Assembly: GCA_016125225.1 (NCBI GenBank)
Contig: WGME01000007.1
Span: forward strand, 186,001 to 250,000
DNA: 64,000 bases
Direction of reading: 5' to 3'
From: a bacterium
GTDB lineage: Bacteria; Planctomycetota; Planctomycetia; Planctomycetales; Planctomycetaceae
Made by a program: the position numbers and the translations under genes. The notes below the pieces were generated by a model, which searched no databases, was not told the DNA's origin, and saw nothing but the letters and a program-made list of their open reading frames with translations. Shown piece after piece: positions 1 through 64,000 of the stretch (position 1 is its first letter; the number at the start of each line of letters is the position of its first letter).

Positions 1-177
1 GAATCCGGCGTGACGGCTAAACTGCTCGGTCCGGTGTTGTCTGTGGTGGCAGGTGGCATCGGCACTTTGGTGGTGGTACTGGGTGTGGCCTGTCGCTGGC
101 CGGCAATCCGGCAACTGGGTTCATTACAAGACTTGGAACCCGTCGCCATTTCGCCCCAGGTCTCCAAGACGGAATGA
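1..177 (+). CDS. MFS transporter, C-terminal end (partial)
   Basis: An open frame runs from base 1 to a TGA at 175-177 and gives 58 residues. A hydrophobic helix of about 20 residues follows a short S-G-V-T-A-K-L-L-G-P segment, and the chain ends in a short polar tail. This resembles the last transmembrane helix of EntS-like major facilitator (MFS_3) exporters, which often end with a helix rich in G-P-V-L-S-V-V-x-G-G-I-G-T. The rest of the gene lies upstream of the window. The identification rests on this short segment only, so another polytopic transporter is possible. It is convergent with the serine hydrolase gene 28 bp away. Confidence 0.55.
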   Translation, partial: ESGVTAKLLGPVLSVVAGGIGTLVVVLGVACRWPAIRQLGSLQDLEPVAISPQVSKTE

Positions 178-205
178 TCACTGTTTGATAGTGGCCGTTG
201 AAATC

Positions 206-1681
206 CTAGGGCCGCAGCCCCTTGACGATCATGGGTTTTGTGCCACCAAAGCCGACGTTGGCTTCAGATTCGCACTGCACCGTGTTGCCATCAAAGCTGA
301 GCTGCAAGGTGATGGTGAAGGGCGTTTCGTAAAAGCACAACTTGGCGGTTAACTGGTTGGTGTCAGTCCAGCCACCGGCGGCCGCCATCGGTTGCGTTTC
401 GAAGTCGGCCCAGGCAGCAGTGCCAGTTTGCCAGCGGCCTTTTCCAAGGGGAATCGATTGTGCGACGCCGTTGCGGGTGATCGTGAGCAGTGCACAGTCT
501 TGCTCACTGGTTCCTGGTTGCAGCGTCAAGGCTTCCAGACGCATGTCGTTCTTTTCGAACGTGTAAGCTTTGCCGAAGACGTCCGGCGGAGATGCGGTGT
601 TGGCGGGTGTCGGTAACGATAAGGCCTTCAACTGTCGAAGAAGCTTGGCCTGTGCTTCCGGATTGGGTGGTAAGGCATCCGACTCGAATGCCGGCAGGAG
701 TTTGTTCCAAACCAGGTTCAGCACGGCCTGCATGTCCTTCAAGCCACTTGTGATCGCAATCACGGCGTCTTGTTCGGGTAGCACCAGACAATACTGGCCG
801 AACGCCCCGTCGCCACGGTACGCACCATGCCGGCAGCGCCAGAACTGATAGCCGTACCCCTGATCCCAATCACTCTGCGGATTGCTGCCATTGGAAGTTT
901 GCCGACTGGTGGCGGCGTCGATCCATTCTGCCGGGACAAGTTGTTGTCCCTGCCACTGACCCCGTTGCAGGTAAAGCTGACCAAAGCTGGCGATGTCTTC
1001 GGTACGAATACTCAGGCCATAGCCCCCGGTCGAAATTCCTTGCGGACTTTGCAGCCACGTCGGCTGCGTGATTCCCAAGGGTTCGAATAACCGCGGACGC
1101 AGATAATCCAGCACCGTTTCCCCAGTGGCTTTCTGCACCATCGCCGAGGCCATGTAGGTCGCAGAGGTGTTGTAGAGAAAGTGCGTGCCGGGTTTGAAGG
1201 GGACGGGATGGGCGAGAAACGCCTGCGTCCACACTCCATCAACCGGACGCGGGGGCTCGGTCTGTTGTCCGGTGTTCATCCGCAGCAGATCACGTAACCG
1301 CATGGCTTTGAGAAAACCACTCGGATTTTCGGGAGCCGCATCGGGAAAGAACTTCAGCACTTCGTCATCGAGACTCAGCTTGCCCTCCGCAATTGCCAGA
1401 CCCACCGCTGTCGAAGTGAAGCTCTTGCTCAAGGAATAGAGCGAATGATTGGCCTCCGCGTGGTAGGGAGCCCACCAGCCTTCAGCGATGACATGACCAT
1501 GACGGACCACCATGACGCTGTGTAATGCATCGAGCTTCTGATCTGCGTCGGCGACAAATCTGGCGATGGCAGACGAAGCTACGCCTTGTTCTTCCGGGGT
1601 ACTCCGTGGCAACCCTGCTGTGGCAACGAGAGAGGGAGAGAGCACGATCAATAAAGTCATGGTGCGAATGAAGGTCGGCAT
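206..1681 (-). CDS. Secreted serine hydrolase, beta-lactamase class C / penicillin-binding protein family
   Basis: The 491-residue product has the class C beta-lactamase fold signature. An S-L-S-K motif (S-x-x-K, about residues 83-86) lies in a L-Y-S-L-S-K-S-F-T context, and a Tyr-containing F-L-Y-N-T segment sits near residue 170. These are the expected nucleophile, general base and Tyr. The family includes EstB-type esterases and 6-aminohexanoate oligomer hydrolases, so the substrate cannot be named. The ATG at 1681 was chosen because it opens directly on a signal peptide (T-M-T-L-L-I-V-L-S-P-S-L-V-A-T-A); the frame itself extends 28 codons further upstream without a leader-like start. The product is probably exported. 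The gene stands alone and is divergent from the DUF1592 gene. Confidence 0.85.
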   Translation of the reverse strand: MPTFIRTMTLLIVLSPSLVATAGLPRSTPEEQGVASSAIARFVADADQKLDALHSVMVVRHGHVIAEGWWAPYHAEANHSLYSLSKSFTSTAVGLAIAEGKLSLDDEVLKFFPDAAPENPSGFLKAMRLRDLLRMNTGQQTEPPRPVDGVWTQAFLAHPVPFKPGTHFLYNTSATYMASAMVQKATGETVLDYLRPRLFEPLGITQPTWLQSPQGISTGGYGLSIRTEDIASFGQLYLQRGQWQGQQLVPAEWIDAATSRQTSNGSNPQSDWDQGYGYQFWRCRHGAYRGDGAFGQYCLVLPEQDAVIAITSGLKDMQAVLNLVWNKLLPAFESDALPPNPEAQAKLLRQLKALSLPTPANTASPPDVFGKAYTFEKNDMRLEALTLQPGTSEQDCALLTITRNGVAQSIPLGKGRWQTGTAAWADFETQPMAAAGGWTDTNQLTAKLCFYETPFTITLQLSFDGNTVQCESEANVGFGGTKPMIVKGLRP

Positions 1682-1946
1682 GGCGAACGGCACTCCCAAG
1701 TACATCGAGCAAATGGCGAGATTATGGTGTTCATCGGTCAGACGCTTCGGCGAAGCTATCGCCAACCGCGCGAATACTCAAGCAGAGCGGATCAGCAATC
1801 TTGTTAGGCGAACCAGTGCTGAGAATTCTAGTTTCTGCTGATGCCAGAATCTGGTAAGTTGAAGGTCTGCAAAGGGCAGAGTCCACCGCGTCCTCTGCCT
1901 GCTCCATGAAAAGACAACCGCTGGTCACTTTGCATTCGGGTCTGCC

Positions 1947-4900
1947 ATGACGGTCCTTGCTCGCCGATGTCTTCCCGTGCTTTGGCTTGTTGCCACGCAT
2001 TCTGTCGCGATGGCGGCACAACCAGCCGACTTTGCTGCGGATGTGCGACCACTTCTACAGAAATACTGCTTTGATTGTCATGCGGCCGATCTGACCGAGG
2101 CGGATGTCGATCTCGGTCCGTTTCAAACTCTGGAAGACCTGCGGCGTAATCCCAAGCTCTGGGTGAAAGTCCGGAACATTCTGGAAAGTGGCCAGATGCC
2201 ACCGCCGGACTCGCCGCAACCCACCGATGACGAGTTGCGGCAGATTCGTGGATGGGTTCGTGAGTTTCTCCTGGATGAAGCTCGAGCCACTGCCGGTGAC
2301 CCCGGCGTGATCATTTTGCGGCGGCTGAATAACGAAGAGTACAATTACACGATCGCTGACTTGACGGGGGTCTCATCGCTCAACCCGACGCGAGAGTTTC
2401 CGGTTGATGGTGCCGCGGGCGAGGGTTTCATCAACACCGGCGCGGCACAGGGCATGTCTCCCGCCATGGTGGTCAAGTATCTGGAAGCGGCCAATGAAGT
2501 TGCCACGCACGTCATGCTTCTGCCGGACGGTCTCCGTTTTTCTCCCCACACCACGCGAAGAGATCAGACCGACGAATTGCTGGCACGCATTCAGAGTTTC
2601 TATCGTCAGTTTACCGATGATGGCGGCGGATCGGCGGTGAATCTGCAAGGCATTCAGTTCACAACCAATCAAGGGGGCTTGCTGCCGCTCGAAAAGTACT
2701 TAGCCGCGACCATCCAGGAGCGCGAAGCCCTGCAGGCTGGTCGCACGTCGATTGAACAAGTCGCTGAGCAGCGGAAATTGAACGCGAAGTATCTGGGCAT
2801 CCTCTGGCAAGCGCTCGCGGGAACAACGGGGACCGAGCCTGGATTTGCATTACGGCACCTTCGGCAACAATGGCGATCAGCGACTGAGGCGAATTTACCA
2901 GCATTGGTCACGGAAATTCGACAGGCGCAGCAGCACTTGTGGAAGTACAACGCGGTGGGCCAGTTGCAGGCCGGTGGTCAACAGAAAATCTGGATGGAAC
3001 CCGTCACACCCATAGTCACACAGCAAGCTCTGCAGCAGGAATTGAAACCAACGACAGCAGCAACAGATTCCAGATTGTATCTGGTCGCGCACGATCTTGG
3101 AGATCAACTCGCGAAGCCGTATGTGGTCTGGCAGCAACCTAGAATTGAGTTTGCCCCGGACGAAAACGGAACGACCCATCCGCCCATCCTGTGGCGAGAT
3201 ATCGAGCAATACACGCCTGCTGTCCGGAAAATTGTATCTCGAGAATTGCCAAGGACCGCGCAGTATCTGGCGGCGTTAGAGCGGAGCTATCGCAACGGTA
3301 CCGAACTCGTTGACGAGGCCCGCACGCGCGGATTGAACCTTGAGCTGCTACAGAACTGGGCCAAAGTCGTTGAACTTAACGTGGCATCAGCCCGTGACAT
3401 CCAAGGGCACTTGACCGCGAAAATCACTCAGGCCCAGGGCTATGCCGATATCAATGGCTGGGGCGTTCCAGAGACGCCCAGCTTCCTGACGAACCGTTCG
3501 GATCACGAAGTCAGCTTCTTGACTTTGACGATTCCCGCTCATGGTGTGGTCGTTCATCCGTCGCCGTCACGGGAATCGATCGTGGCCTGGCGCAGCCCCC
3601 TGACAGGAATGGTTCAGATCACCGGTGCGGTCTCTGATGCGGACAACAAATGCGGGAATGGTGCTGCGTGGCGGATCGAGCAACTCACGAACAGTGGCCC
3701 TCTGCTGTTGGCTCAGGGAGTGATCGATAATGGTGGACGTCAGACTGTTCAGATCGATCAACCGGTTTCGGTTCACACAGGCGATGTCGTCTCGTTCATT
3801 GTGAATGCCCGTGACAATAATCATGTCTGCGATACCACGCAGGTCGAGTGGACCTTGACCGAAGCCGGGGACGCCGGACGCAAATGGGATCTGGCAACAG
3901 AAGTCGTCGACCGCGTGTTGGAGGGCAATCCGCTGGCCGATCGCTTGGGGAATCCGGATGTCTGGCATTTCTGCGCAACCAGTTCGGCGGAACCCGTCCG
4001 TTCACTGATCCCTCCCGGTTCGGCCTTGGCCCACTGGCGTGCAGCGATCTTGAATCACCGGTCTGATGATGAAATCGCGAAACTAGCCGTTGGAGTTCAG
4101 GCCGCCTTAACGTCTTCTGCAGAGACCGCCATCAAAGAGGCCGATCAAACCCTGCAAGCAAGATTCACCAGTTGGACGGGGCCGCTACGCTGGTTCCATG
4201 TTGCGGCGAATTCGCTCGGGTCGAGCACACTCAGCGCCGATGAGAACGCCAGTCCGAAACCAGCCGTATTCGTTTTCGGTCAGCACCCCAATGGGACAGC
4301 CATCGATGCAGGCAGCCTCTGTGTGGCTGCCCCGCATCGGTTGGAAGTTTCCCTACCTGCAGAATTGCTGCAGACGGGGGCCAAGTTTGTCGCCACCGCC
4401 GAGTTGCATCCGGAAACCAGTTCGTCCGGACGCGCGCAGGTGCAGATCACGACATCGCCCGCGGAACTGCCAGAATTCTCTGTGAGTTTGCCCGTGCTTG
4501 TCGGTCGGGATGAGGCGGCCCATGCGGAAGTGGCACGCGGTTGGGCCGAACTGCGGGATTTGTTTCCCCCCGCCTTATGCTATTCCCGCATTGTGCCAGT
4601 GGATGAAGTGGTCACGCTCACGCTGTATTTCCGTGAAGATCATCAGTTGCAGCGGCTGATGCTCAATGAAGATCAGGTGGCCGAACTCGATCGCCTCTGG
4701 GATGAACTCTTTTATGTGGCCCAGGAACCCTTGGCACTCACCGTGGCCTTTGAGCAGATCTATGAATTCGCCACACAGGACCGGCCCGATCTGGTGGAGG
4801 CCTTTGGTCCCATGCGTCAGCCGATCAATGACCGGGCGGACGTATTTCGTCAACGTCTGATTGACTCGGAACCGGCTCATCTGGAAGCAGTGGTACGGTT

Positions 4901-6131
4901 TGCTGATCGGGCTTGGCGTCGGCCATTGAGTGAGGCAGAAAGCCACGGCCTGCAGCACTTCTACCAGCAACTCCGCAGTTCAGAAGTCGCGCACGATGAG
5001 GCTATCCGCTTATCGATTGCCCGAATTCTGGCGACTCCGGCTTTTGTCTACCGTCAGGAGCAGCCCGCCGTTGGTACCAAGGATGCGCTGGTGACCAAGG
5101 AAGAGTTGGCTACCCGACTGAGCTATTTTCTGTGGTCTTCACTGCCCGATCCGGAACTGCGATCATTCGCCGACTCTGGTCGATTGACCGACACGGAAAC
5201 CTTGTTGCAGCAAACACGGCGAATGCTGCGGGAAGAACGCACGCAGCGACTGGCGGTTCAATTCGCCTGCCAATGGCTGCACCTGCGGGACTTCGATCAC
5301 AACGACGATAAAAACGAACAGCTTTTCCCGGAATTTGCAGCTCGCCGCGTCGATATGTATGAGGAAACCGTTCGATTCTTCGACGATTTGTTCCGCAACG
5401 ATGGTTCGATTCTCGATATCCTGAATGCCGATCATACCTTCCTGAATGCAGATCTGGCGAAGCACTACGGGATACCTGATGTCAACGGTTCGGAATGGCA
5501 ACGCGTGGAAGGTGTGCGCCAGCAAGGCCGCGGAGGTGTGCTGGGCATGGCGACTGTGCTGGCGAGTCAATCCGGGGCATCACGAACCAGTCCGATTCTC
5601 CGCGGCAACTGGATTTATGAAACATTGCTCGGAGAGCGTTTGCCCCGTCCCCCTGCCAATGTACCGCAATTGCCGGAGGAAGTTCCGACGGGATTGACCG
5701 AACGGCAATTGATTGAACGTCATAGCAGTGATGCCGCCTGTGCCCGATGTCACCGAAAGATCGATCCTTATGGATTTGCTCTGGAACAGTACGATGCGAT
5801 CGGCCGCTTGCGTGCCGAAGCGGTCGATACCAAAACGGTGCTGGAATCGGGGCAAGCAATCGAAGGCATCGAGGGTTTACGTCTATATCTGGCCGAGGAA
5901 CGGCAAGCCGATGTTGTGCGACAGTTTTGCCGAAAGCTGTTAGGCTTTGCACTGGGCCGTGAAGTGCAATTGTCCGATGAGATTTTGCTCAACGAAATGC
6001 AGCAGAAGCTGGCCGCTGAAAACTTTCGCTTCCATGTGGCAGTGGAATCGATTGTGACCAGCCCGCAATTTCGCAAGATCCGTGGCATCGATTCCCCATT
6101 GAATGAACACTCACTGGAAGGCAGGGACTAA
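1947..6131 (+). CDS. Planctomycete cytochrome protein (PSCyt1-like, DUF1587, DUF1595, DUF1592, DUF1588, DUF1585)
   Basis: The 1394-residue product has a signal peptide (residues 1-24) and a heme c motif C-F-D-C-H at 41-45. A DUF1587-type segment follows (about 128-190, with F-P-V-D-G-A-A-G-E-G-F). The middle of about 700 residues has low motif content and may include beta-rich, lectin-like parts. The C-terminal set is DUF1595 (about 980-1040), DUF1592 (about 1049-1170), DUF1588 (about 1195-1290) and DUF1585 (about 1310-1385). The DUF1588 part carries a second C-A-R-C-H motif at 1265-1269. These multidomain proteins are typical of planctomycetes and are presumed exported c-type hemoproteins; no reaction is established. 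The stop codon overlaps the ATG of the DUF1552 gene (TAATG), so the two are translationally linked. No strong ribosome-binding site is visible before the start. Confidence 0.93.
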   Translation: MTVLARRCLPVLWLVATHSVAMAAQPADFAADVRPLLQKYCFDCHAADLTEADVDLGPFQTLEDLRRNPKLWVKVRNILESGQMPPPDSPQPTDDELRQIRGWVREFLLDEARATAGDPGVIILRRLNNEEYNYTIADLTGVSSLNPTREFPVDGAAGEGFINTGAAQGMSPAMVVKYLEAANEVATHVMLLPDGLRFSPHTTRRDQTDELLARIQSFYRQFTDDGGGSAVNLQGIQFTTNQGGLLPLEKYLAATIQEREALQAGRTSIEQVAEQRKLNAKYLGILWQALAGTTGTEPGFALRHLRQQWRSATEANLPALVTEIRQAQQHLWKYNAVGQLQAGGQQKIWMEPVTPIVTQQALQQELKPTTAATDSRLYLVAHDLGDQLAKPYVVWQQPRIEFAPDENGTTHPPILWRDIEQYTPAVRKIVSRELPRTAQYLAALERSYRNGTELVDEARTRGLNLELLQNWAKVVELNVASARDIQGHLTAKITQAQGYADINGWGVPETPSFLTNRSDHEVSFLTLTIPAHGVVVHPSPSRESIVAWRSPLTGMVQITGAVSDADNKCGNGAAWRIEQLTNSGPLLLAQGVIDNGGRQTVQIDQPVSVHTGDVVSFIVNARDNNHVCDTTQVEWTLTEAGDAGRKWDLATEVVDRVLEGNPLADRLGNPDVWHFCATSSAEPVRSLIPPGSALAHWRAAILNHRSDDEIAKLAVGVQAALTSSAETAIKEADQTLQARFTSWTGPLRWFHVAANSLGSSTLSADENASPKPAVFVFGQHPNGTAIDAGSLCVAAPHRLEVSLPAELLQTGAKFVATAELHPETSSSGRAQVQITTSPAELPEFSVSLPVLVGRDEAAHAEVARGWAELRDLFPPALCYSRIVPVDEVVTLTLYFREDHQLQRLMLNEDQVAELDRLWDELFYVAQEPLALTVAFEQIYEFATQDRPDLVEAFGPMRQPINDRADVFRQRLIDSEPAHLEAVVRFADRAWRRPLSEAESHGLQHFYQQLRSSEVAHDEAIRLSIARILATPAFVYRQEQPAVGTKDALVTKEELATRLSYFLWSSLPDPELRSFADSGRLTDTETLLQQTRRMLREERTQRLAVQFACQWLHLRDFDHNDDKNEQLFPEFAARRVDMYEETVRFFDDLFRNDGSILDILNADHTFLNADLAKHYGIPDVNGSEWQRVEGVRQQGRGGVLGMATVLASQSGASRTSPILRGNWIYETLLGERLPRPPANVPQLPEEVPTGLTERQLIERHSSDAACARCHRKIDPYGFALEQYDAIGRLRAEAVDTKTVLESGQAIEGIEGLRLYLAEERQADVVRQFCRKLLGFALGREVQLSDEILLNEMQQKLAAENFRFHVAVESIVTSPQFRKIRGIDSPLNEHSLEGRD

Positions 6132-7432
6132 TGCGCTACGAATTCTCACGACGTACGATGCTGCGTGGTCTGGGTGTGACGATGGCCCTGCCGTGGATGG
6201 AGTCGCTCCGGGTCTGGGGCGATGAACCCCAACCGCGGGATGCCTCCAGCCAGGCCCCGGTTCGCATGGCGATTCTCTTTACGGGCTGTGGTTTCCACAG
6301 TCAGGAATGGTGGGCAAGAGGCACCGGTCCCGACATGGAACTGGGCAAAGTCCTGACCCCATTGACCGACTTCCGCGATCGTATGGTCTTCATTAAAGGG
6401 CTGTACAATGCGGAAGCTCTGAAGGGGAACATCCATAGTTCTCAGACCGGAAACCTGCTGTCCGGGGCTCCACTCGCAGCCGGTGGCACCATCCATTCCG
6501 GAACCAGCGTCGATCAAGTGGTCGCCCAGCACCTCGGCCATCAAACTAAATTGCCGAGCCTCGTTCTGGGATGTGAAAAGGCCAATCCGTCGGTTCACAA
6601 AAACTACTCCATGCTTTACAGCTCGCACATTTCGTGGAGCAGCCCGACCACGCCCACTCCGTTGGAAGTCTACCCGGCATTGGCGTTTGACCATTTGTTC
6701 AAGGACAGCAATCGCGTAGGTGATCGCAGCGTGCTGGATGCCGTGCTTGCCGATGCTCAAGACGTGCGTCGAAACATCAGTCGGCTGGATCAGCAGAAAC
6801 TCGATGAATATCTGAATTCCGTGCGAGAGGTCGAACAACGGCTGGCCAAAGCCAATCAGCGAGGGGAACTTCAAGGCTGGCGGCCCACGCTCACGCAGCC
6901 GAATATCCCTCGTCCTCAAGACGGGTATCCGCAAGACATTGTCGAGCACATGAAGCTGATGTGCGACATTCTCGTGCTTGCCTTCCAAACTGATACCACA
7001 CGCGTCTGCACATTGAAGCTGAACAACGACCACGGCACATTGCGGTTCCCGCATCTGGGGGTCGATTACATGATTCATCATCTCCTTTCGCATACGGATA
7101 ATGCAGACTGGTTGAAAGTGAATCAGTTCTTCATGGAGCAGATGGCCTATCTGGCCAAACGCATGGATGCCATTCAGGAAGGGGAACGCACCCTGCTCGA
7201 TAATTCGATGCTGATGCTTTGCTCCAGCATGCTCAATGGTCATCACGACGCAACGAAATTGCCGGTAGTGATGCTCGGTGGAGCCGGGGGCCAGATGACC
7301 GGGGGCCAGAACCTCGATTATTCCGGGAACCCCGATCGGCAGATGTGCCGTTTGTATCTCAGTATGATGAACAAGATGGGCGTACGCCTCAACGCCTTCG
7401 GTGATGCCGATCAGCCGCTCGCGGAAATCTGA
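6131..7432 (+). CDS. DUF1552 domain protein, partner of the DUF1592 cytochrome
   Basis: The 433-residue product starts with a twin-arginine-like leader (S-R-R-T-M-L-R-G-L-G), which suggests export through the Tat pathway. The H-S-S-Q-T-G-N-L-L-S-G segment and the overall layout match DUF1552, which in planctomycetes is usually encoded next to a DUF1592 protein. DUF1552 is distantly similar to DUF1501, in the alkaline-phosphatase/sulfatase-like superfamily; the catalytic function is unknown. The start codon overlaps the stop of the cytochrome gene by one base, which implies a two-protein unit made together. A long open frame on the opposite strand here is a composition artefact. Confidence 0.93.
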   Translation: MRYEFSRRTMLRGLGVTMALPWMESLRVWGDEPQPRDASSQAPVRMAILFTGCGFHSQEWWARGTGPDMELGKVLTPLTDFRDRMVFIKGLYNAEALKGNIHSSQTGNLLSGAPLAAGGTIHSGTSVDQVVAQHLGHQTKLPSLVLGCEKANPSVHKNYSMLYSSHISWSSPTTPTPLEVYPALAFDHLFKDSNRVGDRSVLDAVLADAQDVRRNISRLDQQKLDEYLNSVREVEQRLAKANQRGELQGWRPTLTQPNIPRPQDGYPQDIVEHMKLMCDILVLAFQTDTTRVCTLKLNNDHGTLRFPHLGVDYMIHHLLSHTDNADWLKVNQFFMEQMAYLAKRMDAIQEGERTLLDNSMLMLCSSMLNGHHDATKLPVVMLGGAGGQMTGGQNLDYSGNPDRQMCRLYLSMMNKMGVRLNAFGDADQPLAEI

Positions 7433-7474
7433 CGGCGATCGAACAACAACGAATTCCACAAAGGGCCAGTTTCG

Positions 7475-8854
7475 ATGCGGAGCACCAGTTGGGGCGTAGG
7501 GGCCGCGTTGGCCGCGATGTTTCTTTCGCAAACGCTATATACCGCAGAAGCCAGTTGGAAAGCGGGTTCCGCGGCAGTCGCCATCACGCCGATTGGGCCT
7601 GTCTGGATGGCCGGGTATGCCTCGCGGAATAAACCGTCAGAGGGCTTGGCTTCCGAATTGTTTGCCAAAGCCTTCTACTGCGAAGATGCGAGTGGCCACC
7701 AGGGGGTGATTGTCACGCTCGATTTGATCAGCGTACCTCGCAAACTTCGCGACTACGTTGCCAGTCAGTCAGAACAGCAGCACGGAATTCCGGCCCAAGC
7801 GGTGATGCTGAACTGTTCGCACACGCACTGCGGTCCGGAATTGCGATTTCCCGATTCCCCGGTCGAGGGGCTCGATCCCGAGCGAGTGCAGCAAGCCATC
7901 GCCTATTCTCAGCGGTTGCAGGAGCAATTGGTGGAACTCATCGGCATGGCCAAGGCCAATGCCGAGCCTGCGCAGTTGTCATACCATCGCGCGCGGGCCG
8001 GCTTTGCAATGAATCGGCGTTTGCCCTCAGAGAGCGGCTACCAGAACAGTCCCAATCCCGCCGGCCCTGTCGATCATGACGTGCCGGTGTTAAAAGTGAC
8101 TACGGCGGACGGAAAGTTGTCCACGCTGTTGTTTGGCTATGCCTGCCATAATACCACGCTCGGATTCTACAACCTCTGTGGAGATTATGCAGGCTTCGCT
8201 CAGCAGGACATCGAACGTCAGCACCCCGGTACGGTGGCGATGTTTGTCATGGGATGCGGTGGCGATCAGAACCCGTATCCTCGTGGCACATTGGAACTCG
8301 CCCGGACGCACGGCCTGACACTGGCGACGGCGGTGGAAGCCGCCTTGCAAACCCCTGCCGCACCTCTTACCGGCGAGTTTCTCGCACAGCTTTCCCCGGT
8401 TGAGATCTCTTATGCCGAGATGCCCCCGCGCGAAGAGATTGAAGCCCGCTTAACTTCGAATAACAAGTACATCGTGAACCATGCCCAACGTCTGCTGAAA
8501 GAACTGGACGCCGGTCACAGCCTGCCGAAATCGTATTCTTCTGTGATCCAGACGATGCAATTCGGCGATGGACTTACTCTCATCGCTTTGCCGGGAGAAA
8601 CCGTGGTCGATTACGCTTTGCGACTCAAGAAAGAGTTGCCGCAGCAGAATGTCTGGGTCGCCGGTTACTCGAACGATGTTTTCGCCTATGTTCCGAGCCG
8701 ACGAGTTCTGGAAGAGGGCGGCTATGAAGGGGGCGGGGCATTGATCTACTTTACGTCGCTCCTGCATCCCGGGCCATTTGCCGCCGATATAGAAGAACGC
8801 ATCATGACCACGGTTCATCAGCAATTGAAATCGACCGCTCCGGCGGCGAAATAA
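7475..8854 (+). CDS. Neutral/alkaline non-lysosomal ceramidase-like protein, exported
   Basis: The 459-residue product has a signal peptide (L-A-A-M-F-L-S-Q-T-L-Y-T-A-E-A). Its body resembles the N-terminal domain of neutral ceramidases (PF04734): an early S-A-A-V-A-I-T-P-I segment, the His-rich N-C-S-H-T-H-C-G-P motif near residue 115, and A-C-H-N-T-T-L further on, consistent with zinc ligands. True neutral ceramidases are about 650-750 residues and also carry a C-terminal domain, so this is the catalytic part only. In planctomycetes such proteins are common and their substrates are unproven. It lies 42 bp after the DUF1552 gene on the same strand, so co-transcription is likely. Confidence 0.85.
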   Translation: MRSTSWGVGAALAAMFLSQTLYTAEASWKAGSAAVAITPIGPVWMAGYASRNKPSEGLASELFAKAFYCEDASGHQGVIVTLDLISVPRKLRDYVASQSEQQHGIPAQAVMLNCSHTHCGPELRFPDSPVEGLDPERVQQAIAYSQRLQEQLVELIGMAKANAEPAQLSYHRARAGFAMNRRLPSESGYQNSPNPAGPVDHDVPVLKVTTADGKLSTLLFGYACHNTTLGFYNLCGDYAGFAQQDIERQHPGTVAMFVMGCGGDQNPYPRGTLELARTHGLTLATAVEAALQTPAAPLTGEFLAQLSPVEISYAEMPPREEIEARLTSNNKYIVNHAQRLLKELDAGHSLPKSYSSVIQTMQFGDGLTLIALPGETVVDYALRLKKELPQQNVWVAGYSNDVFAYVPSRRVLEEGGYEGGGALIYFTSLLHPGPFAADIEERIMTTVHQQLKSTAPAAK

Positions 8855-8866
8855 TCTCGCACTGCG

Positions 8867-9853
8867 TTACGGGTTGGCATCGGTCGAGATATCGGAGAGA
8901 TTCGAAACCGGCGAAAGCTGATCGGTAAACGAACTGGGATCGAGCGCTCCCCCCGACTGGTGGGCCTCGTGAATGAAGTTACGGATCTGCATCACCGGTG
9001 GCCCGATCAGCAGGATGAAGACCGGCGGAGCCAGGCACAGAATCACGGGAAACAGCATGGCAATCGTGGTCTTGTTGGCCCGTTCTTCAACACGTTGACG
9101 GTACTGCCGACGCATCGTATCGGCAAATTCGGTTACGGCCGTGGCCACATGTGTTCCCGTCACCTCCGTCTGGCTGACCAGCGATGCCAACGCATTGACA
9201 TCCTGCACATTCATGCGACGCGAGAATTCCTTGAGGGCTCGCTGCATGGTATCTGCCTCGGCATGCTGGCGAACGACTTCGAGTTCGATGGCGATGTCTC
9301 GATGATAGAACTCGATGTCGCGGGCCACTCGTTCCAGGCCGTCCCGCAAGGAGAGACCGCCCGTAAGACACATGCGGATGATATCAAGGGCATCTGGCAA
9401 TCCCCGCTGGATGCGATGCAACCGTGTGCTGGACTGGTACGTCAGAATGAGGCGGGGCAACACATAGGCCACCACCGACGCTAAGCCTGTCGCAACGAGA
9501 ATGGTTTGCGGCAGTTTCGTTGTCGGATCAGCCAGGACTGCCGAAACACCACCGACCAGCAAGGTCCCCAACGCCACGAAGTTTCTTGCAGCGAGGTATT
9601 CGACCAGTGCCTCCGAGCCATAATATCCGGCCCTGCGCAGATCCTGGCTGAGGGCCTCTTGTTCGCCGCTCAGCAGGGGGACCGAACCCGCCATCGCGCG
9701 ACGAAACCGGCTGGGACGCTCTGGCCGACTGATGCGTTCGACATCGGAGATATGACGTAGCCGCTGACGGGCTCGCACGGCAGTCATCCCGAACACCAGC
9801 GCCGAGAGAAAGCTCACGAGGAACCCGGTGATTGTTGCAACATCAATCCACAT
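8867..9853 (-). CDS. tadC: TadC-like type II secretion system F family protein
   Basis: The 328-residue product has one N-terminal transmembrane helix, two helices near residues 90-140, a cytoplasmic T2SSF domain (G-L-P-D-A-L-D-I-I-R-M-C-L-T-G-G onward) and a C-terminal hydrophobic pair (V-I-L-C-L-A-P-P-V-F-I-L-L-I). This is the usual layout of TadC, an inner-membrane platform protein for Flp/tad pilus assembly. It follows the tadB gene by 18 bp and is the last gene of the minus-strand tad run. It converges with the ceramidase-like gene 12 bp away, with no clear terminator between them. Confidence 0.88.
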   Translation of the reverse strand: MWIDVATITGFLVSFLSALVFGMTAVRARQRLRHISDVERISRPERPSRFRRAMAGSVPLLSGEQEALSQDLRRAGYYGSEALVEYLAARNFVALGTLLVGGVSAVLADPTTKLPQTILVATGLASVVAYVLPRLILTYQSSTRLHRIQRGLPDALDIIRMCLTGGLSLRDGLERVARDIEFYHRDIAIELEVVRQHAEADTMQRALKEFSRRMNVQDVNALASLVSQTEVTGTHVATAVTEFADTMRRQYRQRVEERANKTTIAMLFPVILCLAPPVFILLIGPPVMQIRNFIHEAHQSGGALDPSSFTDQLSPVSNLSDISTDANP

Positions 9854-9871
9854 GGGCCTGACCCTTTTTTC

Positions 9872-10801
9872 TTAACGTTCAGACCGCATCAACCAGACCA
9901 CCCAAATCAGCCCGATGATTTCGAGCACCATGGCCAGCAGCAACAGTGACCGCCCTACGACATCATCAAAGAGGACGAAGAGATGGTCGCGGCGGAATGA
10001 GAACAGAAAGATGACAATCAACGGTGCAATCGATGCAACAACCAGTGTCGACATCCGCCCGGCCGCCGTCGCGGCCCGCACCTGACGCTGTGCGGCGAGG
10101 CGTTCACGAATGACCGTGGTCATCCGTTCGAGTGTTTCAGACAGTGGGCCACCCGACTGACGTTGCACGATCAAAGTCGTCGCGAGAATCTGCATTTCCA
10201 TCACTCGCACGCGGTTTGCCAACGATCGCAGTGTCTTTTCGAAGCTGCGACCGAGGTTTAACTGCTGCTGACAACGCAGAAATTCTTGAGCTAAAACCCC
10301 CTCGGTCTCCTGAGAGACCAGTTCAATCGCCTGTTCGACGCTGCGGCCTGCCCGCGTTGCTCGTGCCAGGGTTTCGATGGCGTGGGGTAACTGGTCGCGT
10401 AGCTGTCGCATCCGCTTCGTGCGAATGGATGACAGAAGCAGCAGCGGAATCGCCATGCCCGACATAGCACCCAAGACGCCCATTAAAGGCTCATCGTGAT
10501 ACAACCACATCGTACCGCCGAGGATCAATCCCCCCGCGATCACGATCTGAAAAATTGTCCCCGATGTCAGCTCGGTGCCCGATTCCTGCACCAGACGGTC
10601 AAAGGCCAGATCGATTTTGCCAGATAAGTTCTGGCTCGCGGGCCGGTCGAATACATCGGGCGTGCGACGCAGTCGCAGCGAAGACGGAGCAGCGGCCGTA
10701 CCTCGACTGATGGCCCACCATTCGCGCACCACCAGTCCCACGGCCAACGAAATGGCCGAGATGGAGACAAAGGCGGTAATGAGGATGACTTCGTAACCCA
10801 T
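9872..10801 (-). CDS. tadB: TadB-like type II secretion system F family protein
   Basis: The 309-residue product has an N-terminal helix (residues 5-25), a helix pair near 85-125, the T2SSF core (Q-L-P-H-A-I-E-T-L-A-R-A-T-R-A-G-R-S onward) and C-terminal helices ending near the chain end. It is the expected partner of TadC in the inner-membrane platform of tad/Flp pilus machines. The ATG is preceded by GAGGAG. The gene sits between the ATPase and tadC genes in the same orientation, which supports the assignment over a general GspF. Confidence 0.9.
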   Translation of the reverse strand: MGYEVILITAFVSISAISLAVGLVVREWWAISRGTAAAPSSLRLRRTPDVFDRPASQNLSGKIDLAFDRLVQESGTELTSGTIFQIVIAGGLILGGTMWLYHDEPLMGVLGAMSGMAIPLLLLSSIRTKRMRQLRDQLPHAIETLARATRAGRSVEQAIELVSQETEGVLAQEFLRCQQQLNLGRSFEKTLRSLANRVRVMEMQILATTLIVQRQSGGPLSETLERMTTVIRERLAAQRQVRAATAAGRMSTLVVASIAPLIVIFLFSFRRDHLFVLFDDVVGRSLLLLAMVLEIIGLIWVVWLMRSER

Positions 10802-10882
10802 AGCGTGCTCCTCGGAGCCGGCGAACGGAAGGTCTGCTCGAATCCGAAACGGGATTCATCACAGGCACTTCATTGAGCGGGA

Positions 10883-12244
<1,362 letters not shown>

Positions 12245-12360
12245 TTCGTCTGAAGGATGGAAACCGCTTCATCGAGTCGAAACTGGCCAGCGTGACTCTC
12301 AGGGGGATAAGAGCAACGGGTCTGGGAAACAGGCTGGCCTCACTGCCCGCCCGTGCTGCT

Positions 12361-13473
12361 TCAACGGCTGATGGAAACCATGGTGCGACCGGGAATCACC
12401 TTTTTCACTTTGGTTTCCATGGTCAGGTCGGGCGATGATTTCGACGGATCTTGAGCGATCGGTGTGCGAATCTTGCCGCCGTTCTGCAGCAATTGATAGG
12501 TCATCTCGGGGGCTTTGCCGAATTCGACGACTGTCTTTTCCGGCCCGAGATAGATTTCCATTTGCCGTGTGGGCATGACCGCAGGAGCCCCCAGCAAATC
12601 GTCCAGGGTAATTCGCTCGACATTCTTGGTTGCAAGTTGCGATTCGAGAGTACCGGACGCATTCTTCTGATCGAGTGACGTGGCCGCTGTAGTTAGCCCC
12701 GTCAGATTGGCGGGCAAGGGCGTTGGTTCATTACTCAGGTAAGGTTGCATGCTGTCGAGTTCAAACGGCAGCAGCTCGATGTCGTCTTCACTGCGAAGGG
12801 TCAGCGACAACTCACCTCGGCCTTCCACCACCTTGAGGATCTTCGCCTGCTGTGGAGTGACCGATAAGGTCACGGTGCCATCCTGCTCGACTTCCACCTG
12901 CTGACCAGGAACCACATTGGTAGAGAGAGCCAGCACTTCCACGCGTTCCAGCAGAGTGAGCGTGACTTCCGGGCGATCACCTTCGGGGCGTGATCGGAAC
13001 AGCACATCGACCACCGACCCCGGACCGGCAAAGCCCTGGACAGCACCGACGTTTTCGATGGAGATGGTGACGCCACGCAGACCGGGCTTCAAACGCTCGG
13101 CAATGCCCGGGCCACCCATACCGGCATAGAAGTCATCCGACAGAAACGCATCACCCTTCTTCAGGGCACGCTTCACCGTCCGGCCGTTGACTTGCTCCGG
13201 ATTTCGCATGAACGCCTGCTTGGCATACGGGCTGGCGTCGTACTTTTCCGGTGAGAGAGAGACGAGAGCAATTTCATTGATGGTCAGAGTTTGACCAGCT
13301 GCGATGTCCATGGCAGCGGTGGGCACGATCACGTTGGAAATGATCGGTTCGGGTTCGGGTAAGGCCACCATCGGCAGTTGCTTCAACTGCTGACGGACAA
13401 CAAACGCCCCGCCCAGACCGACGAGGATCGCAAAAATCACGACCGTCATGGTCCCTGAATTGATCCGCGCCAT
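12361..13473 (-). CDS. cpaB: Flp pilus assembly protein CpaB/RcpC
   Basis: The 370-residue product has one N-terminal membrane anchor (V-V-I-F-A-I-L-V-G-L-G-G-A-F-V-V). A SAF-type beta-clip domain follows (about residues 45-110, with A-M-D-I-A-A-G-Q-T-L), then the RcpC domain (about 115-235), which contains G-L-R-G-V-T-I-S-I-E-N-V. CpaB proteins act in the periplasm next to the secretin of tad systems. A GGAG ribosome-binding site precedes the ATG. The C-terminal region (about 240-370) is longer than in typical CpaB and has no recognised motif. The gene is transcribed from the pilin-like gene toward cpaF. Confidence 0.9.
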   Translation of the reverse strand: MARINSGTMTVVIFAILVGLGGAFVVRQQLKQLPMVALPEPEPIISNVIVPTAAMDIAAGQTLTINEIALVSLSPEKYDASPYAKQAFMRNPEQVNGRTVKRALKKGDAFLSDDFYAGMGGPGIAERLKPGLRGVTISIENVGAVQGFAGPGSVVDVLFRSRPEGDRPEVTLTLLERVEVLALSTNVVPGQQVEVEQDGTVTLSVTPQQAKILKVVEGRGELSLTLRSEDDIELLPFELDSMQPYLSNEPTPLPANLTGLTTAATSLDQKNASGTLESQLATKNVERITLDDLLGAPAVMPTRQMEIYLGPEKTVVEFGKAPEMTYQLLQNGGKIRTPIAQDPSKSSPDLTMETKVKKVIPGRTMVSISR

Positions 13474-13703
13474 GGATTCCGCTCCGTATGCAAAAAAGAT
13501 GAACAGGGTTCACGATCGGGCCAGGTGGCCTGCAAATTTTGAGAAAGCTTGCAGGTCACCGGACCGGATCATCGTGTAGAACATGACGAGGTGAGGGGCG
13601 GAAACGTGGTTTGCCGCCCCTCGTGGAGGCCGACCGTCGTCACGACAAAACCCACGGGCTTTGCCGTCGGGAACAAATCCGATGAACGGTCCGGACCGCA
13701 ACC

Positions 13704-14051
13704 TTACGTATTCTCGTCCGAGCGACCGTCATCACACAGGGTGATGCACTGAGCACCGCCACGGGGATTCTGATCGTCTTCGGCCCGGCGGTTTTCGCAG
13801 AAGTCCGCCCGGTCATGGAAACGCACACCAGCGGTGCTGCCGCAATGGCCGCGAATCTGACCGTAAGAATAGCTCTGATCGATTTCGGAAATCGCGTCGG
13901 CGACGTCGGCCAACTCGATCACCACAACATCCCGGACCGTGGTGAGACCCACGATCAGACCGATGACTGTGACGGTCGAGATCAGAATCAGTTCCGTCGA
14001 CACGACGAAACCGTTCTCATCACGCCACAGCCGTTTACACAACGACTTCAT
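13704..14051 (-). CDS. Small pilin-like protein with a Cys-rich tail, linked to the tad genes
   Basis: The 115-residue product has a short charged N terminus (K-R-L-W-R-D-E-N-G), then a hydrophobic stretch starting F-V-V-S-T-E-L-I-L-I-S-T and running about 25 residues. The polar C-terminal half has at least four Cys. The layout recalls Flp prepilins, in which a Gly precedes the cleavage site and a Glu lies in the hydrophobic segment. Here the Glu is at +6 after the Gly rather than the usual +5. A strong ribosome-binding site (AGGAAGAGGAG) precedes the ATG. It is upstream of cpaB on the same strand with 230 bp between. A pilin or pseudopilin role is an inference from layout and position. Confidence 0.72.
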   Translation of the reverse strand: MKSLCKRLWRDENGFVVSTELILISTVTVIGLIVGLTTVRDVVVIELADVADAISEIDQSYSYGQIRGHCGSTAGVRFHDRADFCENRRAEDDQNPRGGAQCITLCDDGRSDENT

Positions 14052-14354
14052 TCGGCAGACTCCTCTTCCTCGTTAAATGGGGGATTCCACTCGGCCCGCT
14101 CCCGCAGATATCACAAGCCGAGACCGTGAGCCTTCTGCAGGCCACGAACCGTATCTATGCACAAACCAGACCAGCGGGAGGGATTCTCTGAAAACCATCT
14201 GTCCGGCTCATCCGGGACCACCGATCGTACGGGGTATACCGGAGAGATTGGTCGGCATGTTCAGAGACTGAAACAATGGGTACAGCATGGGATCTCAGTC
14301 GACACTGCCGGGACTGCGATTGATGAGCAGAGAGCGCCTGAATTGTAAACAGAG
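14052..14354. other. Intergenic stretch upstream of the pilin-like gene
   Basis: These 303 bp separate the membrane-anchored toroid-like gene from the pilin-like gene, both on the minus strand. No frame has a ribosome-binding site with protein-like composition. The stretch is the natural place for a promoter of the tad run, but I could not identify a convincing sigma70 or sigma54 site. Confidence 0.5.
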
Positions 14355-15554
14355 TTAGCGCGGTTCGCGCTGCGGTTCCGGCAACACTACGGCATGCGGT
14401 TCTACGCCATGCCACAGCGATAATGCCCGCCCGGCGTGGGTCAGGAAGGGATAGAAACGCCGGGTTTCCTGAGGCGTCAGTTCAAGAATCGCCGAGACGA
14501 GCCATGTCGAGGCTCTTGCGATGATTTCACGCGGCGGTTGTACCTCAGCGGGGGCATACAGCCACCACTCCAGCACGTGCCCCGTCGCCAGAATTCGGTC
14601 GGCCTGCGTGCCCATCGGCCCTGTGAAACTGTACGGTTCGCCGTCCCATTCTGTTCCCGGCCATCCACTTTTCCAGTAGCCCTCGGCATGTTGAGAGGCA
14701 ACAAGTCGACCCGTTGCGTCATGCAAATGCGATATCACGTGACCACGCATGTCCGGAGAAAGATAACGTTCGGATTGATCGCGCTGCAGGAGTGCCGCGA
14801 GCGTATAGAGTCGATGTTGCCCAAAGCATACCCCTTGCGACAATCGTTGCCGCATGAGCCGGTCGGCCATGTGATCCCAGGTAATGATCTGGCCCTCAGT
14901 GCTGGTCCATTCATGAACGTGTGGGTAGTACAACAGCCAGACCATGGCCGACCACTCGTATTCTTCCTGATTCAAGCGGAAGTCGCGGAAACATTCCGTC
15001 AGGGCCTCGCGGAGCGGACGTTCTCCTTGCGGTGTCAGCACGGGATAGTCCGATGGCGTACCGACTTCTGCTAATCCGGCCAATGTGTGGTCGACATGGC
15101 TCGACGATGCGGCCCCCTGTCGCGTACGGAATTGCACCCCGGCCGGTGATGTCTCCGACACCATCAAAAGTGGTTCGGTCTCTTGATCCCATGCTGCCCG
15201 GAAAGCCCGGTGATCGAGCAGCAATTCACGCAATTCCACGCCCGAAAGGCATTCCGGATCAGCAAAGGTGGCTGCGACACCCCAGAACCGCAAAGCATGA
15301 TCGACATGATTGATGCTGGGACGTCCCTGGGCCAGGCGAGGCTGCAAACGTTCCAGCACCAGTTGCAAATCGGCGTCAGAAATCAGAGCCGAGTCATGAT
15401 GTGAGGGGGCGATCACGGCCGGTTGCGTGACCGGCTGGGGCAAAATGCGATTCGCCTGGAGTTGCGTGTATCGATAGCCGCCGTAAGCCAGCCCGGCAAC
15501 CAGCAAGCACCCATGAGCCACGGTTATCAGGAAAGCGCGTTGCGATTTGGTCAT
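14355..15554 (-). CDS. Membrane-anchored conserved hypothetical protein, possible alpha/alpha-toroid fold
   Basis: The 399-residue product has a single N-terminal transmembrane helix (A-F-L-I-T-V-A-H-G-C-L-L-V-A-G-L-A-Y-G-G), then a soluble region rich in His, Trp and Tyr. The repeated helical segments (for example around V-D-H-A-L-R-F-W-G and G-H-V-L-E-W-W-L-Y-A) recall alpha/alpha-toroid domains such as terpene cyclases, but this is only an impression. The ATG at 15554 overlaps the stop of the membrane protein gene (ATGA). That overlap fixes the start and shows translational coupling, so I discarded a 37-codon upstream extension of the frame. The function is unknown. Confidence 0.8.
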   Translation of the reverse strand: MTKSQRAFLITVAHGCLLVAGLAYGGYRYTQLQANRILPQPVTQPAVIAPSHHDSALISDADLQLVLERLQPRLAQGRPSINHVDHALRFWGVAATFADPECLSGVELRELLLDHRAFRAAWDQETEPLLMVSETSPAGVQFRTRQGAASSSHVDHTLAGLAEVGTPSDYPVLTPQGERPLREALTECFRDFRLNQEEYEWSAMVWLLYYPHVHEWTSTEGQIITWDHMADRLMRQRLSQGVCFGQHRLYTLAALLQRDQSERYLSPDMRGHVISHLHDATGRLVASQHAEGYWKSGWPGTEWDGEPYSFTGPMGTQADRILATGHVLEWWLYAPAEVQPPREIIARASTWLVSAILELTPQETRRFYPFLTHAGRALSLWHGVEPHAVVLPEPQREPR

Positions 15555-17218
15555 GGGTGTCGCTCCGCGGTGGTGACTTCCAACGGCGTTTGTGTGCGGC
15601 TGACGGTCTCCAGCGACCGGCGCTGGTAGACTTGGCTCAAGGAGTCTTGAAAGACCCGTTTCCATTCGGAATGGGCGGCGAGTGCGGCGGACAGATCGGG
15701 TTGCAATTCCCGACAGACCACCACGGTGTTAATCCGATAGCGATCGAGCCGATCAGTCCAACCGACATCGGCCGCCGAGATGCAGAGATAATCCTGCCAG
15801 CACTGTGCCGGCAACAGGTGAATAGAATTCGTGGTCGCCATCACACGGACATTTGTCGGTCCGCGCCAGGCGAGCCAGTCACCCCACCATTGGGGGGCAT
15901 AGATGAGCCCCTGTGGTGCGGTTTGCTGGAGCCAGTTGGTAACACCGAGGGGCGTCTGATGACTCAGTTGCTGCGTCAATGGACGTGGTTTTCCGCCCAG
16001 AATCGGACGACTTATCGGTGAGAGGCAGAACGTCAACCAGACCGTGAGGACCGTCATCGCCGTACTCGCCAACGATTTTTGCCGCCACCAGCCGGCCGAA
16101 CCTGACAATTGACTGGTGAATTGCTGACAAACATCGGCGAGATGTGGTGCGAGAACAATCGCCCACACCGGCGCGTACCAGGCAATCATGCGGACCCGCA
16201 AACAGACGGCCGCATTGAGGGCGAGCAGCAGCAGGACTTCAGCGGACGAAAAACTACGGCGGCTCTTTCGCAGAACCACAGCGGTCAACACCCAGGAAGC
16301 GGCCATCGGCAGCCCTTCCAGTGACAGCATCTCGAGTGGATACCATTCGAGCACCGATTTCAGATTGGGATGCGTCGGAAAGGCGATCGTCTGCACGATC
16401 AGATCAATTCCATAGGGATTGACGCAGCAACCTGCGATCGCAAATTCCAGTGCCAGCCATTCCCGGTGAGCCTGCGGTGAACAAAAGGCCGCCCGCCAAT
16501 CGCGACTGAGACACCAGCGATCCCATAACCGCCCGACGACCGCAATCCCGAGAACACCCACACCCACGATGAACGACCCATGCAGGTTCGCCCACAGGGC
16601 AAACAAACAGCAGAGACCACACGGCAAAAGCCAGCGATTCCTGGATTTGACCCTGAGAAAGAGCGAACCGCCCGCATCGAGCCAGTTTTGCCGAGCGAGG
16701 ATCAACAACAGCGTCGCACAACCAAGTTGCCCAAAAATTTCAGGTCGTTGCACCGCATGACGGCTCCAGGCCACTCCAAAGGCCAGTAATGCACAGACCA
16801 TGGCGATGACACCGGAACCAGACCGTTGGTGGGCGGCTGCCACCAGAAGCAACGATGTGAGAAGTACCACCACAGCGAACAGGTCGGCCAAACCTTCCAC
16901 CGGCCAGGCACGATCCACGAGAGCGAAGACGACTTGCCCCAACCACGCCGTTGCCAGCACGGGGACACCGGTCGCGAGTTCCGCAAACGGGTCCGTCGTC
17001 GGCAACTGACGGTGGCTCAAAATCCAATCGCCATAGGCGACGTGTCCCCACAAGTCGGAATGAAACAGGGGCAAGTAGTTGTGATACAGGAACAGCAGAG
17101 CGAAACCAACCACGGCCACCAGTTGCAGCGGTGTCACCCAACCCGTCATCCGTGGCTGTGTCGCCACTGAATCGGTGGGAGTAGTCGCCGGGGTTTCGGC
17201 TTCGAGTAAGGTCGACAT
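15551..17218 (-). CDS. Polytopic membrane protein, GT-C glycosyltransferase-like
   Basis: The 555-residue product has about ten hydrophobic helices. The first loop contains the acidic segment F-H-S-D-L-W-G-H-V-A-Y-G-D-W-I-L after helix 1, the position where GT-C enzymes carry their catalytic Asp. The C-terminal quarter is soluble and contains Y-A-P-Q-W-W-G-D-W-L-A-W-R-G. A GAGGG ribosome-binding site precedes the ATG. It follows the family 2 glycosyltransferase gene by 13 bp and overlaps the next gene, so the three form one operon. A role in transferring sugars from lipid carriers is plausible from context; the donor and acceptor are unknown. Confidence 0.78.
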   Translation of the reverse strand: MSTLLEAETPATTPTDSVATQPRMTGWVTPLQLVAVVGFALLFLYHNYLPLFHSDLWGHVAYGDWILSHRQLPTTDPFAELATGVPVLATAWLGQVVFALVDRAWPVEGLADLFAVVVLLTSLLLVAAAHQRSGSGVIAMVCALLAFGVAWSRHAVQRPEIFGQLGCATLLLILARQNWLDAGGSLFLRVKSRNRWLLPCGLCCLFALWANLHGSFIVGVGVLGIAVVGRLWDRWCLSRDWRAAFCSPQAHREWLALEFAIAGCCVNPYGIDLIVQTIAFPTHPNLKSVLEWYPLEMLSLEGLPMAASWVLTAVVLRKSRRSFSSAEVLLLLALNAAVCLRVRMIAWYAPVWAIVLAPHLADVCQQFTSQLSGSAGWWRQKSLASTAMTVLTVWLTFCLSPISRPILGGKPRPLTQQLSHQTPLGVTNWLQQTAPQGLIYAPQWWGDWLAWRGPTNVRVMATTNSIHLLPAQCWQDYLCISAADVGWTDRLDRYRINTVVVCRELQPDLSAALAAHSEWKRVFQDSLSQVYQRRSLETVSRTQTPLEVTTAERHP

Positions 17219-17231
17219 CCGCGGTAATCCC

Positions 17232-18323
17232 TCAATGACTCTGAGGCGCTAACTGATCGGCCGGGTTAGCGCTCACACCCAGTGGATACCGGCGGTGCTG
17301 ATCGGCTGGCACCGTTTGCGGACGTGTCCGGCGGATTTCCGCGACACAGAATGCTGGCCGCCCTCGGACCTGATCGAGAATTCGCGACAGGTATTCCCCG
17401 ATAATCATCAAACCACAGGCGTTCAGGCTCAAAAAGGTGAGAATGGTGGCGATGGTCAATCCCTGAGGAGCGGCCTCGGATCGCCAGAATTCACTCAAGA
17501 CGCATCCCCACGCTGCCAATGTCCCAACCAGTGAGACACCGAAAAACGCGGTGAGCAATTGAACCGGAGCATGCGAAAAGCTCCAGATCGCCGTGCTGGC
17601 CAGGCGACAGAGGCCCCACCAACTGACACGCGGGTGACCATCGTGCCGGGCCAAGCGTTCCACGGGGACGCCCGTCTGCCGATATCCCACCCAGGCCCGT
17701 AAGCCGGGAAAGTAACGTTCACGCTCCGGCAGTGACAATATCTGCTGCACGACTGCCCGATCGAGCAGCCCAAAGTTCCCTGCATCCAGCGGTTGCGGAG
17801 TTTCGGCGACCGCATTGAACAGGCGGTAGAACCCCGCGAACAGCAGTCGCTTGAACCACGATTCCTTCCGCTGAGTGCGGACCGCATAGACGACATCGTC
17901 TCCGGCTGCCCATCGCTTCAGGAACAAGGGAATCGCCCGCGGGTCGTCCTGCAGGTCGGAATCCATGATCACCACCACGTCGCCGGTGGCGGCTTCCAAT
18001 CCCGCCTGCAACGCCGCCTGATGACCAAAATTCCGGGAAAGATGGACGACAACCACATGCACATCGGGGAGCGCTAACTGATCCAGCCAGGGACCACTGC
18101 CATCTGTGGAACCATCGTCGACATACACCAGTTCGGCTTCGTCCGAGCAGGTCGCCAGGACCGTGGTTAACCGGTCGACGAGAATCGGTAACGCGGCTTG
18201 TTCATTAAAGACCGGCAACACAACCGAAACAACCGGAGCATCCCGGCGCGGACCCGTGGTCATCGGGAGGACTCGCGGCGAGCTTCCGTCATCGGCGGCG
18301 GTTGCGGCTTCTGTAATCCACAT
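17232..18323 (-). CDS. Family 2 glycosyltransferase with C-terminal membrane helices (DPM/ArnC-like)
   Basis: The 363-residue product starts its GT2 fold with V-S-V-V-L-P-V-F-N-E. It has the V-Y-V-D-D-G-S-T-D-G nucleotide-binding segment, the M-D-S-D-L-Q-D-D-P metal-binding motif, and two C-terminal transmembrane helices near residues 255-335. This is the layout of enzymes that load a sugar on polyprenyl phosphate at the inner membrane, such as dolichyl-phosphate mannose synthase, ArnC and GtrB types. I chose the ATG at 18323; the frame opens at a TTG 12 codons earlier, and another ATG lies 20 codons later, nearer the fold start. The product would supply lipid-linked sugar to the GT-C-like protein encoded just downstream. 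Confidence 0.9.
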   Translation of the reverse strand: MWITEAATAADDGSSPRVLPMTTGPRRDAPVVSVVLPVFNEQAALPILVDRLTTVLATCSDEAELVYVDDGSTDGSGPWLDQLALPDVHVVVVHLSRNFGHQAALQAGLEAATGDVVVIMDSDLQDDPRAIPLFLKRWAAGDDVVYAVRTQRKESWFKRLLFAGFYRLFNAVAETPQPLDAGNFGLLDRAVVQQILSLPERERYFPGLRAWVGYRQTGVPVERLARHDGHPRVSWWGLCRLASTAIWSFSHAPVQLLTAFFGVSLVGTLAAWGCVLSEFWRSEAAPQGLTIATILTFLSLNACGLMIIGEYLSRILDQVRGRPAFCVAEIRRTRPQTVPADQHRRYPLGVSANPADQLAPQSH

Positions 18324-18439
18324 CGGTCGTTTGGTTTCCGTTCCAACGTCGGTACGCAATTCGCAATTCGTGATGGTTGCAAACGGTGTTCCGTCGCAGA
18401 GGCGGCGACCTGGTTAGAAAACGCAGATCGAGGGCGGCA

Positions 18440-20098
18440 GTGTCAGCAGACGTTATCAAGTCACCAGACACGCAGAATTTGACCAGTCACGGTTCTATGC
18501 CGTTGTTTTGTACCGCCATCTTGCTGCTGGTGGCAGTGCCGTTGTTTCTAAGGATGCCGTTAACCAACGACGCGGAATTATTTGATTTGCAGGCCGGGTC
18601 GTTAGATCAGGGGTCGGTTCTCTATCGGGATTTTCTGGAACCCAACCTGCCGGGGGTGATCTGGTTTCACCGTATTGCTCGTACGCTGTTTGGTTCCAGT
18701 ACAGAAGCCCTGCGGTGTTTTGATCTGATAGTGTGGGCAGGCACCTTGACGGCGGTCGCCTGGATCTTGCGGCTGGCGGGCGCTTCCCGGCAGATCATCG
18801 GTTGGACCGTTTTCGGACTCTCCGCGTGCTACCTGTCGCAAAGTGAATGGTGTCATTGCCAACGCGATGTCTGGATGCTGTTCCCGGCTTGCACCGCGCT
18901 GGCATTACGTGCCCGGCTGACGATCGTCTCTAACGAGAATGCTCGGAAACATTGGCTACTTCTCGCTTTCATCGAAGGACTTGGCTGGGGACTGGCAGTC
19001 TGGTTGAAGCCCCATGTGGTCATTCCCGGCACAGCCGCGATCCTGGTGAGCGGGCTTTATGCCACCCGGAAAATCCAGTGGTTTCAGGAGATTCTTGCCA
19101 TCTTGGCCGGAGGCTTGCTGGCAGGATGTCTGGGAATCGGTTGGATGTGGCAAACCGGTTGCTGGCCCTACTTTCTGGAGACGGTCCGCGATTGGAATCC
19201 CGATTACTTTGCGGCTGGCCGGTCGCATTGGAGCTGGAGCCGTCTGATTGCCATTCTCTGGCGGTTGTCGCCGTGGTCGCTGCTACCGTTCATCGCGGTG
19301 TTTGCGGGTTTGCAGTGGAGCGTTCGCCGTCGGGAAGACTTTGGCCGCTCTGCGAATAACTCAGCCGCAGTATCAGCCTTGGTCGCGGTGTTCTCGCTGG
19401 GTTGGATATGTCAGGTGTTGCTCTTGCAGCATCAATTCGATTACGTCTATCTGCCAATTGTCCTCTTGGCGCTCCTGACTTTTGCTGTCCTGGCCTGTCA
19501 CTCGAACTCATCAAGTTCACGGTGGCACATCGGTTGGCTGGCATTTGCCGGGATGGTGATCGCGACGTCCCCGTTGACCAGCCGCGATCGTTTGGTGGCC
19601 TGGCCAGCGTGCATGACCGGGCCGAATAGTCCGGCACTACAAGATCAGTTGTCGCAGTTGCATCACCCTCGACAGGATCATTTGGCCGAGATTGCGGAGT
19701 TCCTGACGACACAGCATGTCGAAGTACGCGACGTCTGTTGCTACAACAGCGATTGTGTCTCGCTGTACCGGCGGTTATCGTTGTTGCCCCCCGTCAAATA
19801 CACCTATTTCTTTGAAACGCTGCAGTTTTTCCCCGACCGTCGCGGACAAGTTCTGGCGGAGATCGAACGGCAACCCCATCGGTTTGTGGTGACGGATCTC
19901 ATGAGCTGCGGACTGACGCAAGTGGAAGCGGAAGCGATTGGGCCGGAGGGGCCATTGGCACCGCCCCCAGCCTACCGAGATGCTCCACGAGATCTTTATC
20001 CCTGGAACTGCCCGGTAGTTTTCCGGGCGGGCAGCTATCTGGTGCATCGAGTGCCTGAGACGGTTCCCACCGTGAAAAGCGTGGTCCTGGCTGATTGA
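18440..20098 (+). CDS. Polytopic membrane protein, GT39-like glycosyltransferase candidate
   Basis: The 552-residue product has many hydrophobic segments. The first is followed by L-T-N-D-A-E-L-F-D-L, an acidic first-loop motif like that of GT-C/GT39 enzymes that use polyprenyl-phosphate sugars. The last 150 residues are soluble. The start is uncertain: the frame opens with TTG at 18377, but GTG at 18440 has a GAGGG ribosome-binding site five bases upstream, and ATG at 18497 begins directly at the first helix. It is divergent from the GT2 gene, so the pair may share regulatory DNA. It is convergent with the sigma54-type regulator, with only 2 bp between the stop codons. Confidence 0.75.
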   Translation: MSADVIKSPDTQNLTSHGSMPLFCTAILLLVAVPLFLRMPLTNDAELFDLQAGSLDQGSVLYRDFLEPNLPGVIWFHRIARTLFGSSTEALRCFDLIVWAGTLTAVAWILRLAGASRQIIGWTVFGLSACYLSQSEWCHCQRDVWMLFPACTALALRARLTIVSNENARKHWLLLAFIEGLGWGLAVWLKPHVVIPGTAAILVSGLYATRKIQWFQEILAILAGGLLAGCLGIGWMWQTGCWPYFLETVRDWNPDYFAAGRSHWSWSRLIAILWRLSPWSLLPFIAVFAGLQWSVRRREDFGRSANNSAAVSALVAVFSLGWICQVLLLQHQFDYVYLPIVLLALLTFAVLACHSNSSSSRWHIGWLAFAGMVIATSPLTSRDRLVAWPACMTGPNSPALQDQLSQLHHPRQDHLAEIAEFLTTQHVEVRDVCCYNSDCVSLYRRLSLLPPVKYTYFFETLQFFPDRRGQVLAEIERQPHRFVVTDLMSCGLTQVEAEAIGPEGPLAPPPAYRDAPRDLYPWNCPVVFRAGSYLVHRVPETVPTVKSVVLAD

Positions 20099-20100
20099 GG

Positions 20101-21507
20101 TTAGGTTTCGATGGCACTCATCAACCCGAGCCGTTTGAGCTTCTTGTACAAACCCACCCGGCTGATACCCAGAGCTTGAGCCGTTCGCGTGCGATTGTGG
20201 TCGTGTGCCGCGAGGGCCTGTTCCAGAATTTCTCGTTCGCTCCGGGCTAACTGCTGGACCATCAGATCGGGCGGCGAAACGGAACTGATAATCGTCGCGG
20301 AATGTTCCCGTTGAGGCTCGGCGCGAGTGGCAAACAACTTCGGAGACAAGTCCCGCACGGTCAGCCGGCGATCTTCTGAAAAGAGAACCGCCCGCCGCAT
20401 ATGATTTCGCAATTCCCGGAGATTGCCGGGCCAGTGATAGCCTTGCAGCACACGCAGGAATTCGCGATCGACTTGATTGATTTCGATCTGATGTTCGACG
20501 CAGCTTTCCTCGATAAACTGCAAGGCAAAAGGAACAATATCGAGGACACGCTGCCGGAGTGCGGGGAGCCGAAATTCCAGCACATTCAAGCGATAGTAAA
20601 GGTCGCTGCGAAACTCGGCTCGGGCCGTTAATTCTTCCAACTCCACATTCGCGGCGACAATCAAGCGGGCTTCCGACACACGCGTTTCGGTCGAACCGAC
20701 CAGTTCGTATTCTCCCGATTCAATCACGCGTAACAGTTTGACCTGTTGCTTCAAATCCAGAACATCAATTTCGTCCAGCAGCAGCGTCCCGCGTCCGGCA
20801 GCCTGAAAACGGCCGATCTTGTTCCGCTCGGCCCCGGTAAACGCTCCCCGCGTATGACCGAAGAGTTCACTTTCGATGAGATCGACTGGCAGACTTCCGC
20901 AGGCCAGATGTTGAAACGGGCGATCGCGGCGCGGTGAGCGGTGATGGATCAAACGGGCCAATGTCGTTTTGCCGGTCCCGGTTTCGCCGATCAGCAGAAT
21001 CGTGACATCGCGATGGGCGACTCGCAGCAGGTCATCTAAGGTCGGGAAGAATTCCGTGCAGTAGGTCCGCAGACTCAAGCCCCCCGCTTCCACGGTTTTG
21101 CACACCGGAAGCAACCTGCCACGTGGTGCCGAAAGGAGTTCGGCAAATTGAGGCGATACGTCATCCCAGCAAACTTGATCCCCCGTAATCGGCAGATGAT
21201 CGCACGCCAATAACGTTAACGCGCTGGCTAATGGACGGGGATAGGCCGCCCCCCCGACGGTGACCACGTTGAGCCGGGGGATGGTCTGCAGCAGCAGATG
21301 CTCGAGGAGTGCCGCCGTTTCGGGATGCACTCGTTCGGGACGGCTGTCGATGAACAGCGTGGTGGCCCGATGCTCTTTCAGCAACGCCAGTAAAGACTCG
21401 ACCGATCCGGCATACCGCAACCGGCAGCGGAATTGGGTATCGAGTTGTCGTTCAAGGGATTCATACAGTTCGACATCGTGAATGAATGCTACGGCTTCAT
21501 CAGCCAT
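20101..21507 (-). CDS. Sigma54-dependent transcriptional regulator, Fis family
   Basis: The 468-residue product has an N-terminal receiver-like region (about 1-115) with an Asp in L-F-I-D-S-R-P near residue 54. The AAA+ sigma54-interaction domain follows, with Walker A G-E-T-G-T-G-K-T at 174-181, the G-A-F-T-G-A loop that contacts sigma54, and L-L-L-D-E-I-D as Walker B. The C-terminal Fis helix-turn-helix contains R-T-A-Q-A-L-G-I-S-R-V-G-L-Y-K-K-L. It should activate sigma54 promoters by ATP-driven remodelling. The ATG at 21507 was preferred to a TTG seven codons upstream. No kinase gene is adjacent, so its input signal and targets are unknown. Confidence 0.93.
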   Translation of the reverse strand: MADEAVAFIHDVELYESLERQLDTQFRCRLRYAGSVESLLALLKEHRATTLFIDSRPERVHPETAALLEHLLLQTIPRLNVVTVGGAAYPRPLASALTLLACDHLPITGDQVCWDDVSPQFAELLSAPRGRLLPVCKTVEAGGLSLRTYCTEFFPTLDDLLRVAHRDVTILLIGETGTGKTTLARLIHHRSPRRDRPFQHLACGSLPVDLIESELFGHTRGAFTGAERNKIGRFQAAGRGTLLLDEIDVLDLKQQVKLLRVIESGEYELVGSTETRVSEARLIVAANVELEELTARAEFRSDLYYRLNVLEFRLPALRQRVLDIVPFALQFIEESCVEHQIEINQVDREFLRVLQGYHWPGNLRELRNHMRRAVLFSEDRRLTVRDLSPKLFATRAEPQREHSATIISSVSPPDLMVQQLARSEREILEQALAAHDHNRTRTAQALGISRVGLYKKLKRLGLMSAIET

Positions 21508-21951
21508 TCGTTCTGGCCCTGTTGGCAAGAGTGAGGTCGTTAGCCTGAGTTGACGATTTCGAGTGCGATAGCGCTAACCGCAAATCCTGCTCCCACTCGG
21601 GCTGGCGCTGGCGCTAACCGATCCGATTTGACCGTTTCCAGCGAGAACTCCCGCCCAAAAAAATCTAAGTGTCCGCCAGTTTTGTTTCATTCGCTTAACA
21701 CCTGTTGTGATATGACAACGCGAGTGGTGTTCAGTCGTTGTGTTTCTGCATCACATTCCTGAGTTGTGATGGATGATCGGCAGGCCCGCGAATTCCGGGG
21801 TTCGGCACACCGTCTGCAAAACGCGATGGGTGACCCACACGGAGCGTGTGACGACTCGCCCGATGGAAGGATGCACTGAGTGCCATTCACGTACCTGGAC
21901 CAACCTGCAAAACGGCCACATAGCGTCGACTGCCATTGGCAGTCCCCGCCT
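21508..21951. other. Intergenic stretch with a repeated 10-mer
   Basis: These 444 bp lie between the divergent regulator and M28 peptidase genes. Two direct copies of GCGCTAACCG occur at 21571-21580 and 21611-21620, the second within a longer CACTCGGGCTGGCGCTGG context that looks like the dispersed intergenic repeats of planctomycetes. Both promoters should lie here, but no convincing -35/-10 pair was found. A GTG at 21880, preceded by GGAAGG, could extend the peptidase by 24 codons. Confidence 0.5.
21571..21620. repeat. Direct repeat of GCGCTAACCG (two copies)
   Basis: The 10-mer GCGCTAACCG occurs at 21571-21580 and again at 21611-21620, 30 bp apart, in noncoding DNA between divergent genes. 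A function is not shown. It may be a fragment of a genome-wide intergenic repeat or a paired protein-binding site. Confidence 0.5.
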
Positions 21952-23916
21952 ATGGTATGGACCGCGCTCCGCATCGGCTGCGTGATCGGTTGTAGTTTAT
22001 GGGGCATCACGGCGACGGCTCAGACGGAAACCGTACCGTCGGCCGCAGAAGTCCAACTGGTTGCCCGGCCGGTTGAAATCTCGGTAACCCCGAATGGTGC
22101 GTCTGCATCAGCGTTCCGCATTGACAAGACCGACCCTGCGGTTGAAAAGCGGTTGCTCACCGATGTGACTTATCTGTCATCGGATGAACTCGAAGGGCGT
22201 GGCCTGCAGACGCATGGACTGGATCTGGCCGCCGACTATCTGGCCGAACAATTCCGCACGGCGGGCTTGAAGGTCGACCTGTATCAGGGGACGCCATTCC
22301 AGGAGTTCAAGCTCTATTCATCAGGCACAACGGGAACCGTGCAGTCCGTCGTGATGCAACTCCCCGGTCAACCCGCGCAAAGTCTCGTGGCGGGACACGA
22401 TTATACATCGTTGATGGTGACCCCTTCCAAGCCGTTTCGATTCCCCGTGGTCTTTGCCGGCTATGGCATCACGGACAAACGTCGCCAATATGATGACTAT
22501 GCCCGCGTCGATGCGCGGGGCAAAGCCGTGATCGTGCTGCGCCATGAGCCGCAGAAAAACGAGCCGAACAGCCCGTTTGATGGCACGAACCCCACGGATC
22601 ATGCCTACCTGCTGGAAAAGGTTCGTAATGCCTATGATCACGGGGCGGTGGCGCTCATTTTATGTACCGACGCCGCCACCTTCGCGGAAGAGAACCAGCG
22701 GGAGACACTGCTCGACGTCGAACTGACTTCGGGAATTGGGGCGGAATCGTTGCCGGTCATTCATTGCCGCCGGTCGATTGTCGAAGCCTGGTTACAGAAT
22801 TCCTTGCAGCGGCCGCTGGCTGATCTGGAAGCCCAGATCGATGCGACCTTGAAACCTCAAAGTGCCCTCTTGCCGAATGCCGAGTTTTCAGGAACAGTGG
22901 CAGTGGTTCGGCCGGGGAAAGTTGTTAAAAACGTTGTCGGAGTGTTGGAAGGCCAAGGGGATCTCGCGTCGGAAACGATTGTGATCGGTGCACACTACGA
23001 TCATCTCGGACGCGGCGGGTGGGGGTCTCTTTCACTCGGGGCCAATGATGAAATTCATAACGGAGCCGATGACAATGCCTCAGGTACGGCGGTCCTGATC
23101 GAGACGGCACGGCAGCTATCGTCTCAAACGACTGCCCGTCGCCGTCGCGTGGTCTTCATCGGTTTCGCGGCGGAAGAACTCGGCTTGTATGGTAGTAAGC
23201 GGTATGTGCAAGATCCGCTGGTGCCGTTAAGCGACACCGTTGCCATGCTGAATCTGGATATGGTCGGCCGCTTACGTGATCGGCATCTCACGATGTTTGG
23301 CACGGGGACCGCTGTCGAATGGCCCGAGTGGTTAGCACAACTGGCTGAACCACGGGAACTGCGTCTGCAGATGGAACCCAGTGGCTTCGGGCCGAGTGAT
23401 CATGCCCCGTTCTATGAGCATGGCATTCCGGTCTTGCATTTCTTCACCGGGTTTCATCCGGAATATCATCGCCCCACAGATGATCCCGATCGGCTCAATA
23501 TCGCTGGTATGCGGCAGATTACCGGACTGCTGGTCGATCTGGTTCAGCAGCTTGATCAGTCTGCGACTCGGCCCAAGCCGTTGGCTGTGGGACAACCCTT
23601 TCACCTGGAGAATGCTAATTCCATTAATGGGGTGATGGCGGGAACGGCGATCCAGCCCCGTCCACGCATGGGTGTAGCCTTGGCTGTCAGCGGCGATGGA
23701 AAAGGGATCGCGATTACGCATGTGCAGCCGGGAAGTCTGGCGGCACGGGCGGGGCTGCTGCCGGGTGACATTCTGTTACAGGTCAACGAAACGGCAGCGA
23801 CGACCGTTACCAGCGTTCAAGAAACCATCGCCGGTTTGCAGCGCGGGCAAACGATCAAACTTCAACTGGACCGCGGTGGCATTCACCGAGAGATGGAGTT
23901 GCTGTTCACCCCCTAA
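21952..23916 (+). CDS. Exported M28 family metallopeptidase with PA-type insert and C-terminal PDZ domain
   Basis: The 654-residue product has a signal peptide (A-L-R-I-G-C-V-I-G-C-S-L-W-G-I-T-A-T-A). A PA-like segment lies at about 150-300 (V-V-F-A-G-Y-G-I, then G-K-A-V-I-V-L-R). The M28 zinc peptidase domain spans about 320-540, with ligand motifs G-A-H-Y-D-H-L-G, G-A-D-D-N-A-S-G, the Glu pair in A-A-E-E-L-G, N-L-D-M-V-G-R, and a late His in F-H-P-E-Y-H-R-P-T-D-D. The PDZ domain is at about 570-650 (V-Q-P-G-S-L-A-A-R-A-G-L-L-P-G-D). It probably cleaves N-terminal residues from peptides outside the cytoplasm. The ATG was chosen because it opens on the leader; a GTG 24 codons upstream is possible. 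Confidence 0.92.
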   Translation: MVWTALRIGCVIGCSLWGITATAQTETVPSAAEVQLVARPVEISVTPNGASASAFRIDKTDPAVEKRLLTDVTYLSSDELEGRGLQTHGLDLAADYLAEQFRTAGLKVDLYQGTPFQEFKLYSSGTTGTVQSVVMQLPGQPAQSLVAGHDYTSLMVTPSKPFRFPVVFAGYGITDKRRQYDDYARVDARGKAVIVLRHEPQKNEPNSPFDGTNPTDHAYLLEKVRNAYDHGAVALILCTDAATFAEENQRETLLDVELTSGIGAESLPVIHCRRSIVEAWLQNSLQRPLADLEAQIDATLKPQSALLPNAEFSGTVAVVRPGKVVKNVVGVLEGQGDLASETIVIGAHYDHLGRGGWGSLSLGANDEIHNGADDNASGTAVLIETARQLSSQTTARRRRVVFIGFAAEELGLYGSKRYVQDPLVPLSDTVAMLNLDMVGRLRDRHLTMFGTGTAVEWPEWLAQLAEPRELRLQMEPSGFGPSDHAPFYEHGIPVLHFFTGFHPEYHRPTDDPDRLNIAGMRQITGLLVDLVQQLDQSATRPKPLAVGQPFHLENANSINGVMAGTAIQPRPRMGVALAVSGDGKGIAITHVQPGSLAARAGLLPGDILLQVNETAATTVTSVQETIAGLQRGQTIKLQLDRGGIHREMELLFTP

Positions 23917-24028
23917 GCGACTTTTTGGTGAGAACCACGCGGTCGATCACGTTGCTGCTTGTCTTTACCCCAGCCTAGTCGTCACGATACCGGGACATTT
24001 CCGTCGACAACACTGAGGAATTCGGATC

Positions 24029-24856
24029 ATGTTTTCAGCCAGAACTCTCGTTTCGATGTGTTGTGCCTGGTATTGCACGCAGTTGTGCTCGGCTCCCGTC
24101 GCACAGGCCGGCATCATTCTGGTCACACAGAATGCCGGTGTCGTGACCATCACCGGAACGGGCGATGATGACCGGGTTTCGGTGCGCGGCAATCCTGGGC
24201 GAGTCACACTGTCTGCTTTGGGACAGTCCACGTTTCCTTCATCACGGCGGTTCGGCGGTGGCCGGATGGTGTTGAGTGATGTGACGGGCATCGTCTTCAA
24301 TGGCATGGGCGGAGACGATAGCCTCTCAGTACAAATCGACCTGGAAACTCTGGAGTTTTACGGTGGGCCCGGCAATGACTCACTCACGGGTAATATCGGT
24401 CCGGCCATGATGGTCATCGCCGACATGGGACCAGATGATGACGGCATCTTCCTCTCACCCGATGGTGCCTCGGTCGTTTCGCTGTCGCTGGGTGACGGCA
24501 ACGATTCGGTGACTCTCAATAACTGTGCCTTGGGAATGTTGGAGATCACGGATGGCGGTGGCAACGAAACCGTTCTCCTCTCAGGAGTCGACAGCTTGCC
24601 GGAAGTGGGCATTGTACTCAGCATTCTGCTCGATGAAGGCGATGATCAACTGGTCTTCCAGGGATGCAACCTCATCAGCGCCGATGAAATGATGCCGGCA
24701 ATGCTCGATGGGGGCGAGGGCGGGAATGATCAGGTGGGGCAAATTGACTCCGTCTTTACCCCCATGCCGATGATCGAAGAGTTTGAAGTGATCGTGGGTT
24801 TTGATCCGCCACCCCCACCTCCGCCGCCTCTGACACGGGCCTCACGCCGTCGCTAA
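24029..24856 (+). CDS. Secreted Asp/Gly-rich protein of unknown function
   Basis: The 275-residue product has an N-terminal leader with several Cys. The body contains repeated short blocks such as T-G-T-G-D-D-D-R-V, G-M-G-G-D-D-S-L, G-G-P-G-N-D-S-L and L-G-D-G-N-D-S-V. These resemble the calcium-binding nonapeptide logic of hemolysin-type repeats (G-G-x-G-x-D-x), although the spacing is not regular. The chain ends with a run of eight Pro and a basic tail. A GAGG ribosome-binding site precedes the ATG. It is 112 bp after the M28 peptidase gene on the same strand. Calcium binding and a surface location are inferences. Confidence 0.75.
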   Translation: MFSARTLVSMCCAWYCTQLCSAPVAQAGIILVTQNAGVVTITGTGDDDRVSVRGNPGRVTLSALGQSTFPSSRRFGGGRMVLSDVTGIVFNGMGGDDSLSVQIDLETLEFYGGPGNDSLTGNIGPAMMVIADMGPDDDGIFLSPDGASVVSLSLGDGNDSVTLNNCALGMLEITDGGGNETVLLSGVDSLPEVGIVLSILLDEGDDQLVFQGCNLISADEMMPAMLDGGEGGNDQVGQIDSVFTPMPMIEEFEVIVGFDPPPPPPPPLTRASRRR

Positions 24857-24935
24857 AGCCGAGATAGCAATCCTCAGTCGTGATTGTCACACTGCCAGAG
24901 AACAGGTGGCTGGATTTCACGGCTGAGAGGCATTG

Positions 24936-25901
24936 ATGTCGACAAGCATGCGGGCAGTGCGATTAACGGATCACAGGCTGGTCGTTTCCGAAGAACCCCT
25001 GCCGATTCCATTGCCCGGCGAAGTCCTGGTGCGGGTGCTGGTCGTGGGAATCTGCGAAACCGATTTGCAGCTCATTCAGGGCTATATGGGGTTTCGCGGT
25101 ATTCTCGGCCATGAATTTGTCGGCGTGGCTTGCTCGGGCCGCTGGTCTGGTCAGCGTGTTGTCGGCGAGATCAATTGCAGTTGCCACGCGTGCGAGACTT
25201 GCCGGTCCGGGCTGCCGAATCATTGCCCCCATCGTACCGTGCTCGGCATTCTGAATCATGACGGTGCGTTTGCCGAGTACATCGCCGTTCCCGAGCGCAA
25301 TCTGCACCCTGTTCCCGAGGATGTCTCAAACTCCCAAGCAGTGTTTACCGAACCGCTGGCGGCGGCGCTTCAAATTCCCGCCCAGTTGCCCGCGCTCCGT
25401 GGTCAACGGGTGATTGTGCTGGGGGACGGTCGACTCGGCCAACTCTGTGCCCGGGTGCTGCAAGCGGAGGAGACCAATCTCAAGGTCATCGGTCGACACC
25501 CTCACAAGCTCGATCTGCTGCGTCCACTGGGCATCGAAACGGCCCTGGAGAGCGATGCAACTCCGGACCACTCGGCTGATGTGGTGGTCGATTGCACGGG
25601 GACATCTTCCGGCTGGAATGCCGCAATGGAATGGCTGCGGCCACGGGGCACCTTGGTGCTGAAGACGACCGTGGCGGGAACCCAGACGTTGAACTGGGCT
25701 CCGATTGTCATCAACGAACTGCAGGTCATCGGCTCGCGCTGTGGCCCGTTCGTCCCCGCTTTGAAAGCGTTGCAGCAAAAACGGGTTGATGTCGAACCGT
25801 TGATTTCGGCTCGCTATCCATTGGAAGCAGCGACCGAAGCGTTCGAACTGGTCCAGCAGCGACGCGTATTGAAGGTGTTGCTGGACGTGGCAGCAGAGTG
25901 A
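24936..25901 (+). CDS. Zinc-dependent medium-chain dehydrogenase (alcohol/threonine dehydrogenase-like)
   Basis: The 321-residue product has the MDR layout. Catalytic zinc ligands appear as C40 in V-G-I-C-E-T-D and H59-E60 in I-L-G-H-E-F-V-G. A structural zinc cluster C-x2-C-x2-C-x7-C begins at C-H-A-C-E-T-C. The Rossmann part has G-D-G-R-L-G near residue 165. It should oxidise an alcohol or polyol with NAD(P); the substrate is not fixed by sequence. The ATG at 24936 was chosen because GAGAGG lies five bases upstream; a TTG one codon earlier and an ATG four codons later are in frame. It converges with pdxA, 19 bp away. Confidence 0.9.
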   Translation: MSTSMRAVRLTDHRLVVSEEPLPIPLPGEVLVRVLVVGICETDLQLIQGYMGFRGILGHEFVGVACSGRWSGQRVVGEINCSCHACETCRSGLPNHCPHRTVLGILNHDGAFAEYIAVPERNLHPVPEDVSNSQAVFTEPLAAALQIPAQLPALRGQRVIVLGDGRLGQLCARVLQAEETNLKVIGRHPHKLDLLRPLGIETALESDATPDHSADVVVDCTGTSSGWNAAMEWLRPRGTLVLKTTVAGTQTLNWAPIVINELQVIGSRCGPFVPALKALQQKRVDVEPLISARYPLEAATEAFELVQQRRVLKVLLDVAAE

Positions 25902-25920
25902 CTGGTCACACGAGAGTACG

Positions 25921-26916
25921 CTACCGCGCCAGTTGAGTCGCCAGTCGCAACGCGGCGAACAGGCTCCCTGGATCAGCGAGACCTTGCCAGGCGATATCGA
26001 TCGCGGTCCCATGATCAACGCTCGTTCGCACAATGGGGAGTCCCAGTGTCGTATTCACGGCCCGATCAAATGCCAGGGCCTTGACGGGGATATGTCCTTG
26101 ATCGTGATACATGCACACAAAAGCGTCGGTTGTTCGACGCTTCGCAGGGACAAAAGCGGTATCCGCGGGGACCGGTCCTTCAATCTGCCATCCTCGGGCA
26201 CGACCCGCATCTATGGCCGGTTGAATGAGCCGTTCTTCTTCACGTTGTCCGAACAATCCGTGCTCTCCGGCATGGGGATTCAATCCACAGACGACGATCC
26301 GCGGCGGACGCTGCCGAATGCGGGTCAGGCCATCAACCGTCAGTTCCAGCACTTCCAGAATCCGTGCCGTTGTCAGATGGGCTGGCACCTCATGGTACCC
26401 AATATGTGTCGTGACAAAGCTACAGGTAATCTCGTCGGAATACTGCATCATGCACGATCGCGCCGCGTGAGTCTGCTCGGCAAAAATTTCCGTATGACCC
26501 GGATAATGATGTCCCGCTCGATGCAGGGCTTCCTTGCTGATAGGGGCCGTTGTGACGGCGGCGACCTGGCTCGCGAGTGCAGCAGCAATCGCCTGCTGAA
26601 TGTAATGATAACTCGCCTGGCCGGTGTCGGCGGAGATCTGTCCGGGCTTCAATTCTGAAAGATTCAACTGAGGCAAATGCCAGACCGCAGGCGTCTCCAC
26701 CGCTGGTAAGGTCTCGGAAGTAATCACCTGCGACGGCGGTGACCAACCCAACTTCTGAGCACAGGCGGTCAACACATCGGCATCGCCGAAAACAACGGGC
26801 GTGCAAACATTCGTCACATCCGCATCGATCAATGCACGCAGGCAGAGTTCCGGCCCCACACCGGCGGGGTCGCCCATGGTCAATGCGATGCACGGTCGTG
26901 ATGGAGTAAGCCGCAT
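25921..26916 (-). CDS. pdxA: 4-hydroxythreonine-4-phosphate dehydrogenase
   Basis: The 331-residue product matches PdxA, which oxidises 4-phosphohydroxy-L-threonine in the DXP-dependent pyridoxal phosphate pathway. Visible motifs are T-M-G-D-P-A-G-V-G-P-E-L at the start, G-H-T-E-I-F-A with the first metal-binding region, G-L-N-P-H-A-G-E-H-G, and Y-H-D-Q-G-H-I-P-V-K with the later metal-binding His. The length is typical of the family. PdxA2-type enzymes acting on phosphorylated threonate or erythronate are close relatives, but no kinase or DUF1537 partner is nearby to suggest that. Confidence 0.95.
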   Translation of the reverse strand: MRLTPSRPCIALTMGDPAGVGPELCLRALIDADVTNVCTPVVFGDADVLTACAQKLGWSPPSQVITSETLPAVETPAVWHLPQLNLSELKPGQISADTGQASYHYIQQAIAAALASQVAAVTTAPISKEALHRAGHHYPGHTEIFAEQTHAARSCMMQYSDEITCSFVTTHIGYHEVPAHLTTARILEVLELTVDGLTRIRQRPPRIVVCGLNPHAGEHGLFGQREEERLIQPAIDAGRARGWQIEGPVPADTAFVPAKRRTTDAFVCMYHDQGHIPVKALAFDRAVNTTLGLPIVRTSVDHGTAIDIAWQGLADPGSLFAALRLATQLAR

Positions 26917-27114
26917 GGCCGAGAATCAATCTTCGGTTCTTAGGTGGCACACGAAAATCGCCATGTTCCTGATCGTAGCAGGACCGTAGCTGGTTTTCCT
27001 GCTGCTCCGCGAGCAACGGCTATGCGTCCGCAGTTGAGGCTGAGCCGATGCTCATGGTACCGTAGCAGCGCCGAATCGACGGGAAGTCCGCACTAGCTTT
27101 CGGGAATCGAAATC

Positions 27115-28344
27115 ATGAACCGTTTTGCGTTTCTGGTCATCTTGGCTGGACTGCTCTCTCCCTTGGCATCATCCATCGCAGCGGAGCCGTGGGCTCAATG
27201 GCGTGGACCGCAGGGCGATGGCCATGTGATCGATCAGTCGCCACCCGTGAAATTTTCGGCGAAGAATGTGATCTGGAAGACAAGCTTGCCGGGCCAGGGG
27301 CAGTCGTCACCGGTGGTGTGGGATAGCTCGATTTTTCTGACATCAGCACTCGATTCCGGTCGCGAACGCATAATTCTGTCGGTCAATCGCGATTCGGGAA
27401 AAATCGAATGGAAAGAGGTCGTCTGGACCGGTGTGCCTGAACCGAGTCATCAGATGAATGGCTGGGCCTCGGCCACTTGTACCACAGATGGCGAGCATGT
27501 TTACGCGTTCTTTGGTCGAGGCGGCGGCTTGTTCTGTTATTCCAAGGATGGCAAAAAAATCTGGTCCAAAAACTTGGGAGAATTCGTCGGGCCGTGGGGC
27601 ACCGCTGCCTGCCCGATTCTGTACGAAAATCTAGTTATTCAAAACTGCGATTCCGAGGCCAATGCCAGCTTGACGGCGTTCGATAAACTGACAGGGAAGG
27701 TCGTTTGGTCGACTCCACGGGAAGATTTTCGCGGCTGGAGCACGCCGTTTCTGTTCAAAGGGCTGGGCGAACCTCAACTGGTGCTGAATGGTCATACGGG
27801 GGTGCGATCGTATGATCCCCAGACCGGCAAGGAATTATGGTACTGCTCCAGTCCCGTGGGCCGCGGCGAACCGACCGTCACTCCCGATGCGGATGGCCGC
27901 CTGGTCGTGGTCAATGGCTTACGAGGAGCCGTATACGCCGTCTCGGGAAAAGGTACGGGCGATGTGAGTCAAACCGAGCGGCTCTGGCAGTTTCCCCGGA
28001 AAACGGATCGTGATCTCCCCTCACCGGCGATTGTCGGCCATCACTTACTGATCATGTCGATGAAAGGCATTTTGACCTGTTGCGACACGACGAAAGGACA
28101 AATCGTCTGGGAAGAACGCGTGGGAGGCAATTATTCCGCGTCGCCCGTGGTACTCGACAAGGTCGCCCTGTTCGTGTCCGAATCCGGCGAAGTGGTCGTG
28201 ATCGACCCGGTGGCCCAAGAGCATGTTGTCGCTAGAAACAGTGTGGGGGCCAGTGACACCGAAATCTTCCGCTCATCGCTGGCTGCCGACCGCGACCAAT
28301 GGCTGCTGCGATCCGACAAAGTGTTATATTGTATTGGTGATTAG
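27115..28344 (+). CDS. Exported PQQ-binding-like beta-propeller protein
   Basis: The 409-residue product has a signal peptide (F-L-V-I-L-A-G-L-L-S-P-L-A-S-S-I-A-A). The W-A-Q-W-R-G-P-Q-G-D-G segment that follows commonly opens planctomycete PQQ-like propellers. Blade motifs recur, such as A-F-D-K-L-T-G-K-V-V-W, Y-D-P-Q-T-G-K-E-L-W-Y and C-C-D-T-T-K-G-Q-I-V-W. No catalytic residues of true quinoprotein dehydrogenases are evident, so a structural or binding role outside the cytoplasm is more likely. The argC gene follows 52 bp downstream on the same strand; co-transcription is possible but there is no functional link. Confidence 0.88.
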   Translation: MNRFAFLVILAGLLSPLASSIAAEPWAQWRGPQGDGHVIDQSPPVKFSAKNVIWKTSLPGQGQSSPVVWDSSIFLTSALDSGRERIILSVNRDSGKIEWKEVVWTGVPEPSHQMNGWASATCTTDGEHVYAFFGRGGGLFCYSKDGKKIWSKNLGEFVGPWGTAACPILYENLVIQNCDSEANASLTAFDKLTGKVVWSTPREDFRGWSTPFLFKGLGEPQLVLNGHTGVRSYDPQTGKELWYCSSPVGRGEPTVTPDADGRLVVVNGLRGAVYAVSGKGTGDVSQTERLWQFPRKTDRDLPSPAIVGHHLLIMSMKGILTCCDTTKGQIVWEERVGGNYSASPVVLDKVALFVSESGEVVVIDPVAQEHVVARNSVGASDTEIFRSSLAADRDQWLLRSDKVLYCIGD

Positions 28345-28396
28345 TCACCGCATCAGAACTATCACAGTGACGGACTTTTCGAAAGCCTGATTGAGC

Positions 28397-29419
28397 ATGA
28401 CTCGCATCGCGATTCTCGGAGCCAGCGGCTATACCGCCATTGAGTTGATCAAGATTCTGCTCAACCATCCGCATGCAGAGTTGGTGGCGGCAACGTCGCG
28501 TCAAGAGGGGGCCCCGCCGCTCTCGTCCGTTCATCCCAGCCTGTATGGACGGACCAATCTGCGTTGTGAAGATCTCACTCCGGCGGAGGTGGCACAACGG
28601 GCCGATGTGGTATTTGGCTGTCTGCCTCATGGGGCGAGTATGGCTGCCGTGCCGACTCTGCTGGAAGCCGGTTGCCGCGTCGTTGATTTGAGTGCCGACT
28701 ATCGACTGCACGATCCCGATGTCTATTCCGAGTGGTATGGCCTGGCCCACACCGATGTCGAGCGGATGAAGACTTCGATCTACGGATTGCCAGAGCTCTA
28801 TGCCGATCAGATCCGGGGTGCCAAATTCGTAGCCAACCCGGGTTGCTATACCAGCACATCGATTCTCGCGTTGACCCCGTTGCTGGTGTACAAACTGGCG
28901 GAGCCAAAGGGGATCATCATTGATGCCAAAAGCGGAACGTCGGGGGCCGGGCGGTCACCGAAGCTCGGTACGCTGTATTGCGAAGTCAACGAAAGCTTCT
29001 CGGCTTACAGCGTCGGCAAGCATCGCCATACACCGGAAATCGAGCAGGTACTGAGCGACCGGGCGGGGCAACCCGTCGAGGTGCTGTTCACGCCGCATCT
29101 TGTACCGATGGAACGTGGCATTCTGGCCACGATCTACGCGACTCCCACCGGGCCGGTGACAGAGAAAGAGCTCTTGAAGATCTATCGCGATTTCTATGCC
29201 GATAAGCCGTTCGTGCGGATCGTCGATCATCTTCCCGCAACGAAAGATTCCGCTCATACCAACTTCTGCGATATCACACTCCGTATTGTGCGGGGCAAGA
29301 TTCTCATTATTGCCTGCCTCGATAACCTCATCAAAGGGGCCTCCGGGGTCGCCGTTCAGAACTTCAACCTGATGTACGGCTATCCGGAAACGCTGGGATT
29401 GTTGCCACAACCCGCCTGA
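28397..29419 (+). CDS. argC: N-acetyl-gamma-glutamyl-phosphate reductase
   Basis: The 340-residue product has the N-terminal Rossmann motif I-L-G-A-S-G-Y-T and the catalytic Cys150 in V-A-N-P-G-C-Y-T-S. The C-terminal region has H-R-H-T-P-E-I and F-T-P-H-L-V-P-M-x-R-G-I, as in ArgC. It reduces N-acetylglutamyl phosphate to the semialdehyde in arginine biosynthesis. The ATG at 28397 was preferred over a TTG two codons earlier. No other arg gene is next to it. Confidence 0.97.
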
Positions 29420-29468
29420 TTGAGTTTCGGCGGGTCGCGGCAGTTTCTGATGGCAGCCAGCGAGCGGT

Positions 29469-31487
29469 TCAGCGCATGAAGCTCAACTTCTTGGCATCGC
29501 CCACTGGCGTGAATTCCAGCGTCTGGTCGTCGTCGGACATGGCAATGGTGGCGGCCATCGTGCCCCCGGAATCGGGCTGCATCACCAGATTATCGCCGCG
29601 AACAATGTAGACTCCCGAGACCGATTGCGGTTGGTCGCCGCGCGTAAACTTCCAGGTGAACTTGTCATCATCGCCAAGGTTGAGCGCGTACTGCCCGTCC
29701 GCCGTGCTGGTTGTCCAGTTGCCGTAAAGTTCTTTTAGCGGGTAGGCCGGTGTTTCCAGGTCGGGAGCGTCTGCCGTGGGGGGCATGGGTTGCTCTGCGG
29801 ATTCCGGGGCATACATCTGCACGAGTTCCGCAGCCAGTTGGTCCTTGGGCTCGTATCGTGCCGCATCTTTCCACTGGGCCACAGCAGCATCTTTGTGATT
29901 GGCCGTCAGATAATGATAGCCCAGCAGGAAGTGCGTCGCGGCGGTCATGGGATTGGCCTTCACGGTCGATTCCAGTTGCCGCAGTTGCTTCGTGTAATCG
30001 TCAGCATCGCCATAGAGACTGATCATGGTTGTCCAGTCCCAACCGGGCCCAGCCGCGAGCACGGCATGAATCGTGGCGGCTGACTCTGGATACTGGCCGA
30101 GAGCGAACAGGCACAGGCTGCGAAACTCATTGACAGCCGCATCGAGTGGCGCCAGCTTCAGTGCTTGATTCGTCAAATCTAAGGCCTGATCGTATTGTCC
30201 TTGATAAAACGCCTGTCGTGCCGAGTCGAAGGTATCTTTTAAGGGATCGTCTGTCATCGGATCTGTCGGAGCCTGTGAGTCGACAGCCGGACTCCCCACG
30301 ATGGGTTGATCATAGCTGACGATGGTCTGACCACTGACGACAACAGGCGTGGTATAATATGGGTTGTAATACGTTCCAATCCCCATGTTCCAGGCCACGC
30401 AGTTGATCCCCCAGGTCGTCAGACCGAAGGCCATGGCGACCGGGTAGTTGCCCCAAAGATAATCCCAGCGACCATAGCCCCAGGCCGGGCTATAGCCGTT
30501 GTACCAGCCCCAGTTCCGCGACCAGTGGCCGGCGGGACCGTAGTAAAGGCCTGTGGTGCGTCCGTAGTGACCGCCATTGGGGCCCCAGACGCCGGTGTGT
30601 CCCCAATAGCCGTTGGGACCCCAGTAACCCACATGATTGATGTCGCCCCCATTCGGGCCGGACCACTGGTCGTGATGCCAGCCCGGATCTCCCCAATGGT
30701 TTTGCAGGTCGTTGAAGCGATTGGACAGATCCTGATGGCGGTCAGCGACGGAGCCGAGGTTGCCGGAATTCCAGCGGTCTCCCGGACCGGTTTGTCCGGG
30801 ACGCATGCCGGTCAGATTATTACCGATGTTTCCATTGCCCGGGCCCAGCGGACCGAGTCCCGGCAATGTGGTTGTGCCACCACCCGGCCGCAACGCATTA
30901 TTTCCGGGAAATCGATCACCGGCACCGGGAAGATTTCCCGGCCGGTTTGTCGGAAGATTGGCGCCACCGTTCGGTAGCCCTTGAAAGTTGCCATTACCCA
31001 AACCGGGCCGATTTCCCGGTGTCAGATCGGGACGTGTAATGCCGCCCCCTGACGGAAGCTGTGGACGATTTCCGAGACCCAGTCCATCGCCACCAAAATT
31101 GCCGCCGCCGAAATTCCCGCCTCCAAAGTTACCGCCTCCATTGGGTGGGTGGACAAGGTCAGGGCGATTCAAACCGCCAATGTTGCCATTGCCCCCCAGC
31201 GAACCTCCCCCACCGGGTCGCGGAAGATTTCCACCAGATGGTAAGGATGGTCGGTTGGGAACTGACGGGGGATGAAAGCCACCACCCGAGAGACCGCCAC
31301 CGCCACCCCCGCCTCCACGGAAGTTCCCCCCTCCAGAGAAGCCGCCACCGCCGCCCAGTCCACCCCCACCACCACCGCGAAAACCACCTCCACCACCGCC
31401 ACCAAAACCGCGTGCCCAAGCCGGGCCTCCCGCCATGGTGACCGACAACATCGCGACAAGAACCGAATGCCAGGTTGATCGTTGCAT
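29469..31487 (-). CDS. Exported Gly-rich protein with TPR region and C-terminal beta domain
   Basis: The 672-residue product has a signal peptide ending A-W-A-R-G. A low-complexity domain of about 250 residues follows, with G-G-G-G-F and G-N-F-G-G runs and N-R-P/L-P-G blocks. Next come repeats of the type Y-W-G-P-N-G-Y-W-G and G-V-W-G-P-N-G-G, then a TPR-like helical region (about 415-560), and a C-terminal domain of about 90 residues that includes L-K-E-L-Y-G-N-W and F-T-W-K-F. That last domain looks lipocalin-like and recurs in planctomycete proteins. A GAGAGGT ribosome-binding site precedes the ATG. A role in a surface or matrix structure is an inference. Confidence 0.85.
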   Translation of the reverse strand: MQRSTWHSVLVAMLSVTMAGGPAWARGFGGGGGGGFRGGGGGGLGGGGGFSGGGNFRGGGGGGGGLSGGGFHPPSVPNRPSLPSGGNLPRPGGGGSLGGNGNIGGLNRPDLVHPPNGGGNFGGGNFGGGNFGGDGLGLGNRPQLPSGGGITRPDLTPGNRPGLGNGNFQGLPNGGANLPTNRPGNLPGAGDRFPGNNALRPGGGTTTLPGLGPLGPGNGNIGNNLTGMRPGQTGPGDRWNSGNLGSVADRHQDLSNRFNDLQNHWGDPGWHHDQWSGPNGGDINHVGYWGPNGYWGHTGVWGPNGGHYGRTTGLYYGPAGHWSRNWGWYNGYSPAWGYGRWDYLWGNYPVAMAFGLTTWGINCVAWNMGIGTYYNPYYTTPVVVSGQTIVSYDQPIVGSPAVDSQAPTDPMTDDPLKDTFDSARQAFYQGQYDQALDLTNQALKLAPLDAAVNEFRSLCLFALGQYPESAATIHAVLAAGPGWDWTTMISLYGDADDYTKQLRQLESTVKANPMTAATHFLLGYHYLTANHKDAAVAQWKDAARYEPKDQLAAELVQMYAPESAEQPMPPTADAPDLETPAYPLKELYGNWTTSTADGQYALNLGDDDKFTWKFTRGDQPQSVSGVYIVRGDNLVMQPDSGGTMAATIAMSDDDQTLEFTPVGDAKKLSFMR

Positions 31488-31567
31488 GATGTGACCTCTC
31501 GCGGATTTTTCGAATCGCTGGAGTCAAGAAGTGAAAATTGGGCCCGCTAACTGACAGTGAACCGGGA

Positions 31568-32485
31568 CTACCGTGTGGCGGATGCCGGAGCAGGGGGGCG
31601 GCGTACGATCCGATGACTGCTGCCGGGCAGAGTGCTGCCGGCCCGAACAATCTGATCGTGAATCACAACCATCGCGTCTTTGCCATCTGCGGCATAAGTC
31701 AGTCGTGCAACCGTCCGCACGCCGTCTGCATCAATCCGCGTGACATTCAGCGACCAGGTTGCATCGTCATTCTGTTGCCACCAGCCTTCCGCCGAGCCCC
31801 CCGTTGTATCAAAGATCCAGGAGCGAAGTTGCTTTCGTTCCGCGTCCCACCCAATCCGATGGTTGCCCTGAAGCGGCAAACCGGAAAGGCTTTGAATCTG
31901 GAATTCGCTGAGCAGGAAATTGCCGCTCGCATCCCAGGTCCAATTGGTAGAGATCGTTTCGCCCTCGACGTCTTCATGCCAGTCGCCCATCAACCAACTC
32001 AAGGCTGTCAGGCGATCGTGCGGCGTGACTGGCCCCGACGAGACTTCCCGCACACTGGCAATCAGCCAGGTTCCATCAGGCTGCCGGACGTGAGTCGCGA
32101 CGTATCTTGAAGCGGTCCGGGATTCACCTTCTGTGGGAGTGAACGTGGAAATGCCTTCTTCCACCAGCACGCCGGTCGCAATTGGGCGAATCGAAAGGAG
32201 TTCGATGTCCACTTCACCTTGTGGACTCACTGCAAAGCTGGCCGCATATTCCGCCTCAATTACTTTGCGTCCATGAAAGATCGTCCCATCGGCATCAATG
32301 TACTCCGCCTCGGGTGTGAAGAGTGCCGCCAGGGCTTTGGCATCCCGCTTGGCGAACGCTGCGGAGTAGCGAATGGCCGACTGCTCGATGACCTTGCGGG
32401 CTTGCTCCGGCTTCAACTCTTGCGCCAAGGTTGGGGCTGCACAGGTCCACAACAAACCCAATCCCACGAGAAACCTGGATACCAT
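31568..32485 (-). CDS. Exported SnoaL-like / DUF4440 family protein
   Basis: The 305-residue product has a signal peptide (V-G-L-G-L-L-W-T-C-A-A-P-T-L-A-Q). An NTF2-like domain follows (about 30-150, with A-F-A-K-R-D-A-K-A-L-A-A-L-F), as in SgcJ/EcaC proteins. The C-terminal half (about 165-290) is beta-rich and includes G-D-W-H-E-D-V-E-G and W-I-F-D-T-T-G-G-S-A-E-G-W-W, a layout seen in planctomycete homologues. AGGAGCGG precedes the ATG. The ligand or reaction is unknown. It lies 80 bp upstream of the Gly-rich gene on the same strand. Confidence 0.85.
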   Translation of the reverse strand: MVSRFLVGLGLLWTCAAPTLAQELKPEQARKVIEQSAIRYSAAFAKRDAKALAALFTPEAEYIDADGTIFHGRKVIEAEYAASFAVSPQGEVDIELLSIRPIATGVLVEEGISTFTPTEGESRTASRYVATHVRQPDGTWLIASVREVSSGPVTPHDRLTALSWLMGDWHEDVEGETISTNWTWDASGNFLLSEFQIQSLSGLPLQGNHRIGWDAERKQLRSWIFDTTGGSAEGWWQQNDDATWSLNVTRIDADGVRTVARLTYAADGKDAMVVIHDQIVRAGSTLPGSSHRIVRRPPAPASATR

Positions 32486-33134
32486 CGTGCCGCTCCTGAG
32501 ATGAGAATTTTCCAGTACCGAAATTGGGGACGTCGAAATTCATCCTAAAGAGCCGGGGCCAACCCGGAAAGGCTTCACAAACTTTTCGCAGGCGAGCAGG
32601 GGGATGTGCTGATGGCTCCACGACTGTTCTCCTCTGCCGTACAGAGTCAGACAGCATGCAAATCGAGCGTCTGACTCCCGTCCAATGTTCTTTTGCGTGG
32701 GCTGGTTATGACTCGTGTAACAGTTTTGCGACCTGCGGAAACGGCATCTTTGTTCTGTCTGGTGCGGACGACACCAGCGGTTGTGATCGGCATATTCGCT
32801 GACAGTGCTGCCATCGCCTTCGTCCTGCGTTGATTGGCGGCAGCCCGGCGGAAAGATCGAACTTCCTCCGTTCTGGTTGCCGAATCGAAAGTGCCTTGTG
32901 GTGTGCAGAATCGGCTCGCCGTCCTCAAATGGTTCTTGACACAGCCGTTACGACACCTATGCTGTTGCTAGGTGCGAAGATCGAGCACTTTTCTCGCACC
33001 ACCCCATCGCTTGGAACGAGACGTCCACTGGTCGATAATAACCATTCGTGAATGCGATTGCAGTCAGCATTTGCATTCAACCTGGGAGTACCGTATCTGC
33101 GGCAGAGTACCGTGGTTGCGGCTGAGGAATGAGT
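32486..33134. other. Long noncoding stretch between divergent genes
   Basis: This 649-bp gap lies between the SnoaL-like gene (minus) and the coiled-coil gene (plus). A candidate sigma70 promoter lies at 32936-32963. Frames of up to 93 codons exist but lack ribosome-binding sites and recognisable domains, so I see no supported gene. The length would allow an untranslated leader, a small RNA or a decayed gene. Confidence 0.45.
32936..32963 (+). promoter_or_regulatory. Candidate sigma70 promoter for the coiled-coil gene
   Basis: TTGACA at 32936-32941 is a perfect -35 box. TATGCT at 32958-32963 is a fair -10 box, with a 16-bp spacer. Transcription would start near 32970, leaving a leader of about 165 nt before the ATG. 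The assignment is by consensus only. Confidence 0.45.
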
Positions 33135-34658
33135 ATGGCTGCTGCATCGTCAAAACCGACTGCCGTTCACTACACCCTGGTCGCATTCCTGCTGATCATG
33201 ATTATTCTGGGGGTAATGCTCTACCTGACCAGCCAGGATGCCGGCAAAGCCAAAGCCGCTTTAGCAGCGAAAGAGGGCGAGCTAAATCAGGTCAACACCG
33301 CGTTGCGTAAAAGCGATACGGACCTGGAAGAGCTCAAGAAGATTCTGGGCAAATCTCAGCTTCAACAGGTCACCAACCCTGCCAATCCACGCGACCCCTT
33401 GTCAGTGGTAGGCAGTCTGATGAACGATCTCGATACCTACGGAAAAGCCTTGGCGGAGACAACCGTCGCGGGAACGATTGCCAAACTTCGGCAAGCGCTG
33501 GACACGGCCAACGCGGAACTTGCCAGCAAGACGGATTCGCTCACCTCCTCGGAAAATACGGTGCTGGCCTTGCAGGGGCGGTATCAAACCACCGTCGACG
33601 AGCACCAGAAAGCTAGGTCCGATTCTGAAAGCCTGACCCGCACGACGATCAATGAACGCGACGAACAGTTGCAGGCCAAAGATCTGCAGATCTCGGAACT
33701 GACTCAGGTGAAAAATACCGTTGAGTTGGAATTGCAGCAGGAAAAAGATGCTCGCGAAGCCGATCGTGTGCAATCCGACAATGAAATCAACAAGCTCGTG
33801 TTGATCAACGACAAACTGCGGGAAGAACTCGACGAAATCAAGCAGGAAAGCTTTGAAATCGCTGATGGCCGAATCCGCCGTGTGGACAACGTCTCACGCA
33901 TCGTCTGGATCGATATTGGCGATGCGGACTTCCTGAAACCTCGCCAGACCTTCAGCATTTACGGCAAAGATACCCCGGGCGTGGCACGGACCCCGGCCGA
34001 CATCAAGGGGAAAATCGAAGTCACGCGGATCATTGATGCTCACCTGGCGGAAGCTAAGATGATTGAGGAAGACATTTATCGCCCCATGTCACCCGGCGAC
34101 TTCATTTACACCCCGCTGTGGAGCCCGGGACGCAGCGAGAAGTTTGCCGTGGTGGGATTGCTTGATCTTGATGGTGACGGCAAGAGCGACCGCGAATTGT
34201 TTCATCAGGAATTAGCGGTTCGCGGAGCAGAGATCGCCGATGAAGTCGATGATGACGGCGTGCGAACCGGTTCCGGCATCGATGAAGGCATCAAGTATCT
34301 CGTCATGGGGCGGGTTCCCGATCCGGGCGATCTGGCAAACCTGGAAGACCAGCAAAAAGCCAAGGAAATGAGCCAGGTGCAAGCGGAGATGCGGAAAGAA
34401 GCCCGCTTGTACGGTGTCCGCATCATCCCCTTGAATTCGTTTCTGGATTACATCGGCTACAAGCCGAAACGCCGCCTGTTCCGTCCGGGCGAAAACCGTC
34501 CCTACAACCTGAAGGCCGGTGCGGCCAGTGCTTCGGTCAATCAACCGCTGGGCGATATCACATCCAGCGGTCAGGTGTCGGGGAGTTACGGTGGTTCGAA
34601 GTTGCCGCCGATTACCTCGTCCGGGCAAACCTCAAAGCTGTTTGGTGGCAAGCCGTAA
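33135..34658 (+). CDS. Membrane-anchored coiled-coil protein, conserved in planctomycetes
   Basis: The 507-residue product has one N-terminal helix (L-V-A-F-L-L-I-M-I-I-L-G-V-M-L-Y-L). A long heptad-rich coiled coil rich in Lys, Glu and Gln follows (about 35-245). A globular C-terminal region starts at R-V-D-N-V-S-R-I-V-W-I-D-I-G and contains a calcium-loop-like D-L-D-G-D-G-K-S-D-R-E at 344-354. After that loop, a segment ending Y-L-V-M-G-R-V-P resembles the end of BRCT-like modules, but this is only an impression. The ATG at 33135 has GAGG seven bases upstream; an ATG two codons earlier is possible. The gene has its own candidate promoter and a strong terminator, so it is probably monocistronic. 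The function is unknown. Confidence 0.82.
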   Translation: MAAASSKPTAVHYTLVAFLLIMIILGVMLYLTSQDAGKAKAALAAKEGELNQVNTALRKSDTDLEELKKILGKSQLQQVTNPANPRDPLSVVGSLMNDLDTYGKALAETTVAGTIAKLRQALDTANAELASKTDSLTSSENTVLALQGRYQTTVDEHQKARSDSESLTRTTINERDEQLQAKDLQISELTQVKNTVELELQQEKDAREADRVQSDNEINKLVLINDKLREELDEIKQESFEIADGRIRRVDNVSRIVWIDIGDADFLKPRQTFSIYGKDTPGVARTPADIKGKIEVTRIIDAHLAEAKMIEEDIYRPMSPGDFIYTPLWSPGRSEKFAVVGLLDLDGDGKSDRELFHQELAVRGAEIADEVDDDGVRTGSGIDEGIKYLVMGRVPDPGDLANLEDQQKAKEMSQVQAEMRKEARLYGVRIIPLNSFLDYIGYKPKRRLFRPGENRPYNLKAGAASASVNQPLGDITSSGQVSGSYGGSKLPPITSSGQTSKLFGGKP

Positions 34659-34722
34659 TGTTTTGCCTTCGGGCAGGTTGATCAGAACCACCTGCCAAAT
34701 TGATGCAGTACGCGAATATGAC

Positions 34723-34764
34723 AGCCCCCTCCCGTGGATGATTCCATCGAGAGGGGGCTTTTTT
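34723..34764 (+). terminator. Rho-independent terminator after the coiled-coil gene
   Basis: AGCCCCCTC at 34723-34731 pairs with GAGGGGGCT at 34751-34759, and inner bases (CGTGG with CCATCG) can extend the stem. A run of T follows to 34764. It lies about 65 bp after the stop of the coiled-coil gene. Confidence 0.88.
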
Positions 34765-34807
34765 GTTATTCCACAATCTTACTTGTTGTGTGATCGTTCT
34801 GATTTGA

Positions 34808-35386
34808 TCAGTGGGCGGTGTGGTCCAGTACTCCCAACTCCTCATCCTTGAGGGGATGAAGGCGGCGAATCTTGGTGATTTTCCAAGTGTCGCCTTCCTT
34901 GATCCAGGTCAACTCAAACCGCGCGGGCTGACGACCGACTTTGCCATAGCCTGCCACGCTGATGGTGGCGTTCGCTCGGAAGTGGCAGACCACGCGTGAA
35001 CCGTCATTTGTCACCGTCGATTGGAAATCGGTCAGACGCAGATCGTTGTCGACTTCAACCAGTGACATCGCTGCTAGGCACATGGCAGTCAATTCCGGTG
35101 CCTGGGCCGAAAAGTGGGTGAGGGTCAGCGGATCTTTCCGTTGGAATTCGTCGCACAACTGCACGACCAGGCCTTCGACCACCTCGGCTGGGGTGACGAT
35201 GGCTTGTTCCAGCACATACACCCCGCCGGCGAGCAATAATGCAGCGATCGCCAGTCCCAGATGCAGAACCCGCTTGCTGGACAACCACCATGCCAGGAAC
35301 AGCATCGCGCCCACACCCAGTAACACCATGGGGGGCCAGGGATCTTCCGTGAACCACATCGCAGGCGACTCCGCAGGAACCATCAT
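34808..35386 (-). CDS. Small membrane protein with NTF2-like soluble domain
   Basis: The 192-residue product has two N-terminal helices (about 20-36 and 42-60). A soluble domain of about 125 residues follows, whose pattern (F-S-A-Q-A-P-E-L, V-V-C-H-F-R-A-N-A-T-I, F-E-L-T-W-I-K-E-G-D-T-W-K-I) resembles an NTF2/SnoaL-type cone fold. It follows a polytopic membrane protein gene by 48 bp on the same strand, so both may be made together. Two ATG codons stand in tandem at the start. No function can be assigned. Confidence 0.72.
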   Translation of the reverse strand: MMVPAESPAMWFTEDPWPPMVLLGVGAMLFLAWWLSSKRVLHLGLAIAALLLAGGVYVLEQAIVTPAEVVEGLVVQLCDEFQRKDPLTLTHFSAQAPELTAMCLAAMSLVEVDNDLRLTDFQSTVTNDGSRVVCHFRANATISVAGYGKVGRQPARFELTWIKEGDTWKITKIRRLHPLKDEELGVLDHTAH

Positions 35387-35434
35387 TCAGTCTGCTGGCG
35401 AACGCCATAGATAACGCAGGCTGAAGGCCAGATT

Positions 35435-36742
35435 CTACTGCCGTGAAGCCAGTCCGCGAAAGGAACTGTCGCCTCGCAGCGGTGTTTCCTGAGTGCGGGC
35501 CTGAATTGAGGGTGTCTGTTCCACCAGTGGCGGCAAGTGCGAAAGCCGGGGACGGAACACGACCGTCAGCACGAGGGGCAAATACCACAAGACATAGATG
35601 CCCCCTTCGTGGGGATACCAGAATTGAGTAGCCACCACCGTAGCAGCGGAATGGGCCAGCAGATGTTCGAGATTCTTTCGCAACGGCCAGATGGTTGTGG
35701 TGACCAGCATGACTATGAACAACGTAAAGACGGGAATGCGGTAAGCCGGATCATAGACCGACCAGAAGCCCACGCCATATCCCGCATCGAACTTCAGGGC
35801 CGACCAGTCAATCGATCCCAGAATCTGACGAGTGAAGGAGAAGGAATCGGCGGAGGTGAACAGCAAGCTGCCCAGTAAGACTGCGGCCACACTTCCGACG
35901 GCGGCGGCAAATCGCCAGGCACCCCGTTTCCAGAAGAAGGCCATCCAGATTGGGAGCAGGAAGACTGCAAAAAACATCGTGCCGCAGGCGAGGCCGAGCA
36001 AGATTCCCGCAGCGATCGGGCGGCGATACATCACCAAAGCCCAAAGAATCAGCGCTCCCGGCAACACATGGGTAACCCGGCTGGCATCGTAGGCGGTACA
36101 GGGCAGCAGCAGGTACAGCGTGGCCATGGCCAAGCCCAGGTTCGTATCGCTGAAATGCCAGCGACCCATCAGCACGAGGCCGATCATCACGGCCAGATGA
36201 GCTAACACGGCGAGGGAACGGGCCGCGGCGGCTTCCACACCTCCAGAAAGAGGCACGACAGAAGTCGCTAACAACCGCCCCGCCAGTCCCGCCGTTTGGG
36301 GCTGAGAAGTCGACAAGTCGGTGGAATCTTCACGGTTCAGCAACTGATCGGCTTGCCGAACGGTTTCAATTGTCGAGGGATGCGGCTCTTCCATCACCAC
36401 GCGCGTGGTCTGAAAAGCCAACGCCGAGCACATCAAAAACGCCAAACCGGCCGGATTCAGATTCTGCTCATAACGGGGACGGCGAGTGAACATCCGGTCA
36501 CAGACCAGCCGAGCCCACAGCAGCAGCGTGATGAGGAACAGCCAGACATAACCCAAGGGAGAATCGGGCCCTGCGGCACGGACGAGTAAGAGTCCGGGGG
36601 CCAAGCCCAGCAGTAATGCCAAGTCGACATTCCGCAGTGACCAGACACGGTTGAAGCGGTAAAAGACGGCGATGATCAGCAGCAGCGACAGGTAAAACCA
36701 CGTCGGTGCGTTCACTTCGTAGCCAAGTAATATGTCGCTCAT
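35435..36742 (-). CDS. Polytopic membrane protein, unknown function
   Basis: The 435-residue product has roughly ten hydrophobic helices, a polar loop near residues 115-150, and a polar tail. The layout recalls DUF2029/GT87-like mannosyltransferases, but the diagnostic acidic first-loop motif is not clear. AGGTGTGAG precedes the ATG. It is divergent from the conserved hypothetical gene at 37035 and is upstream of the small membrane protein gene. The 292 bp between the divergent starts should hold both promoters; no clear pair was found, although TACAAT at 36987-36992 could be a -10 box for the rightward gene. Confidence 0.75.
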   Translation of the reverse strand: MSDILLGYEVNAPTWFYLSLLLIIAVFYRFNRVWSLRNVDLALLLGLAPGLLLVRAAGPDSPLGYVWLFLITLLLWARLVCDRMFTRRPRYEQNLNPAGLAFLMCSALAFQTTRVVMEEPHPSTIETVRQADQLLNREDSTDLSTSQPQTAGLAGRLLATSVVPLSGGVEAAAARSLAVLAHLAVMIGLVLMGRWHFSDTNLGLAMATLYLLLPCTAYDASRVTHVLPGALILWALVMYRRPIAAGILLGLACGTMFFAVFLLPIWMAFFWKRGAWRFAAAVGSVAAVLLGSLLFTSADSFSFTRQILGSIDWSALKFDAGYGVGFWSVYDPAYRIPVFTLFIVMLVTTTIWPLRKNLEHLLAHSAATVVATQFWYPHEGGIYVLWYLPLVLTVVFRPRLSHLPPLVEQTPSIQARTQETPLRGDSSFRGLASRQ

Positions 36743-37019
36743 CTCACACCTGTGCAGTGCGCCAGTTTCTGGCGGCTGCGCCGGTCGTCATGGATCCGGA
36801 GCCATATAAGAGATCTACAGGGGCGCCTCCTTTCGCTCCTCTTTGTCCATGCACATCGGTTGACAGTACTCTCAGAGTGAACAAAATCCAAGCAATCCGC
36901 GTGCCTGGAAGATTGCGCCGCAGGGAAAAACTCGCCTCCAGCCAACTTTCCGTAACCGCTAGTCCGCCCGAAAACGACAAAAGTCGTACAATGTGCCACG
37001 GAATCACAGGGATTTTTGC

Positions 37020-37026
37020 GGAGGAG
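37020..37026 (+). promoter_or_regulatory. Ribosome-binding site supporting a TTG start
   Basis: GGAGGAG lies eight bases before the TTG at 37035. It argues for that codon over an in-frame ATG at 37047, which is 20 bases away, and over the longer upstream frame. Confidence 0.6.
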
Positions 37027-37034
37027 TGACCACA

Positions 37035-37895
37035 TTGCAGCATCACATGATCGCCTGGTCGGAACTGAATCAGTGCCTGGAACAACCGCTTCCCGAGGGA
37101 ACAACGCGGCTCATTGTCGGTCGCCAGCAGGGAAATGCGTCTCGTGTTGATTCTGATGCCATCAAGGTGACGGCACTTGATGCAGAGTTGCTGCATTCCC
37201 TGCCACTGCCCGTCATCATCGCCGCTCTCCCGGAAGCACGGCTTGCGGCGGCAACGGTTTGCCTGACTGTGAGTTCCGGAACACCTTTGGATGCCCTTCT
37301 CGCGGTCCGGAATATGCCGGCCGATCTGGAAGTTACCGAGATTGCAAAAGGTGATGCCTCATGGCCCGCTTTAGCTCCGAAAGAGTGGACGCCCGTTTCT
37401 GTCTGGCGTCGTCGACTCATTTCTCGGATTCTCGAAACGATTCCGACTCGAAATTCTGTCGCGAAGCAGGCTTTAGAAGCAGGGTTTCTGCTGCTGCAAG
37501 ACGATCTCGACGGTAGCCATCGGTGCTCTCAGGCCATCGAAGGGGAAGGCCCCGATCATCCCGGCGACTATTGGCATGCCATTATGCATCGTCGCGAACC
37601 CGATGACTCCAATTCCAAATACTGGTTTCGGCATCTGGGCCAGCACCCCGTTTTTGCTCGTCTGATCGAACACGCGGCTGCGTGTGCGGCCAACAGCTCT
37701 TCAGAGGAATTCCGCCGCTGGGCCGCTGACCTTGTCCGCAAAGGGGCCTGGGACCCGTTCGGCTTTGTCGATCTCTGCTCGCTGGCGCGTCGCTGCGGTT
37801 CGGAAAGTTTGCTGCAAAGTTGCGGGGAAATGCAATATCGAGAAATGCAGCAACTGCTGGTCTGGACTTGGCATACGGCAACGGCAACTGGTTGA
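37035..37895 (+). CDS. Conserved hypothetical cytoplasmic protein
   Basis: The 286-residue product has no signal peptide or membrane helix. A conserved-looking block sits in the second half, with S-Q-A-I-E-G-E-G, D-Y-W-H-A-I-M-H-R-R-E-P-D, and W-F-R-H-L-G-x-H-P-V-F. The dense His, Arg, Glu and Trp content suggests a catalytic or ligand-binding site. I recognise the pattern from other planctomycete hypothetical proteins but no function is known to me. The TTG start is chosen for its GGAGGAG ribosome-binding site. Confidence 0.75.
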   Translation: MQHHMIAWSELNQCLEQPLPEGTTRLIVGRQQGNASRVDSDAIKVTALDAELLHSLPLPVIIAALPEARLAAATVCLTVSSGTPLDALLAVRNMPADLEVTEIAKGDASWPALAPKEWTPVSVWRRRLISRILETIPTRNSVAKQALEAGFLLLQDDLDGSHRCSQAIEGEGPDHPGDYWHAIMHRREPDDSNSKYWFRHLGQHPVFARLIEHAAACAANSSSEEFRRWAADLVRKGAWDPFGFVDLCSLARRCGSESLLQSCGEMQYREMQQLLVWTWHTATATG

Positions 37896-38214
37896 TCCGC
37901 ACACACGACCTGGTGGCGGATCTCCCGCATTTCCTACAAAGAATCAATTGACTTCCCACGCGACAAATCCGACAATGACGTTGCCGCTCTTCTCTCCTGC
38001 CTGCTGCGGGTTCTCTTGAGTGGCGACGTGCAGACGAAACGGTACGACGTCTTGCCCGATCAGAACGAAGTGAATGACGTTCCGTGTGGAAACCGGATTC
38101 GTCGCTTCTCTTCGTGCAATCCCCTGAAAATTGCGGCATAATGGAGTTGTCCCGAGAAGATTCGGGCGATTCAACCACACCGCAATCGCCCCCGCCTAGA
38201 GAGCGAGAAGTCCC
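37896..38214. other. Intergenic stretch with a possible minus-strand gene fragment
   Basis: This 319-bp gap separates the conserved hypothetical gene from the first tatA-like gene. On the minus strand, a frame ending in TGA at 37944-37946 reads a protein-like segment (V-P-F-R-L-H-V-A-T-Q, then G-N-V-I-V-G-F-V-A-W-E-V-N) over about 160 bases. It has no ribosome-binding site or plausible start, so it may be the 3' remnant of a lost gene. CATAAT at 38137-38142 could be a -10 box for the tatA-like pair. Confidence 0.4.
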
Positions 38215-38382
38215 ATGCCGAGCATTGGTTTTCCTGAACTGCTGCTGTTTGCCGGGATCATACTGCTGCTGTTCGGCAGCCGTATTCCCAGCGTGATGCG
38301 ATCATTAGGTTCCAGTATTACCGAATTCAAAAAAGGGACGCGCGACGCGGAGCAGGAACTGGAAGAGACTCCGAAGTCGTAG
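38215..38382 (+). CDS. Short TatA/E-like protein
   Basis: This 55-residue gene is easily missed because of its size. The product starts M-P-S-I-G-F-P-E-L-L-L-F, continues with a hydrophobic helix ending L-L-F-G-S-R-I-P, and has an amphipathic segment S-L-G-S-S-I-T-E-F-K-K-G, which is the TatA signature (helix, F-G hinge, amphipathic helix with F-K-K-G). It would multimerise with TatC to move folded proteins. It is 105 bp upstream of a second, longer TatA gene. No tatC is present in the window. Confidence 0.88.
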   Translation: MPSIGFPELLLFAGIILLLFGSRIPSVMRSLGSSITEFKKGTRDAEQELEETPKS

Positions 38383-38487
38383 CCGGAACGGCATCGCGAC
38401 GGAATTGTTTCTGCCTGGACCTCTTCTCAAGTACCAACCATCAACCTGTCCGTTAAGCAACGGATCATAATTCACGGAGAGTTAGCC

Positions 38488-38760
38488 ATGTTACCGTCAC
38501 TGGGTGTCCCCGAAATGATCGTCTTCGGGATCATCGCCTTACTGCTGTTCGGCAAGCGACTGCCGGAAGTGGCCCGCAGCCTGGGTAAAGGCGTGGTGGA
38601 ATTCAAGAAGGGTTTGCGCGGGATTGAAGAGGAAGTCGATACCGCCACCTACAGCCGCTCGTCAACCACGGCCTCAGTGACCAGCCGCCCGGCTCCTGCC
38701 GATGAGCCCGTGGAAACGTCAGCCCCGAAATTTGAACCACCGACCAGCAGCCCTCAATAA
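38488..38760 (+). CDS. tatA: Twin-arginine translocase subunit TatA
   Basis: The 90-residue product has the TatA pattern: a short N terminus with V-P-E-M, a hydrophobic helix ending L-L-F-G-K-R-L-P, and an amphipathic helix with S-L-G-K-G-V-V-E-F-K-K-G. A Pro/Ser/Thr-rich tail of about 40 residues follows. GAGAG precedes the ATG. It is the second of two tandem TatA-like genes. TatB is also related, but the F-K-K-G box and short length favour TatA/E. The Tat-like leaders of the DUF1552 and DUF1501 proteins are plausible substrates. Confidence 0.92.
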   Translation: MLPSLGVPEMIVFGIIALLLFGKRLPEVARSLGKGVVEFKKGLRGIEEEVDTATYSRSSTTASVTSRPAPADEPVETSAPKFEPPTSSPQ

Positions 38761-38789
38761 GCTGCTCTGGCTTTGTTTCGCACAAAAAA

Positions 38790-38821
38790 AGCGAGCGTCG
38801 AGGATCACCCCGACGCTCGCT
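38790..38821. terminator. Bidirectional terminator between tatA and the peroxiredoxin gene
   Basis: AGCGAGCGTCG at 38790-38800 and CGACGCTCGCT at 38811-38821 form a perfect 11-bp stem around a 10-base loop. The A-run at 38784-38790 gives a U-tract for the minus-strand transcript; the plus-strand side has only a weak T-run. It lies between two convergent genes. Confidence 0.88.
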
Positions 38822-38839
38822 TGTCATTTCCGGTGGGCG

Positions 38840-39427
38840 TTACTTGCTCTCAGCGAGCAGCTTCAGAATGGCCTGGCTGTCAGCCGCGGCATTCACCATC
38901 GTGTTCTTGGCCAGAATCTTGCCGTCTTTGCCAATCACGAAAGTCCAGCGCTGTGCGGTAACTGTCCGCACGAGCAATTCCTCTTTACCGTCGATTTCAC
39001 GCGTGATCGACTTTTCACCGACAACGTGTGGCACACCGAAAGCCGATGCGACCTTGCCTTCGGTGTCAGCCAGCAGCGGGAAGCTGAGTTTTTCCGCTTT
39101 CTTGAAAAGCTGATGATTGCGGACGGAATCGCCACTGACGCCGACCACTTCCACGCCCGCTTCTGTCAACTTGCTCAAATCGTCGCGAAAACCACAGGCC
39201 TGCTTGGTGCACCCGCCGGTCATGTCCGCGGGGTAAAAGTACACGACCAGCGTTTTCTTGCCAACGTGATCGCTCGATTTCCAGAGCTTTCCAGAGTCAT
39301 CGAGTGCCTCAAACACCGGTGCGGCATCACCCACCTGAAGATCGGGCAGATCTTCCGCCGCCGGGGATGTCAGGGCAGCGGCACAGCACAACACAGCAGC
39401 AGTCAAAACCGTTCGAACAGCGAACAT
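38840..39427 (-). CDS. Exported peroxiredoxin (BCP/AhpC-TSA type)
   Basis: The 195-residue product has a signal peptide (T-V-L-T-A-A-V-L-C-C-A-A-A-L). A thioredoxin-fold peroxiredoxin follows, with peroxidatic Cys73 and Cys78 in D-M-T-G-G-C-T-K-Q-A-C-G-F-R-D. That C-x4-C spacing is typical of the BCP group with an intramolecular disulfide. It should reduce peroxides outside the cytoplasm. GAGGAAC precedes the ATG. An exported BCP is less common than a cytosolic one but is seen in planctomycetes. It ends 18 bases from the shared terminator. Confidence 0.93.
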   Translation of the reverse strand: MFAVRTVLTAAVLCCAAALTSPAAEDLPDLQVGDAAPVFEALDDSGKLWKSSDHVGKKTLVVYFYPADMTGGCTKQACGFRDDLSKLTEAGVEVVGVSGDSVRNHQLFKKAEKLSFPLLADTEGKVASAFGVPHVVGEKSITREIDGKEELLVRTVTAQRWTFVIGKDGKILAKNTMVNAAADSQAILKLLAESK

Positions 39428-39617
39428 CGCGGGTTCCTCAAAAGTTTACAAATGCACGAGCGGCAGAAGCGACCTTAACGTGTAGGATGTTAAGATCATG
39501 AATCAGCATAAGAAGATGGTCGTCACGGATGCAACCGGAATGCCAGCACGCTATCGATAAGTGCGCTGGCTGCCGATCGCCGTTGAGCCCGTCAGAAGGA
39601 TGGGGAGTTCCGCCTGC

Positions 39618-41420
39618 ATGTTGTCATCACAATTGTTCTGGCGTGTCTTTTTTATCTATGCAGGATTGACGATTGGCACCGCCTTGGCTTTGGTCTTCAT
39701 CCTCAGCGGCCAGCAACGCGACGCCGTCGAGTTGCAGATCGAGCAGCGGTTGCGGGAAGATGCTCACACCGTTGCCACGCTCCTGATGGCCGAAGAGTAC
39801 TCCGAGGGAGAACTCACACAACCACTGCAGGACCTGCTCAATGCCGTCACTTCGATTGAGTCGACCCGCTTCGCCGTTTTTGATCAAGGCGGCGTGATTC
39901 GCTGGACCTCCAAGAACGCCAAGCCCTATTGGCCCGATGCCGATACACCCGAAATCCGCTTAGCTCACGAGGCTGGTTTTGGATTGACCAGACGAGCGGG
40001 TCCCACCGGGACACAAGAGCAGCTGTATTATGCACTGCGAAACAAATCGCCGACGGGAACACCGTTCATCGTCGCCGCGATGTTACCGGTCGACCAGATG
40101 CTCACCGAAGTTTCCACGGCCCATTACCAGCTTTGGGGTACGGCGGGCACCATCGGCATCCTGGCACTCGCGGTGACATACGTCGTCGTCAGCCGCATTA
40201 TTGGGCCGCTCGAAACGCTGACGCATGCTGCCGAGGAGATGTCGCAGGGACAATTCCCGGCCGAGGTGAAGGTCCGCAGCCGCAACGAAATTGGCACGCT
40301 CGCTCAGGTTTTCAATTCGATGAGCCGTCAACTCGCGGCACGCATTGATGATCTTCAGGAGCAACGGAAACAACTGGAAGCCAATCATCTGCGGCTGGAA
40401 ACCATTCTCGCATCGATGCTGGAAGGCGTGATCGCGGTCGATGAGCAGGAATGCATCCTGTTTGCCAACCCCGCCGCCTTGCGGCTGATGGACCTCAAAC
40501 CGAGCAGCATGCTCGGACGACCAATCTGGGAAACGGTCCGGCATGCATCATTTAACGATCTGGTACATCGCTGCCTGCATTCCGAAGAAATTCCGCGAAT
40601 CGAAATGTTGGTGCCCAGAACGCAGAACACCCTCGCCGTGACAGCTTCCCGGTTACCGGGCGAACCGACGGCCGGGGCCGTGATTGTGTTGCACGATGTC
40701 ACGGAACTTCGCCGATTGGAATCGTTGCGTCAGGAGTTCGTTCAAAATGTGTCGCACGAACTGAAAACACCGCTGAGTTCCATCGCCGCTTATGCCGACA
40801 CGCTGCTGGAAGGGGGATTGGAAGACGAAGGTTGCAATCGGCAGTTTGTGGAACGGATTGCCGAACAGGCCGACCGTTTGCATAGTTTGATCCAAGACCT
40901 GATTGCACTGGCTCGCATGGAAGCTGCAGACGAGCATCTGGAAGTGGAACCGATCGATGTGAACCCCGTGCTGTCGACGAGTATCGACGATCATCTTGAG
41001 GTCGCGCGGAATAAACGCATCACACTCACATCGGATGGTCCGAGCGAGACCACGCTGGGACTTGCTGACGAAGACGGTTTGCGAACCATCATCGACAATC
41101 TGCTCGATAACGCGATCAACTACACACCCGCCGGCGGCAAGGTGCATGTGAGTTGGAAGCAAGCTGCGGGCCGGGTCGTCATTCAGGTTCAGGACACTGG
41201 GCCGGGCATTGCCCACGAACACCAGCAGCGGATTTTCCAGAGGTTCTATCGAATCGACAAAGCCCGTTCTCGAGAACATGGCGGGACCGGGCTGGGCTTA
41301 TCGATTGTCAAGCACCTCTGTCAGGCGTTCGGCGGAAATATCTCGGTGCAGAGCCAACTGGGGCAGGGCAGCCTGTTCATCGTAGAACTGAAAACCGCAT
41401 CCGTGGCGGTGCTGAAGTGA
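39618..41420 (+). CDS. PhoR-like sensor histidine kinase
   Basis: The 600-residue product has a first helix at about 6-28, an extracytoplasmic domain, a second helix near 175-195 (G-I-L-A-L-A-V-T-Y-V-V-V), HAMP (about 198-250), PAS (about 268-365), HisKA with the phospho-acceptor His380 in V-S-H-E-L-K-T-P-L, and HATPase_c with D-N-L-L-D-N-A-I-N-Y, D-T-G-P-G-I-A and G-G-T-G-L-G-L-S. This layout is that of PhoR/WalK kinases. The ATG at 39618 was chosen because GGGGAG lies ten bases before it and the first helix follows. GTG at 39561 and ATG at 39600 are alternatives. No response regulator gene is adjacent, so its partner is unknown. Confidence 0.92.
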   Translation: MLSSQLFWRVFFIYAGLTIGTALALVFILSGQQRDAVELQIEQRLREDAHTVATLLMAEEYSEGELTQPLQDLLNAVTSIESTRFAVFDQGGVIRWTSKNAKPYWPDADTPEIRLAHEAGFGLTRRAGPTGTQEQLYYALRNKSPTGTPFIVAAMLPVDQMLTEVSTAHYQLWGTAGTIGILALAVTYVVVSRIIGPLETLTHAAEEMSQGQFPAEVKVRSRNEIGTLAQVFNSMSRQLAARIDDLQEQRKQLEANHLRLETILASMLEGVIAVDEQECILFANPAALRLMDLKPSSMLGRPIWETVRHASFNDLVHRCLHSEEIPRIEMLVPRTQNTLAVTASRLPGEPTAGAVIVLHDVTELRRLESLRQEFVQNVSHELKTPLSSIAAYADTLLEGGLEDEGCNRQFVERIAEQADRLHSLIQDLIALARMEAADEHLEVEPIDVNPVLSTSIDDHLEVARNKRITLTSDGPSETTLGLADEDGLRTIIDNLLDNAINYTPAGGKVHVSWKQAAGRVVIQVQDTGPGIAHEHQQRIFQRFYRIDKARSREHGGTGLGLSIVKHLCQAFGGNISVQSQLGQGSLFIVELKTASVAVLK

Positions 41421-41493
41421 TGTCAGCTTTGCGATGGTCGTGATTCAAAGGACACGACAACACCATACTGATTACGGTCAATTCGTCGGGATG

Positions 41494-41512
41494 CCACGAT
41501 CAGCGATCGTGG
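41494..41512. repeat. Inverted repeat CCACGATC-AGC-GATCGTGG
   Basis: An 8-bp perfect inverted repeat with a three-base loop lies 74 bp after the kinase stop and upstream of the amidohydrolase promoter. It has no T-run, so it is either a weak terminator or a protein-binding site. Confidence 0.5.
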
Positions 41513-41528
41513 AAAACGTGATCACTGA

Positions 41529-41557
41529 TTGTTCTGTTCTGACGGCAAGACTATAGT
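41529..41557 (+). promoter_or_regulatory. Candidate sigma70 promoter for the amidohydrolase gene
   Basis: TTGTTC at 41529-41534 and TATAGT at 41552-41557 have a 17-bp spacer. Transcription would start near 41565, about 26 bases before the ATG at 41591. The assignment is by consensus only. Confidence 0.5.
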
Positions 41558-41590
41558 CACACCTCCAACATCTCACCTTGGAGTTCCCAG

Positions 41591-43348
41591 ATGTGGTTTG
41601 CCAGGTTGTGGTTCGTTGCCCTGATTTCTGTCATGCCGATGGCCATTCTGGCGGCCGATCCCATCGTCATGCCTCATCCCTTAACGGCTGCGTTTTCCCC
41701 CGACGTCTGGCGTCGCGAACATCGCCTGATCGATGTGCATCAGCACATTGAAGGGAAGCCGGAACGGTTGGCCCGAGCCGTGGGGATCATGGATCATGCC
41801 GGCATCGGCGTAGGAGTAATCCTGGGAGCGGGGACAGTAACGCACAAGCCCGGCGAGATCTCCAACTTTCAAGCCGTGAAACGTGTGGCGGATGAGACGT
41901 ATCCTAGTCGATTTCTGCATGCGATGCTTCTCGACTACGCTGGTTGGAACGACTCCGACTGGAGCACGCAAGCCGCGCAGCAAATTCAGGATGGTTACGA
42001 ACAAGGGGCCGTTGGTCTCAAGGAGTTCAAGCGGTTGGGGCTGTATCTCAAGGACAAATCGGGCACGCTCATCAAGATTGATGACCCGAAACTCGATGCG
42101 GTCTGGCAGAAGTGCGGCGAGTTAGGAATGCCGGTGTCGATTCACGTCGGCGACCCACAAGCCTTCTGGTTGCCCTATGACGAAACCAACGAACGCTGGA
42201 CGGAACTGAAAGACCATAAAAACTGGTGGTTCGGTGACGCGAATCGCTATCCGCCCCGTATGGACTTGCTGGAGGCCCTCGATCGCGTGATGGCCCGGCA
42301 TCCCAAGACGACGTTTATCTGCGTCCACTTCGCGAACAATCCCGAAGACCTGGAATGGGTCGATCAGGCTCTCACCAAACGGCCCAACATGTATGCCGAT
42401 CTCGCGGCCCGTGTTCCGGAGATTGGTCGACATGATCCGGTAACGGTGCGGGAGTTATTCCTCAAGCACCAAGACCGCATTCTGTTCGCGACCGATTTTA
42501 TGGTCTATGGCAAGCTGATTCTTGGATCGGGCGGTGATGAAGAAAAGCCGACAGACGACGAGGCTGTCGAGTTCTATCGCAAGCACTGGCGCTGGTTCGA
42601 GACGGCTGATCGCGACTGGCCCCATATGACTCCGATTCAGGGCGACTGGACCATCAGCAGTATCAACCTGCCCCCCGAAGCCAGCCGTAAGATTTACTTC
42701 GATAATGCCCAGCGACTCTTTGCGAAGTCGCTTCCCCTGTCACAAATGAAAGCCCTGCGGATCGAACAGGACTTTATCCCCGATGGGAAACTCAGCGAAC
42801 CCGAATGGGCAGACGCGAAACCCATTCGTCTGGAATATCACACAGCGACCGTTCGGGCCTACCCCGAATTGAGTACGCCTGTGCGGGCGTTATGGTCGGA
42901 CCAGTTTCTCTATCTGGCCTATGAGAGTCCGTATACGGAACTAAGCGTGTTCAGCCCGACCCAAACCGAAGAACGTTTCGGGCTATGGGACAACGATGTG
43001 GTGGAAGCCTTCATCGCTCCCGACCCCGGGAAGCTGACCAAGTACACCGAATATGAATGGGCTCCGAATGGCGAGGTGCTTGATTTGAAGCTTGATCTGC
43101 CGGAGAAGGACTTCGCATGGAGCAGCGGAGCAGAACACGCCGTCACCATTGACGAGGCGGCCAAAGTCTGGCGCGTGGAGGTCCGGATTCCGTGGTCGGC
43201 CTTGTGCGAAGAGAAACCAAAGCCCGGCACCAGATGGCGAGCCAACTTTTATCGATTCGATAAGCAGCACAAGGCGTTTCTGGCCTCTTCACCAACACTC
43301 ACGCCCAGTTTCCATACCCCGGAACGCTTTGGTTGGCTGGAGTTTTGA
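41591..43348 (+). CDS. Exported amidohydrolase fused to a C-terminal carbohydrate-binding (CBM9-like) domain
   Basis: The 585-residue product has a signal peptide (L-W-F-V-A-L-I-S-V-M-P-M-A-I-L-A-A). The amidohydrolase-2 domain (about 45-385) has metal-site elements D-V-H-Q-H, S-I-H-V-G-D, V-H-F-A-N-N and F-A-T-D-F. The C-terminal domain (about 400-580) has D-G-K-L-S-E-P-E-W and W-D-N-D-V-V-E-A-F, the pattern of family 9 carbohydrate-binding or related beta-sandwich domains. It should be a metal-dependent hydrolase or decarboxylase; the fused domain suggests a sugar-containing substrate or attachment. TTGGAG precedes the ATG. It converges with a sulfatase gene 6 bp away. Confidence 0.87.
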   Translation: MWFARLWFVALISVMPMAILAADPIVMPHPLTAAFSPDVWRREHRLIDVHQHIEGKPERLARAVGIMDHAGIGVGVILGAGTVTHKPGEISNFQAVKRVADETYPSRFLHAMLLDYAGWNDSDWSTQAAQQIQDGYEQGAVGLKEFKRLGLYLKDKSGTLIKIDDPKLDAVWQKCGELGMPVSIHVGDPQAFWLPYDETNERWTELKDHKNWWFGDANRYPPRMDLLEALDRVMARHPKTTFICVHFANNPEDLEWVDQALTKRPNMYADLAARVPEIGRHDPVTVRELFLKHQDRILFATDFMVYGKLILGSGGDEEKPTDDEAVEFYRKHWRWFETADRDWPHMTPIQGDWTISSINLPPEASRKIYFDNAQRLFAKSLPLSQMKALRIEQDFIPDGKLSEPEWADAKPIRLEYHTATVRAYPELSTPVRALWSDQFLYLAYESPYTELSVFSPTQTEERFGLWDNDVVEAFIAPDPGKLTKYTEYEWAPNGEVLDLKLDLPEKDFAWSSGAEHAVTIDEAAKVWRVEVRIPWSALCEEKPKPGTRWRANFYRFDKQHKAFLASSPTLTPSFHTPERFGWLEF

Positions 43349-43354
43349 GACCGA

Positions 43355-44848
43355 TTATCGATCTCGCGGGGCGATGCCCGGTTCGAATTGCCGATTCAGC
43401 AATTTGACCGCATCGGCTTGGGCTTCGGCGAAGTGGGGATCGTCGACGATATTGCGGGTCTCGGCGTCATCGTGGATGTGGTCATACAGTTCGCGTGCCA
43501 CAATCTGGCCCGTTTCCCAGTCATGCCATTCGGTGTAACGCACAGTGGCCGTGCGAATGCTGTAACCCATCGCATCGGGCACACCTTTATCGGTGCGGTC
43601 GAAATACGCCGGTCGTGGATGCTGGGTGAACGCTGCTTCCTGCACTGACTGCGTTGGGTCTTTCAGAATCGGTACCAGACTGACACCGTCCAAAGTCTTC
43701 GCGGTCGTAGTTGTCATCGGCTGGATATAATTCATTTCGATCAAGGTCGGGTAGAGATCGACCAATTCGACGAGAGCATCGGTGGTCTGGCCGGCATGTG
43801 GGTAATTATTCGGCGGGGCGATAATGAGGGGCACGCGGGCATCGAACTCGAAGCACGACGTCTTCGCCCACAAACCGTGTTCGCCCAGGTGATAGCCATG
43901 ATCGCTCACAAAGACCACGATCGTGGAGTCGCGCAGCCCCAGTTCTTTCAGAGCCGAGAGGACCTTGGCGACCTGCTTGTCCATATAGCTGACATTGGCA
44001 TAGTAGCCCTGCCGCATTTCGGCTTCGTCTTGATGAGTTAGCTTTAAGCGTTTGGGACCAAAGCCCAGAATCTCGCGACTATCGTGAAACGCAATTTCCG
44101 GGGCACCGAAGGGTTTGCCGATGGTCAAGGGTGGCGGCGGTTCGGTGTCATAGCGGGTCCAATAGCTGGCCGGGGCATTGAAGGGCGAATGAGGTTTCCA
44201 GAAACCAACCGCCAGAAAGAAGGGCTGCTGCTTCTCTTTGAGATCGCTCATCATGCGGATGGCTTCGTTGGCCACGCGCCCATCGTAATAAGCGTCATCG
44301 GGCACATCGCGGCGTTCGCATTTGGGAGCGGTGGCCCAGTCTTTCGGTGGTTCCCCATCCACCATCGGCTTGTCATCACCGTGATTCGCATAGTGCAGAA
44401 ATTCCGGGGCACTCCATGAAATTGGGTCGCCATGAATGTCGGTGTGCCAATTGTGGAAGATCTTGCCCGCGTTATAGGTGAGATATCCATGCTGCTGAAA
44501 ATACTGTGGCAACGTCACTACATCGGGGTTCTTCTCGCGAAAGTGCAGGCCATTCGACCAGAGATGCAAGCTGTCGGGTCTCTTGCCGGAGAGCATTGAA
44601 GACCGGGACGGATTGCACACGGCCTGCTGACAATAGGCCCGCGTGAACAGCAACCCTTCTTTGGCCAACCCATCGATATTCGGGGAAGCTGCTGCAGATC
44701 CATAGCAACCGAGTTCGCAGCGCAGGTCATCGGCCATCAGGAACAGCACGTTCCACCGCGGGGCTGCTTGGGCAGTCTGTGTGAAGGTTGTTCCCGCGAG
44801 CAGACACAGTGATGCCAGCGAAAGCCAGGTGCAAGTCGATCGGGACAT
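43355..44848 (-). CDS. Exported sulfatase, iduronate-2-sulfatase-like
   Basis: The 497-residue product has a signal peptide and the type I sulfatase core. A metal-binding Asp pair lies at 40-41 (F-L-M-A-D-D-L). The formylglycine site is C78-N-P-S-R82, with S-S-M-L-S-G after it. Later elements include G-K-I-F-H-N-W and F-V-S-D-H-G-Y-H-L-G-E-H-G, which favour the iduronate-2-sulfatase/choline-sulfatase branch. It hydrolyses sulfate esters after Cys is converted to formylglycine. The ATG at 44848 has AAAGGAG upstream and opens on the leader; a 14-codon upstream extension was rejected. It is divergent from the DUF1549 cytochrome gene. Confidence 0.93.
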   Translation of the reverse strand: MSRSTCTWLSLASLCLLAGTTFTQTAQAAPRWNVLFLMADDLRCELGCYGSAAASPNIDGLAKEGLLFTRAYCQQAVCNPSRSSMLSGKRPDSLHLWSNGLHFREKNPDVVTLPQYFQQHGYLTYNAGKIFHNWHTDIHGDPISWSAPEFLHYANHGDDKPMVDGEPPKDWATAPKCERRDVPDDAYYDGRVANEAIRMMSDLKEKQQPFFLAVGFWKPHSPFNAPASYWTRYDTEPPPPLTIGKPFGAPEIAFHDSREILGFGPKRLKLTHQDEAEMRQGYYANVSYMDKQVAKVLSALKELGLRDSTIVVFVSDHGYHLGEHGLWAKTSCFEFDARVPLIIAPPNNYPHAGQTTDALVELVDLYPTLIEMNYIQPMTTTTAKTLDGVSLVPILKDPTQSVQEAAFTQHPRPAYFDRTDKGVPDAMGYSIRTATVRYTEWHDWETGQIVARELYDHIHDDAETRNIVDDPHFAEAQADAVKLLNRQFEPGIAPRDR

Positions 44849-44931
44849 GGGTCGCGCTCCTTTGAGAGGGTTTTGCATTTTGCCCCACATTGCGGTTGAG
44901 TGCTACCATTCAGTCGAATCGAGATTGCGAA

Positions 44932-44961
44932 TTGACCCTTCTGCTCGCCGTGCTGTAACAT
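44932..44961 (+). promoter_or_regulatory. Candidate sigma70 promoter for the second cytochrome module
   Basis: TTGACC at 44932-44937 and TAACAT at 44956-44961 are separated by 18 bp. Transcription would start near 44968, about 37 bases before the ATG at 45005. The -10 match is only moderate. Confidence 0.4.
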
Positions 44962-45004
44962 CAAATACTTCTGATGATTGCAGCACGCGGGTGGAGTCGC
45001 ATGC

Positions 45005-47980
45005 ATGAGCAGTTGGGTTGCCTATTGCCTTCTGATGACTGCGAGCACCGGGGCAGACACGGACAGCAAGTTTTTCCGTGATCAGGTCGCCTCGATTCTG
45101 GAACGTCGCTGTGTGGGCTGCCATAACACCGCCGATGCTAAAGGCGGACTGGCTCTTGATACCTCCGCCCGACTGCATCAAGGTGGAGACAGCGGCACGG
45201 CGGTGGTTCCGGGGAAGGCCGCTGAGAGTTTAATCCTACAGTATGTCCTCGGCGACAAACCCGAGATGCCCAAAACCGGGCCGCCGTTGTCGGAGCAGGA
45301 AATTTCGATCCTGCGGCAGTGGATCGAACAGGGAGCCCATTGGCCCGATGATCTCACCTTAGAAGAACGCCCCGCGGCTGATAACAACTGGTGGTCCCTG
45401 CAACCATTGGTTCGGCCACCAGTCCCTGAGAACACAGATACGGTCGCCCGTTCGCCGATTGACCGATTCATCCAGTCCCGTTTGCAACAAGCTAGTCTTT
45501 CGCCTTCTCCAGAAGCCGATCGAAGGACGTTGATCCGCCGGTTGAGTTACGACCTGATCGGGTTGCCCCCCACACCGGAAGAGGTCATTGCGTTCGTAGC
45601 CGATCCCGCACCGGACGCTTACGAACAACTGGTCGATCGTCTGTTGGCCTCGCCGCAGTACGGCGAGCGCTGGGCGAGGCATTGGCTGGACGTGGTCCAT
45701 TACGGCGAGACCCACGGCTATGACAAAGACAAGCTGCGGTTGAACGCCTGGCCGTATCGCGACTATGTCATCCGCGCGTTCAATAGCGACAAACCTTATG
45801 CCGAGTTTGTCCGTGAGCAACTCGCGGGCGATGTCCTCGCAAAAGACCCGATCGATGGAGCGACAGCGTTAGGGTTCATCGCCGCCGGTCCTTGGGACTT
45901 TATCAGCCATGTCGAGGTGCCGGAATCGAAGAAAGATGGTCAGATCGCACGAAATCTCGACCGTGACGACATGGTGGTCAACACGCTCAATACCTTCTGC
46001 AGCACCACGGTGCAATGTGCCCGCTGTCATGCACACAAGTTCGATCCGATCAGCCAGACCGATTACTACCGCCTGCAGGCCGTCTTTTCGGCACTCGATC
46101 GAGCTGACCGGGCGTTTGATGCTTCGCCGGAAATGGCCCGGCAACGCAAAACACTGCTGGCTCAGCAGCAGCGATTGAAAGATCAGATTACGAACGTCGA
46201 AGCCGCGATCATAGACGCGGCCGGCCCTCGCTATGCCGAAGTGACAATCCAACTCGAGAAGCACCGTTCTCAACAGAAACACGGATTTCGTCCGCCGCCC
46301 GAGCATGGGTATCACTCGGCGATCGCGTCGCGTGATGATGACACCAAATGGGTGCAGTTCGACCTGGGGGCGCCGCAGTATGTCCACGCGATTTCGCTGC
46401 ATCCCTGCTATGACGATTTCAACAGCATCGGTGCAGGGTTTGGTTTCCCGGTCCGCTATCGCCTCGAACTCTCCTCAGATCCACGGTTCGAGAGCGACCT
46501 CATCACCCTCGCGGATTTCACGCAAGCAGATGTGGTCAATCCTGGACTGTCGACTGTCCACGTCAATTGCCCGCCTTACTCGAAGGGGCAATTTCTCCGC
46601 ATCACGGCGACCAAGCTGGCTACGCGGAAGAACGATTTCATCTTCGCCATGTCGGAAGTGCAGATTCTGAACACCGCACTCAAGAACATCGCCCCGACGG
46701 CAAAGATCACCGCTCTCGATTCGATTGAAGCGCCGATTCGCTGGCGGCTGAGCAATCTGGTCGATGGCATCTTTCCAGTTCAGGGCGATGCCGAACGAAA
46801 TCAAGAGATCGCCCGTTTGCAGTCCGAGCAGCAGAAACTGATCGCGGCCGTGCCGATGAAGTTACAAACGCGTCCACAACAATTCCACAAGGAACTAGCG
46901 GAAGTTGTTCAGCAACTTGCATCTCTCCCCGTGCCGCAAAAAGTGTATGCCGGTCTGGTCTACAAGGGCGAAGGCAACTTTCGTGGGACCGGTCCCGATG
47001 GTGGCAAGCCCCGGCCAATTCACGTGCTGCATCGTGGGAATGTCGATCAGCCGGGTAAAGAAGTCGGTCCCGGTGTGCCCCCGCTTGTGACCGGCTTTCC
47101 AGCCGAATTTGTCCTGCCAGACAATCACACCGAAGCCGATCGCCGAATCGCATTGGCCGAATGGATTGTCCACCGCGATAATCCCCTGACCTGGCGGTCG
47201 ATTGTGAATCGCATGTGGCACTATCACTTCGGCCGCGGTCTGGTCGATTCGCCCAATGATTTCGGACGCATGGGAGCCACGCCATCGCATCCGGAATTGC
47301 TGGACTGGCTCGCGATCGAATTCCGCGATGGTGGCCAGTCACTGAAACAGTTGCATCGCCTGATCGTCACCAGCCAGACCTATCGGCAGGTGTCCGACGA
47401 TCGTCCCGATGCCGCCCGCATCGATGCCAACAATGCCCTGTTGTGGCGAGCCAATCGCCGCAAACTCGATGCCGAGGCCATCCGAGACAGTTTGCTGTTT
47501 GTTTCCGGTCGATTGAACGATCAAATGACCGGCCCGAGTTTCCAGGACTTCGTGATCGAGCGGCCCGAGCATTCCCCGCACTTTGAATATCGGCTGCACG
47601 ATCCGGCCGACCCGAAATCACATCGCCGAAGCGTCTACCGGTTCCTCGTCCGTTCGCAACCCCAACCCTTCATGACCACGTTTGACTGTGCCGATCCGTC
47701 GATGTCCGTCGACAAGCGGAATGAAACGATTAACGCGTTACAGGCGTTGGCACTATTGAACAACGGCCTGACATTGCTTACGGCTCAGGACCTGGCGGAA
47801 CGAGTCACCGACTCCGCAGTCGAACAGGAATCACTAGTCCAACGAGCGTTCTCGCTGGCACTATCACGGGAACCCACACCCGACGAGTTGGATGTCCTGA
47901 CGGGCTATGCCCAGCAACACGGATTGGCCAACACGTGCCGCGTGATCCTGAATCTCAATGAGTTTGCGTTTGTGGATTAG
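45005..47980 (+). CDS. Planctomycete cytochrome protein (PSCyt1, DUF1549, discoidin-like, DUF1553)
   Basis: The 991-residue product has a short leader and a heme c motif C-V-G-C-H at 36-40. DUF1549 follows (about 150-365, with R-R-L-S-Y-D-L-I-G-L-P-P-T) and includes C-A-R-C-H at 338-342. A central F5/8-type discoidin-like region (about 420-560) has W-V-Q-F-D-L-G. The C-terminal DUF1553 (about 700-960) has R-I-A-L-A-E-W-I-V-H-R-D-N-P-L-T. The protein is presumed to be an exported hemoprotein; no reaction is known. The ATG at 45005 has GTGGAG upstream; the frame opens nine codons earlier at a TTG. Its usual partner, a DUF1501 protein, is encoded downstream but separated by a DUF4288 gene. Confidence 0.93.
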   Translation: MSSWVAYCLLMTASTGADTDSKFFRDQVASILERRCVGCHNTADAKGGLALDTSARLHQGGDSGTAVVPGKAAESLILQYVLGDKPEMPKTGPPLSEQEISILRQWIEQGAHWPDDLTLEERPAADNNWWSLQPLVRPPVPENTDTVARSPIDRFIQSRLQQASLSPSPEADRRTLIRRLSYDLIGLPPTPEEVIAFVADPAPDAYEQLVDRLLASPQYGERWARHWLDVVHYGETHGYDKDKLRLNAWPYRDYVIRAFNSDKPYAEFVREQLAGDVLAKDPIDGATALGFIAAGPWDFISHVEVPESKKDGQIARNLDRDDMVVNTLNTFCSTTVQCARCHAHKFDPISQTDYYRLQAVFSALDRADRAFDASPEMARQRKTLLAQQQRLKDQITNVEAAIIDAAGPRYAEVTIQLEKHRSQQKHGFRPPPEHGYHSAIASRDDDTKWVQFDLGAPQYVHAISLHPCYDDFNSIGAGFGFPVRYRLELSSDPRFESDLITLADFTQADVVNPGLSTVHVNCPPYSKGQFLRITATKLATRKNDFIFAMSEVQILNTALKNIAPTAKITALDSIEAPIRWRLSNLVDGIFPVQGDAERNQEIARLQSEQQKLIAAVPMKLQTRPQQFHKELAEVVQQLASLPVPQKVYAGLVYKGEGNFRGTGPDGGKPRPIHVLHRGNVDQPGKEVGPGVPPLVTGFPAEFVLPDNHTEADRRIALAEWIVHRDNPLTWRSIVNRMWHYHFGRGLVDSPNDFGRMGATPSHPELLDWLAIEFRDGGQSLKQLHRLIVTSQTYRQVSDDRPDAARIDANNALLWRANRRKLDAEAIRDSLLFVSGRLNDQMTGPSFQDFVIERPEHSPHFEYRLHDPADPKSHRRSVYRFLVRSQPQPFMTTFDCADPSMSVDKRNETINALQALALLNNGLTLLTAQDLAERVTDSAVEQESLVQRAFSLALSREPTPDELDVLTGYAQQHGLANTCRVILNLNEFAFVD

Positions 47981-48014
47981 TCTTGCGTCTCTGCCGTATT
48001 GAAATCATCTTCCG

Positions 48015-48434
48015 ATGGAATCTTCCGAACCGCAGTTGGAGTCTCTTAGTGCTGAGGGAACCGGTGGTCCCGGGGTGATAACGCCCGGAGACGCAGGAGA
48101 CGATAATCCGGAACCGTGGTATTCGGCTCGGTGTGTGTTTCTCTTGCAGCCTATATCTCAAGATCACTCGGAACACTTATATGAAGAACGAGTGGTTTTA
48201 TTGCGTGCCGAAACGTTTGACGAGGCTTTCGAGAAGGCGGAGAAAGAAGCGAAAGATTACATCGCTGGTGATCCAAAAAGTCGGGTCCTGTTCGTCGAAG
48301 TCTATCATTTGTTTGAGCGAAAAATTGGGGATAAGGTGGAGATCTTTTCATTAATTCGAGACAGCCCGCTTTCGCCGCAAGACTATGTGAGTCAGTTCTT
48401 TGATACAGGAAAAGAGCATAGGCAACGTGATTGA
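48015..48434 (+). CDS. DUF4288 domain protein
   Basis: The 139-residue product has a disordered acidic N terminus (about 35 residues), then W-Y-S-A-R-C-V-F, Y-E-E-R-V-V-L-L-R-A and A-F-E-K-A-E-K-E-A, the pattern of DUF4288. There is no signal peptide, so it is probably cytoplasmic. By eye its base composition is less G+C-rich than its neighbours. It sits between the DUF1549/DUF1553 gene (34 bp before it) and the DUF1501 gene (35 bp after it), which are normally adjacent. DUF4288 proteins are often orphan genes of unknown role. Insertion by transfer is an inference. Confidence 0.8.
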   Translation: MESSEPQLESLSAEGTGGPGVITPGDAGDDNPEPWYSARCVFLLQPISQDHSEHLYEERVVLLRAETFDEAFEKAEKEAKDYIAGDPKSRVLFVEVYHLFERKIGDKVEIFSLIRDSPLSPQDYVSQFFDTGKEHRQRD

Positions 48435-48469
48435 AATCCGCCTGAGCGTTCTTGGGAAGTGTGGAAACT

Positions 48470-49948
<1,479 letters not shown>

Positions 49949-49957
49949 TGGCGTGGG

Positions 49958-52432
49958 TCATTCTTCGCCATCGAGTGCCAGACCGGTACCGAAGTCGTCC
50001 TCGGATTCCTCGACGTTGGCTGTCGCTGTTGCCGGATCGATCAGCGGCTGTGGTTTCGGCTGGTCCAACCCCACCAGATCGGGATCGTTCGCATGAGACA
50101 GCATCGAATCCGTGCTGTGAGGGTCCACGGCCCGGCACGATTCAGTCAGCCGCATTGCGATGTCCCGCAACTCCTCTCGCCAGGCTTGCGGATCGAGTCC
50201 CGGCGGAGTGACCTGACTGAACTCGCCGATCAATAAAGCCAACCGTAACAGATGCCGGAAGACCAGCCCTTCCTGCTTGGCCAGATCTCGGCCGCCGACA
50301 TACTTGTAAAAGTCGCCACCGAAATCGAACAGATCGCCCGCGATCCAGACAGGAGTGATCGGCACTCGCTCGACATCCGGGTACAACGATTCGAAGACCA
50401 TCAAGGTCTTTTCCGCCAAGGGAGGCGGCCATTTCCGCTCTTCCGGAGGCAAGTCGCGGTCAAATTCGGGGTACAAATCTCCTGCCGGTAGAATGCCCCG
50501 GTTGACAATCTCCAGATCTATGTGTTCCAAAGCCAGGGGACCAGGGGGCATGCGGTCTGGCAGAGGGACACGGACCTGCCGAATCAGATTGCGCGGGAAC
50601 TCCAAAATCGATTCCCAAAGTTGCAGCCGTTCGATCGGATCAGCCAAGCCCAGTTGTTCGGTCAGGAAGAGTCCGTATAGCGGGTGCACGCTGCGAAACT
50701 GCAGCAACTGTGGTAAGCGGTCGGTGGGTTCGGCACGCTCGGGACGATATTCGACGATTGGTGACCGAGCAGCGGTATCAACTTTATTTCCTTGTGCCTG
50801 CCATTTCTGATCAATGGCAGCCTGCAGTTGCTGGGATAGCCAAGAAGATTCGGCCGGAGCTGATGGTTTCGATTCCATCTTGGGTGACGTCACTTCCGGC
50901 TCTGGCTCCGGCGGTTCGGGGGTCAGTTTGAGGAAACCCGCACGATGCAACGTGATGAGCATTTTGTCGAGTTGCTTCTGCCCCTGCTCGAGCGCCTTGG
51001 AGTCCATCAAGCGTTTGCGGACGAGTTGTCGTAGCCGCTCGACATCGGGCGACAGTTGCAAGAGATAGGCCAGCAACCGCCAAGGGATGGGGCCACGACT
51101 GACGAGGTTGCCCGCCGGTGCCGTCCGCAGCTTCTGGAACTGAGCTTCGTCCCAGTATTGCCGTTCCGAACTGCGGGTCGGCATCTTCTTTTTCAAAGCC
51201 TTCTTGGCCTTGATGAGTTGGGGATCTTTCGTGTCTTCGGGAATCTGGTCGTACTTTTCCCGCCACCGCAAGATGCGCACATCATCTTCATGAGGCAAAG
51301 CGAAGACGTAGCCTTCCTTATCAAATTGTGGTCGACCCGCACGGCCGAACATCTGCTGGGCCGAACTGGGGTCGATCACTTTCTGAGCACCGGGCCGTCC
51401 TTTCAACAGGCTGGGTAAGACGACCGAACGTGCTGGCAGATTGATGCCCGCGGCCAGGGTTTCGGTGCAGACACAAATCGACAGCAACTTCTTCTGAAAC
51501 AGATGCTCCACGATGCGTTTGTGTTTGGGGAGCAGCCCCGCATGATGCACGCCAACACCGCGGAAGAGAATCTGCTTGAGCTTCGGGCCGACACCTTTCG
51601 ACCAATCGTGCTGGGCCAGTTCTTCACCCAACTGCTTCTGTTGCCCCTCTGCCAGTAACGCTCGGCCTTTGAGTTCTTCGGCGACATTCCAGCACTGGTC
51701 GCGATTGAAACAGAAGACCAAAGCCGGAGTCCGGCGCGTCTCGGCATCCCCCGCGGCCATTTCCTCCAGATGGTCGGAGAGTAATTGATCGGGCACCCAG
51801 CGAAAGTTGAGTGGTACTTTGCGGTCGGAGCTTTGCACCAGTTCCAGGCGACGATCGTGACACCGATCGAGCCAGAGTTGAAAGTCGACGGCATTCCCAA
51901 TGGTCGCAGACAATAGCAGCAGCCGAACCGATGGGGGCAGTAGTGACAGCGCGAACTCCCAGACAATGCCTCGCTCGGGGTCAGAGAAACTGTGGAATTC
52001 ATCCATCACCACGGCGGAAACCGTGCTGAAATCGAAGGCTTCCGTATGGAGAAGTCGGTTCAATAGAATTTCGGCGACAACCACCAGCACGGTGGCCTCG
52101 GGATTCACTTTGCGATTCCCTGTCACCAGCCCGACCTGATCGGGAGCAAAGCCCCAGCGGATCGCGGCGGCTTGCAGTTCGACAAACTTCTGTTCGGTGA
52201 GAGCAATCAGCGGTGTTGTGTAGTAAACGGTTCGTCCCGTCCGCAGCCCTTCGTACACGGCGGCTTCAGCAATCAGCGTTTTGCCGGTCCCCGTGGGAGC
52301 GCAGACCAGCACACCGGTGTCACTGCTGAACCAGGCCAGCAACGCATCCTCCTGCACTGGATATGGCGCAAAGGAAAGTTGGTCAAAGTAGGCCTGAGCC
52401 AGTTCATCGCGAGAAGGAGCGGGGACAGTCAT
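49958..52432 (-). CDS. Ski2-like DEAD/DEAH-box helicase
   Basis: The 824-residue product is a superfamily 2 helicase. Visible motifs are Walker A A-P-T-G-T-G-K-T at 45-52, the DExH box D-E-F-H at 144-147, L-L-S-A-T-I-G-N (motif III), and [12 protein letters not shown] (motif VI). After the helicase core come a basic region (K-K-A-L-K-K-K) and about 350 residues of helical C-terminal domain with an acidic end. Ski2/Brr2 relatives unwind RNA; the bacterial members are poorly studied, so RNA or DNA as substrate is open. The ATG at 52432 was chosen over a TTG eight codons upstream. Confidence 0.9.
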
Positions 52433-52514
52433 CCGTGAGCTTTCGGCGATCAGCAAAAGAAGATTTCAAGATCTGGCAAACACTTGGGGCAGATTCAACC
52501 ACCAAGGAGAGCGA

Positions 52515-53798
52515 TCATAGCAACTCCCCTTCCAGAGCACTGTGAATGTCATCCGGCGGAACGGGGTGCGAGTGCTCGGCACCATTGGGTGCGGTGTACC
52601 ACCAGTAGGGATCGATCGGTGGCTGCCATGGTTGCCGAATCGGACGTTCTGCCAGTTCATCGGTTGGGATGTGGGGTGGTTGGTCAGGGGCGATCAGCAA
52701 CGGCGGCGTGCGGATTCGGCGAATTTCCTCGAGCCAGATCGTTGCCTGCTTACCAAATTGCCGGTTGATGATTTCGATCGCTTCCGCTCGCTGTTCAGAG
52801 ACAGCCAAACGCCGCCAGATCTTTCGACTCAGTCCCCACAAGCCGGCATCGGTCGGGGAATGATCCAGTCCGGCGATGAGATCTTGCCAGGCTAACAGCG
52901 TTTCCGAGCTTTGCAGCTCCTGTTCCGCGAGCATCTGCCAGGCCCCGGCGAGTGTCGGGTCACGCTTCACGGCCTTCCGCAACTCCACCACATCGACCGT
53001 GAGTCGCGGGCGGTGGTCGTCGCCGCGAGTGGCGAGGTACCAATGGTAACTCCCATTCCACTCGGGATGGACGGCATACCACATTGGAATGATCAGCAAC
53101 CAGTGACTTAAGACGACGTTCAACCACAACAACCACGGTCGTCGAACCTGCCAAGCGGTAGCCATGCCGATCAACCAGCCATAGGCGATGCCGGTGAAAT
53201 GGGCCAGGTTATCGATGCGTACCAACTCCAGTTCGGTTGCCACCAGCATCACTACCAAGATAAGCATGACGGCGGAAATGTTTTCGTCGGTCATGATTCG
53301 GGTCAGCCGCGGATCACGCTCTCGTCCGCCCCAGAGGGCTCCATAAATGGCACAGCAGACCCCGGAAAATCCAATTCCGTAGACAGCCAGTAAGGTCGAT
53401 GGCAAGGAACTGACAACAGACGCCGCGATCATGAACAGCAGGTAACGGCCACTTCCCCAGATGCGCTCGAACAATGCTCCATAGGTGGCGATGAACAGAC
53501 TGTTCAGCAGCAGATGCAGCAGATCACCATGATGCAGCGTACACAGCGGAATCCGCCACCATTCCCCGTCCCAGAGTTCGAAGGGACCTTCCAGGTTGGT
53601 TAACGGGATCGAATAGTCATGCGGCAAAGATTGCGGGACCCATGTCAGGTTTTCGACACATCCCCATTGCCGACGCAATTCGCCCACCGTGCGGGCATCA
53701 ACATCCCCCCAGGGATGCGTTCCCGCATAAACCGCCGCCAGAACCACTAGCACCAGCGTGGTGACAGGGGTTCGATAAATCCGCCGCCAGACATTCAT
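52515..53798 (-). CDS. Rhomboid-family intramembrane serine protease with soluble C-terminal extension
   Basis: The 427-residue product has a membrane domain with about six helices. The rhomboid catalytic dyad is visible as Ser145 in G-I-G-F-S-G and His200 in L-A-H-F-T-G-I-A-Y-G. The H-L-L-L-N-S-L-F segment near 95-102 is the usual His/Asn region of the family. About 190 soluble residues follow the last helix, with a helical region that may be TPR-like. It should cleave membrane protein substrates within the bilayer. It is upstream of the helicase gene on the same strand, 82 bp from its start; a functional link is not evident. Confidence 0.92.
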   Translation of the reverse strand: MNVWRRIYRTPVTTLVLVVLAAVYAGTHPWGDVDARTVGELRRQWGCVENLTWVPQSLPHDYSIPLTNLEGPFELWDGEWWRIPLCTLHHGDLLHLLLNSLFIATYGALFERIWGSGRYLLFMIAASVVSSLPSTLLAVYGIGFSGVCCAIYGALWGGRERDPRLTRIMTDENISAVMLILVVMLVATELELVRIDNLAHFTGIAYGWLIGMATAWQVRRPWLLWLNVVLSHWLLIIPMWYAVHPEWNGSYHWYLATRGDDHRPRLTVDVVELRKAVKRDPTLAGAWQMLAEQELQSSETLLAWQDLIAGLDHSPTDAGLWGLSRKIWRRLAVSEQRAEAIEIINRQFGKQATIWLEEIRRIRTPPLLIAPDQPPHIPTDELAERPIRQPWQPPIDPYWWYTAPNGAEHSHPVPPDDIHSALEGELL

Positions 53799-54042
53799 TT
53801 AGGCATCCCACTCGATTGCCGCACAAGCGTCAACCTGCGAGGGGAATTTGGTGGCAATTTCCTTGGCGGTCTTGCCGCACGCATGATATCGTCAGAAACC
53901 CGGATGGCGATTGTGAGTTCAGCGGGGGGCATTCGCCTCCTGACTGAGCGATAAGTTTCGGTTATCATTTTGATTCCACCGTCATACTGCGGTGCTCAGC
54001 CTCTCATTATCATCCATTCTATCGACTTCTGCGAGACCAGCG

Positions 54043-55050
54043 ATGTCCCATCGGACGCGACGGCGTACGGCGTTTACACTGATTGAATTGCTGGTCGTCA
54101 TCGCCATCATCGGCATGCTTCTGGCGTTGTTCTTACCGGCGGTGCAGCAGGCCCGCGAAGCCGCTCGACGTACGCAATGCCGCAACAACATGAAACAGCT
54201 GGGATTGTCTTTGCACAATTACCATGGCAGCTACAACACCTTGCCTCCAGGGGAAGTCCAGCAGTCGACGGATGATCTGAAAGGGAATTGGTCCTGGTCG
54301 GCTCAATTGCTCCCTTATGTCGATCAGGCCCCCATTTATCAGCAGATTGATATCGGCAATATGCAGGTGGGAGACGTCTTGGGAGACCCACAATTACGTC
54401 GCTTGCTGGAGACGCCCGTTTCAGCATTTCGCTGCCCCAGCGATACCGGGCCAGTTGTGAACGATGACCAGTACCGCGTGATTCAGGATACGTATTCAGC
54501 GAACTACTACAAACTGGCGACGGCGAACTATGTGGCCGTAAACAGTTCCGGTGTTCCGCGACCGACATTCAATTCCGCGGTTTCCGGGGATAAGGCCCCT
54601 AATGCTCACGCCAATGGTGCATTCTACCGCAACAGTCGGGTGAACTTTCGCGACTTTCTCGACGGTGCCAGCAATACCATTCTGGTGGGCGAACGGTCGT
54701 GGGAGACCTTGGTCAATTCCTCATCGGCTCCACGAGCCGCCATTTTGTACGCCGTTCAGGACAGCCGGGGTGATAACGATGGTGGCTTGAGTGCGGCTCT
54801 AGGATCAGGTCAGCGCCGCATCAATTGCCCAGCCGCTGGCATGGAGTGTCGACGGGCCTTCACCAGTCAGCATGCCGGTGGTGCCATATTTCTCTTCGGG
54901 GATGGAACTGTACGGTTCCTCTCGCAGAACATCGAGCACCGTAATGAGCACGTAGGCAGCCCTGATGAAGGTCTGCTGGAGAATCCCGTCAATTCCGTCT
55001 TTGAATACCTGCTCGCGATTCAGGACGGCCAACTCTTCAACGAATACTGA
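54043..55050 (+). CDS. DUF1559 domain protein with prepilin-like N terminus
   Basis: The 335-residue product starts with a basic leader and [15 protein letters not shown], the type IV pilin methylation motif with Glu at +5. R-E-A-A-R-R-x-Q-C-x-N-N then marks DUF1559 (SBP_bac_10-like). It ends in the [12 protein letters not shown] segment usual for the family. Planctomycetes carry many such proteins and they are thought to be pseudopilin-like secreted or surface proteins; individual functions are unknown. The ATG at 54043 was chosen because the leader begins there; the frame is open for 17 codons upstream. No pilus gene is adjacent. Confidence 0.93.
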
Positions 55051-55088
55051 GACTGCCTGGACAGTTTGCCAACCTTGTCGGGTGTCGT

Positions 55089-56144
55089 TCACGGCTTGCG
55101 CAGATCTTTACGGCAATCGGCATCGGCTTCAACGGGCGATCCGACTTCGTCAACCGGATGAGTAAACAGATATCGCCAGACTGCCTCGTGGATGTACTTC
55201 CCCTCGGCATCCTTCACGGCGGCCCCGCCGGGAACCACCGAACTATGCGCCCGGTTTGCATCCCCTTTGACATCGGCATGGGTGATGAGGCGACGCGAGT
55301 TGCCGTAGGGGGCGGGTGTGTCATCAACATCAACGATCGGCCCGAACTCGTTCAGCCCCAGCAATTCCCAGGAACGGCAGTAATGATCGCCCGACCAACC
55401 CCCATCAAGAATGTGGCTGAAGCCGAAGTAGCGGTTCGCCGGGGTCGCCGATTCTAACCCTTGCCAGGTTTCATATTGATCGCGTGGGCCGCAGAACATC
55501 ACCACACGGTCAACTTTCTGATGCTTCGCAAAGCGGGCGGCGGTGGTCGAACCATGTGAGCTACCGGCCATGATCACTTTGTCCCAGCGGAGTTCACGAC
55601 CATTGGATGTGAGAAACTGATTCCACCGCCCTTGCGGATTTTCTTTCGCCAGCCACTTCACAAACTGCAGCGAACGTTCGGCCATGCCATCGGGCTTGGG
55701 GATGGTGACCACATCGCTGAAGTCTTCTCCCGTCGCCGCTTCGAGACGGATTTTTCCAAGGAATTTGTCATCGGCAGGTGGCGGTTCTTTACCGAACTGA
55801 CTGAACCACCCATTGGCATAATGGACGCGAATGACGTGTAGTCCATAGCCCGAACAGCGTTCAAACAGCGGTTGGCTGTGCCCCATCAGCCAGATGACCA
55901 GCTTTCCCTGCGGCTCGACACGGGTATCGACTGACGCGTGCTGTAGATCCTGTGGTTTGCCATCTTTTTCGAGCAGGAAGTTGATCTCGGGATGTGCCTT
56001 CACACGCTTGTCAATCTCGCTGGCACGAGCCGTCAAATCGTATCGCTGTGGTTTACGGTCATTGTAACGTGGGGGAGTATCCGCGGCCGCAACCGAAGCG
56101 ACAGTCATCAGGATGGAAAAGGTCAGGGTGAATCGTGGGAACAT
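55089..56144 (-). CDS. Exported alpha/beta-hydrolase-like protein (BPSS1187-like)
   Basis: The 351-residue product has a signal peptide (L-T-F-S-I-L-M-T-V-A-S-V-A-A-A). An alpha/beta-hydrolase-like core has the nucleophile elbow G-S-S-H-G-S near residue 185 and a late Asp/His region. The pattern resembles BPSS1187-type proteins, whose function is not established. The first ATG that opens a leader is at 56144; the frame is open 32 codons further upstream and overlaps the neighbouring sulfatase gene, so the shorter start is better. It is 28 bp downstream of the sulfatase gene on the same strand, so co-transcription is likely. Confidence 0.82.
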   Translation of the reverse strand: MFPRFTLTFSILMTVASVAAADTPPRYNDRKPQRYDLTARASEIDKRVKAHPEINFLLEKDGKPQDLQHASVDTRVEPQGKLVIWLMGHSQPLFERCSGYGLHVIRVHYANGWFSQFGKEPPPADDKFLGKIRLEAATGEDFSDVVTIPKPDGMAERSLQFVKWLAKENPQGRWNQFLTSNGRELRWDKVIMAGSSHGSTTAARFAKHQKVDRVVMFCGPRDQYETWQGLESATPANRYFGFSHILDGGWSGDHYCRSWELLGLNEFGPIVDVDDTPAPYGNSRRLITHADVKGDANRAHSSVVPGGAAVKDAEGKYIHEAVWRYLFTHPVDEVGSPVEADADCRKDLRKP

Positions 56145-56172
56145 ATTCGTGTGCTTCTTACTAGGCGGAGAT

Positions 56173-57630
56173 TCAGGGTTGGCCCGTAGAGGGCATTTTG
56201 ATCGAGCCCGATGGCGATTGCCAGGGAGTCTCGCCACCACGCTGGATATGCCGTCTCAGAACCGTATTCAATTCGTTGACCATTTTGCGGTTCTGTGATG
56301 CCAGATTGTGTTGCTCCTGGGGATCATCTTTCAGATGGTAGAGTTCCAGCGGGCTGTATGGGTCGTTCTGCATCAGCTTCCAGGGGCCGCGAATCACGGC
56401 TTCATAGCTCTTCCCACCATACACTGGACCTCCCTCGCGGCGAACAAAATACAACTCTCGATTGGCAGGCAGCGATTCGCCTTTCAGCAATGGCAGCAAA
56501 CTAACGGCATCCAGGTCTTCTGGAACATCTGCCCCCGCCAATTCCAGGAAGGTCGGCACCAGATCGAAACTGAGTCCCGCATAGTCACAAGTTGATCCGG
56601 CGGGAATCTGCGCAGGCCAACGCATCATGAACGGAACTCGTAAGCCCCCGTCGTAATGACTTTGTTTCCCATCTCGCCACGGATCATTGTTCTGGGCGTG
56701 AGGAAGCGAACCGCCGTTGTCCGATGTGAATGCAACCAAGGTATTCTCATCCAGACCCGCCTCTTTTAACGCCTGCAGGACTTTTCCGATGTGGAAGTCG
56801 AGATGCTCGACAAACGCCACATTCAGCCGCCGTTTCTCATCCAACCCCGGAAGTCTCTGCTCGACTTTGGCCACCCAGTCAACAGGGGGCTCAATCGGAA
56901 AGTGAGGTGCGTTGTAGGCCAGATAGAGGAAGAACGGCTGATCCCGATGCTTTGAGCGTTCTTGCAGATAGTCGATAGCCCAAGCAGTAAAAAGTTTCGT
57001 GGCATGCCCCGGGGGATCAATCTCAACGTCGTTCCGTCGCATGTAGTTGATGCCGTGGCGTCGGTGCGTCAGGTAACTCTCCATCATGTCGCCGAGGAAT
57101 CCATGAAAGTACTGAAATCCACGCTGATTGGGAGTATTCGGCGACTCCAGTCCTAAATGCCATTTGCCAACAATCCCGGTGTGATAACCAACGTGGGAAA
57201 GCTCGTCAGCGATGGTCTTCACCGAGGGATCGAAGTAGCCCCACGAATCTTCCGGCTTGGTTCGAATGACTCCCGGAACTCCCACGCGATCGGGATACCG
57301 CCCCGTCAGCAAAGCCGCCCGCGATGGCGAACAGACCGTGCAGTTGGCACGCATCGACGAAAACAACATGCCCTCTGCCGCCAGCCGATCAATGTTGGGA
57401 CTCTGAACATCCGATGCATGATACGTAGAGACATCGCCATACCCCAGGTCATCGGCCAGTATGAGTACAATGTTTGGTACGCGCACGTCACCAGCGAATA
57501 AGGCCTCATTTCTCGACGGGATTAACAGTGTCGCAGTGGTGACAGCAAGAATGAGTGAAGTAGTTCTGTGTCGTAAACTGCTAAGGAACGTGGTGCGGGT
57601 CAGCGGGATTGCTTGATGTGAGGCGGACAT
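56173..57630 (-). CDS. Exported sulfatase, arylsulfatase A-like
   Basis: The 485-residue product has an N-terminal leader (S-L-I-L-A-V-T-T-A-T-L-L-I). The type I sulfatase core has a metal-binding Asp pair at 60-61 (L-I-L-A-D-D-L-G-Y-G-D) and the formylglycine site C100-S-P-S-R104 followed by A-A-L-L-T-G-R-Y. Later come G-K-W-H-L-G and F-T-S-D-N-G-G, typical of arylsulfatases. It would remove sulfate esters from polysaccharides or other substrates outside the cytoplasm. The ATG at 57630 was chosen as the start nearest the leader; the frame extends 24 codons upstream. A candidate promoter lies just ahead of it. Confidence 0.94.
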   Translation of the reverse strand: MSASHQAIPLTRTTFLSSLRHRTTSLILAVTTATLLIPSRNEALFAGDVRVPNIVLILADDLGYGDVSTYHASDVQSPNIDRLAAEGMLFSSMRANCTVCSPSRAALLTGRYPDRVGVPGVIRTKPEDSWGYFDPSVKTIADELSHVGYHTGIVGKWHLGLESPNTPNQRGFQYFHGFLGDMMESYLTHRRHGINYMRRNDVEIDPPGHATKLFTAWAIDYLQERSKHRDQPFFLYLAYNAPHFPIEPPVDWVAKVEQRLPGLDEKRRLNVAFVEHLDFHIGKVLQALKEAGLDENTLVAFTSDNGGSLPHAQNNDPWRDGKQSHYDGGLRVPFMMRWPAQIPAGSTCDYAGLSFDLVPTFLELAGADVPEDLDAVSLLPLLKGESLPANRELYFVRREGGPVYGGKSYEAVIRGPWKLMQNDPYSPLELYHLKDDPQEQHNLASQNRKMVNELNTVLRRHIQRGGETPWQSPSGSIKMPSTGQP

Positions 57631-57673
57631 GAGAGTGCTCCGAGCGACGGACAGGGCAAGAATGCGTCCGGAC

Positions 57674-57702
57674 AGTATTGAACACCCGAGTGCTGAGGTC
57701 AA
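57674..57702 (-). promoter_or_regulatory. Candidate sigma70 promoter for the arylsulfatase gene
   Basis: On the minus strand, TTGACC (57702-57697) and AATACT (57679-57674) have a 17-bp spacer. Transcription would start near 57665, about 35 bases before the ATG at 57630. The -10 box matches 4 of 6. Confidence 0.42.
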
Positions 57703-57843
57703 TCTCCATCACGGTTGTAACACTGGCCGAAAAAGGTCGATTTTGGCTTCGATAGTCCGGCTGCCTCAGTGTTGATTGACTGGCTGCAATCGTGGAAACG
57801 TCGTGCTGACGTCGCGCGTTCAATAATACGATCCATCAAGAGC

Positions 57844-60800
57844 TTATTCAGAACCGCTTTGAGCGTATTGCATCCTCCAGGGCTTGGACTGCTTGTAAAG
57901 CTCAAGTTGCTGTTTGGCAAATGGGGCCTTGGGCTTCCAGGAAAGCACTCGATTCTGCAGTTCGATGGCTTTGGAAAAGTCTCCCGCTTCGGCATACGCC
58001 GCTGCCTGTGCCTGATGGTGCCCCCAAGCCATTACGCAGCGAAGTTTCTCCATCTCCATCGCATGCTTCACAGCCAGTTTGCCGTCCCGAATGCTCTCAT
58101 CGTCACTGGATGCATAAATCTGGGTGAGCAGGAAGTGAGCGGAATCGCAGCGGGCATCCAGTTGCAAGACTTTCTGCAACGTGGAAATGGCATCGGCATC
58201 GCGATCCGCAGCTAAAAAGAATTGGGCCTGATCCAGCAGCGTGGGCAGATAATCCGGACGTAGCTTCAGGGCTTCGGTTAGCAACTGCTCGCAAGTGGTC
58301 CAGTCTTTGGCATTCACAGCCCAAAGGTTTTTGCGGAGCAAGATGAGGATGGGTACCAAGTCTTCCTCTGTGTTGTGCACACGGGTCGGCCCTAGATCGG
58401 TTTGTGTCTTGCGCAATTCAAGCACGGCCAATAGCACTTGCGGACTCGAATCGGCCTCTGCAGTCGCTGCGGCTGTCAAGTATTTCTGAGACAGTTTGGG
58501 TTGATTATGCAGGCTCAGAAATTTCCCTGCGAAGTAATAGAGCATCACGACATCGAGCGAAGGCACTTTCAAAAGTAATCGATCAAATTCTGGTTCGTTC
58601 CATGTTGCCTGATCGCCATCGCGCAAGAAGCATTTCATCAGATTCACAAGTTCCGGAAATGCAGAATTTGGTTCCCATAGATATGCGACCGTGCTGAGTT
58701 TGACGTCGCGAGCCTGTGTATCACCACGTTCATCAGCCAGCAGGGAGATCAATACGGCCAAATCTGCGGGAATCCGGTCACCTGCAAGTGCGCGGTAACC
58801 CTGCGTAAATATCTTTTCTGCCGCAGCTTGATCGTGATCTGCGAGTTTGCTGATGCCACGCCACCAGATGACGTCTTTAGAAAGTGGCGGTTGAAGTCGA
58901 TCCCAATAAGCTTCGGCCAGCCGTCGTGCTTCGGCCTTGTCTCCCCGACCGGTTCGTTCGCACCAGGCCCACCACTTATAACTCGCTGCTTCGTAACGCT
59001 GTGACTGAGCCTTCTGTAGATCTTCTGCCAATTCCCAATCCTTAACGCCTTCTGCGTAATCCGACAAGCATTGCAGTCCCCAGCCAGCATAGGACGCTGC
59101 GGCTTCACGTGCGTAGGGCTCTGCTTGTTCCCAGTCGCCGCGATGCATGTAGAAATATGCCAAGCGTTGCGCCGTGTCGGCAGATTCCAATCCCTGAGTC
59201 GGCAGCGTCTGCATCGTTTTGAGCGTGGCTTCCATCTTCTCTTGGTCGTCCTCAGCTGCATAGAAGTAATATAACGAAGAGTAGCTCTGCCAGGTTGGTT
59301 CGAGTTCAGCGACACGCTGCAATGTTCGCTGTGCATCGGCCGGACGTCCTGCATTCCTGTACGCTGTCGCCAGCGCGCTGAGCATAACAGCATGATTCTG
59401 GAACTGAGCTTCCCACTCTGGCAACCGTTGTTGCACTTCAGGAATGTTCTCGGCGATCAATCGCAAAATCACATCCGGGCGATGAGGGCAAACCGCATCT
59501 GACCAGCTTGCCAATTCTTGCTTGGTGGCGCGTTTGGTGGCACGGGAATTGAGATCCGGTTCGATTCGATCGCCATGGCGAGCGGCCCGCTCTTCGATCG
59601 GCAAGCTGACGGTTGAGCCCAGATTCCGATAGATCTCTATAACAACGGGATGAGCGGGTGGCTCCAGGAACTCGTCATTGGCTGATTTCGCTATCTCAGA
59701 CAGCGCCTGATTGACGGCAGCACGATCTGTCACATAGCTCATCAGAAACTTTTCATAGCGATGCCCCTGCATCAACGGCTGAATCAGTGGAAGCGTTTCA
59801 TCCGTAGGGACGCCCAAGTTGTATTTTTCCAAGGCAATCGTGTGCCATGCCTGCAAATAGGTCTGGTCATGCAACAATTCTCCCAGCACGTTCCACGACG
59901 GCTCGACACCCGGATCGAATGTCGTGGTCCGCAGTTGGTCGATCAGTTGACGACGGACTTTCAGTGCATCCAGATACTCCTGCTGGGACTTGGGCATTAC
60001 CAAGGCCTGTTCCTGCGCCAATTCCTGGATGGTTGCCGGGAGTTCTGGAATTCCATTTATTACTCCACAGGTTTTAATCCAGACGGCTGGAAAGCCCGCT
60101 GATACAACGGCTCGATGCACATCCAGCGGCAATTGACAGGCCCGCTCAATCGCCTGTTGACAGGCAGGATTTTTCTTGATGAATTCCTGAATCAATTCTT
60201 GTGCCTGCTGTTGGTCGAACGCAGGATTGCTCATTCGCATGGCCAGATAGCTCGTAAGCTGAGGCTCGTCTGGAACGGGCTCTGACAGCTCTTGAAAGTC
60301 GTAGCGGCAAAAGGCCTCGATGGCTCGCAACCACAGGGGAAGTTTGGACTCATCCAACTCCCTGGCCGCCTGCAAATCAGCGAGGGCTGTGCGATGCGTG
60401 CCGGTCAACGCTCTGGCATAGGCTCGACAGGCAAGAGAGTCAGGCGTGGTTCCTGACTTAGCCATGTTCTGCTGGGCGTAGAGCAGAGACCTCGACTTGA
60501 AGACTTTGGACATCGGTCCCCAATGGGTCTCCGTCAAGATGCCGAGGTTGGCATAGGTACGGCTGAGTGCCATCAGGAGATCGCTGGCATCGGGTTCCGC
60601 TTGTAATGCCTGCTGCAGTTGACGAACCGCGACGAATTGGGAAACCACATCCATCTGAGGCGATATTGTTGGCCGGTCTCCTTTTGATGGCTTCGATTCA
60701 CGTTTCTCATAACCACGAGTGATGAGGACTTGAGTGAATTCCTCACGCGACATTTGTTCCATGCGTTCCGCAAGGGATTCCAGCCAGGAGTCCTGTGGGA

Positions 60801-61713
60801 TTGCAAATTGTGGGGCCGCCCATTTGAAAGGTTCGCCTTCGCGCTCGCGTTGCACAATTTCCAAATTGACTGTGAACGTACTGTCGGTCTCCTCGGCTTG
60901 GAAAGTCGCATGGATCTCGAAGGGAAACCGTTCGGCCTGCAATTCATCAACCGGCGGTTGCTCGCCCAAGGCCAGATCAATTGTTCGTAACCCCAGTTGA
61001 TTCTGTGCCGCTAATAGCAACGCTTGTCGAATCAGTTCTCGCGGTATCGTGCCATATGCTGCCACGGTCTTATTGGAGACGTCAGGATCACGGAGCGCGA
61101 CTCCTACTGTCGACCGGTCTCCAGGAGCAAATCCGCGTTTGGGTCGCAACCGTTCTTCTTCCTCTTCAGCTTCCCGGGCTCGCCTGGCTTCAAACGCAAC
61201 CTGTGCCGGCGATTTTTTCTCTGCCTTTGGCTTGGCAGCAATTCTGGCCGCCGCTTCGTCGAGTCGTTTCTGATGGTCGACAGCGGTCTGAAATGTCTGT
61301 CGTGTGGGCTGCCCTGGACCATTACTCGATGGGTACTCAACAAAGCCCGTCATCAGATTCAAATCATTGTACTTTAGACCCAATTCATAGTGTTTGATGA
61401 GACTGGGCCAATGAAAGCGCAGTGTTCGCTGGTTCCCCTGCGTTGTGTCGGAACGTCGGGGATTTCCCCGCACTTCTGCCTCTGCCTGCACGGCAGCGAT
61501 AGCGTTTGGCTGTAAGGCTAGCTTTTGAAATGCGTCTCTCGTTTGAGCATAGGATCTGGCAGCCTTCCACTCATATGCTGCCCATGCCAGTAAAATGAGA
61601 CAGGACAACCCAAGAATCACGCCCATCCGTAAGTAATTCGACGGGCTTCTCTTGTTCGAGTTTTTATCATCATTCGATTTAGACAACTGCAGGCTCCCGC
61701 GCCGACATATCAT
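57844..61713 (-). CDS. Very large membrane-anchored TPR-type protein
   Basis: The 1289-residue product has one N-terminal helix (M-G-V-I-L-G-L-S-C-L-I-L-L-A-W-A-A). A charged linker rich in Arg and Glu follows (about 150-200), then about 1000 residues of helical repeats. TPR-like units are clearest in the last third (for example A-Y-R-N-A-G-R-P-A-D-A-Q-R-T-L-Q-R-V-A and D-A-D-A-I-S-T-L-Q-K-V-L). A scaffold or protein-contact role outside the inner membrane is likely, but partners are unknown. The ATG at 61713 was used. It is transcribed away from the IS remnant. A DUF1559 gene follows the IS remnant on the other strand. Confidence 0.88.
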   Translation of the reverse strand: MICRRGSLQLSKSNDDKNSNKRSPSNYLRMGVILGLSCLILLAWAAYEWKAARSYAQTRDAFQKLALQPNAIAAVQAEAEVRGNPRRSDTTQGNQRTLRFHWPSLIKHYELGLKYNDLNLMTGFVEYPSSNGPGQPTRQTFQTAVDHQKRLDEAAARIAAKPKAEKKSPAQVAFEARRAREAEEEEERLRPKRGFAPGDRSTVGVALRDPDVSNKTVAAYGTIPRELIRQALLLAAQNQLGLRTIDLALGEQPPVDELQAERFPFEIHATFQAEETDSTFTVNLEIVQREREGEPFKWAAPQFAIPQDSWLESLAERMEQMSREEFTQVLITRGYEKRESKPSKGDRPTISPQMDVVSQFVAVRQLQQALQAEPDASDLLMALSRTYANLGILTETHWGPMSKVFKSRSLLYAQQNMAKSGTTPDSLACRAYARALTGTHRTALADLQAARELDESKLPLWLRAIEAFCRYDFQELSEPVPDEPQLTSYLAMRMSNPAFDQQQAQELIQEFIKKNPACQQAIERACQLPLDVHRAVVSAGFPAVWIKTCGVINGIPELPATIQELAQEQALVMPKSQQEYLDALKVRRQLIDQLRTTTFDPGVEPSWNVLGELLHDQTYLQAWHTIALEKYNLGVPTDETLPLIQPLMQGHRYEKFLMSYVTDRAAVNQALSEIAKSANDEFLEPPAHPVVIEIYRNLGSTVSLPIEERAARHGDRIEPDLNSRATKRATKQELASWSDAVCPHRPDVILRLIAENIPEVQQRLPEWEAQFQNHAVMLSALATAYRNAGRPADAQRTLQRVAELEPTWQSYSSLYYFYAAEDDQEKMEATLKTMQTLPTQGLESADTAQRLAYFYMHRGDWEQAEPYAREAAASYAGWGLQCLSDYAEGVKDWELAEDLQKAQSQRYEAASYKWWAWCERTGRGDKAEARRLAEAYWDRLQPPLSKDVIWWRGISKLADHDQAAAEKIFTQGYRALAGDRIPADLAVLISLLADERGDTQARDVKLSTVAYLWEPNSAFPELVNLMKCFLRDGDQATWNEPEFDRLLLKVPSLDVVMLYYFAGKFLSLHNQPKLSQKYLTAAATAEADSSPQVLLAVLELRKTQTDLGPTRVHNTEEDLVPILILLRKNLWAVNAKDWTTCEQLLTEALKLRPDYLPTLLDQAQFFLAADRDADAISTLQKVLQLDARCDSAHFLLTQIYASSDDESIRDGKLAVKHAMEMEKLRCVMAWGHHQAQAAAYAEAGDFSKAIELQNRVLSWKPKAPFAKQQLELYKQSKPWRMQYAQSGSE

Positions 61714-62050
61714 GGATGAACACCGACTGATCCACCACAGCCGATATTTCCAGAGTGGAATGTATCAGTTCGGTTGTCAACGGCTTCCAGACACGTTGTC
61801 CGTACTCAGCACTTTTCGTCCTATTCTTAGCCCTCCAGGGTAATTCTCAGCAGTTGTTTGAGTAGGGAATGGAATCTCATGTTGCATGAGCAGGCGGGGC
61901 AGACGTCGCGAGAATTCTCGGCCTGTTGGCGGCGTTGTGAAGGTGTGGCGTTCGTTGGGGGGGCAGCGGGATGAAGGTGTAGCGCCCGGATGATCACCTG
62001 CGTGGGGGATGTCTGACTGACAGGCGAAGCCGGTCGATCTGGGGTTCTGA
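61714..62050. other. Intergenic stretch beside the IS remnant
   Basis: This 337-bp stretch separates the TPR gene from the first recognisable IS21 coding remnant. It includes the palindrome CGAGAATTCTCG (61909-61920). The right part may belong to the IS element, but no terminal inverted repeat could be matched. No supported gene was seen. Confidence 0.45.
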
Positions 62051-62400
62051 GTGCAGGGGACGAGGGTGTACCGCAACGTGGAGCAGTGGATGGAGATTCG
62101 CCGTCAGGTGTTGAATCACGAGATCAGCCAACGTCAGGCATGGCGGGAGTATGATCTCCATTGGCAGCATTGAAGAGGAATCTATTGCAATCGGTGCTGT
62201 CGGAGAAACGGGCGGCCGGACCAGCGCGGGCTTCGAAGCTCGATCGGTTTCGGCCGGTGATCGACGCGATTCTGGAGGCCGACATGACCACGCATCGCAA
62301 GCAGCGGCACACGGCGTGGCGGATTTACGAACGGCTCAAGGCTGAGCGCGGTCACGATGGCGGCTACCGCCGCTGCGGGTCCGTTCCCTCAACGAACTGA
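62051..62400 (+). pseudogene. istA: istA remnant, N-terminal and middle parts
   Basis: The first frame reads V-Y-R-N-V-E-Q-W-M-E-I-R-R-Q-V-L and stops at 62171-62173. This is the IstA N terminus. After a one-base shift the reading continues from 62161 with A-L-K-R, then D-R-F-R-P-V-I-D-A-I-L-E-A-D and R-K-Q-R-H-T-A-W-R-I-Y-E-R-L, which is the IstA linker before the catalytic core. It breaks at G-G-Y-R-R-C and stops at 62398-62400. The DDE integrase core that should follow is missing. Confidence 0.85.
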
Positions 62401-62459
62401 ACGAGCAATGAGAGTCGTGGTGCCGTCAGGATCTGGAACAGACGGCTCAGAAGTAGTCG

Positions 62460-62692
62460 GTGCTAAAACGAGAGCGTTTGATCGATGATCAAGCCGCTTT
62501 CCTGCCGATTGCGGAGCCGGATTTCGAATCACGGCGGGTTGTTCCAAGCCAGGCGGATTCGCTATCGCTGGTGACGTTCGATGGCAACCAGTATTCGGTT
62601 CCCGCGCAGTATGCCCATCGGCGTGGGATCGTCGTGGCGGGAATCGAAGAACTGAAGATCATCTTCGAGGACCAACTCCTCGCCCGACATCT
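62460..62692 (+). pseudogene. istA: istA remnant, C-terminal part
   Basis: The frame reads D-D-Q-A-A-F-L-P-I, then D-S-L-S-L-V-T-F-D-G-N-Q-Y-S-V-P and A-H-R-R-G-I-V-V-A-G, which is the C-terminal domain of IstA. Near 62690 it passes without a stop into IstB-like sequence, so a deletion joined the two genes in frame. Confidence 0.85.
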
Positions 62693-63168
62693 TGCCTTCC
62701 TGCTGCAACTCAGTGAGCCCGAACTTCTCGAACGGGAACGCAAAGCCGCGGAACGGCGACTCGAGGCAGCCCAGTTCCGGCATCCTAAGACGCACCTCGC
62801 TACCGTTCTCGGTGTAGCGGCCTGTCAACAGGGATACAAGGTCCGCTTCTTTCGCGTGACTGAGCTGATTACACCGCTGCTGGAAGTGCGGGAAGACAAA
62901 GAGCTGACAACGGTTCAAGAAACCGTTGTCATGAGTGGATCTGCTTATCCTTGATGAACTCGGTTATGTCCCGGCTACCAAAGCCGACGCGGAACTGCTG
63001 TTCGATGTCATCACCATGATCTACGAGCGGCTCAGCGCGATCATCACGACCAATCTGCCGTTCGAGAACTGGACCGAGGTCCTCGGCAGCGAACGGCTTA
63101 CCGGAGCGGCGCTCGATCGCCTGACCCACCGCTGTCACATTCTGGAAACCCGCGGCGATAGTAACAGG
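62693..63168 (+). pseudogene. istB: istB remnant with Walker A region deleted
   Basis: The first part reads L-S-E-P-E-L-L-E-R-E-R-K-A-A-E-R-R, the IstB N terminus, then jumps to L-G-V-A-A-C-Q-Q-G-Y, skipping the G-x-x-G-x-G-K-T segment that binds ATP. After a frameshift near 62935 the reading continues with [11 protein letters not shown] (Walker B) and [16 protein letters not shown], ending near G-D-S-N-R. Without Walker A the product could not act as the IstB ATPase. Confidence 0.88.
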
Positions 63169-63561
63169 CACAATGACGCCGAAAGCCATCAAGTTCCCCC
63201 ACCTGATTCACCGAATCCAAGTTCAGGAACAACCGATCACGCCCAGCGACCTTCCGCGATCCCGCCGGGCTATCTCCCCAACCAGCAATGCACTTTTGCT
63301 CCGCCCAGCACCACACTTTCACATAGTCGCCTATGGGCTGCGAATCATCAACCTGATACGCGGTATCGACTGCTTCACGCCTAATGGCTATTGGTTGTGT
63401 TCGTTTGGCCACTACTCATCTCCATTCGAGCCTTGCAAGTTTGGGATACAGAACTACAGAAGAACTCTGCTTTTTGGATTGACAGTTGGGTCTAGCAGTT
63501 TAAGATCAACTTGTTCCGATCGGAACACCTCTCTTCTTTCGTCATTTCAGGAGTCTCTCGC
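63169..63561. other. Intergenic stretch between the IS remnant and a DUF1559 gene
   Basis: No supported gene is present in these 393 bp. The left part may contain the decayed right end of the IS element. The right part holds an AGGAG ribosome-binding site close to the DUF1559 start and should hold its promoter, which was not identified. Confidence 0.5.
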
Positions 63562-64000
63562 ATGGCGCTGCATCGTGGACGCAAACAGGGTTTCACCCTC
63601 ATTGAACTGCTGGTTGTGATCGCGATCATCGCGATCCTGATTGCTCTCCTGCTGCCCGCTGTCCAACAGGCCCGCGAGGCCGCTCGCCGAACACAATGCA
63701 GGAACAATTTCAAACAGATCGGCTTGGCCCTTCACAACTATCATGACAATTTCAATGCGTTTCCCATTGGTGTCACAACATCAACTTCGGGGGGATGGGG
63801 ACACTCGTTCTGGATTGGTCTGCTGCCCTATGTCGACCAGGCTCCGCTGTTCAACCAGTTCGCATCCTACGGCGCGTCAACGGGTTACACCGGTGGTGGG
63901 GCAACCTCAACAGGACAGACGATCAATGGCCCGTTGGTTCGTGGACTGACTCTGCCGTTCCTGGCATGTCCGTCGAGCCCATTGCCGAATCTCAAGGATA
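63562..64000 (+). CDS. DUF1559 domain protein with prepilin-like N terminus (partial)
   Basis: The first 146 residues are in the window. The leader is M-A-L-H-R-G-R-K-Q, then [15 protein letters not shown], the prepilin cleavage and methylation motif with Glu at +5. [24 protein letters not shown] follows, the DUF1559 signature. AGGAG precedes the ATG. It resembles the DUF1559 gene at 54043 in its N terminus but differs after residue 65, so they are paralogues rather than a recent duplication. The 3' end lies outside the window. Confidence 0.94.

Follow-up and report, generated by a model that had tools for sequence, protein, structure and literature searches.

A gene on the minus strand of the window (the whole 64-kb stretch of planctomycete DNA that was analysed) is best explained as that of a pilin belonging to a lineage-specific second Tad (type IVc) system, in which a single natural additional residue precedes the key glutamate; this reading is given a probability of roughly 0.8. 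The second system very probably occurs in one planctomycete class, next to a Tad locus of the ordinary Flp type that the same genome encodes. Translation of the ORF at 13704-14051 (-) confirmed what the first-pass annotation had noticed: the product has 115 residues, residues 14-20 read G-F-V-V-S-T-E with Glu20 at +6 when counted from the residue after Gly14, and the polar half contains four cysteines (positions 70, 85, 102 and 106), a fifth (position 5) being located in the leader. The same annotation had described the protein as pilin-like, which the analysis supports. Since genes for CpaB, CpaF, TadB and TadC come after it (Table 1), the pilin very probably belongs to a Tad (type IVc) system.

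Table 1. Features of the pilin gene and its surroundings in the window.
Feature	Position	Strand	Evidence or remark
Pilin gene, 115 aa, stop codon included	13704..14051	-	ORF and translation, homologues, dN/dS
Predicted leader, 14 residues, cut probably after Gly14	14010..14051	-	sequence; Gly14 invariant (13-row alignment A5)
Glu20 codon (+6)	13992..13994	-	sequence; +6 in 92/134 distinct family sequences
Mature pilin as predicted (101 aa), a hydrophobic helix followed by a polar tail that contains C70, C85, C102, C106	13707..14009	-	
AGGAG, likely ribosome-binding site, 8 nt 5' of ATG	14060..14064	-	by eye
CpaB/RcpC	12361..13473	-	TIGR03177 138.2 bits (cut-off 71); PF16976 1.2e-20
CpaF/TadA motor ATPase	10883..12244	-	PF00437 7.8e-64; TIGR03819 349.6 bits, under cut-off 373.15
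TadB platform protein	9872..10801	-	PF00482 8.6e-22; operon place
TadC platform protein	8867..9853	-	PF00482 6.3e-12; operon place
orf436, no family	14355..15665	-	with orf555 adjoins most tad-linked Glu+6 pilins
orf555, no family, multi-pass membrane by eye	15551..17218	-	kept beside orf436
Family 2 glycosyltransferase, perhaps for glycosylating the pilin	17232..18359	-	PF00535 9.6e-29
ORF, no Pfam match	18377-20098		upstream of pilin
Sigma-54 activator	20101..21528	-	PF00158 3.1e-55; relative in same stretch in 5/9 tad-linked places

The pilin ORF is more than a chance reading frame, as judged from its orthologues, its substitution pattern and its homologues in other genomes. Two genomes of the same genus carry an orthologue with 81% identity. 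The dN/dS values were 0.16/1.86 against L038 and 0.16/1.20 against L039, with dS near saturation, and purifying selection thus looks to act on the gene; these two loci are probably the same as the two orthologue loci (G002:C7 and G001:C6) rather than additional ones. Homologues were detected in 40 of 59 genomes, this one counted (E <= 0.001), and in a sample of the phylum a match was obtained in 38 of 294 genomes, 37 of which belong to the same class. Structure prediction with AlphaFold2, using three sequences each, reached a pLDDT of 46 for the full protein and 51 for the predicted mature form, so that nothing was concluded on the C-terminal half. Protein and profile searches of the PDB returned methionine aminopeptidases as the sole matches (E 0.008 or worse), which were taken as chance.

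The pilin shares with Flp/Tad pilins (PF04964) a leader ending in Gly, a hydrophobic helix bearing a Glu and its Tad neighbours, whereas it differs from them in having Glu at +6 instead of +5, a Cys-bearing tail and no Pfam match: searches with the pilin yielded no Pfam family up to E 1 and no NCBIfam match, and the curated cut-off of PF04964 (Flp) was not reached. Its predicted mature form of 101 aa compares with 45 aa for the mature Flp/Tad pilin described in a passage of PMC11067988. When the family profile, whose 13 rows include three Glu+5 relatives, was aligned to Flp using hhalign, the match scored 95.1% (E 3.3e-8), in support of distant homology to Flp, and the profile of short planctomycete Flp-like pilins (A7, e.g. 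on G000:C26) scored 99.0% (E 8.3e-18). Both alignments open a one-residue gap in the interval from Gly to Glu, and past Glu the residues stay in step. The Flp profile also finds the solved chains 8u1k and 8u2b, which we take to be from Caulobacter. The short planctomycete pilins have the same core pattern after Glu and belong to the same gene system, but they are about 60 aa long, tail-less and of the Glu+5 type. Long Glu+5 pilins are found in families f3 and f7 (L074-L077); like the window pilin they are long, with Cys in a tail (two past the helix), and lie upstream of CpaB, and they differ from it in the position of Glu and, in all but one, in the columns occupied by Cys.

The 134 distinct family sequences divide into 92 with Glu at +6, 13 with it at +5, one with it at +4 (with the inner residue of a GG pair as reference) and 28 without it. 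The Glu distance was determined by pattern, and since most of the stretches had been retrieved for their similarity to a Glu+6 query, the fraction 92/134 is biased toward +6. The 13 Glu+5 sequences comprise five short pilins and eight long ones from families f3 and f7. As a control, ordinary Flp pilins were inspected in 22 stretches, 20 of them picked from among the Flp matches and two already in the sample, and Glu was at +5 in all 28. The Glu+6 sequences were split by a rule of our own on residues 40-41 into the window's type (58) and another type (34), the presence of Glu in 58/58 and 34/34 being a matter of construction. Gly14 is invariant in the 13-row alignment, the +6 spacing noticed by the first-pass annotation recurs in 92/134 sequences, and Glu+6 is a real, lineage-wide variant and no quirk of one protein.

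The +5 position is the probable ancestral state, given that Flp and other pilins have it. The pilin trees left a single and a multiple origin of Glu+6 undistinguished: in a tree of 96 rows and 74 columns (thinned at 85%), which was mostly unresolved, the long Glu+5 rows required two changes, and in a tree of 42 rows (thinned at 60%, three odd rows dropped) the grouping of the five Glu+5 rows was not rejected (p-AU 0.246). In an unrooted tree of 27 CpaF proteins, the 12 motors labelled Glu+6 lay on one side of a branch (99/97), with five motors from Glu+5 loci and ten others on the other side. One of these ten, from L063, had been counted as pilin-less despite the presence of two Glu+6 pilins roughly 3 kb away from the TadC gene of that locus; once it is relabelled, Glu+6 no longer corresponds to a single CpaF branch. 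This case weakens the single-branch argument, not the assignment to pilins or to a Tad system.

The residue at +1 bears on the site of cleavage. Phe occupies this position in 83 of the 92 Glu+6 sequences, which would suit a peptidase that cuts after Phe15 and so leaves the mature Glu at the usual +5. The remaining nine, however, have Ala, Val, Ser, Leu or Met there with Gly retained, which fits a cut after Gly and not after +1, and A24 peptidases generally require Gly or Ala ahead of the scissile bond; cleavage after Phe15 is therefore given only a very small chance. For the Tad pilin with the extra residue, we infer the following route. An A24 peptidase encoded elsewhere would cleave after Gly14, CpaF together with TadB and TadC would push the subunit into a filament, and the filament would exit by way of CpaB and a secretin. 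Its core would be formed by the hydrophobic helix, with a tail of about 50 residues lying outside. One residue would have been inserted between the cleavage site and Glu, with the register past Glu unchanged, and Glu+6 would do the job that Glu5 does in other pilins. According to a passage of PMC10191384, Glu5 is considered to pair with the adjacent subunit's N-terminal amine. A lineage with an extra residue before Glu is a natural experiment on this pairing rule, and the shifted Glu makes the role of the acidic residue testable.

The tail would probably be pinned by a disulfide between C85 and C102 and, in this genus, by one between C70 and C106 as well. Of the sequences of the window's type (58 in all), 44 have both C85 and C102, a shift of up to two columns being allowed, 10 have neither and four have C85 alone. 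C70 and C106 were found together in 3/58 (the window protein, one same-genus orthologue and L100), and one more sequence had C106 alone. Conservation of the cysteines, raised by the first-pass annotation, hence holds for the C85/C102 pair and fails for C70/C106. The pattern is what would be expected for one old and one recent disulfide, both bonds being predicted.

In the first 14 places taken from other genomes, a family pilin was located upstream of CpaB-CpaF-TadB-TadC in nine (L046, L047, L048, L051, L054, L055, L056, L057 and L059), with an A24 peptidase gene between pilin and CpaB in L054, L056 and L057; in the other five (L049, L050, L052, L053 and L058) the stretch contained no CpaB gene. 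Within this genome the pilin query matched ten places, among them its own locus and that of the short pilin, and none of the nine other members had CpaB, CpaF, TadB or TadC within the stretches fetched; exceptions to their isolation were one GspE-like match in L043 and the linkage of the short pilin to a secretin. Homologues away from tad genes, which the annotation had regarded as adverse to its proposal, do therefore exist (nine members here and 5/14 places elsewhere), against CpaB linkage in 9/14. The many paralogues far from tad genes would agree with an uncleaved membrane-anchored protein unrelated to filaments, but the operon position and the profile similarity to Flp make this reading extremely improbable. 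At least two PF16976 (CpaB) matches were present in 37/40 genomes with the pilin family and in 1/19 without it, as counted in matches, not genes, and with kinship ignored. Inside family f1 the corresponding figures were 28/31 and 0/6, and outside f1 they were 9/9 and 1/13. In the lone exception without the pilin family, G046, both matches fall in one ORF.

The annotation had also considered a pseudopilin. The best NCBIfam model for the window's motor ATPase is the TadA-family model TIGR03819, and a pseudopilin of a type II secretion system is therefore unlikely. More broadly, type IV filament machines are generally known to drive secretion as well, and the protein might serve to push substrates through a secretin with no surface fibre; the motor and platform proteins are CpaF, TadB and TadC, not GspE and GspF, which renders this quite improbable. 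Upstream of the pilin, orf436 and orf555 have relatives in eight of the nine tad-linked places, L048 being the exception, and were not found in L060-L079, which include the tad-linked Glu+6 places L062 and L068. These two genes and the glycosyltransferase encoded close by may serve in decoration of the pilin.

Searches of the 64-kb window with secretin, peptidase and TadE-like queries returned no relative, and the four A24 prepilin peptidase matches of this genome all lie elsewhere. The same-genus loci L046 and L047 extend beyond TadC into a secretin gene and two others, with counterparts on contig C26 of the present genome. On this contig (G000:C26) a secretin gene (PF00263 6.2e-40) shares its stretch with a short, 60-residue pilin of the Glu+5 type, and in G001 and G002 the short and the Glu+6 pilin are carried by one contig at a distance of about 11 kb. 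From this gene order, the C26 counterparts and the proximity of the two pilins in the relatives, one Tad system appears to be split over contigs in this genome. A self-sufficient system in the window was considered and rejected after the secretin and the short pilin turned up on another contig. Two candidate TadE/TadF genes adjoin the short pilin on C26; one matched TadE at E 0.088, below the cut-off, and the other gave no match, while the L054 relative of the TadE-like gene matched TadE at 4e-6.

The same system thus also encodes a short Glu+5 pilin, which makes the distinction between major and minor subunit ambiguous. The window pilin could be a minor or adaptor pilin of the Tad system, the filament body being built from the 60-residue pilin on C26. 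This tentative alternative, credible if short of even odds, agrees with the usual Flp size of the short pilin, its Glu+5, its presence in 16/59 genomes (E <= 1e-18) and its position in one stretch with the secretin gene here, as well as with the Flp-like minor pilins linked to tip complexes in Myxococcus Kil pili that are mentioned in a passage of PMC12075869. It is the long pilin, on the other hand, and not the short one that adjoins the motor genes in the window, and in some relatives long pilins stand beside these genes in tandem copies. A role of the window pilin in the filament core is somewhat more likely.

Sister pilins that have Ala, Thr, Ser, Gln, Gly or Asp instead of Glu were detected in 24 genomes, at about 1 kb or less from a Glu+6 pilin, a nearness partly due to selection since they were seen in stretches fetched for the Glu+6 neighbour. 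The 28 Glu-less sequences comprise these 24 partner pilins, two fragments, one partial pilin with Asp at +6 and one that is no pilin; four of the partners have Asp at +6 and 20 neither acid, two of the latter having been read by eye. In L051, L055 and L059 the partner is located between the long pilin and CpaB, and in L062 and L068 the pilin in the partner's place retains Glu+6. A passage of PMC10191384 describes the tip subunit of known type IV filaments as lacking Glu5, and the Glu-less sisters are as expected for tip subunits. They resemble tip pilins of the GspK/PilK type, as the window pilin does not, in being Glu-less subunits beside a Glu-bearing one, and differ from them in that their sequences belong to the Tad pilin family; their role is putative. 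A search of the present genome with the partner profile recovered only the ten known places and no Glu-less partner.

A wider and doubtful conjecture is that the planctomycete Glu+6 pilin acts in one type IV system together with the short Glu+5 pilin and a Glu-less partner (the latter in many genomes), the position of Glu marking the place of each subunit in a mixed filament, and that such filaments might account for part of the fibres of 6 or 12 nm in the crateriform structures of planctomycetes. The passages on planctomycete fibres in PMC5394234 give sizes and dextran binding and name no protein, and the link of the pilin to crateriform fibres is a guess; the family would provide candidate proteins for them. 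Tad clusters are mentioned for Planctomycetacia genomes in a passage of PMC6461901. Among the matches listed in a search of the open-licence literature, nothing was found on a Glu+6 type of pilin.

Two further Tad loci were found in this genome. The ordinary Flp-type locus (L060) contains genes for Flp, an A24 peptidase, CpaB and a secretin, with no CpaF found in the stretch. The other (L061, G000:C27:822000-841999) has TadE- and TadG-like genes, the Pfam check of which covered L061, and no Flp or family pilin was recognised in it. It is of a third kind with CpaB, CpaF, TadB and TadC, in which the pilin profile finds none and which is also seen in L065-L067, L070-L073 and L078. The solitary Glu+6 paralogues may be the pilins of this third kind, to which the TadC gene near the two Glu+6 pilins in L063 belongs. 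Four Glu+6 pilin-like genes lie within about 10 kb at G000:C32:44614-55123 (L041), near a sigma-factor-like gene (by eye), with no tad gene found in the stretch. A separate protein encoded at 53992-55050 of the window has a classical FTLIEL pilin start (Glu+5) and is presumably of the planctomycete DUF1559 kind. Unusual tails were observed in two Glu+6 pilin-like ORFs, one 286 aa in length whose tail is a Cys-rich repeat (L027:273-1133, +) and one 439 aa in length whose long tail is rich in Ala and Gly (L032:484-1803, -).
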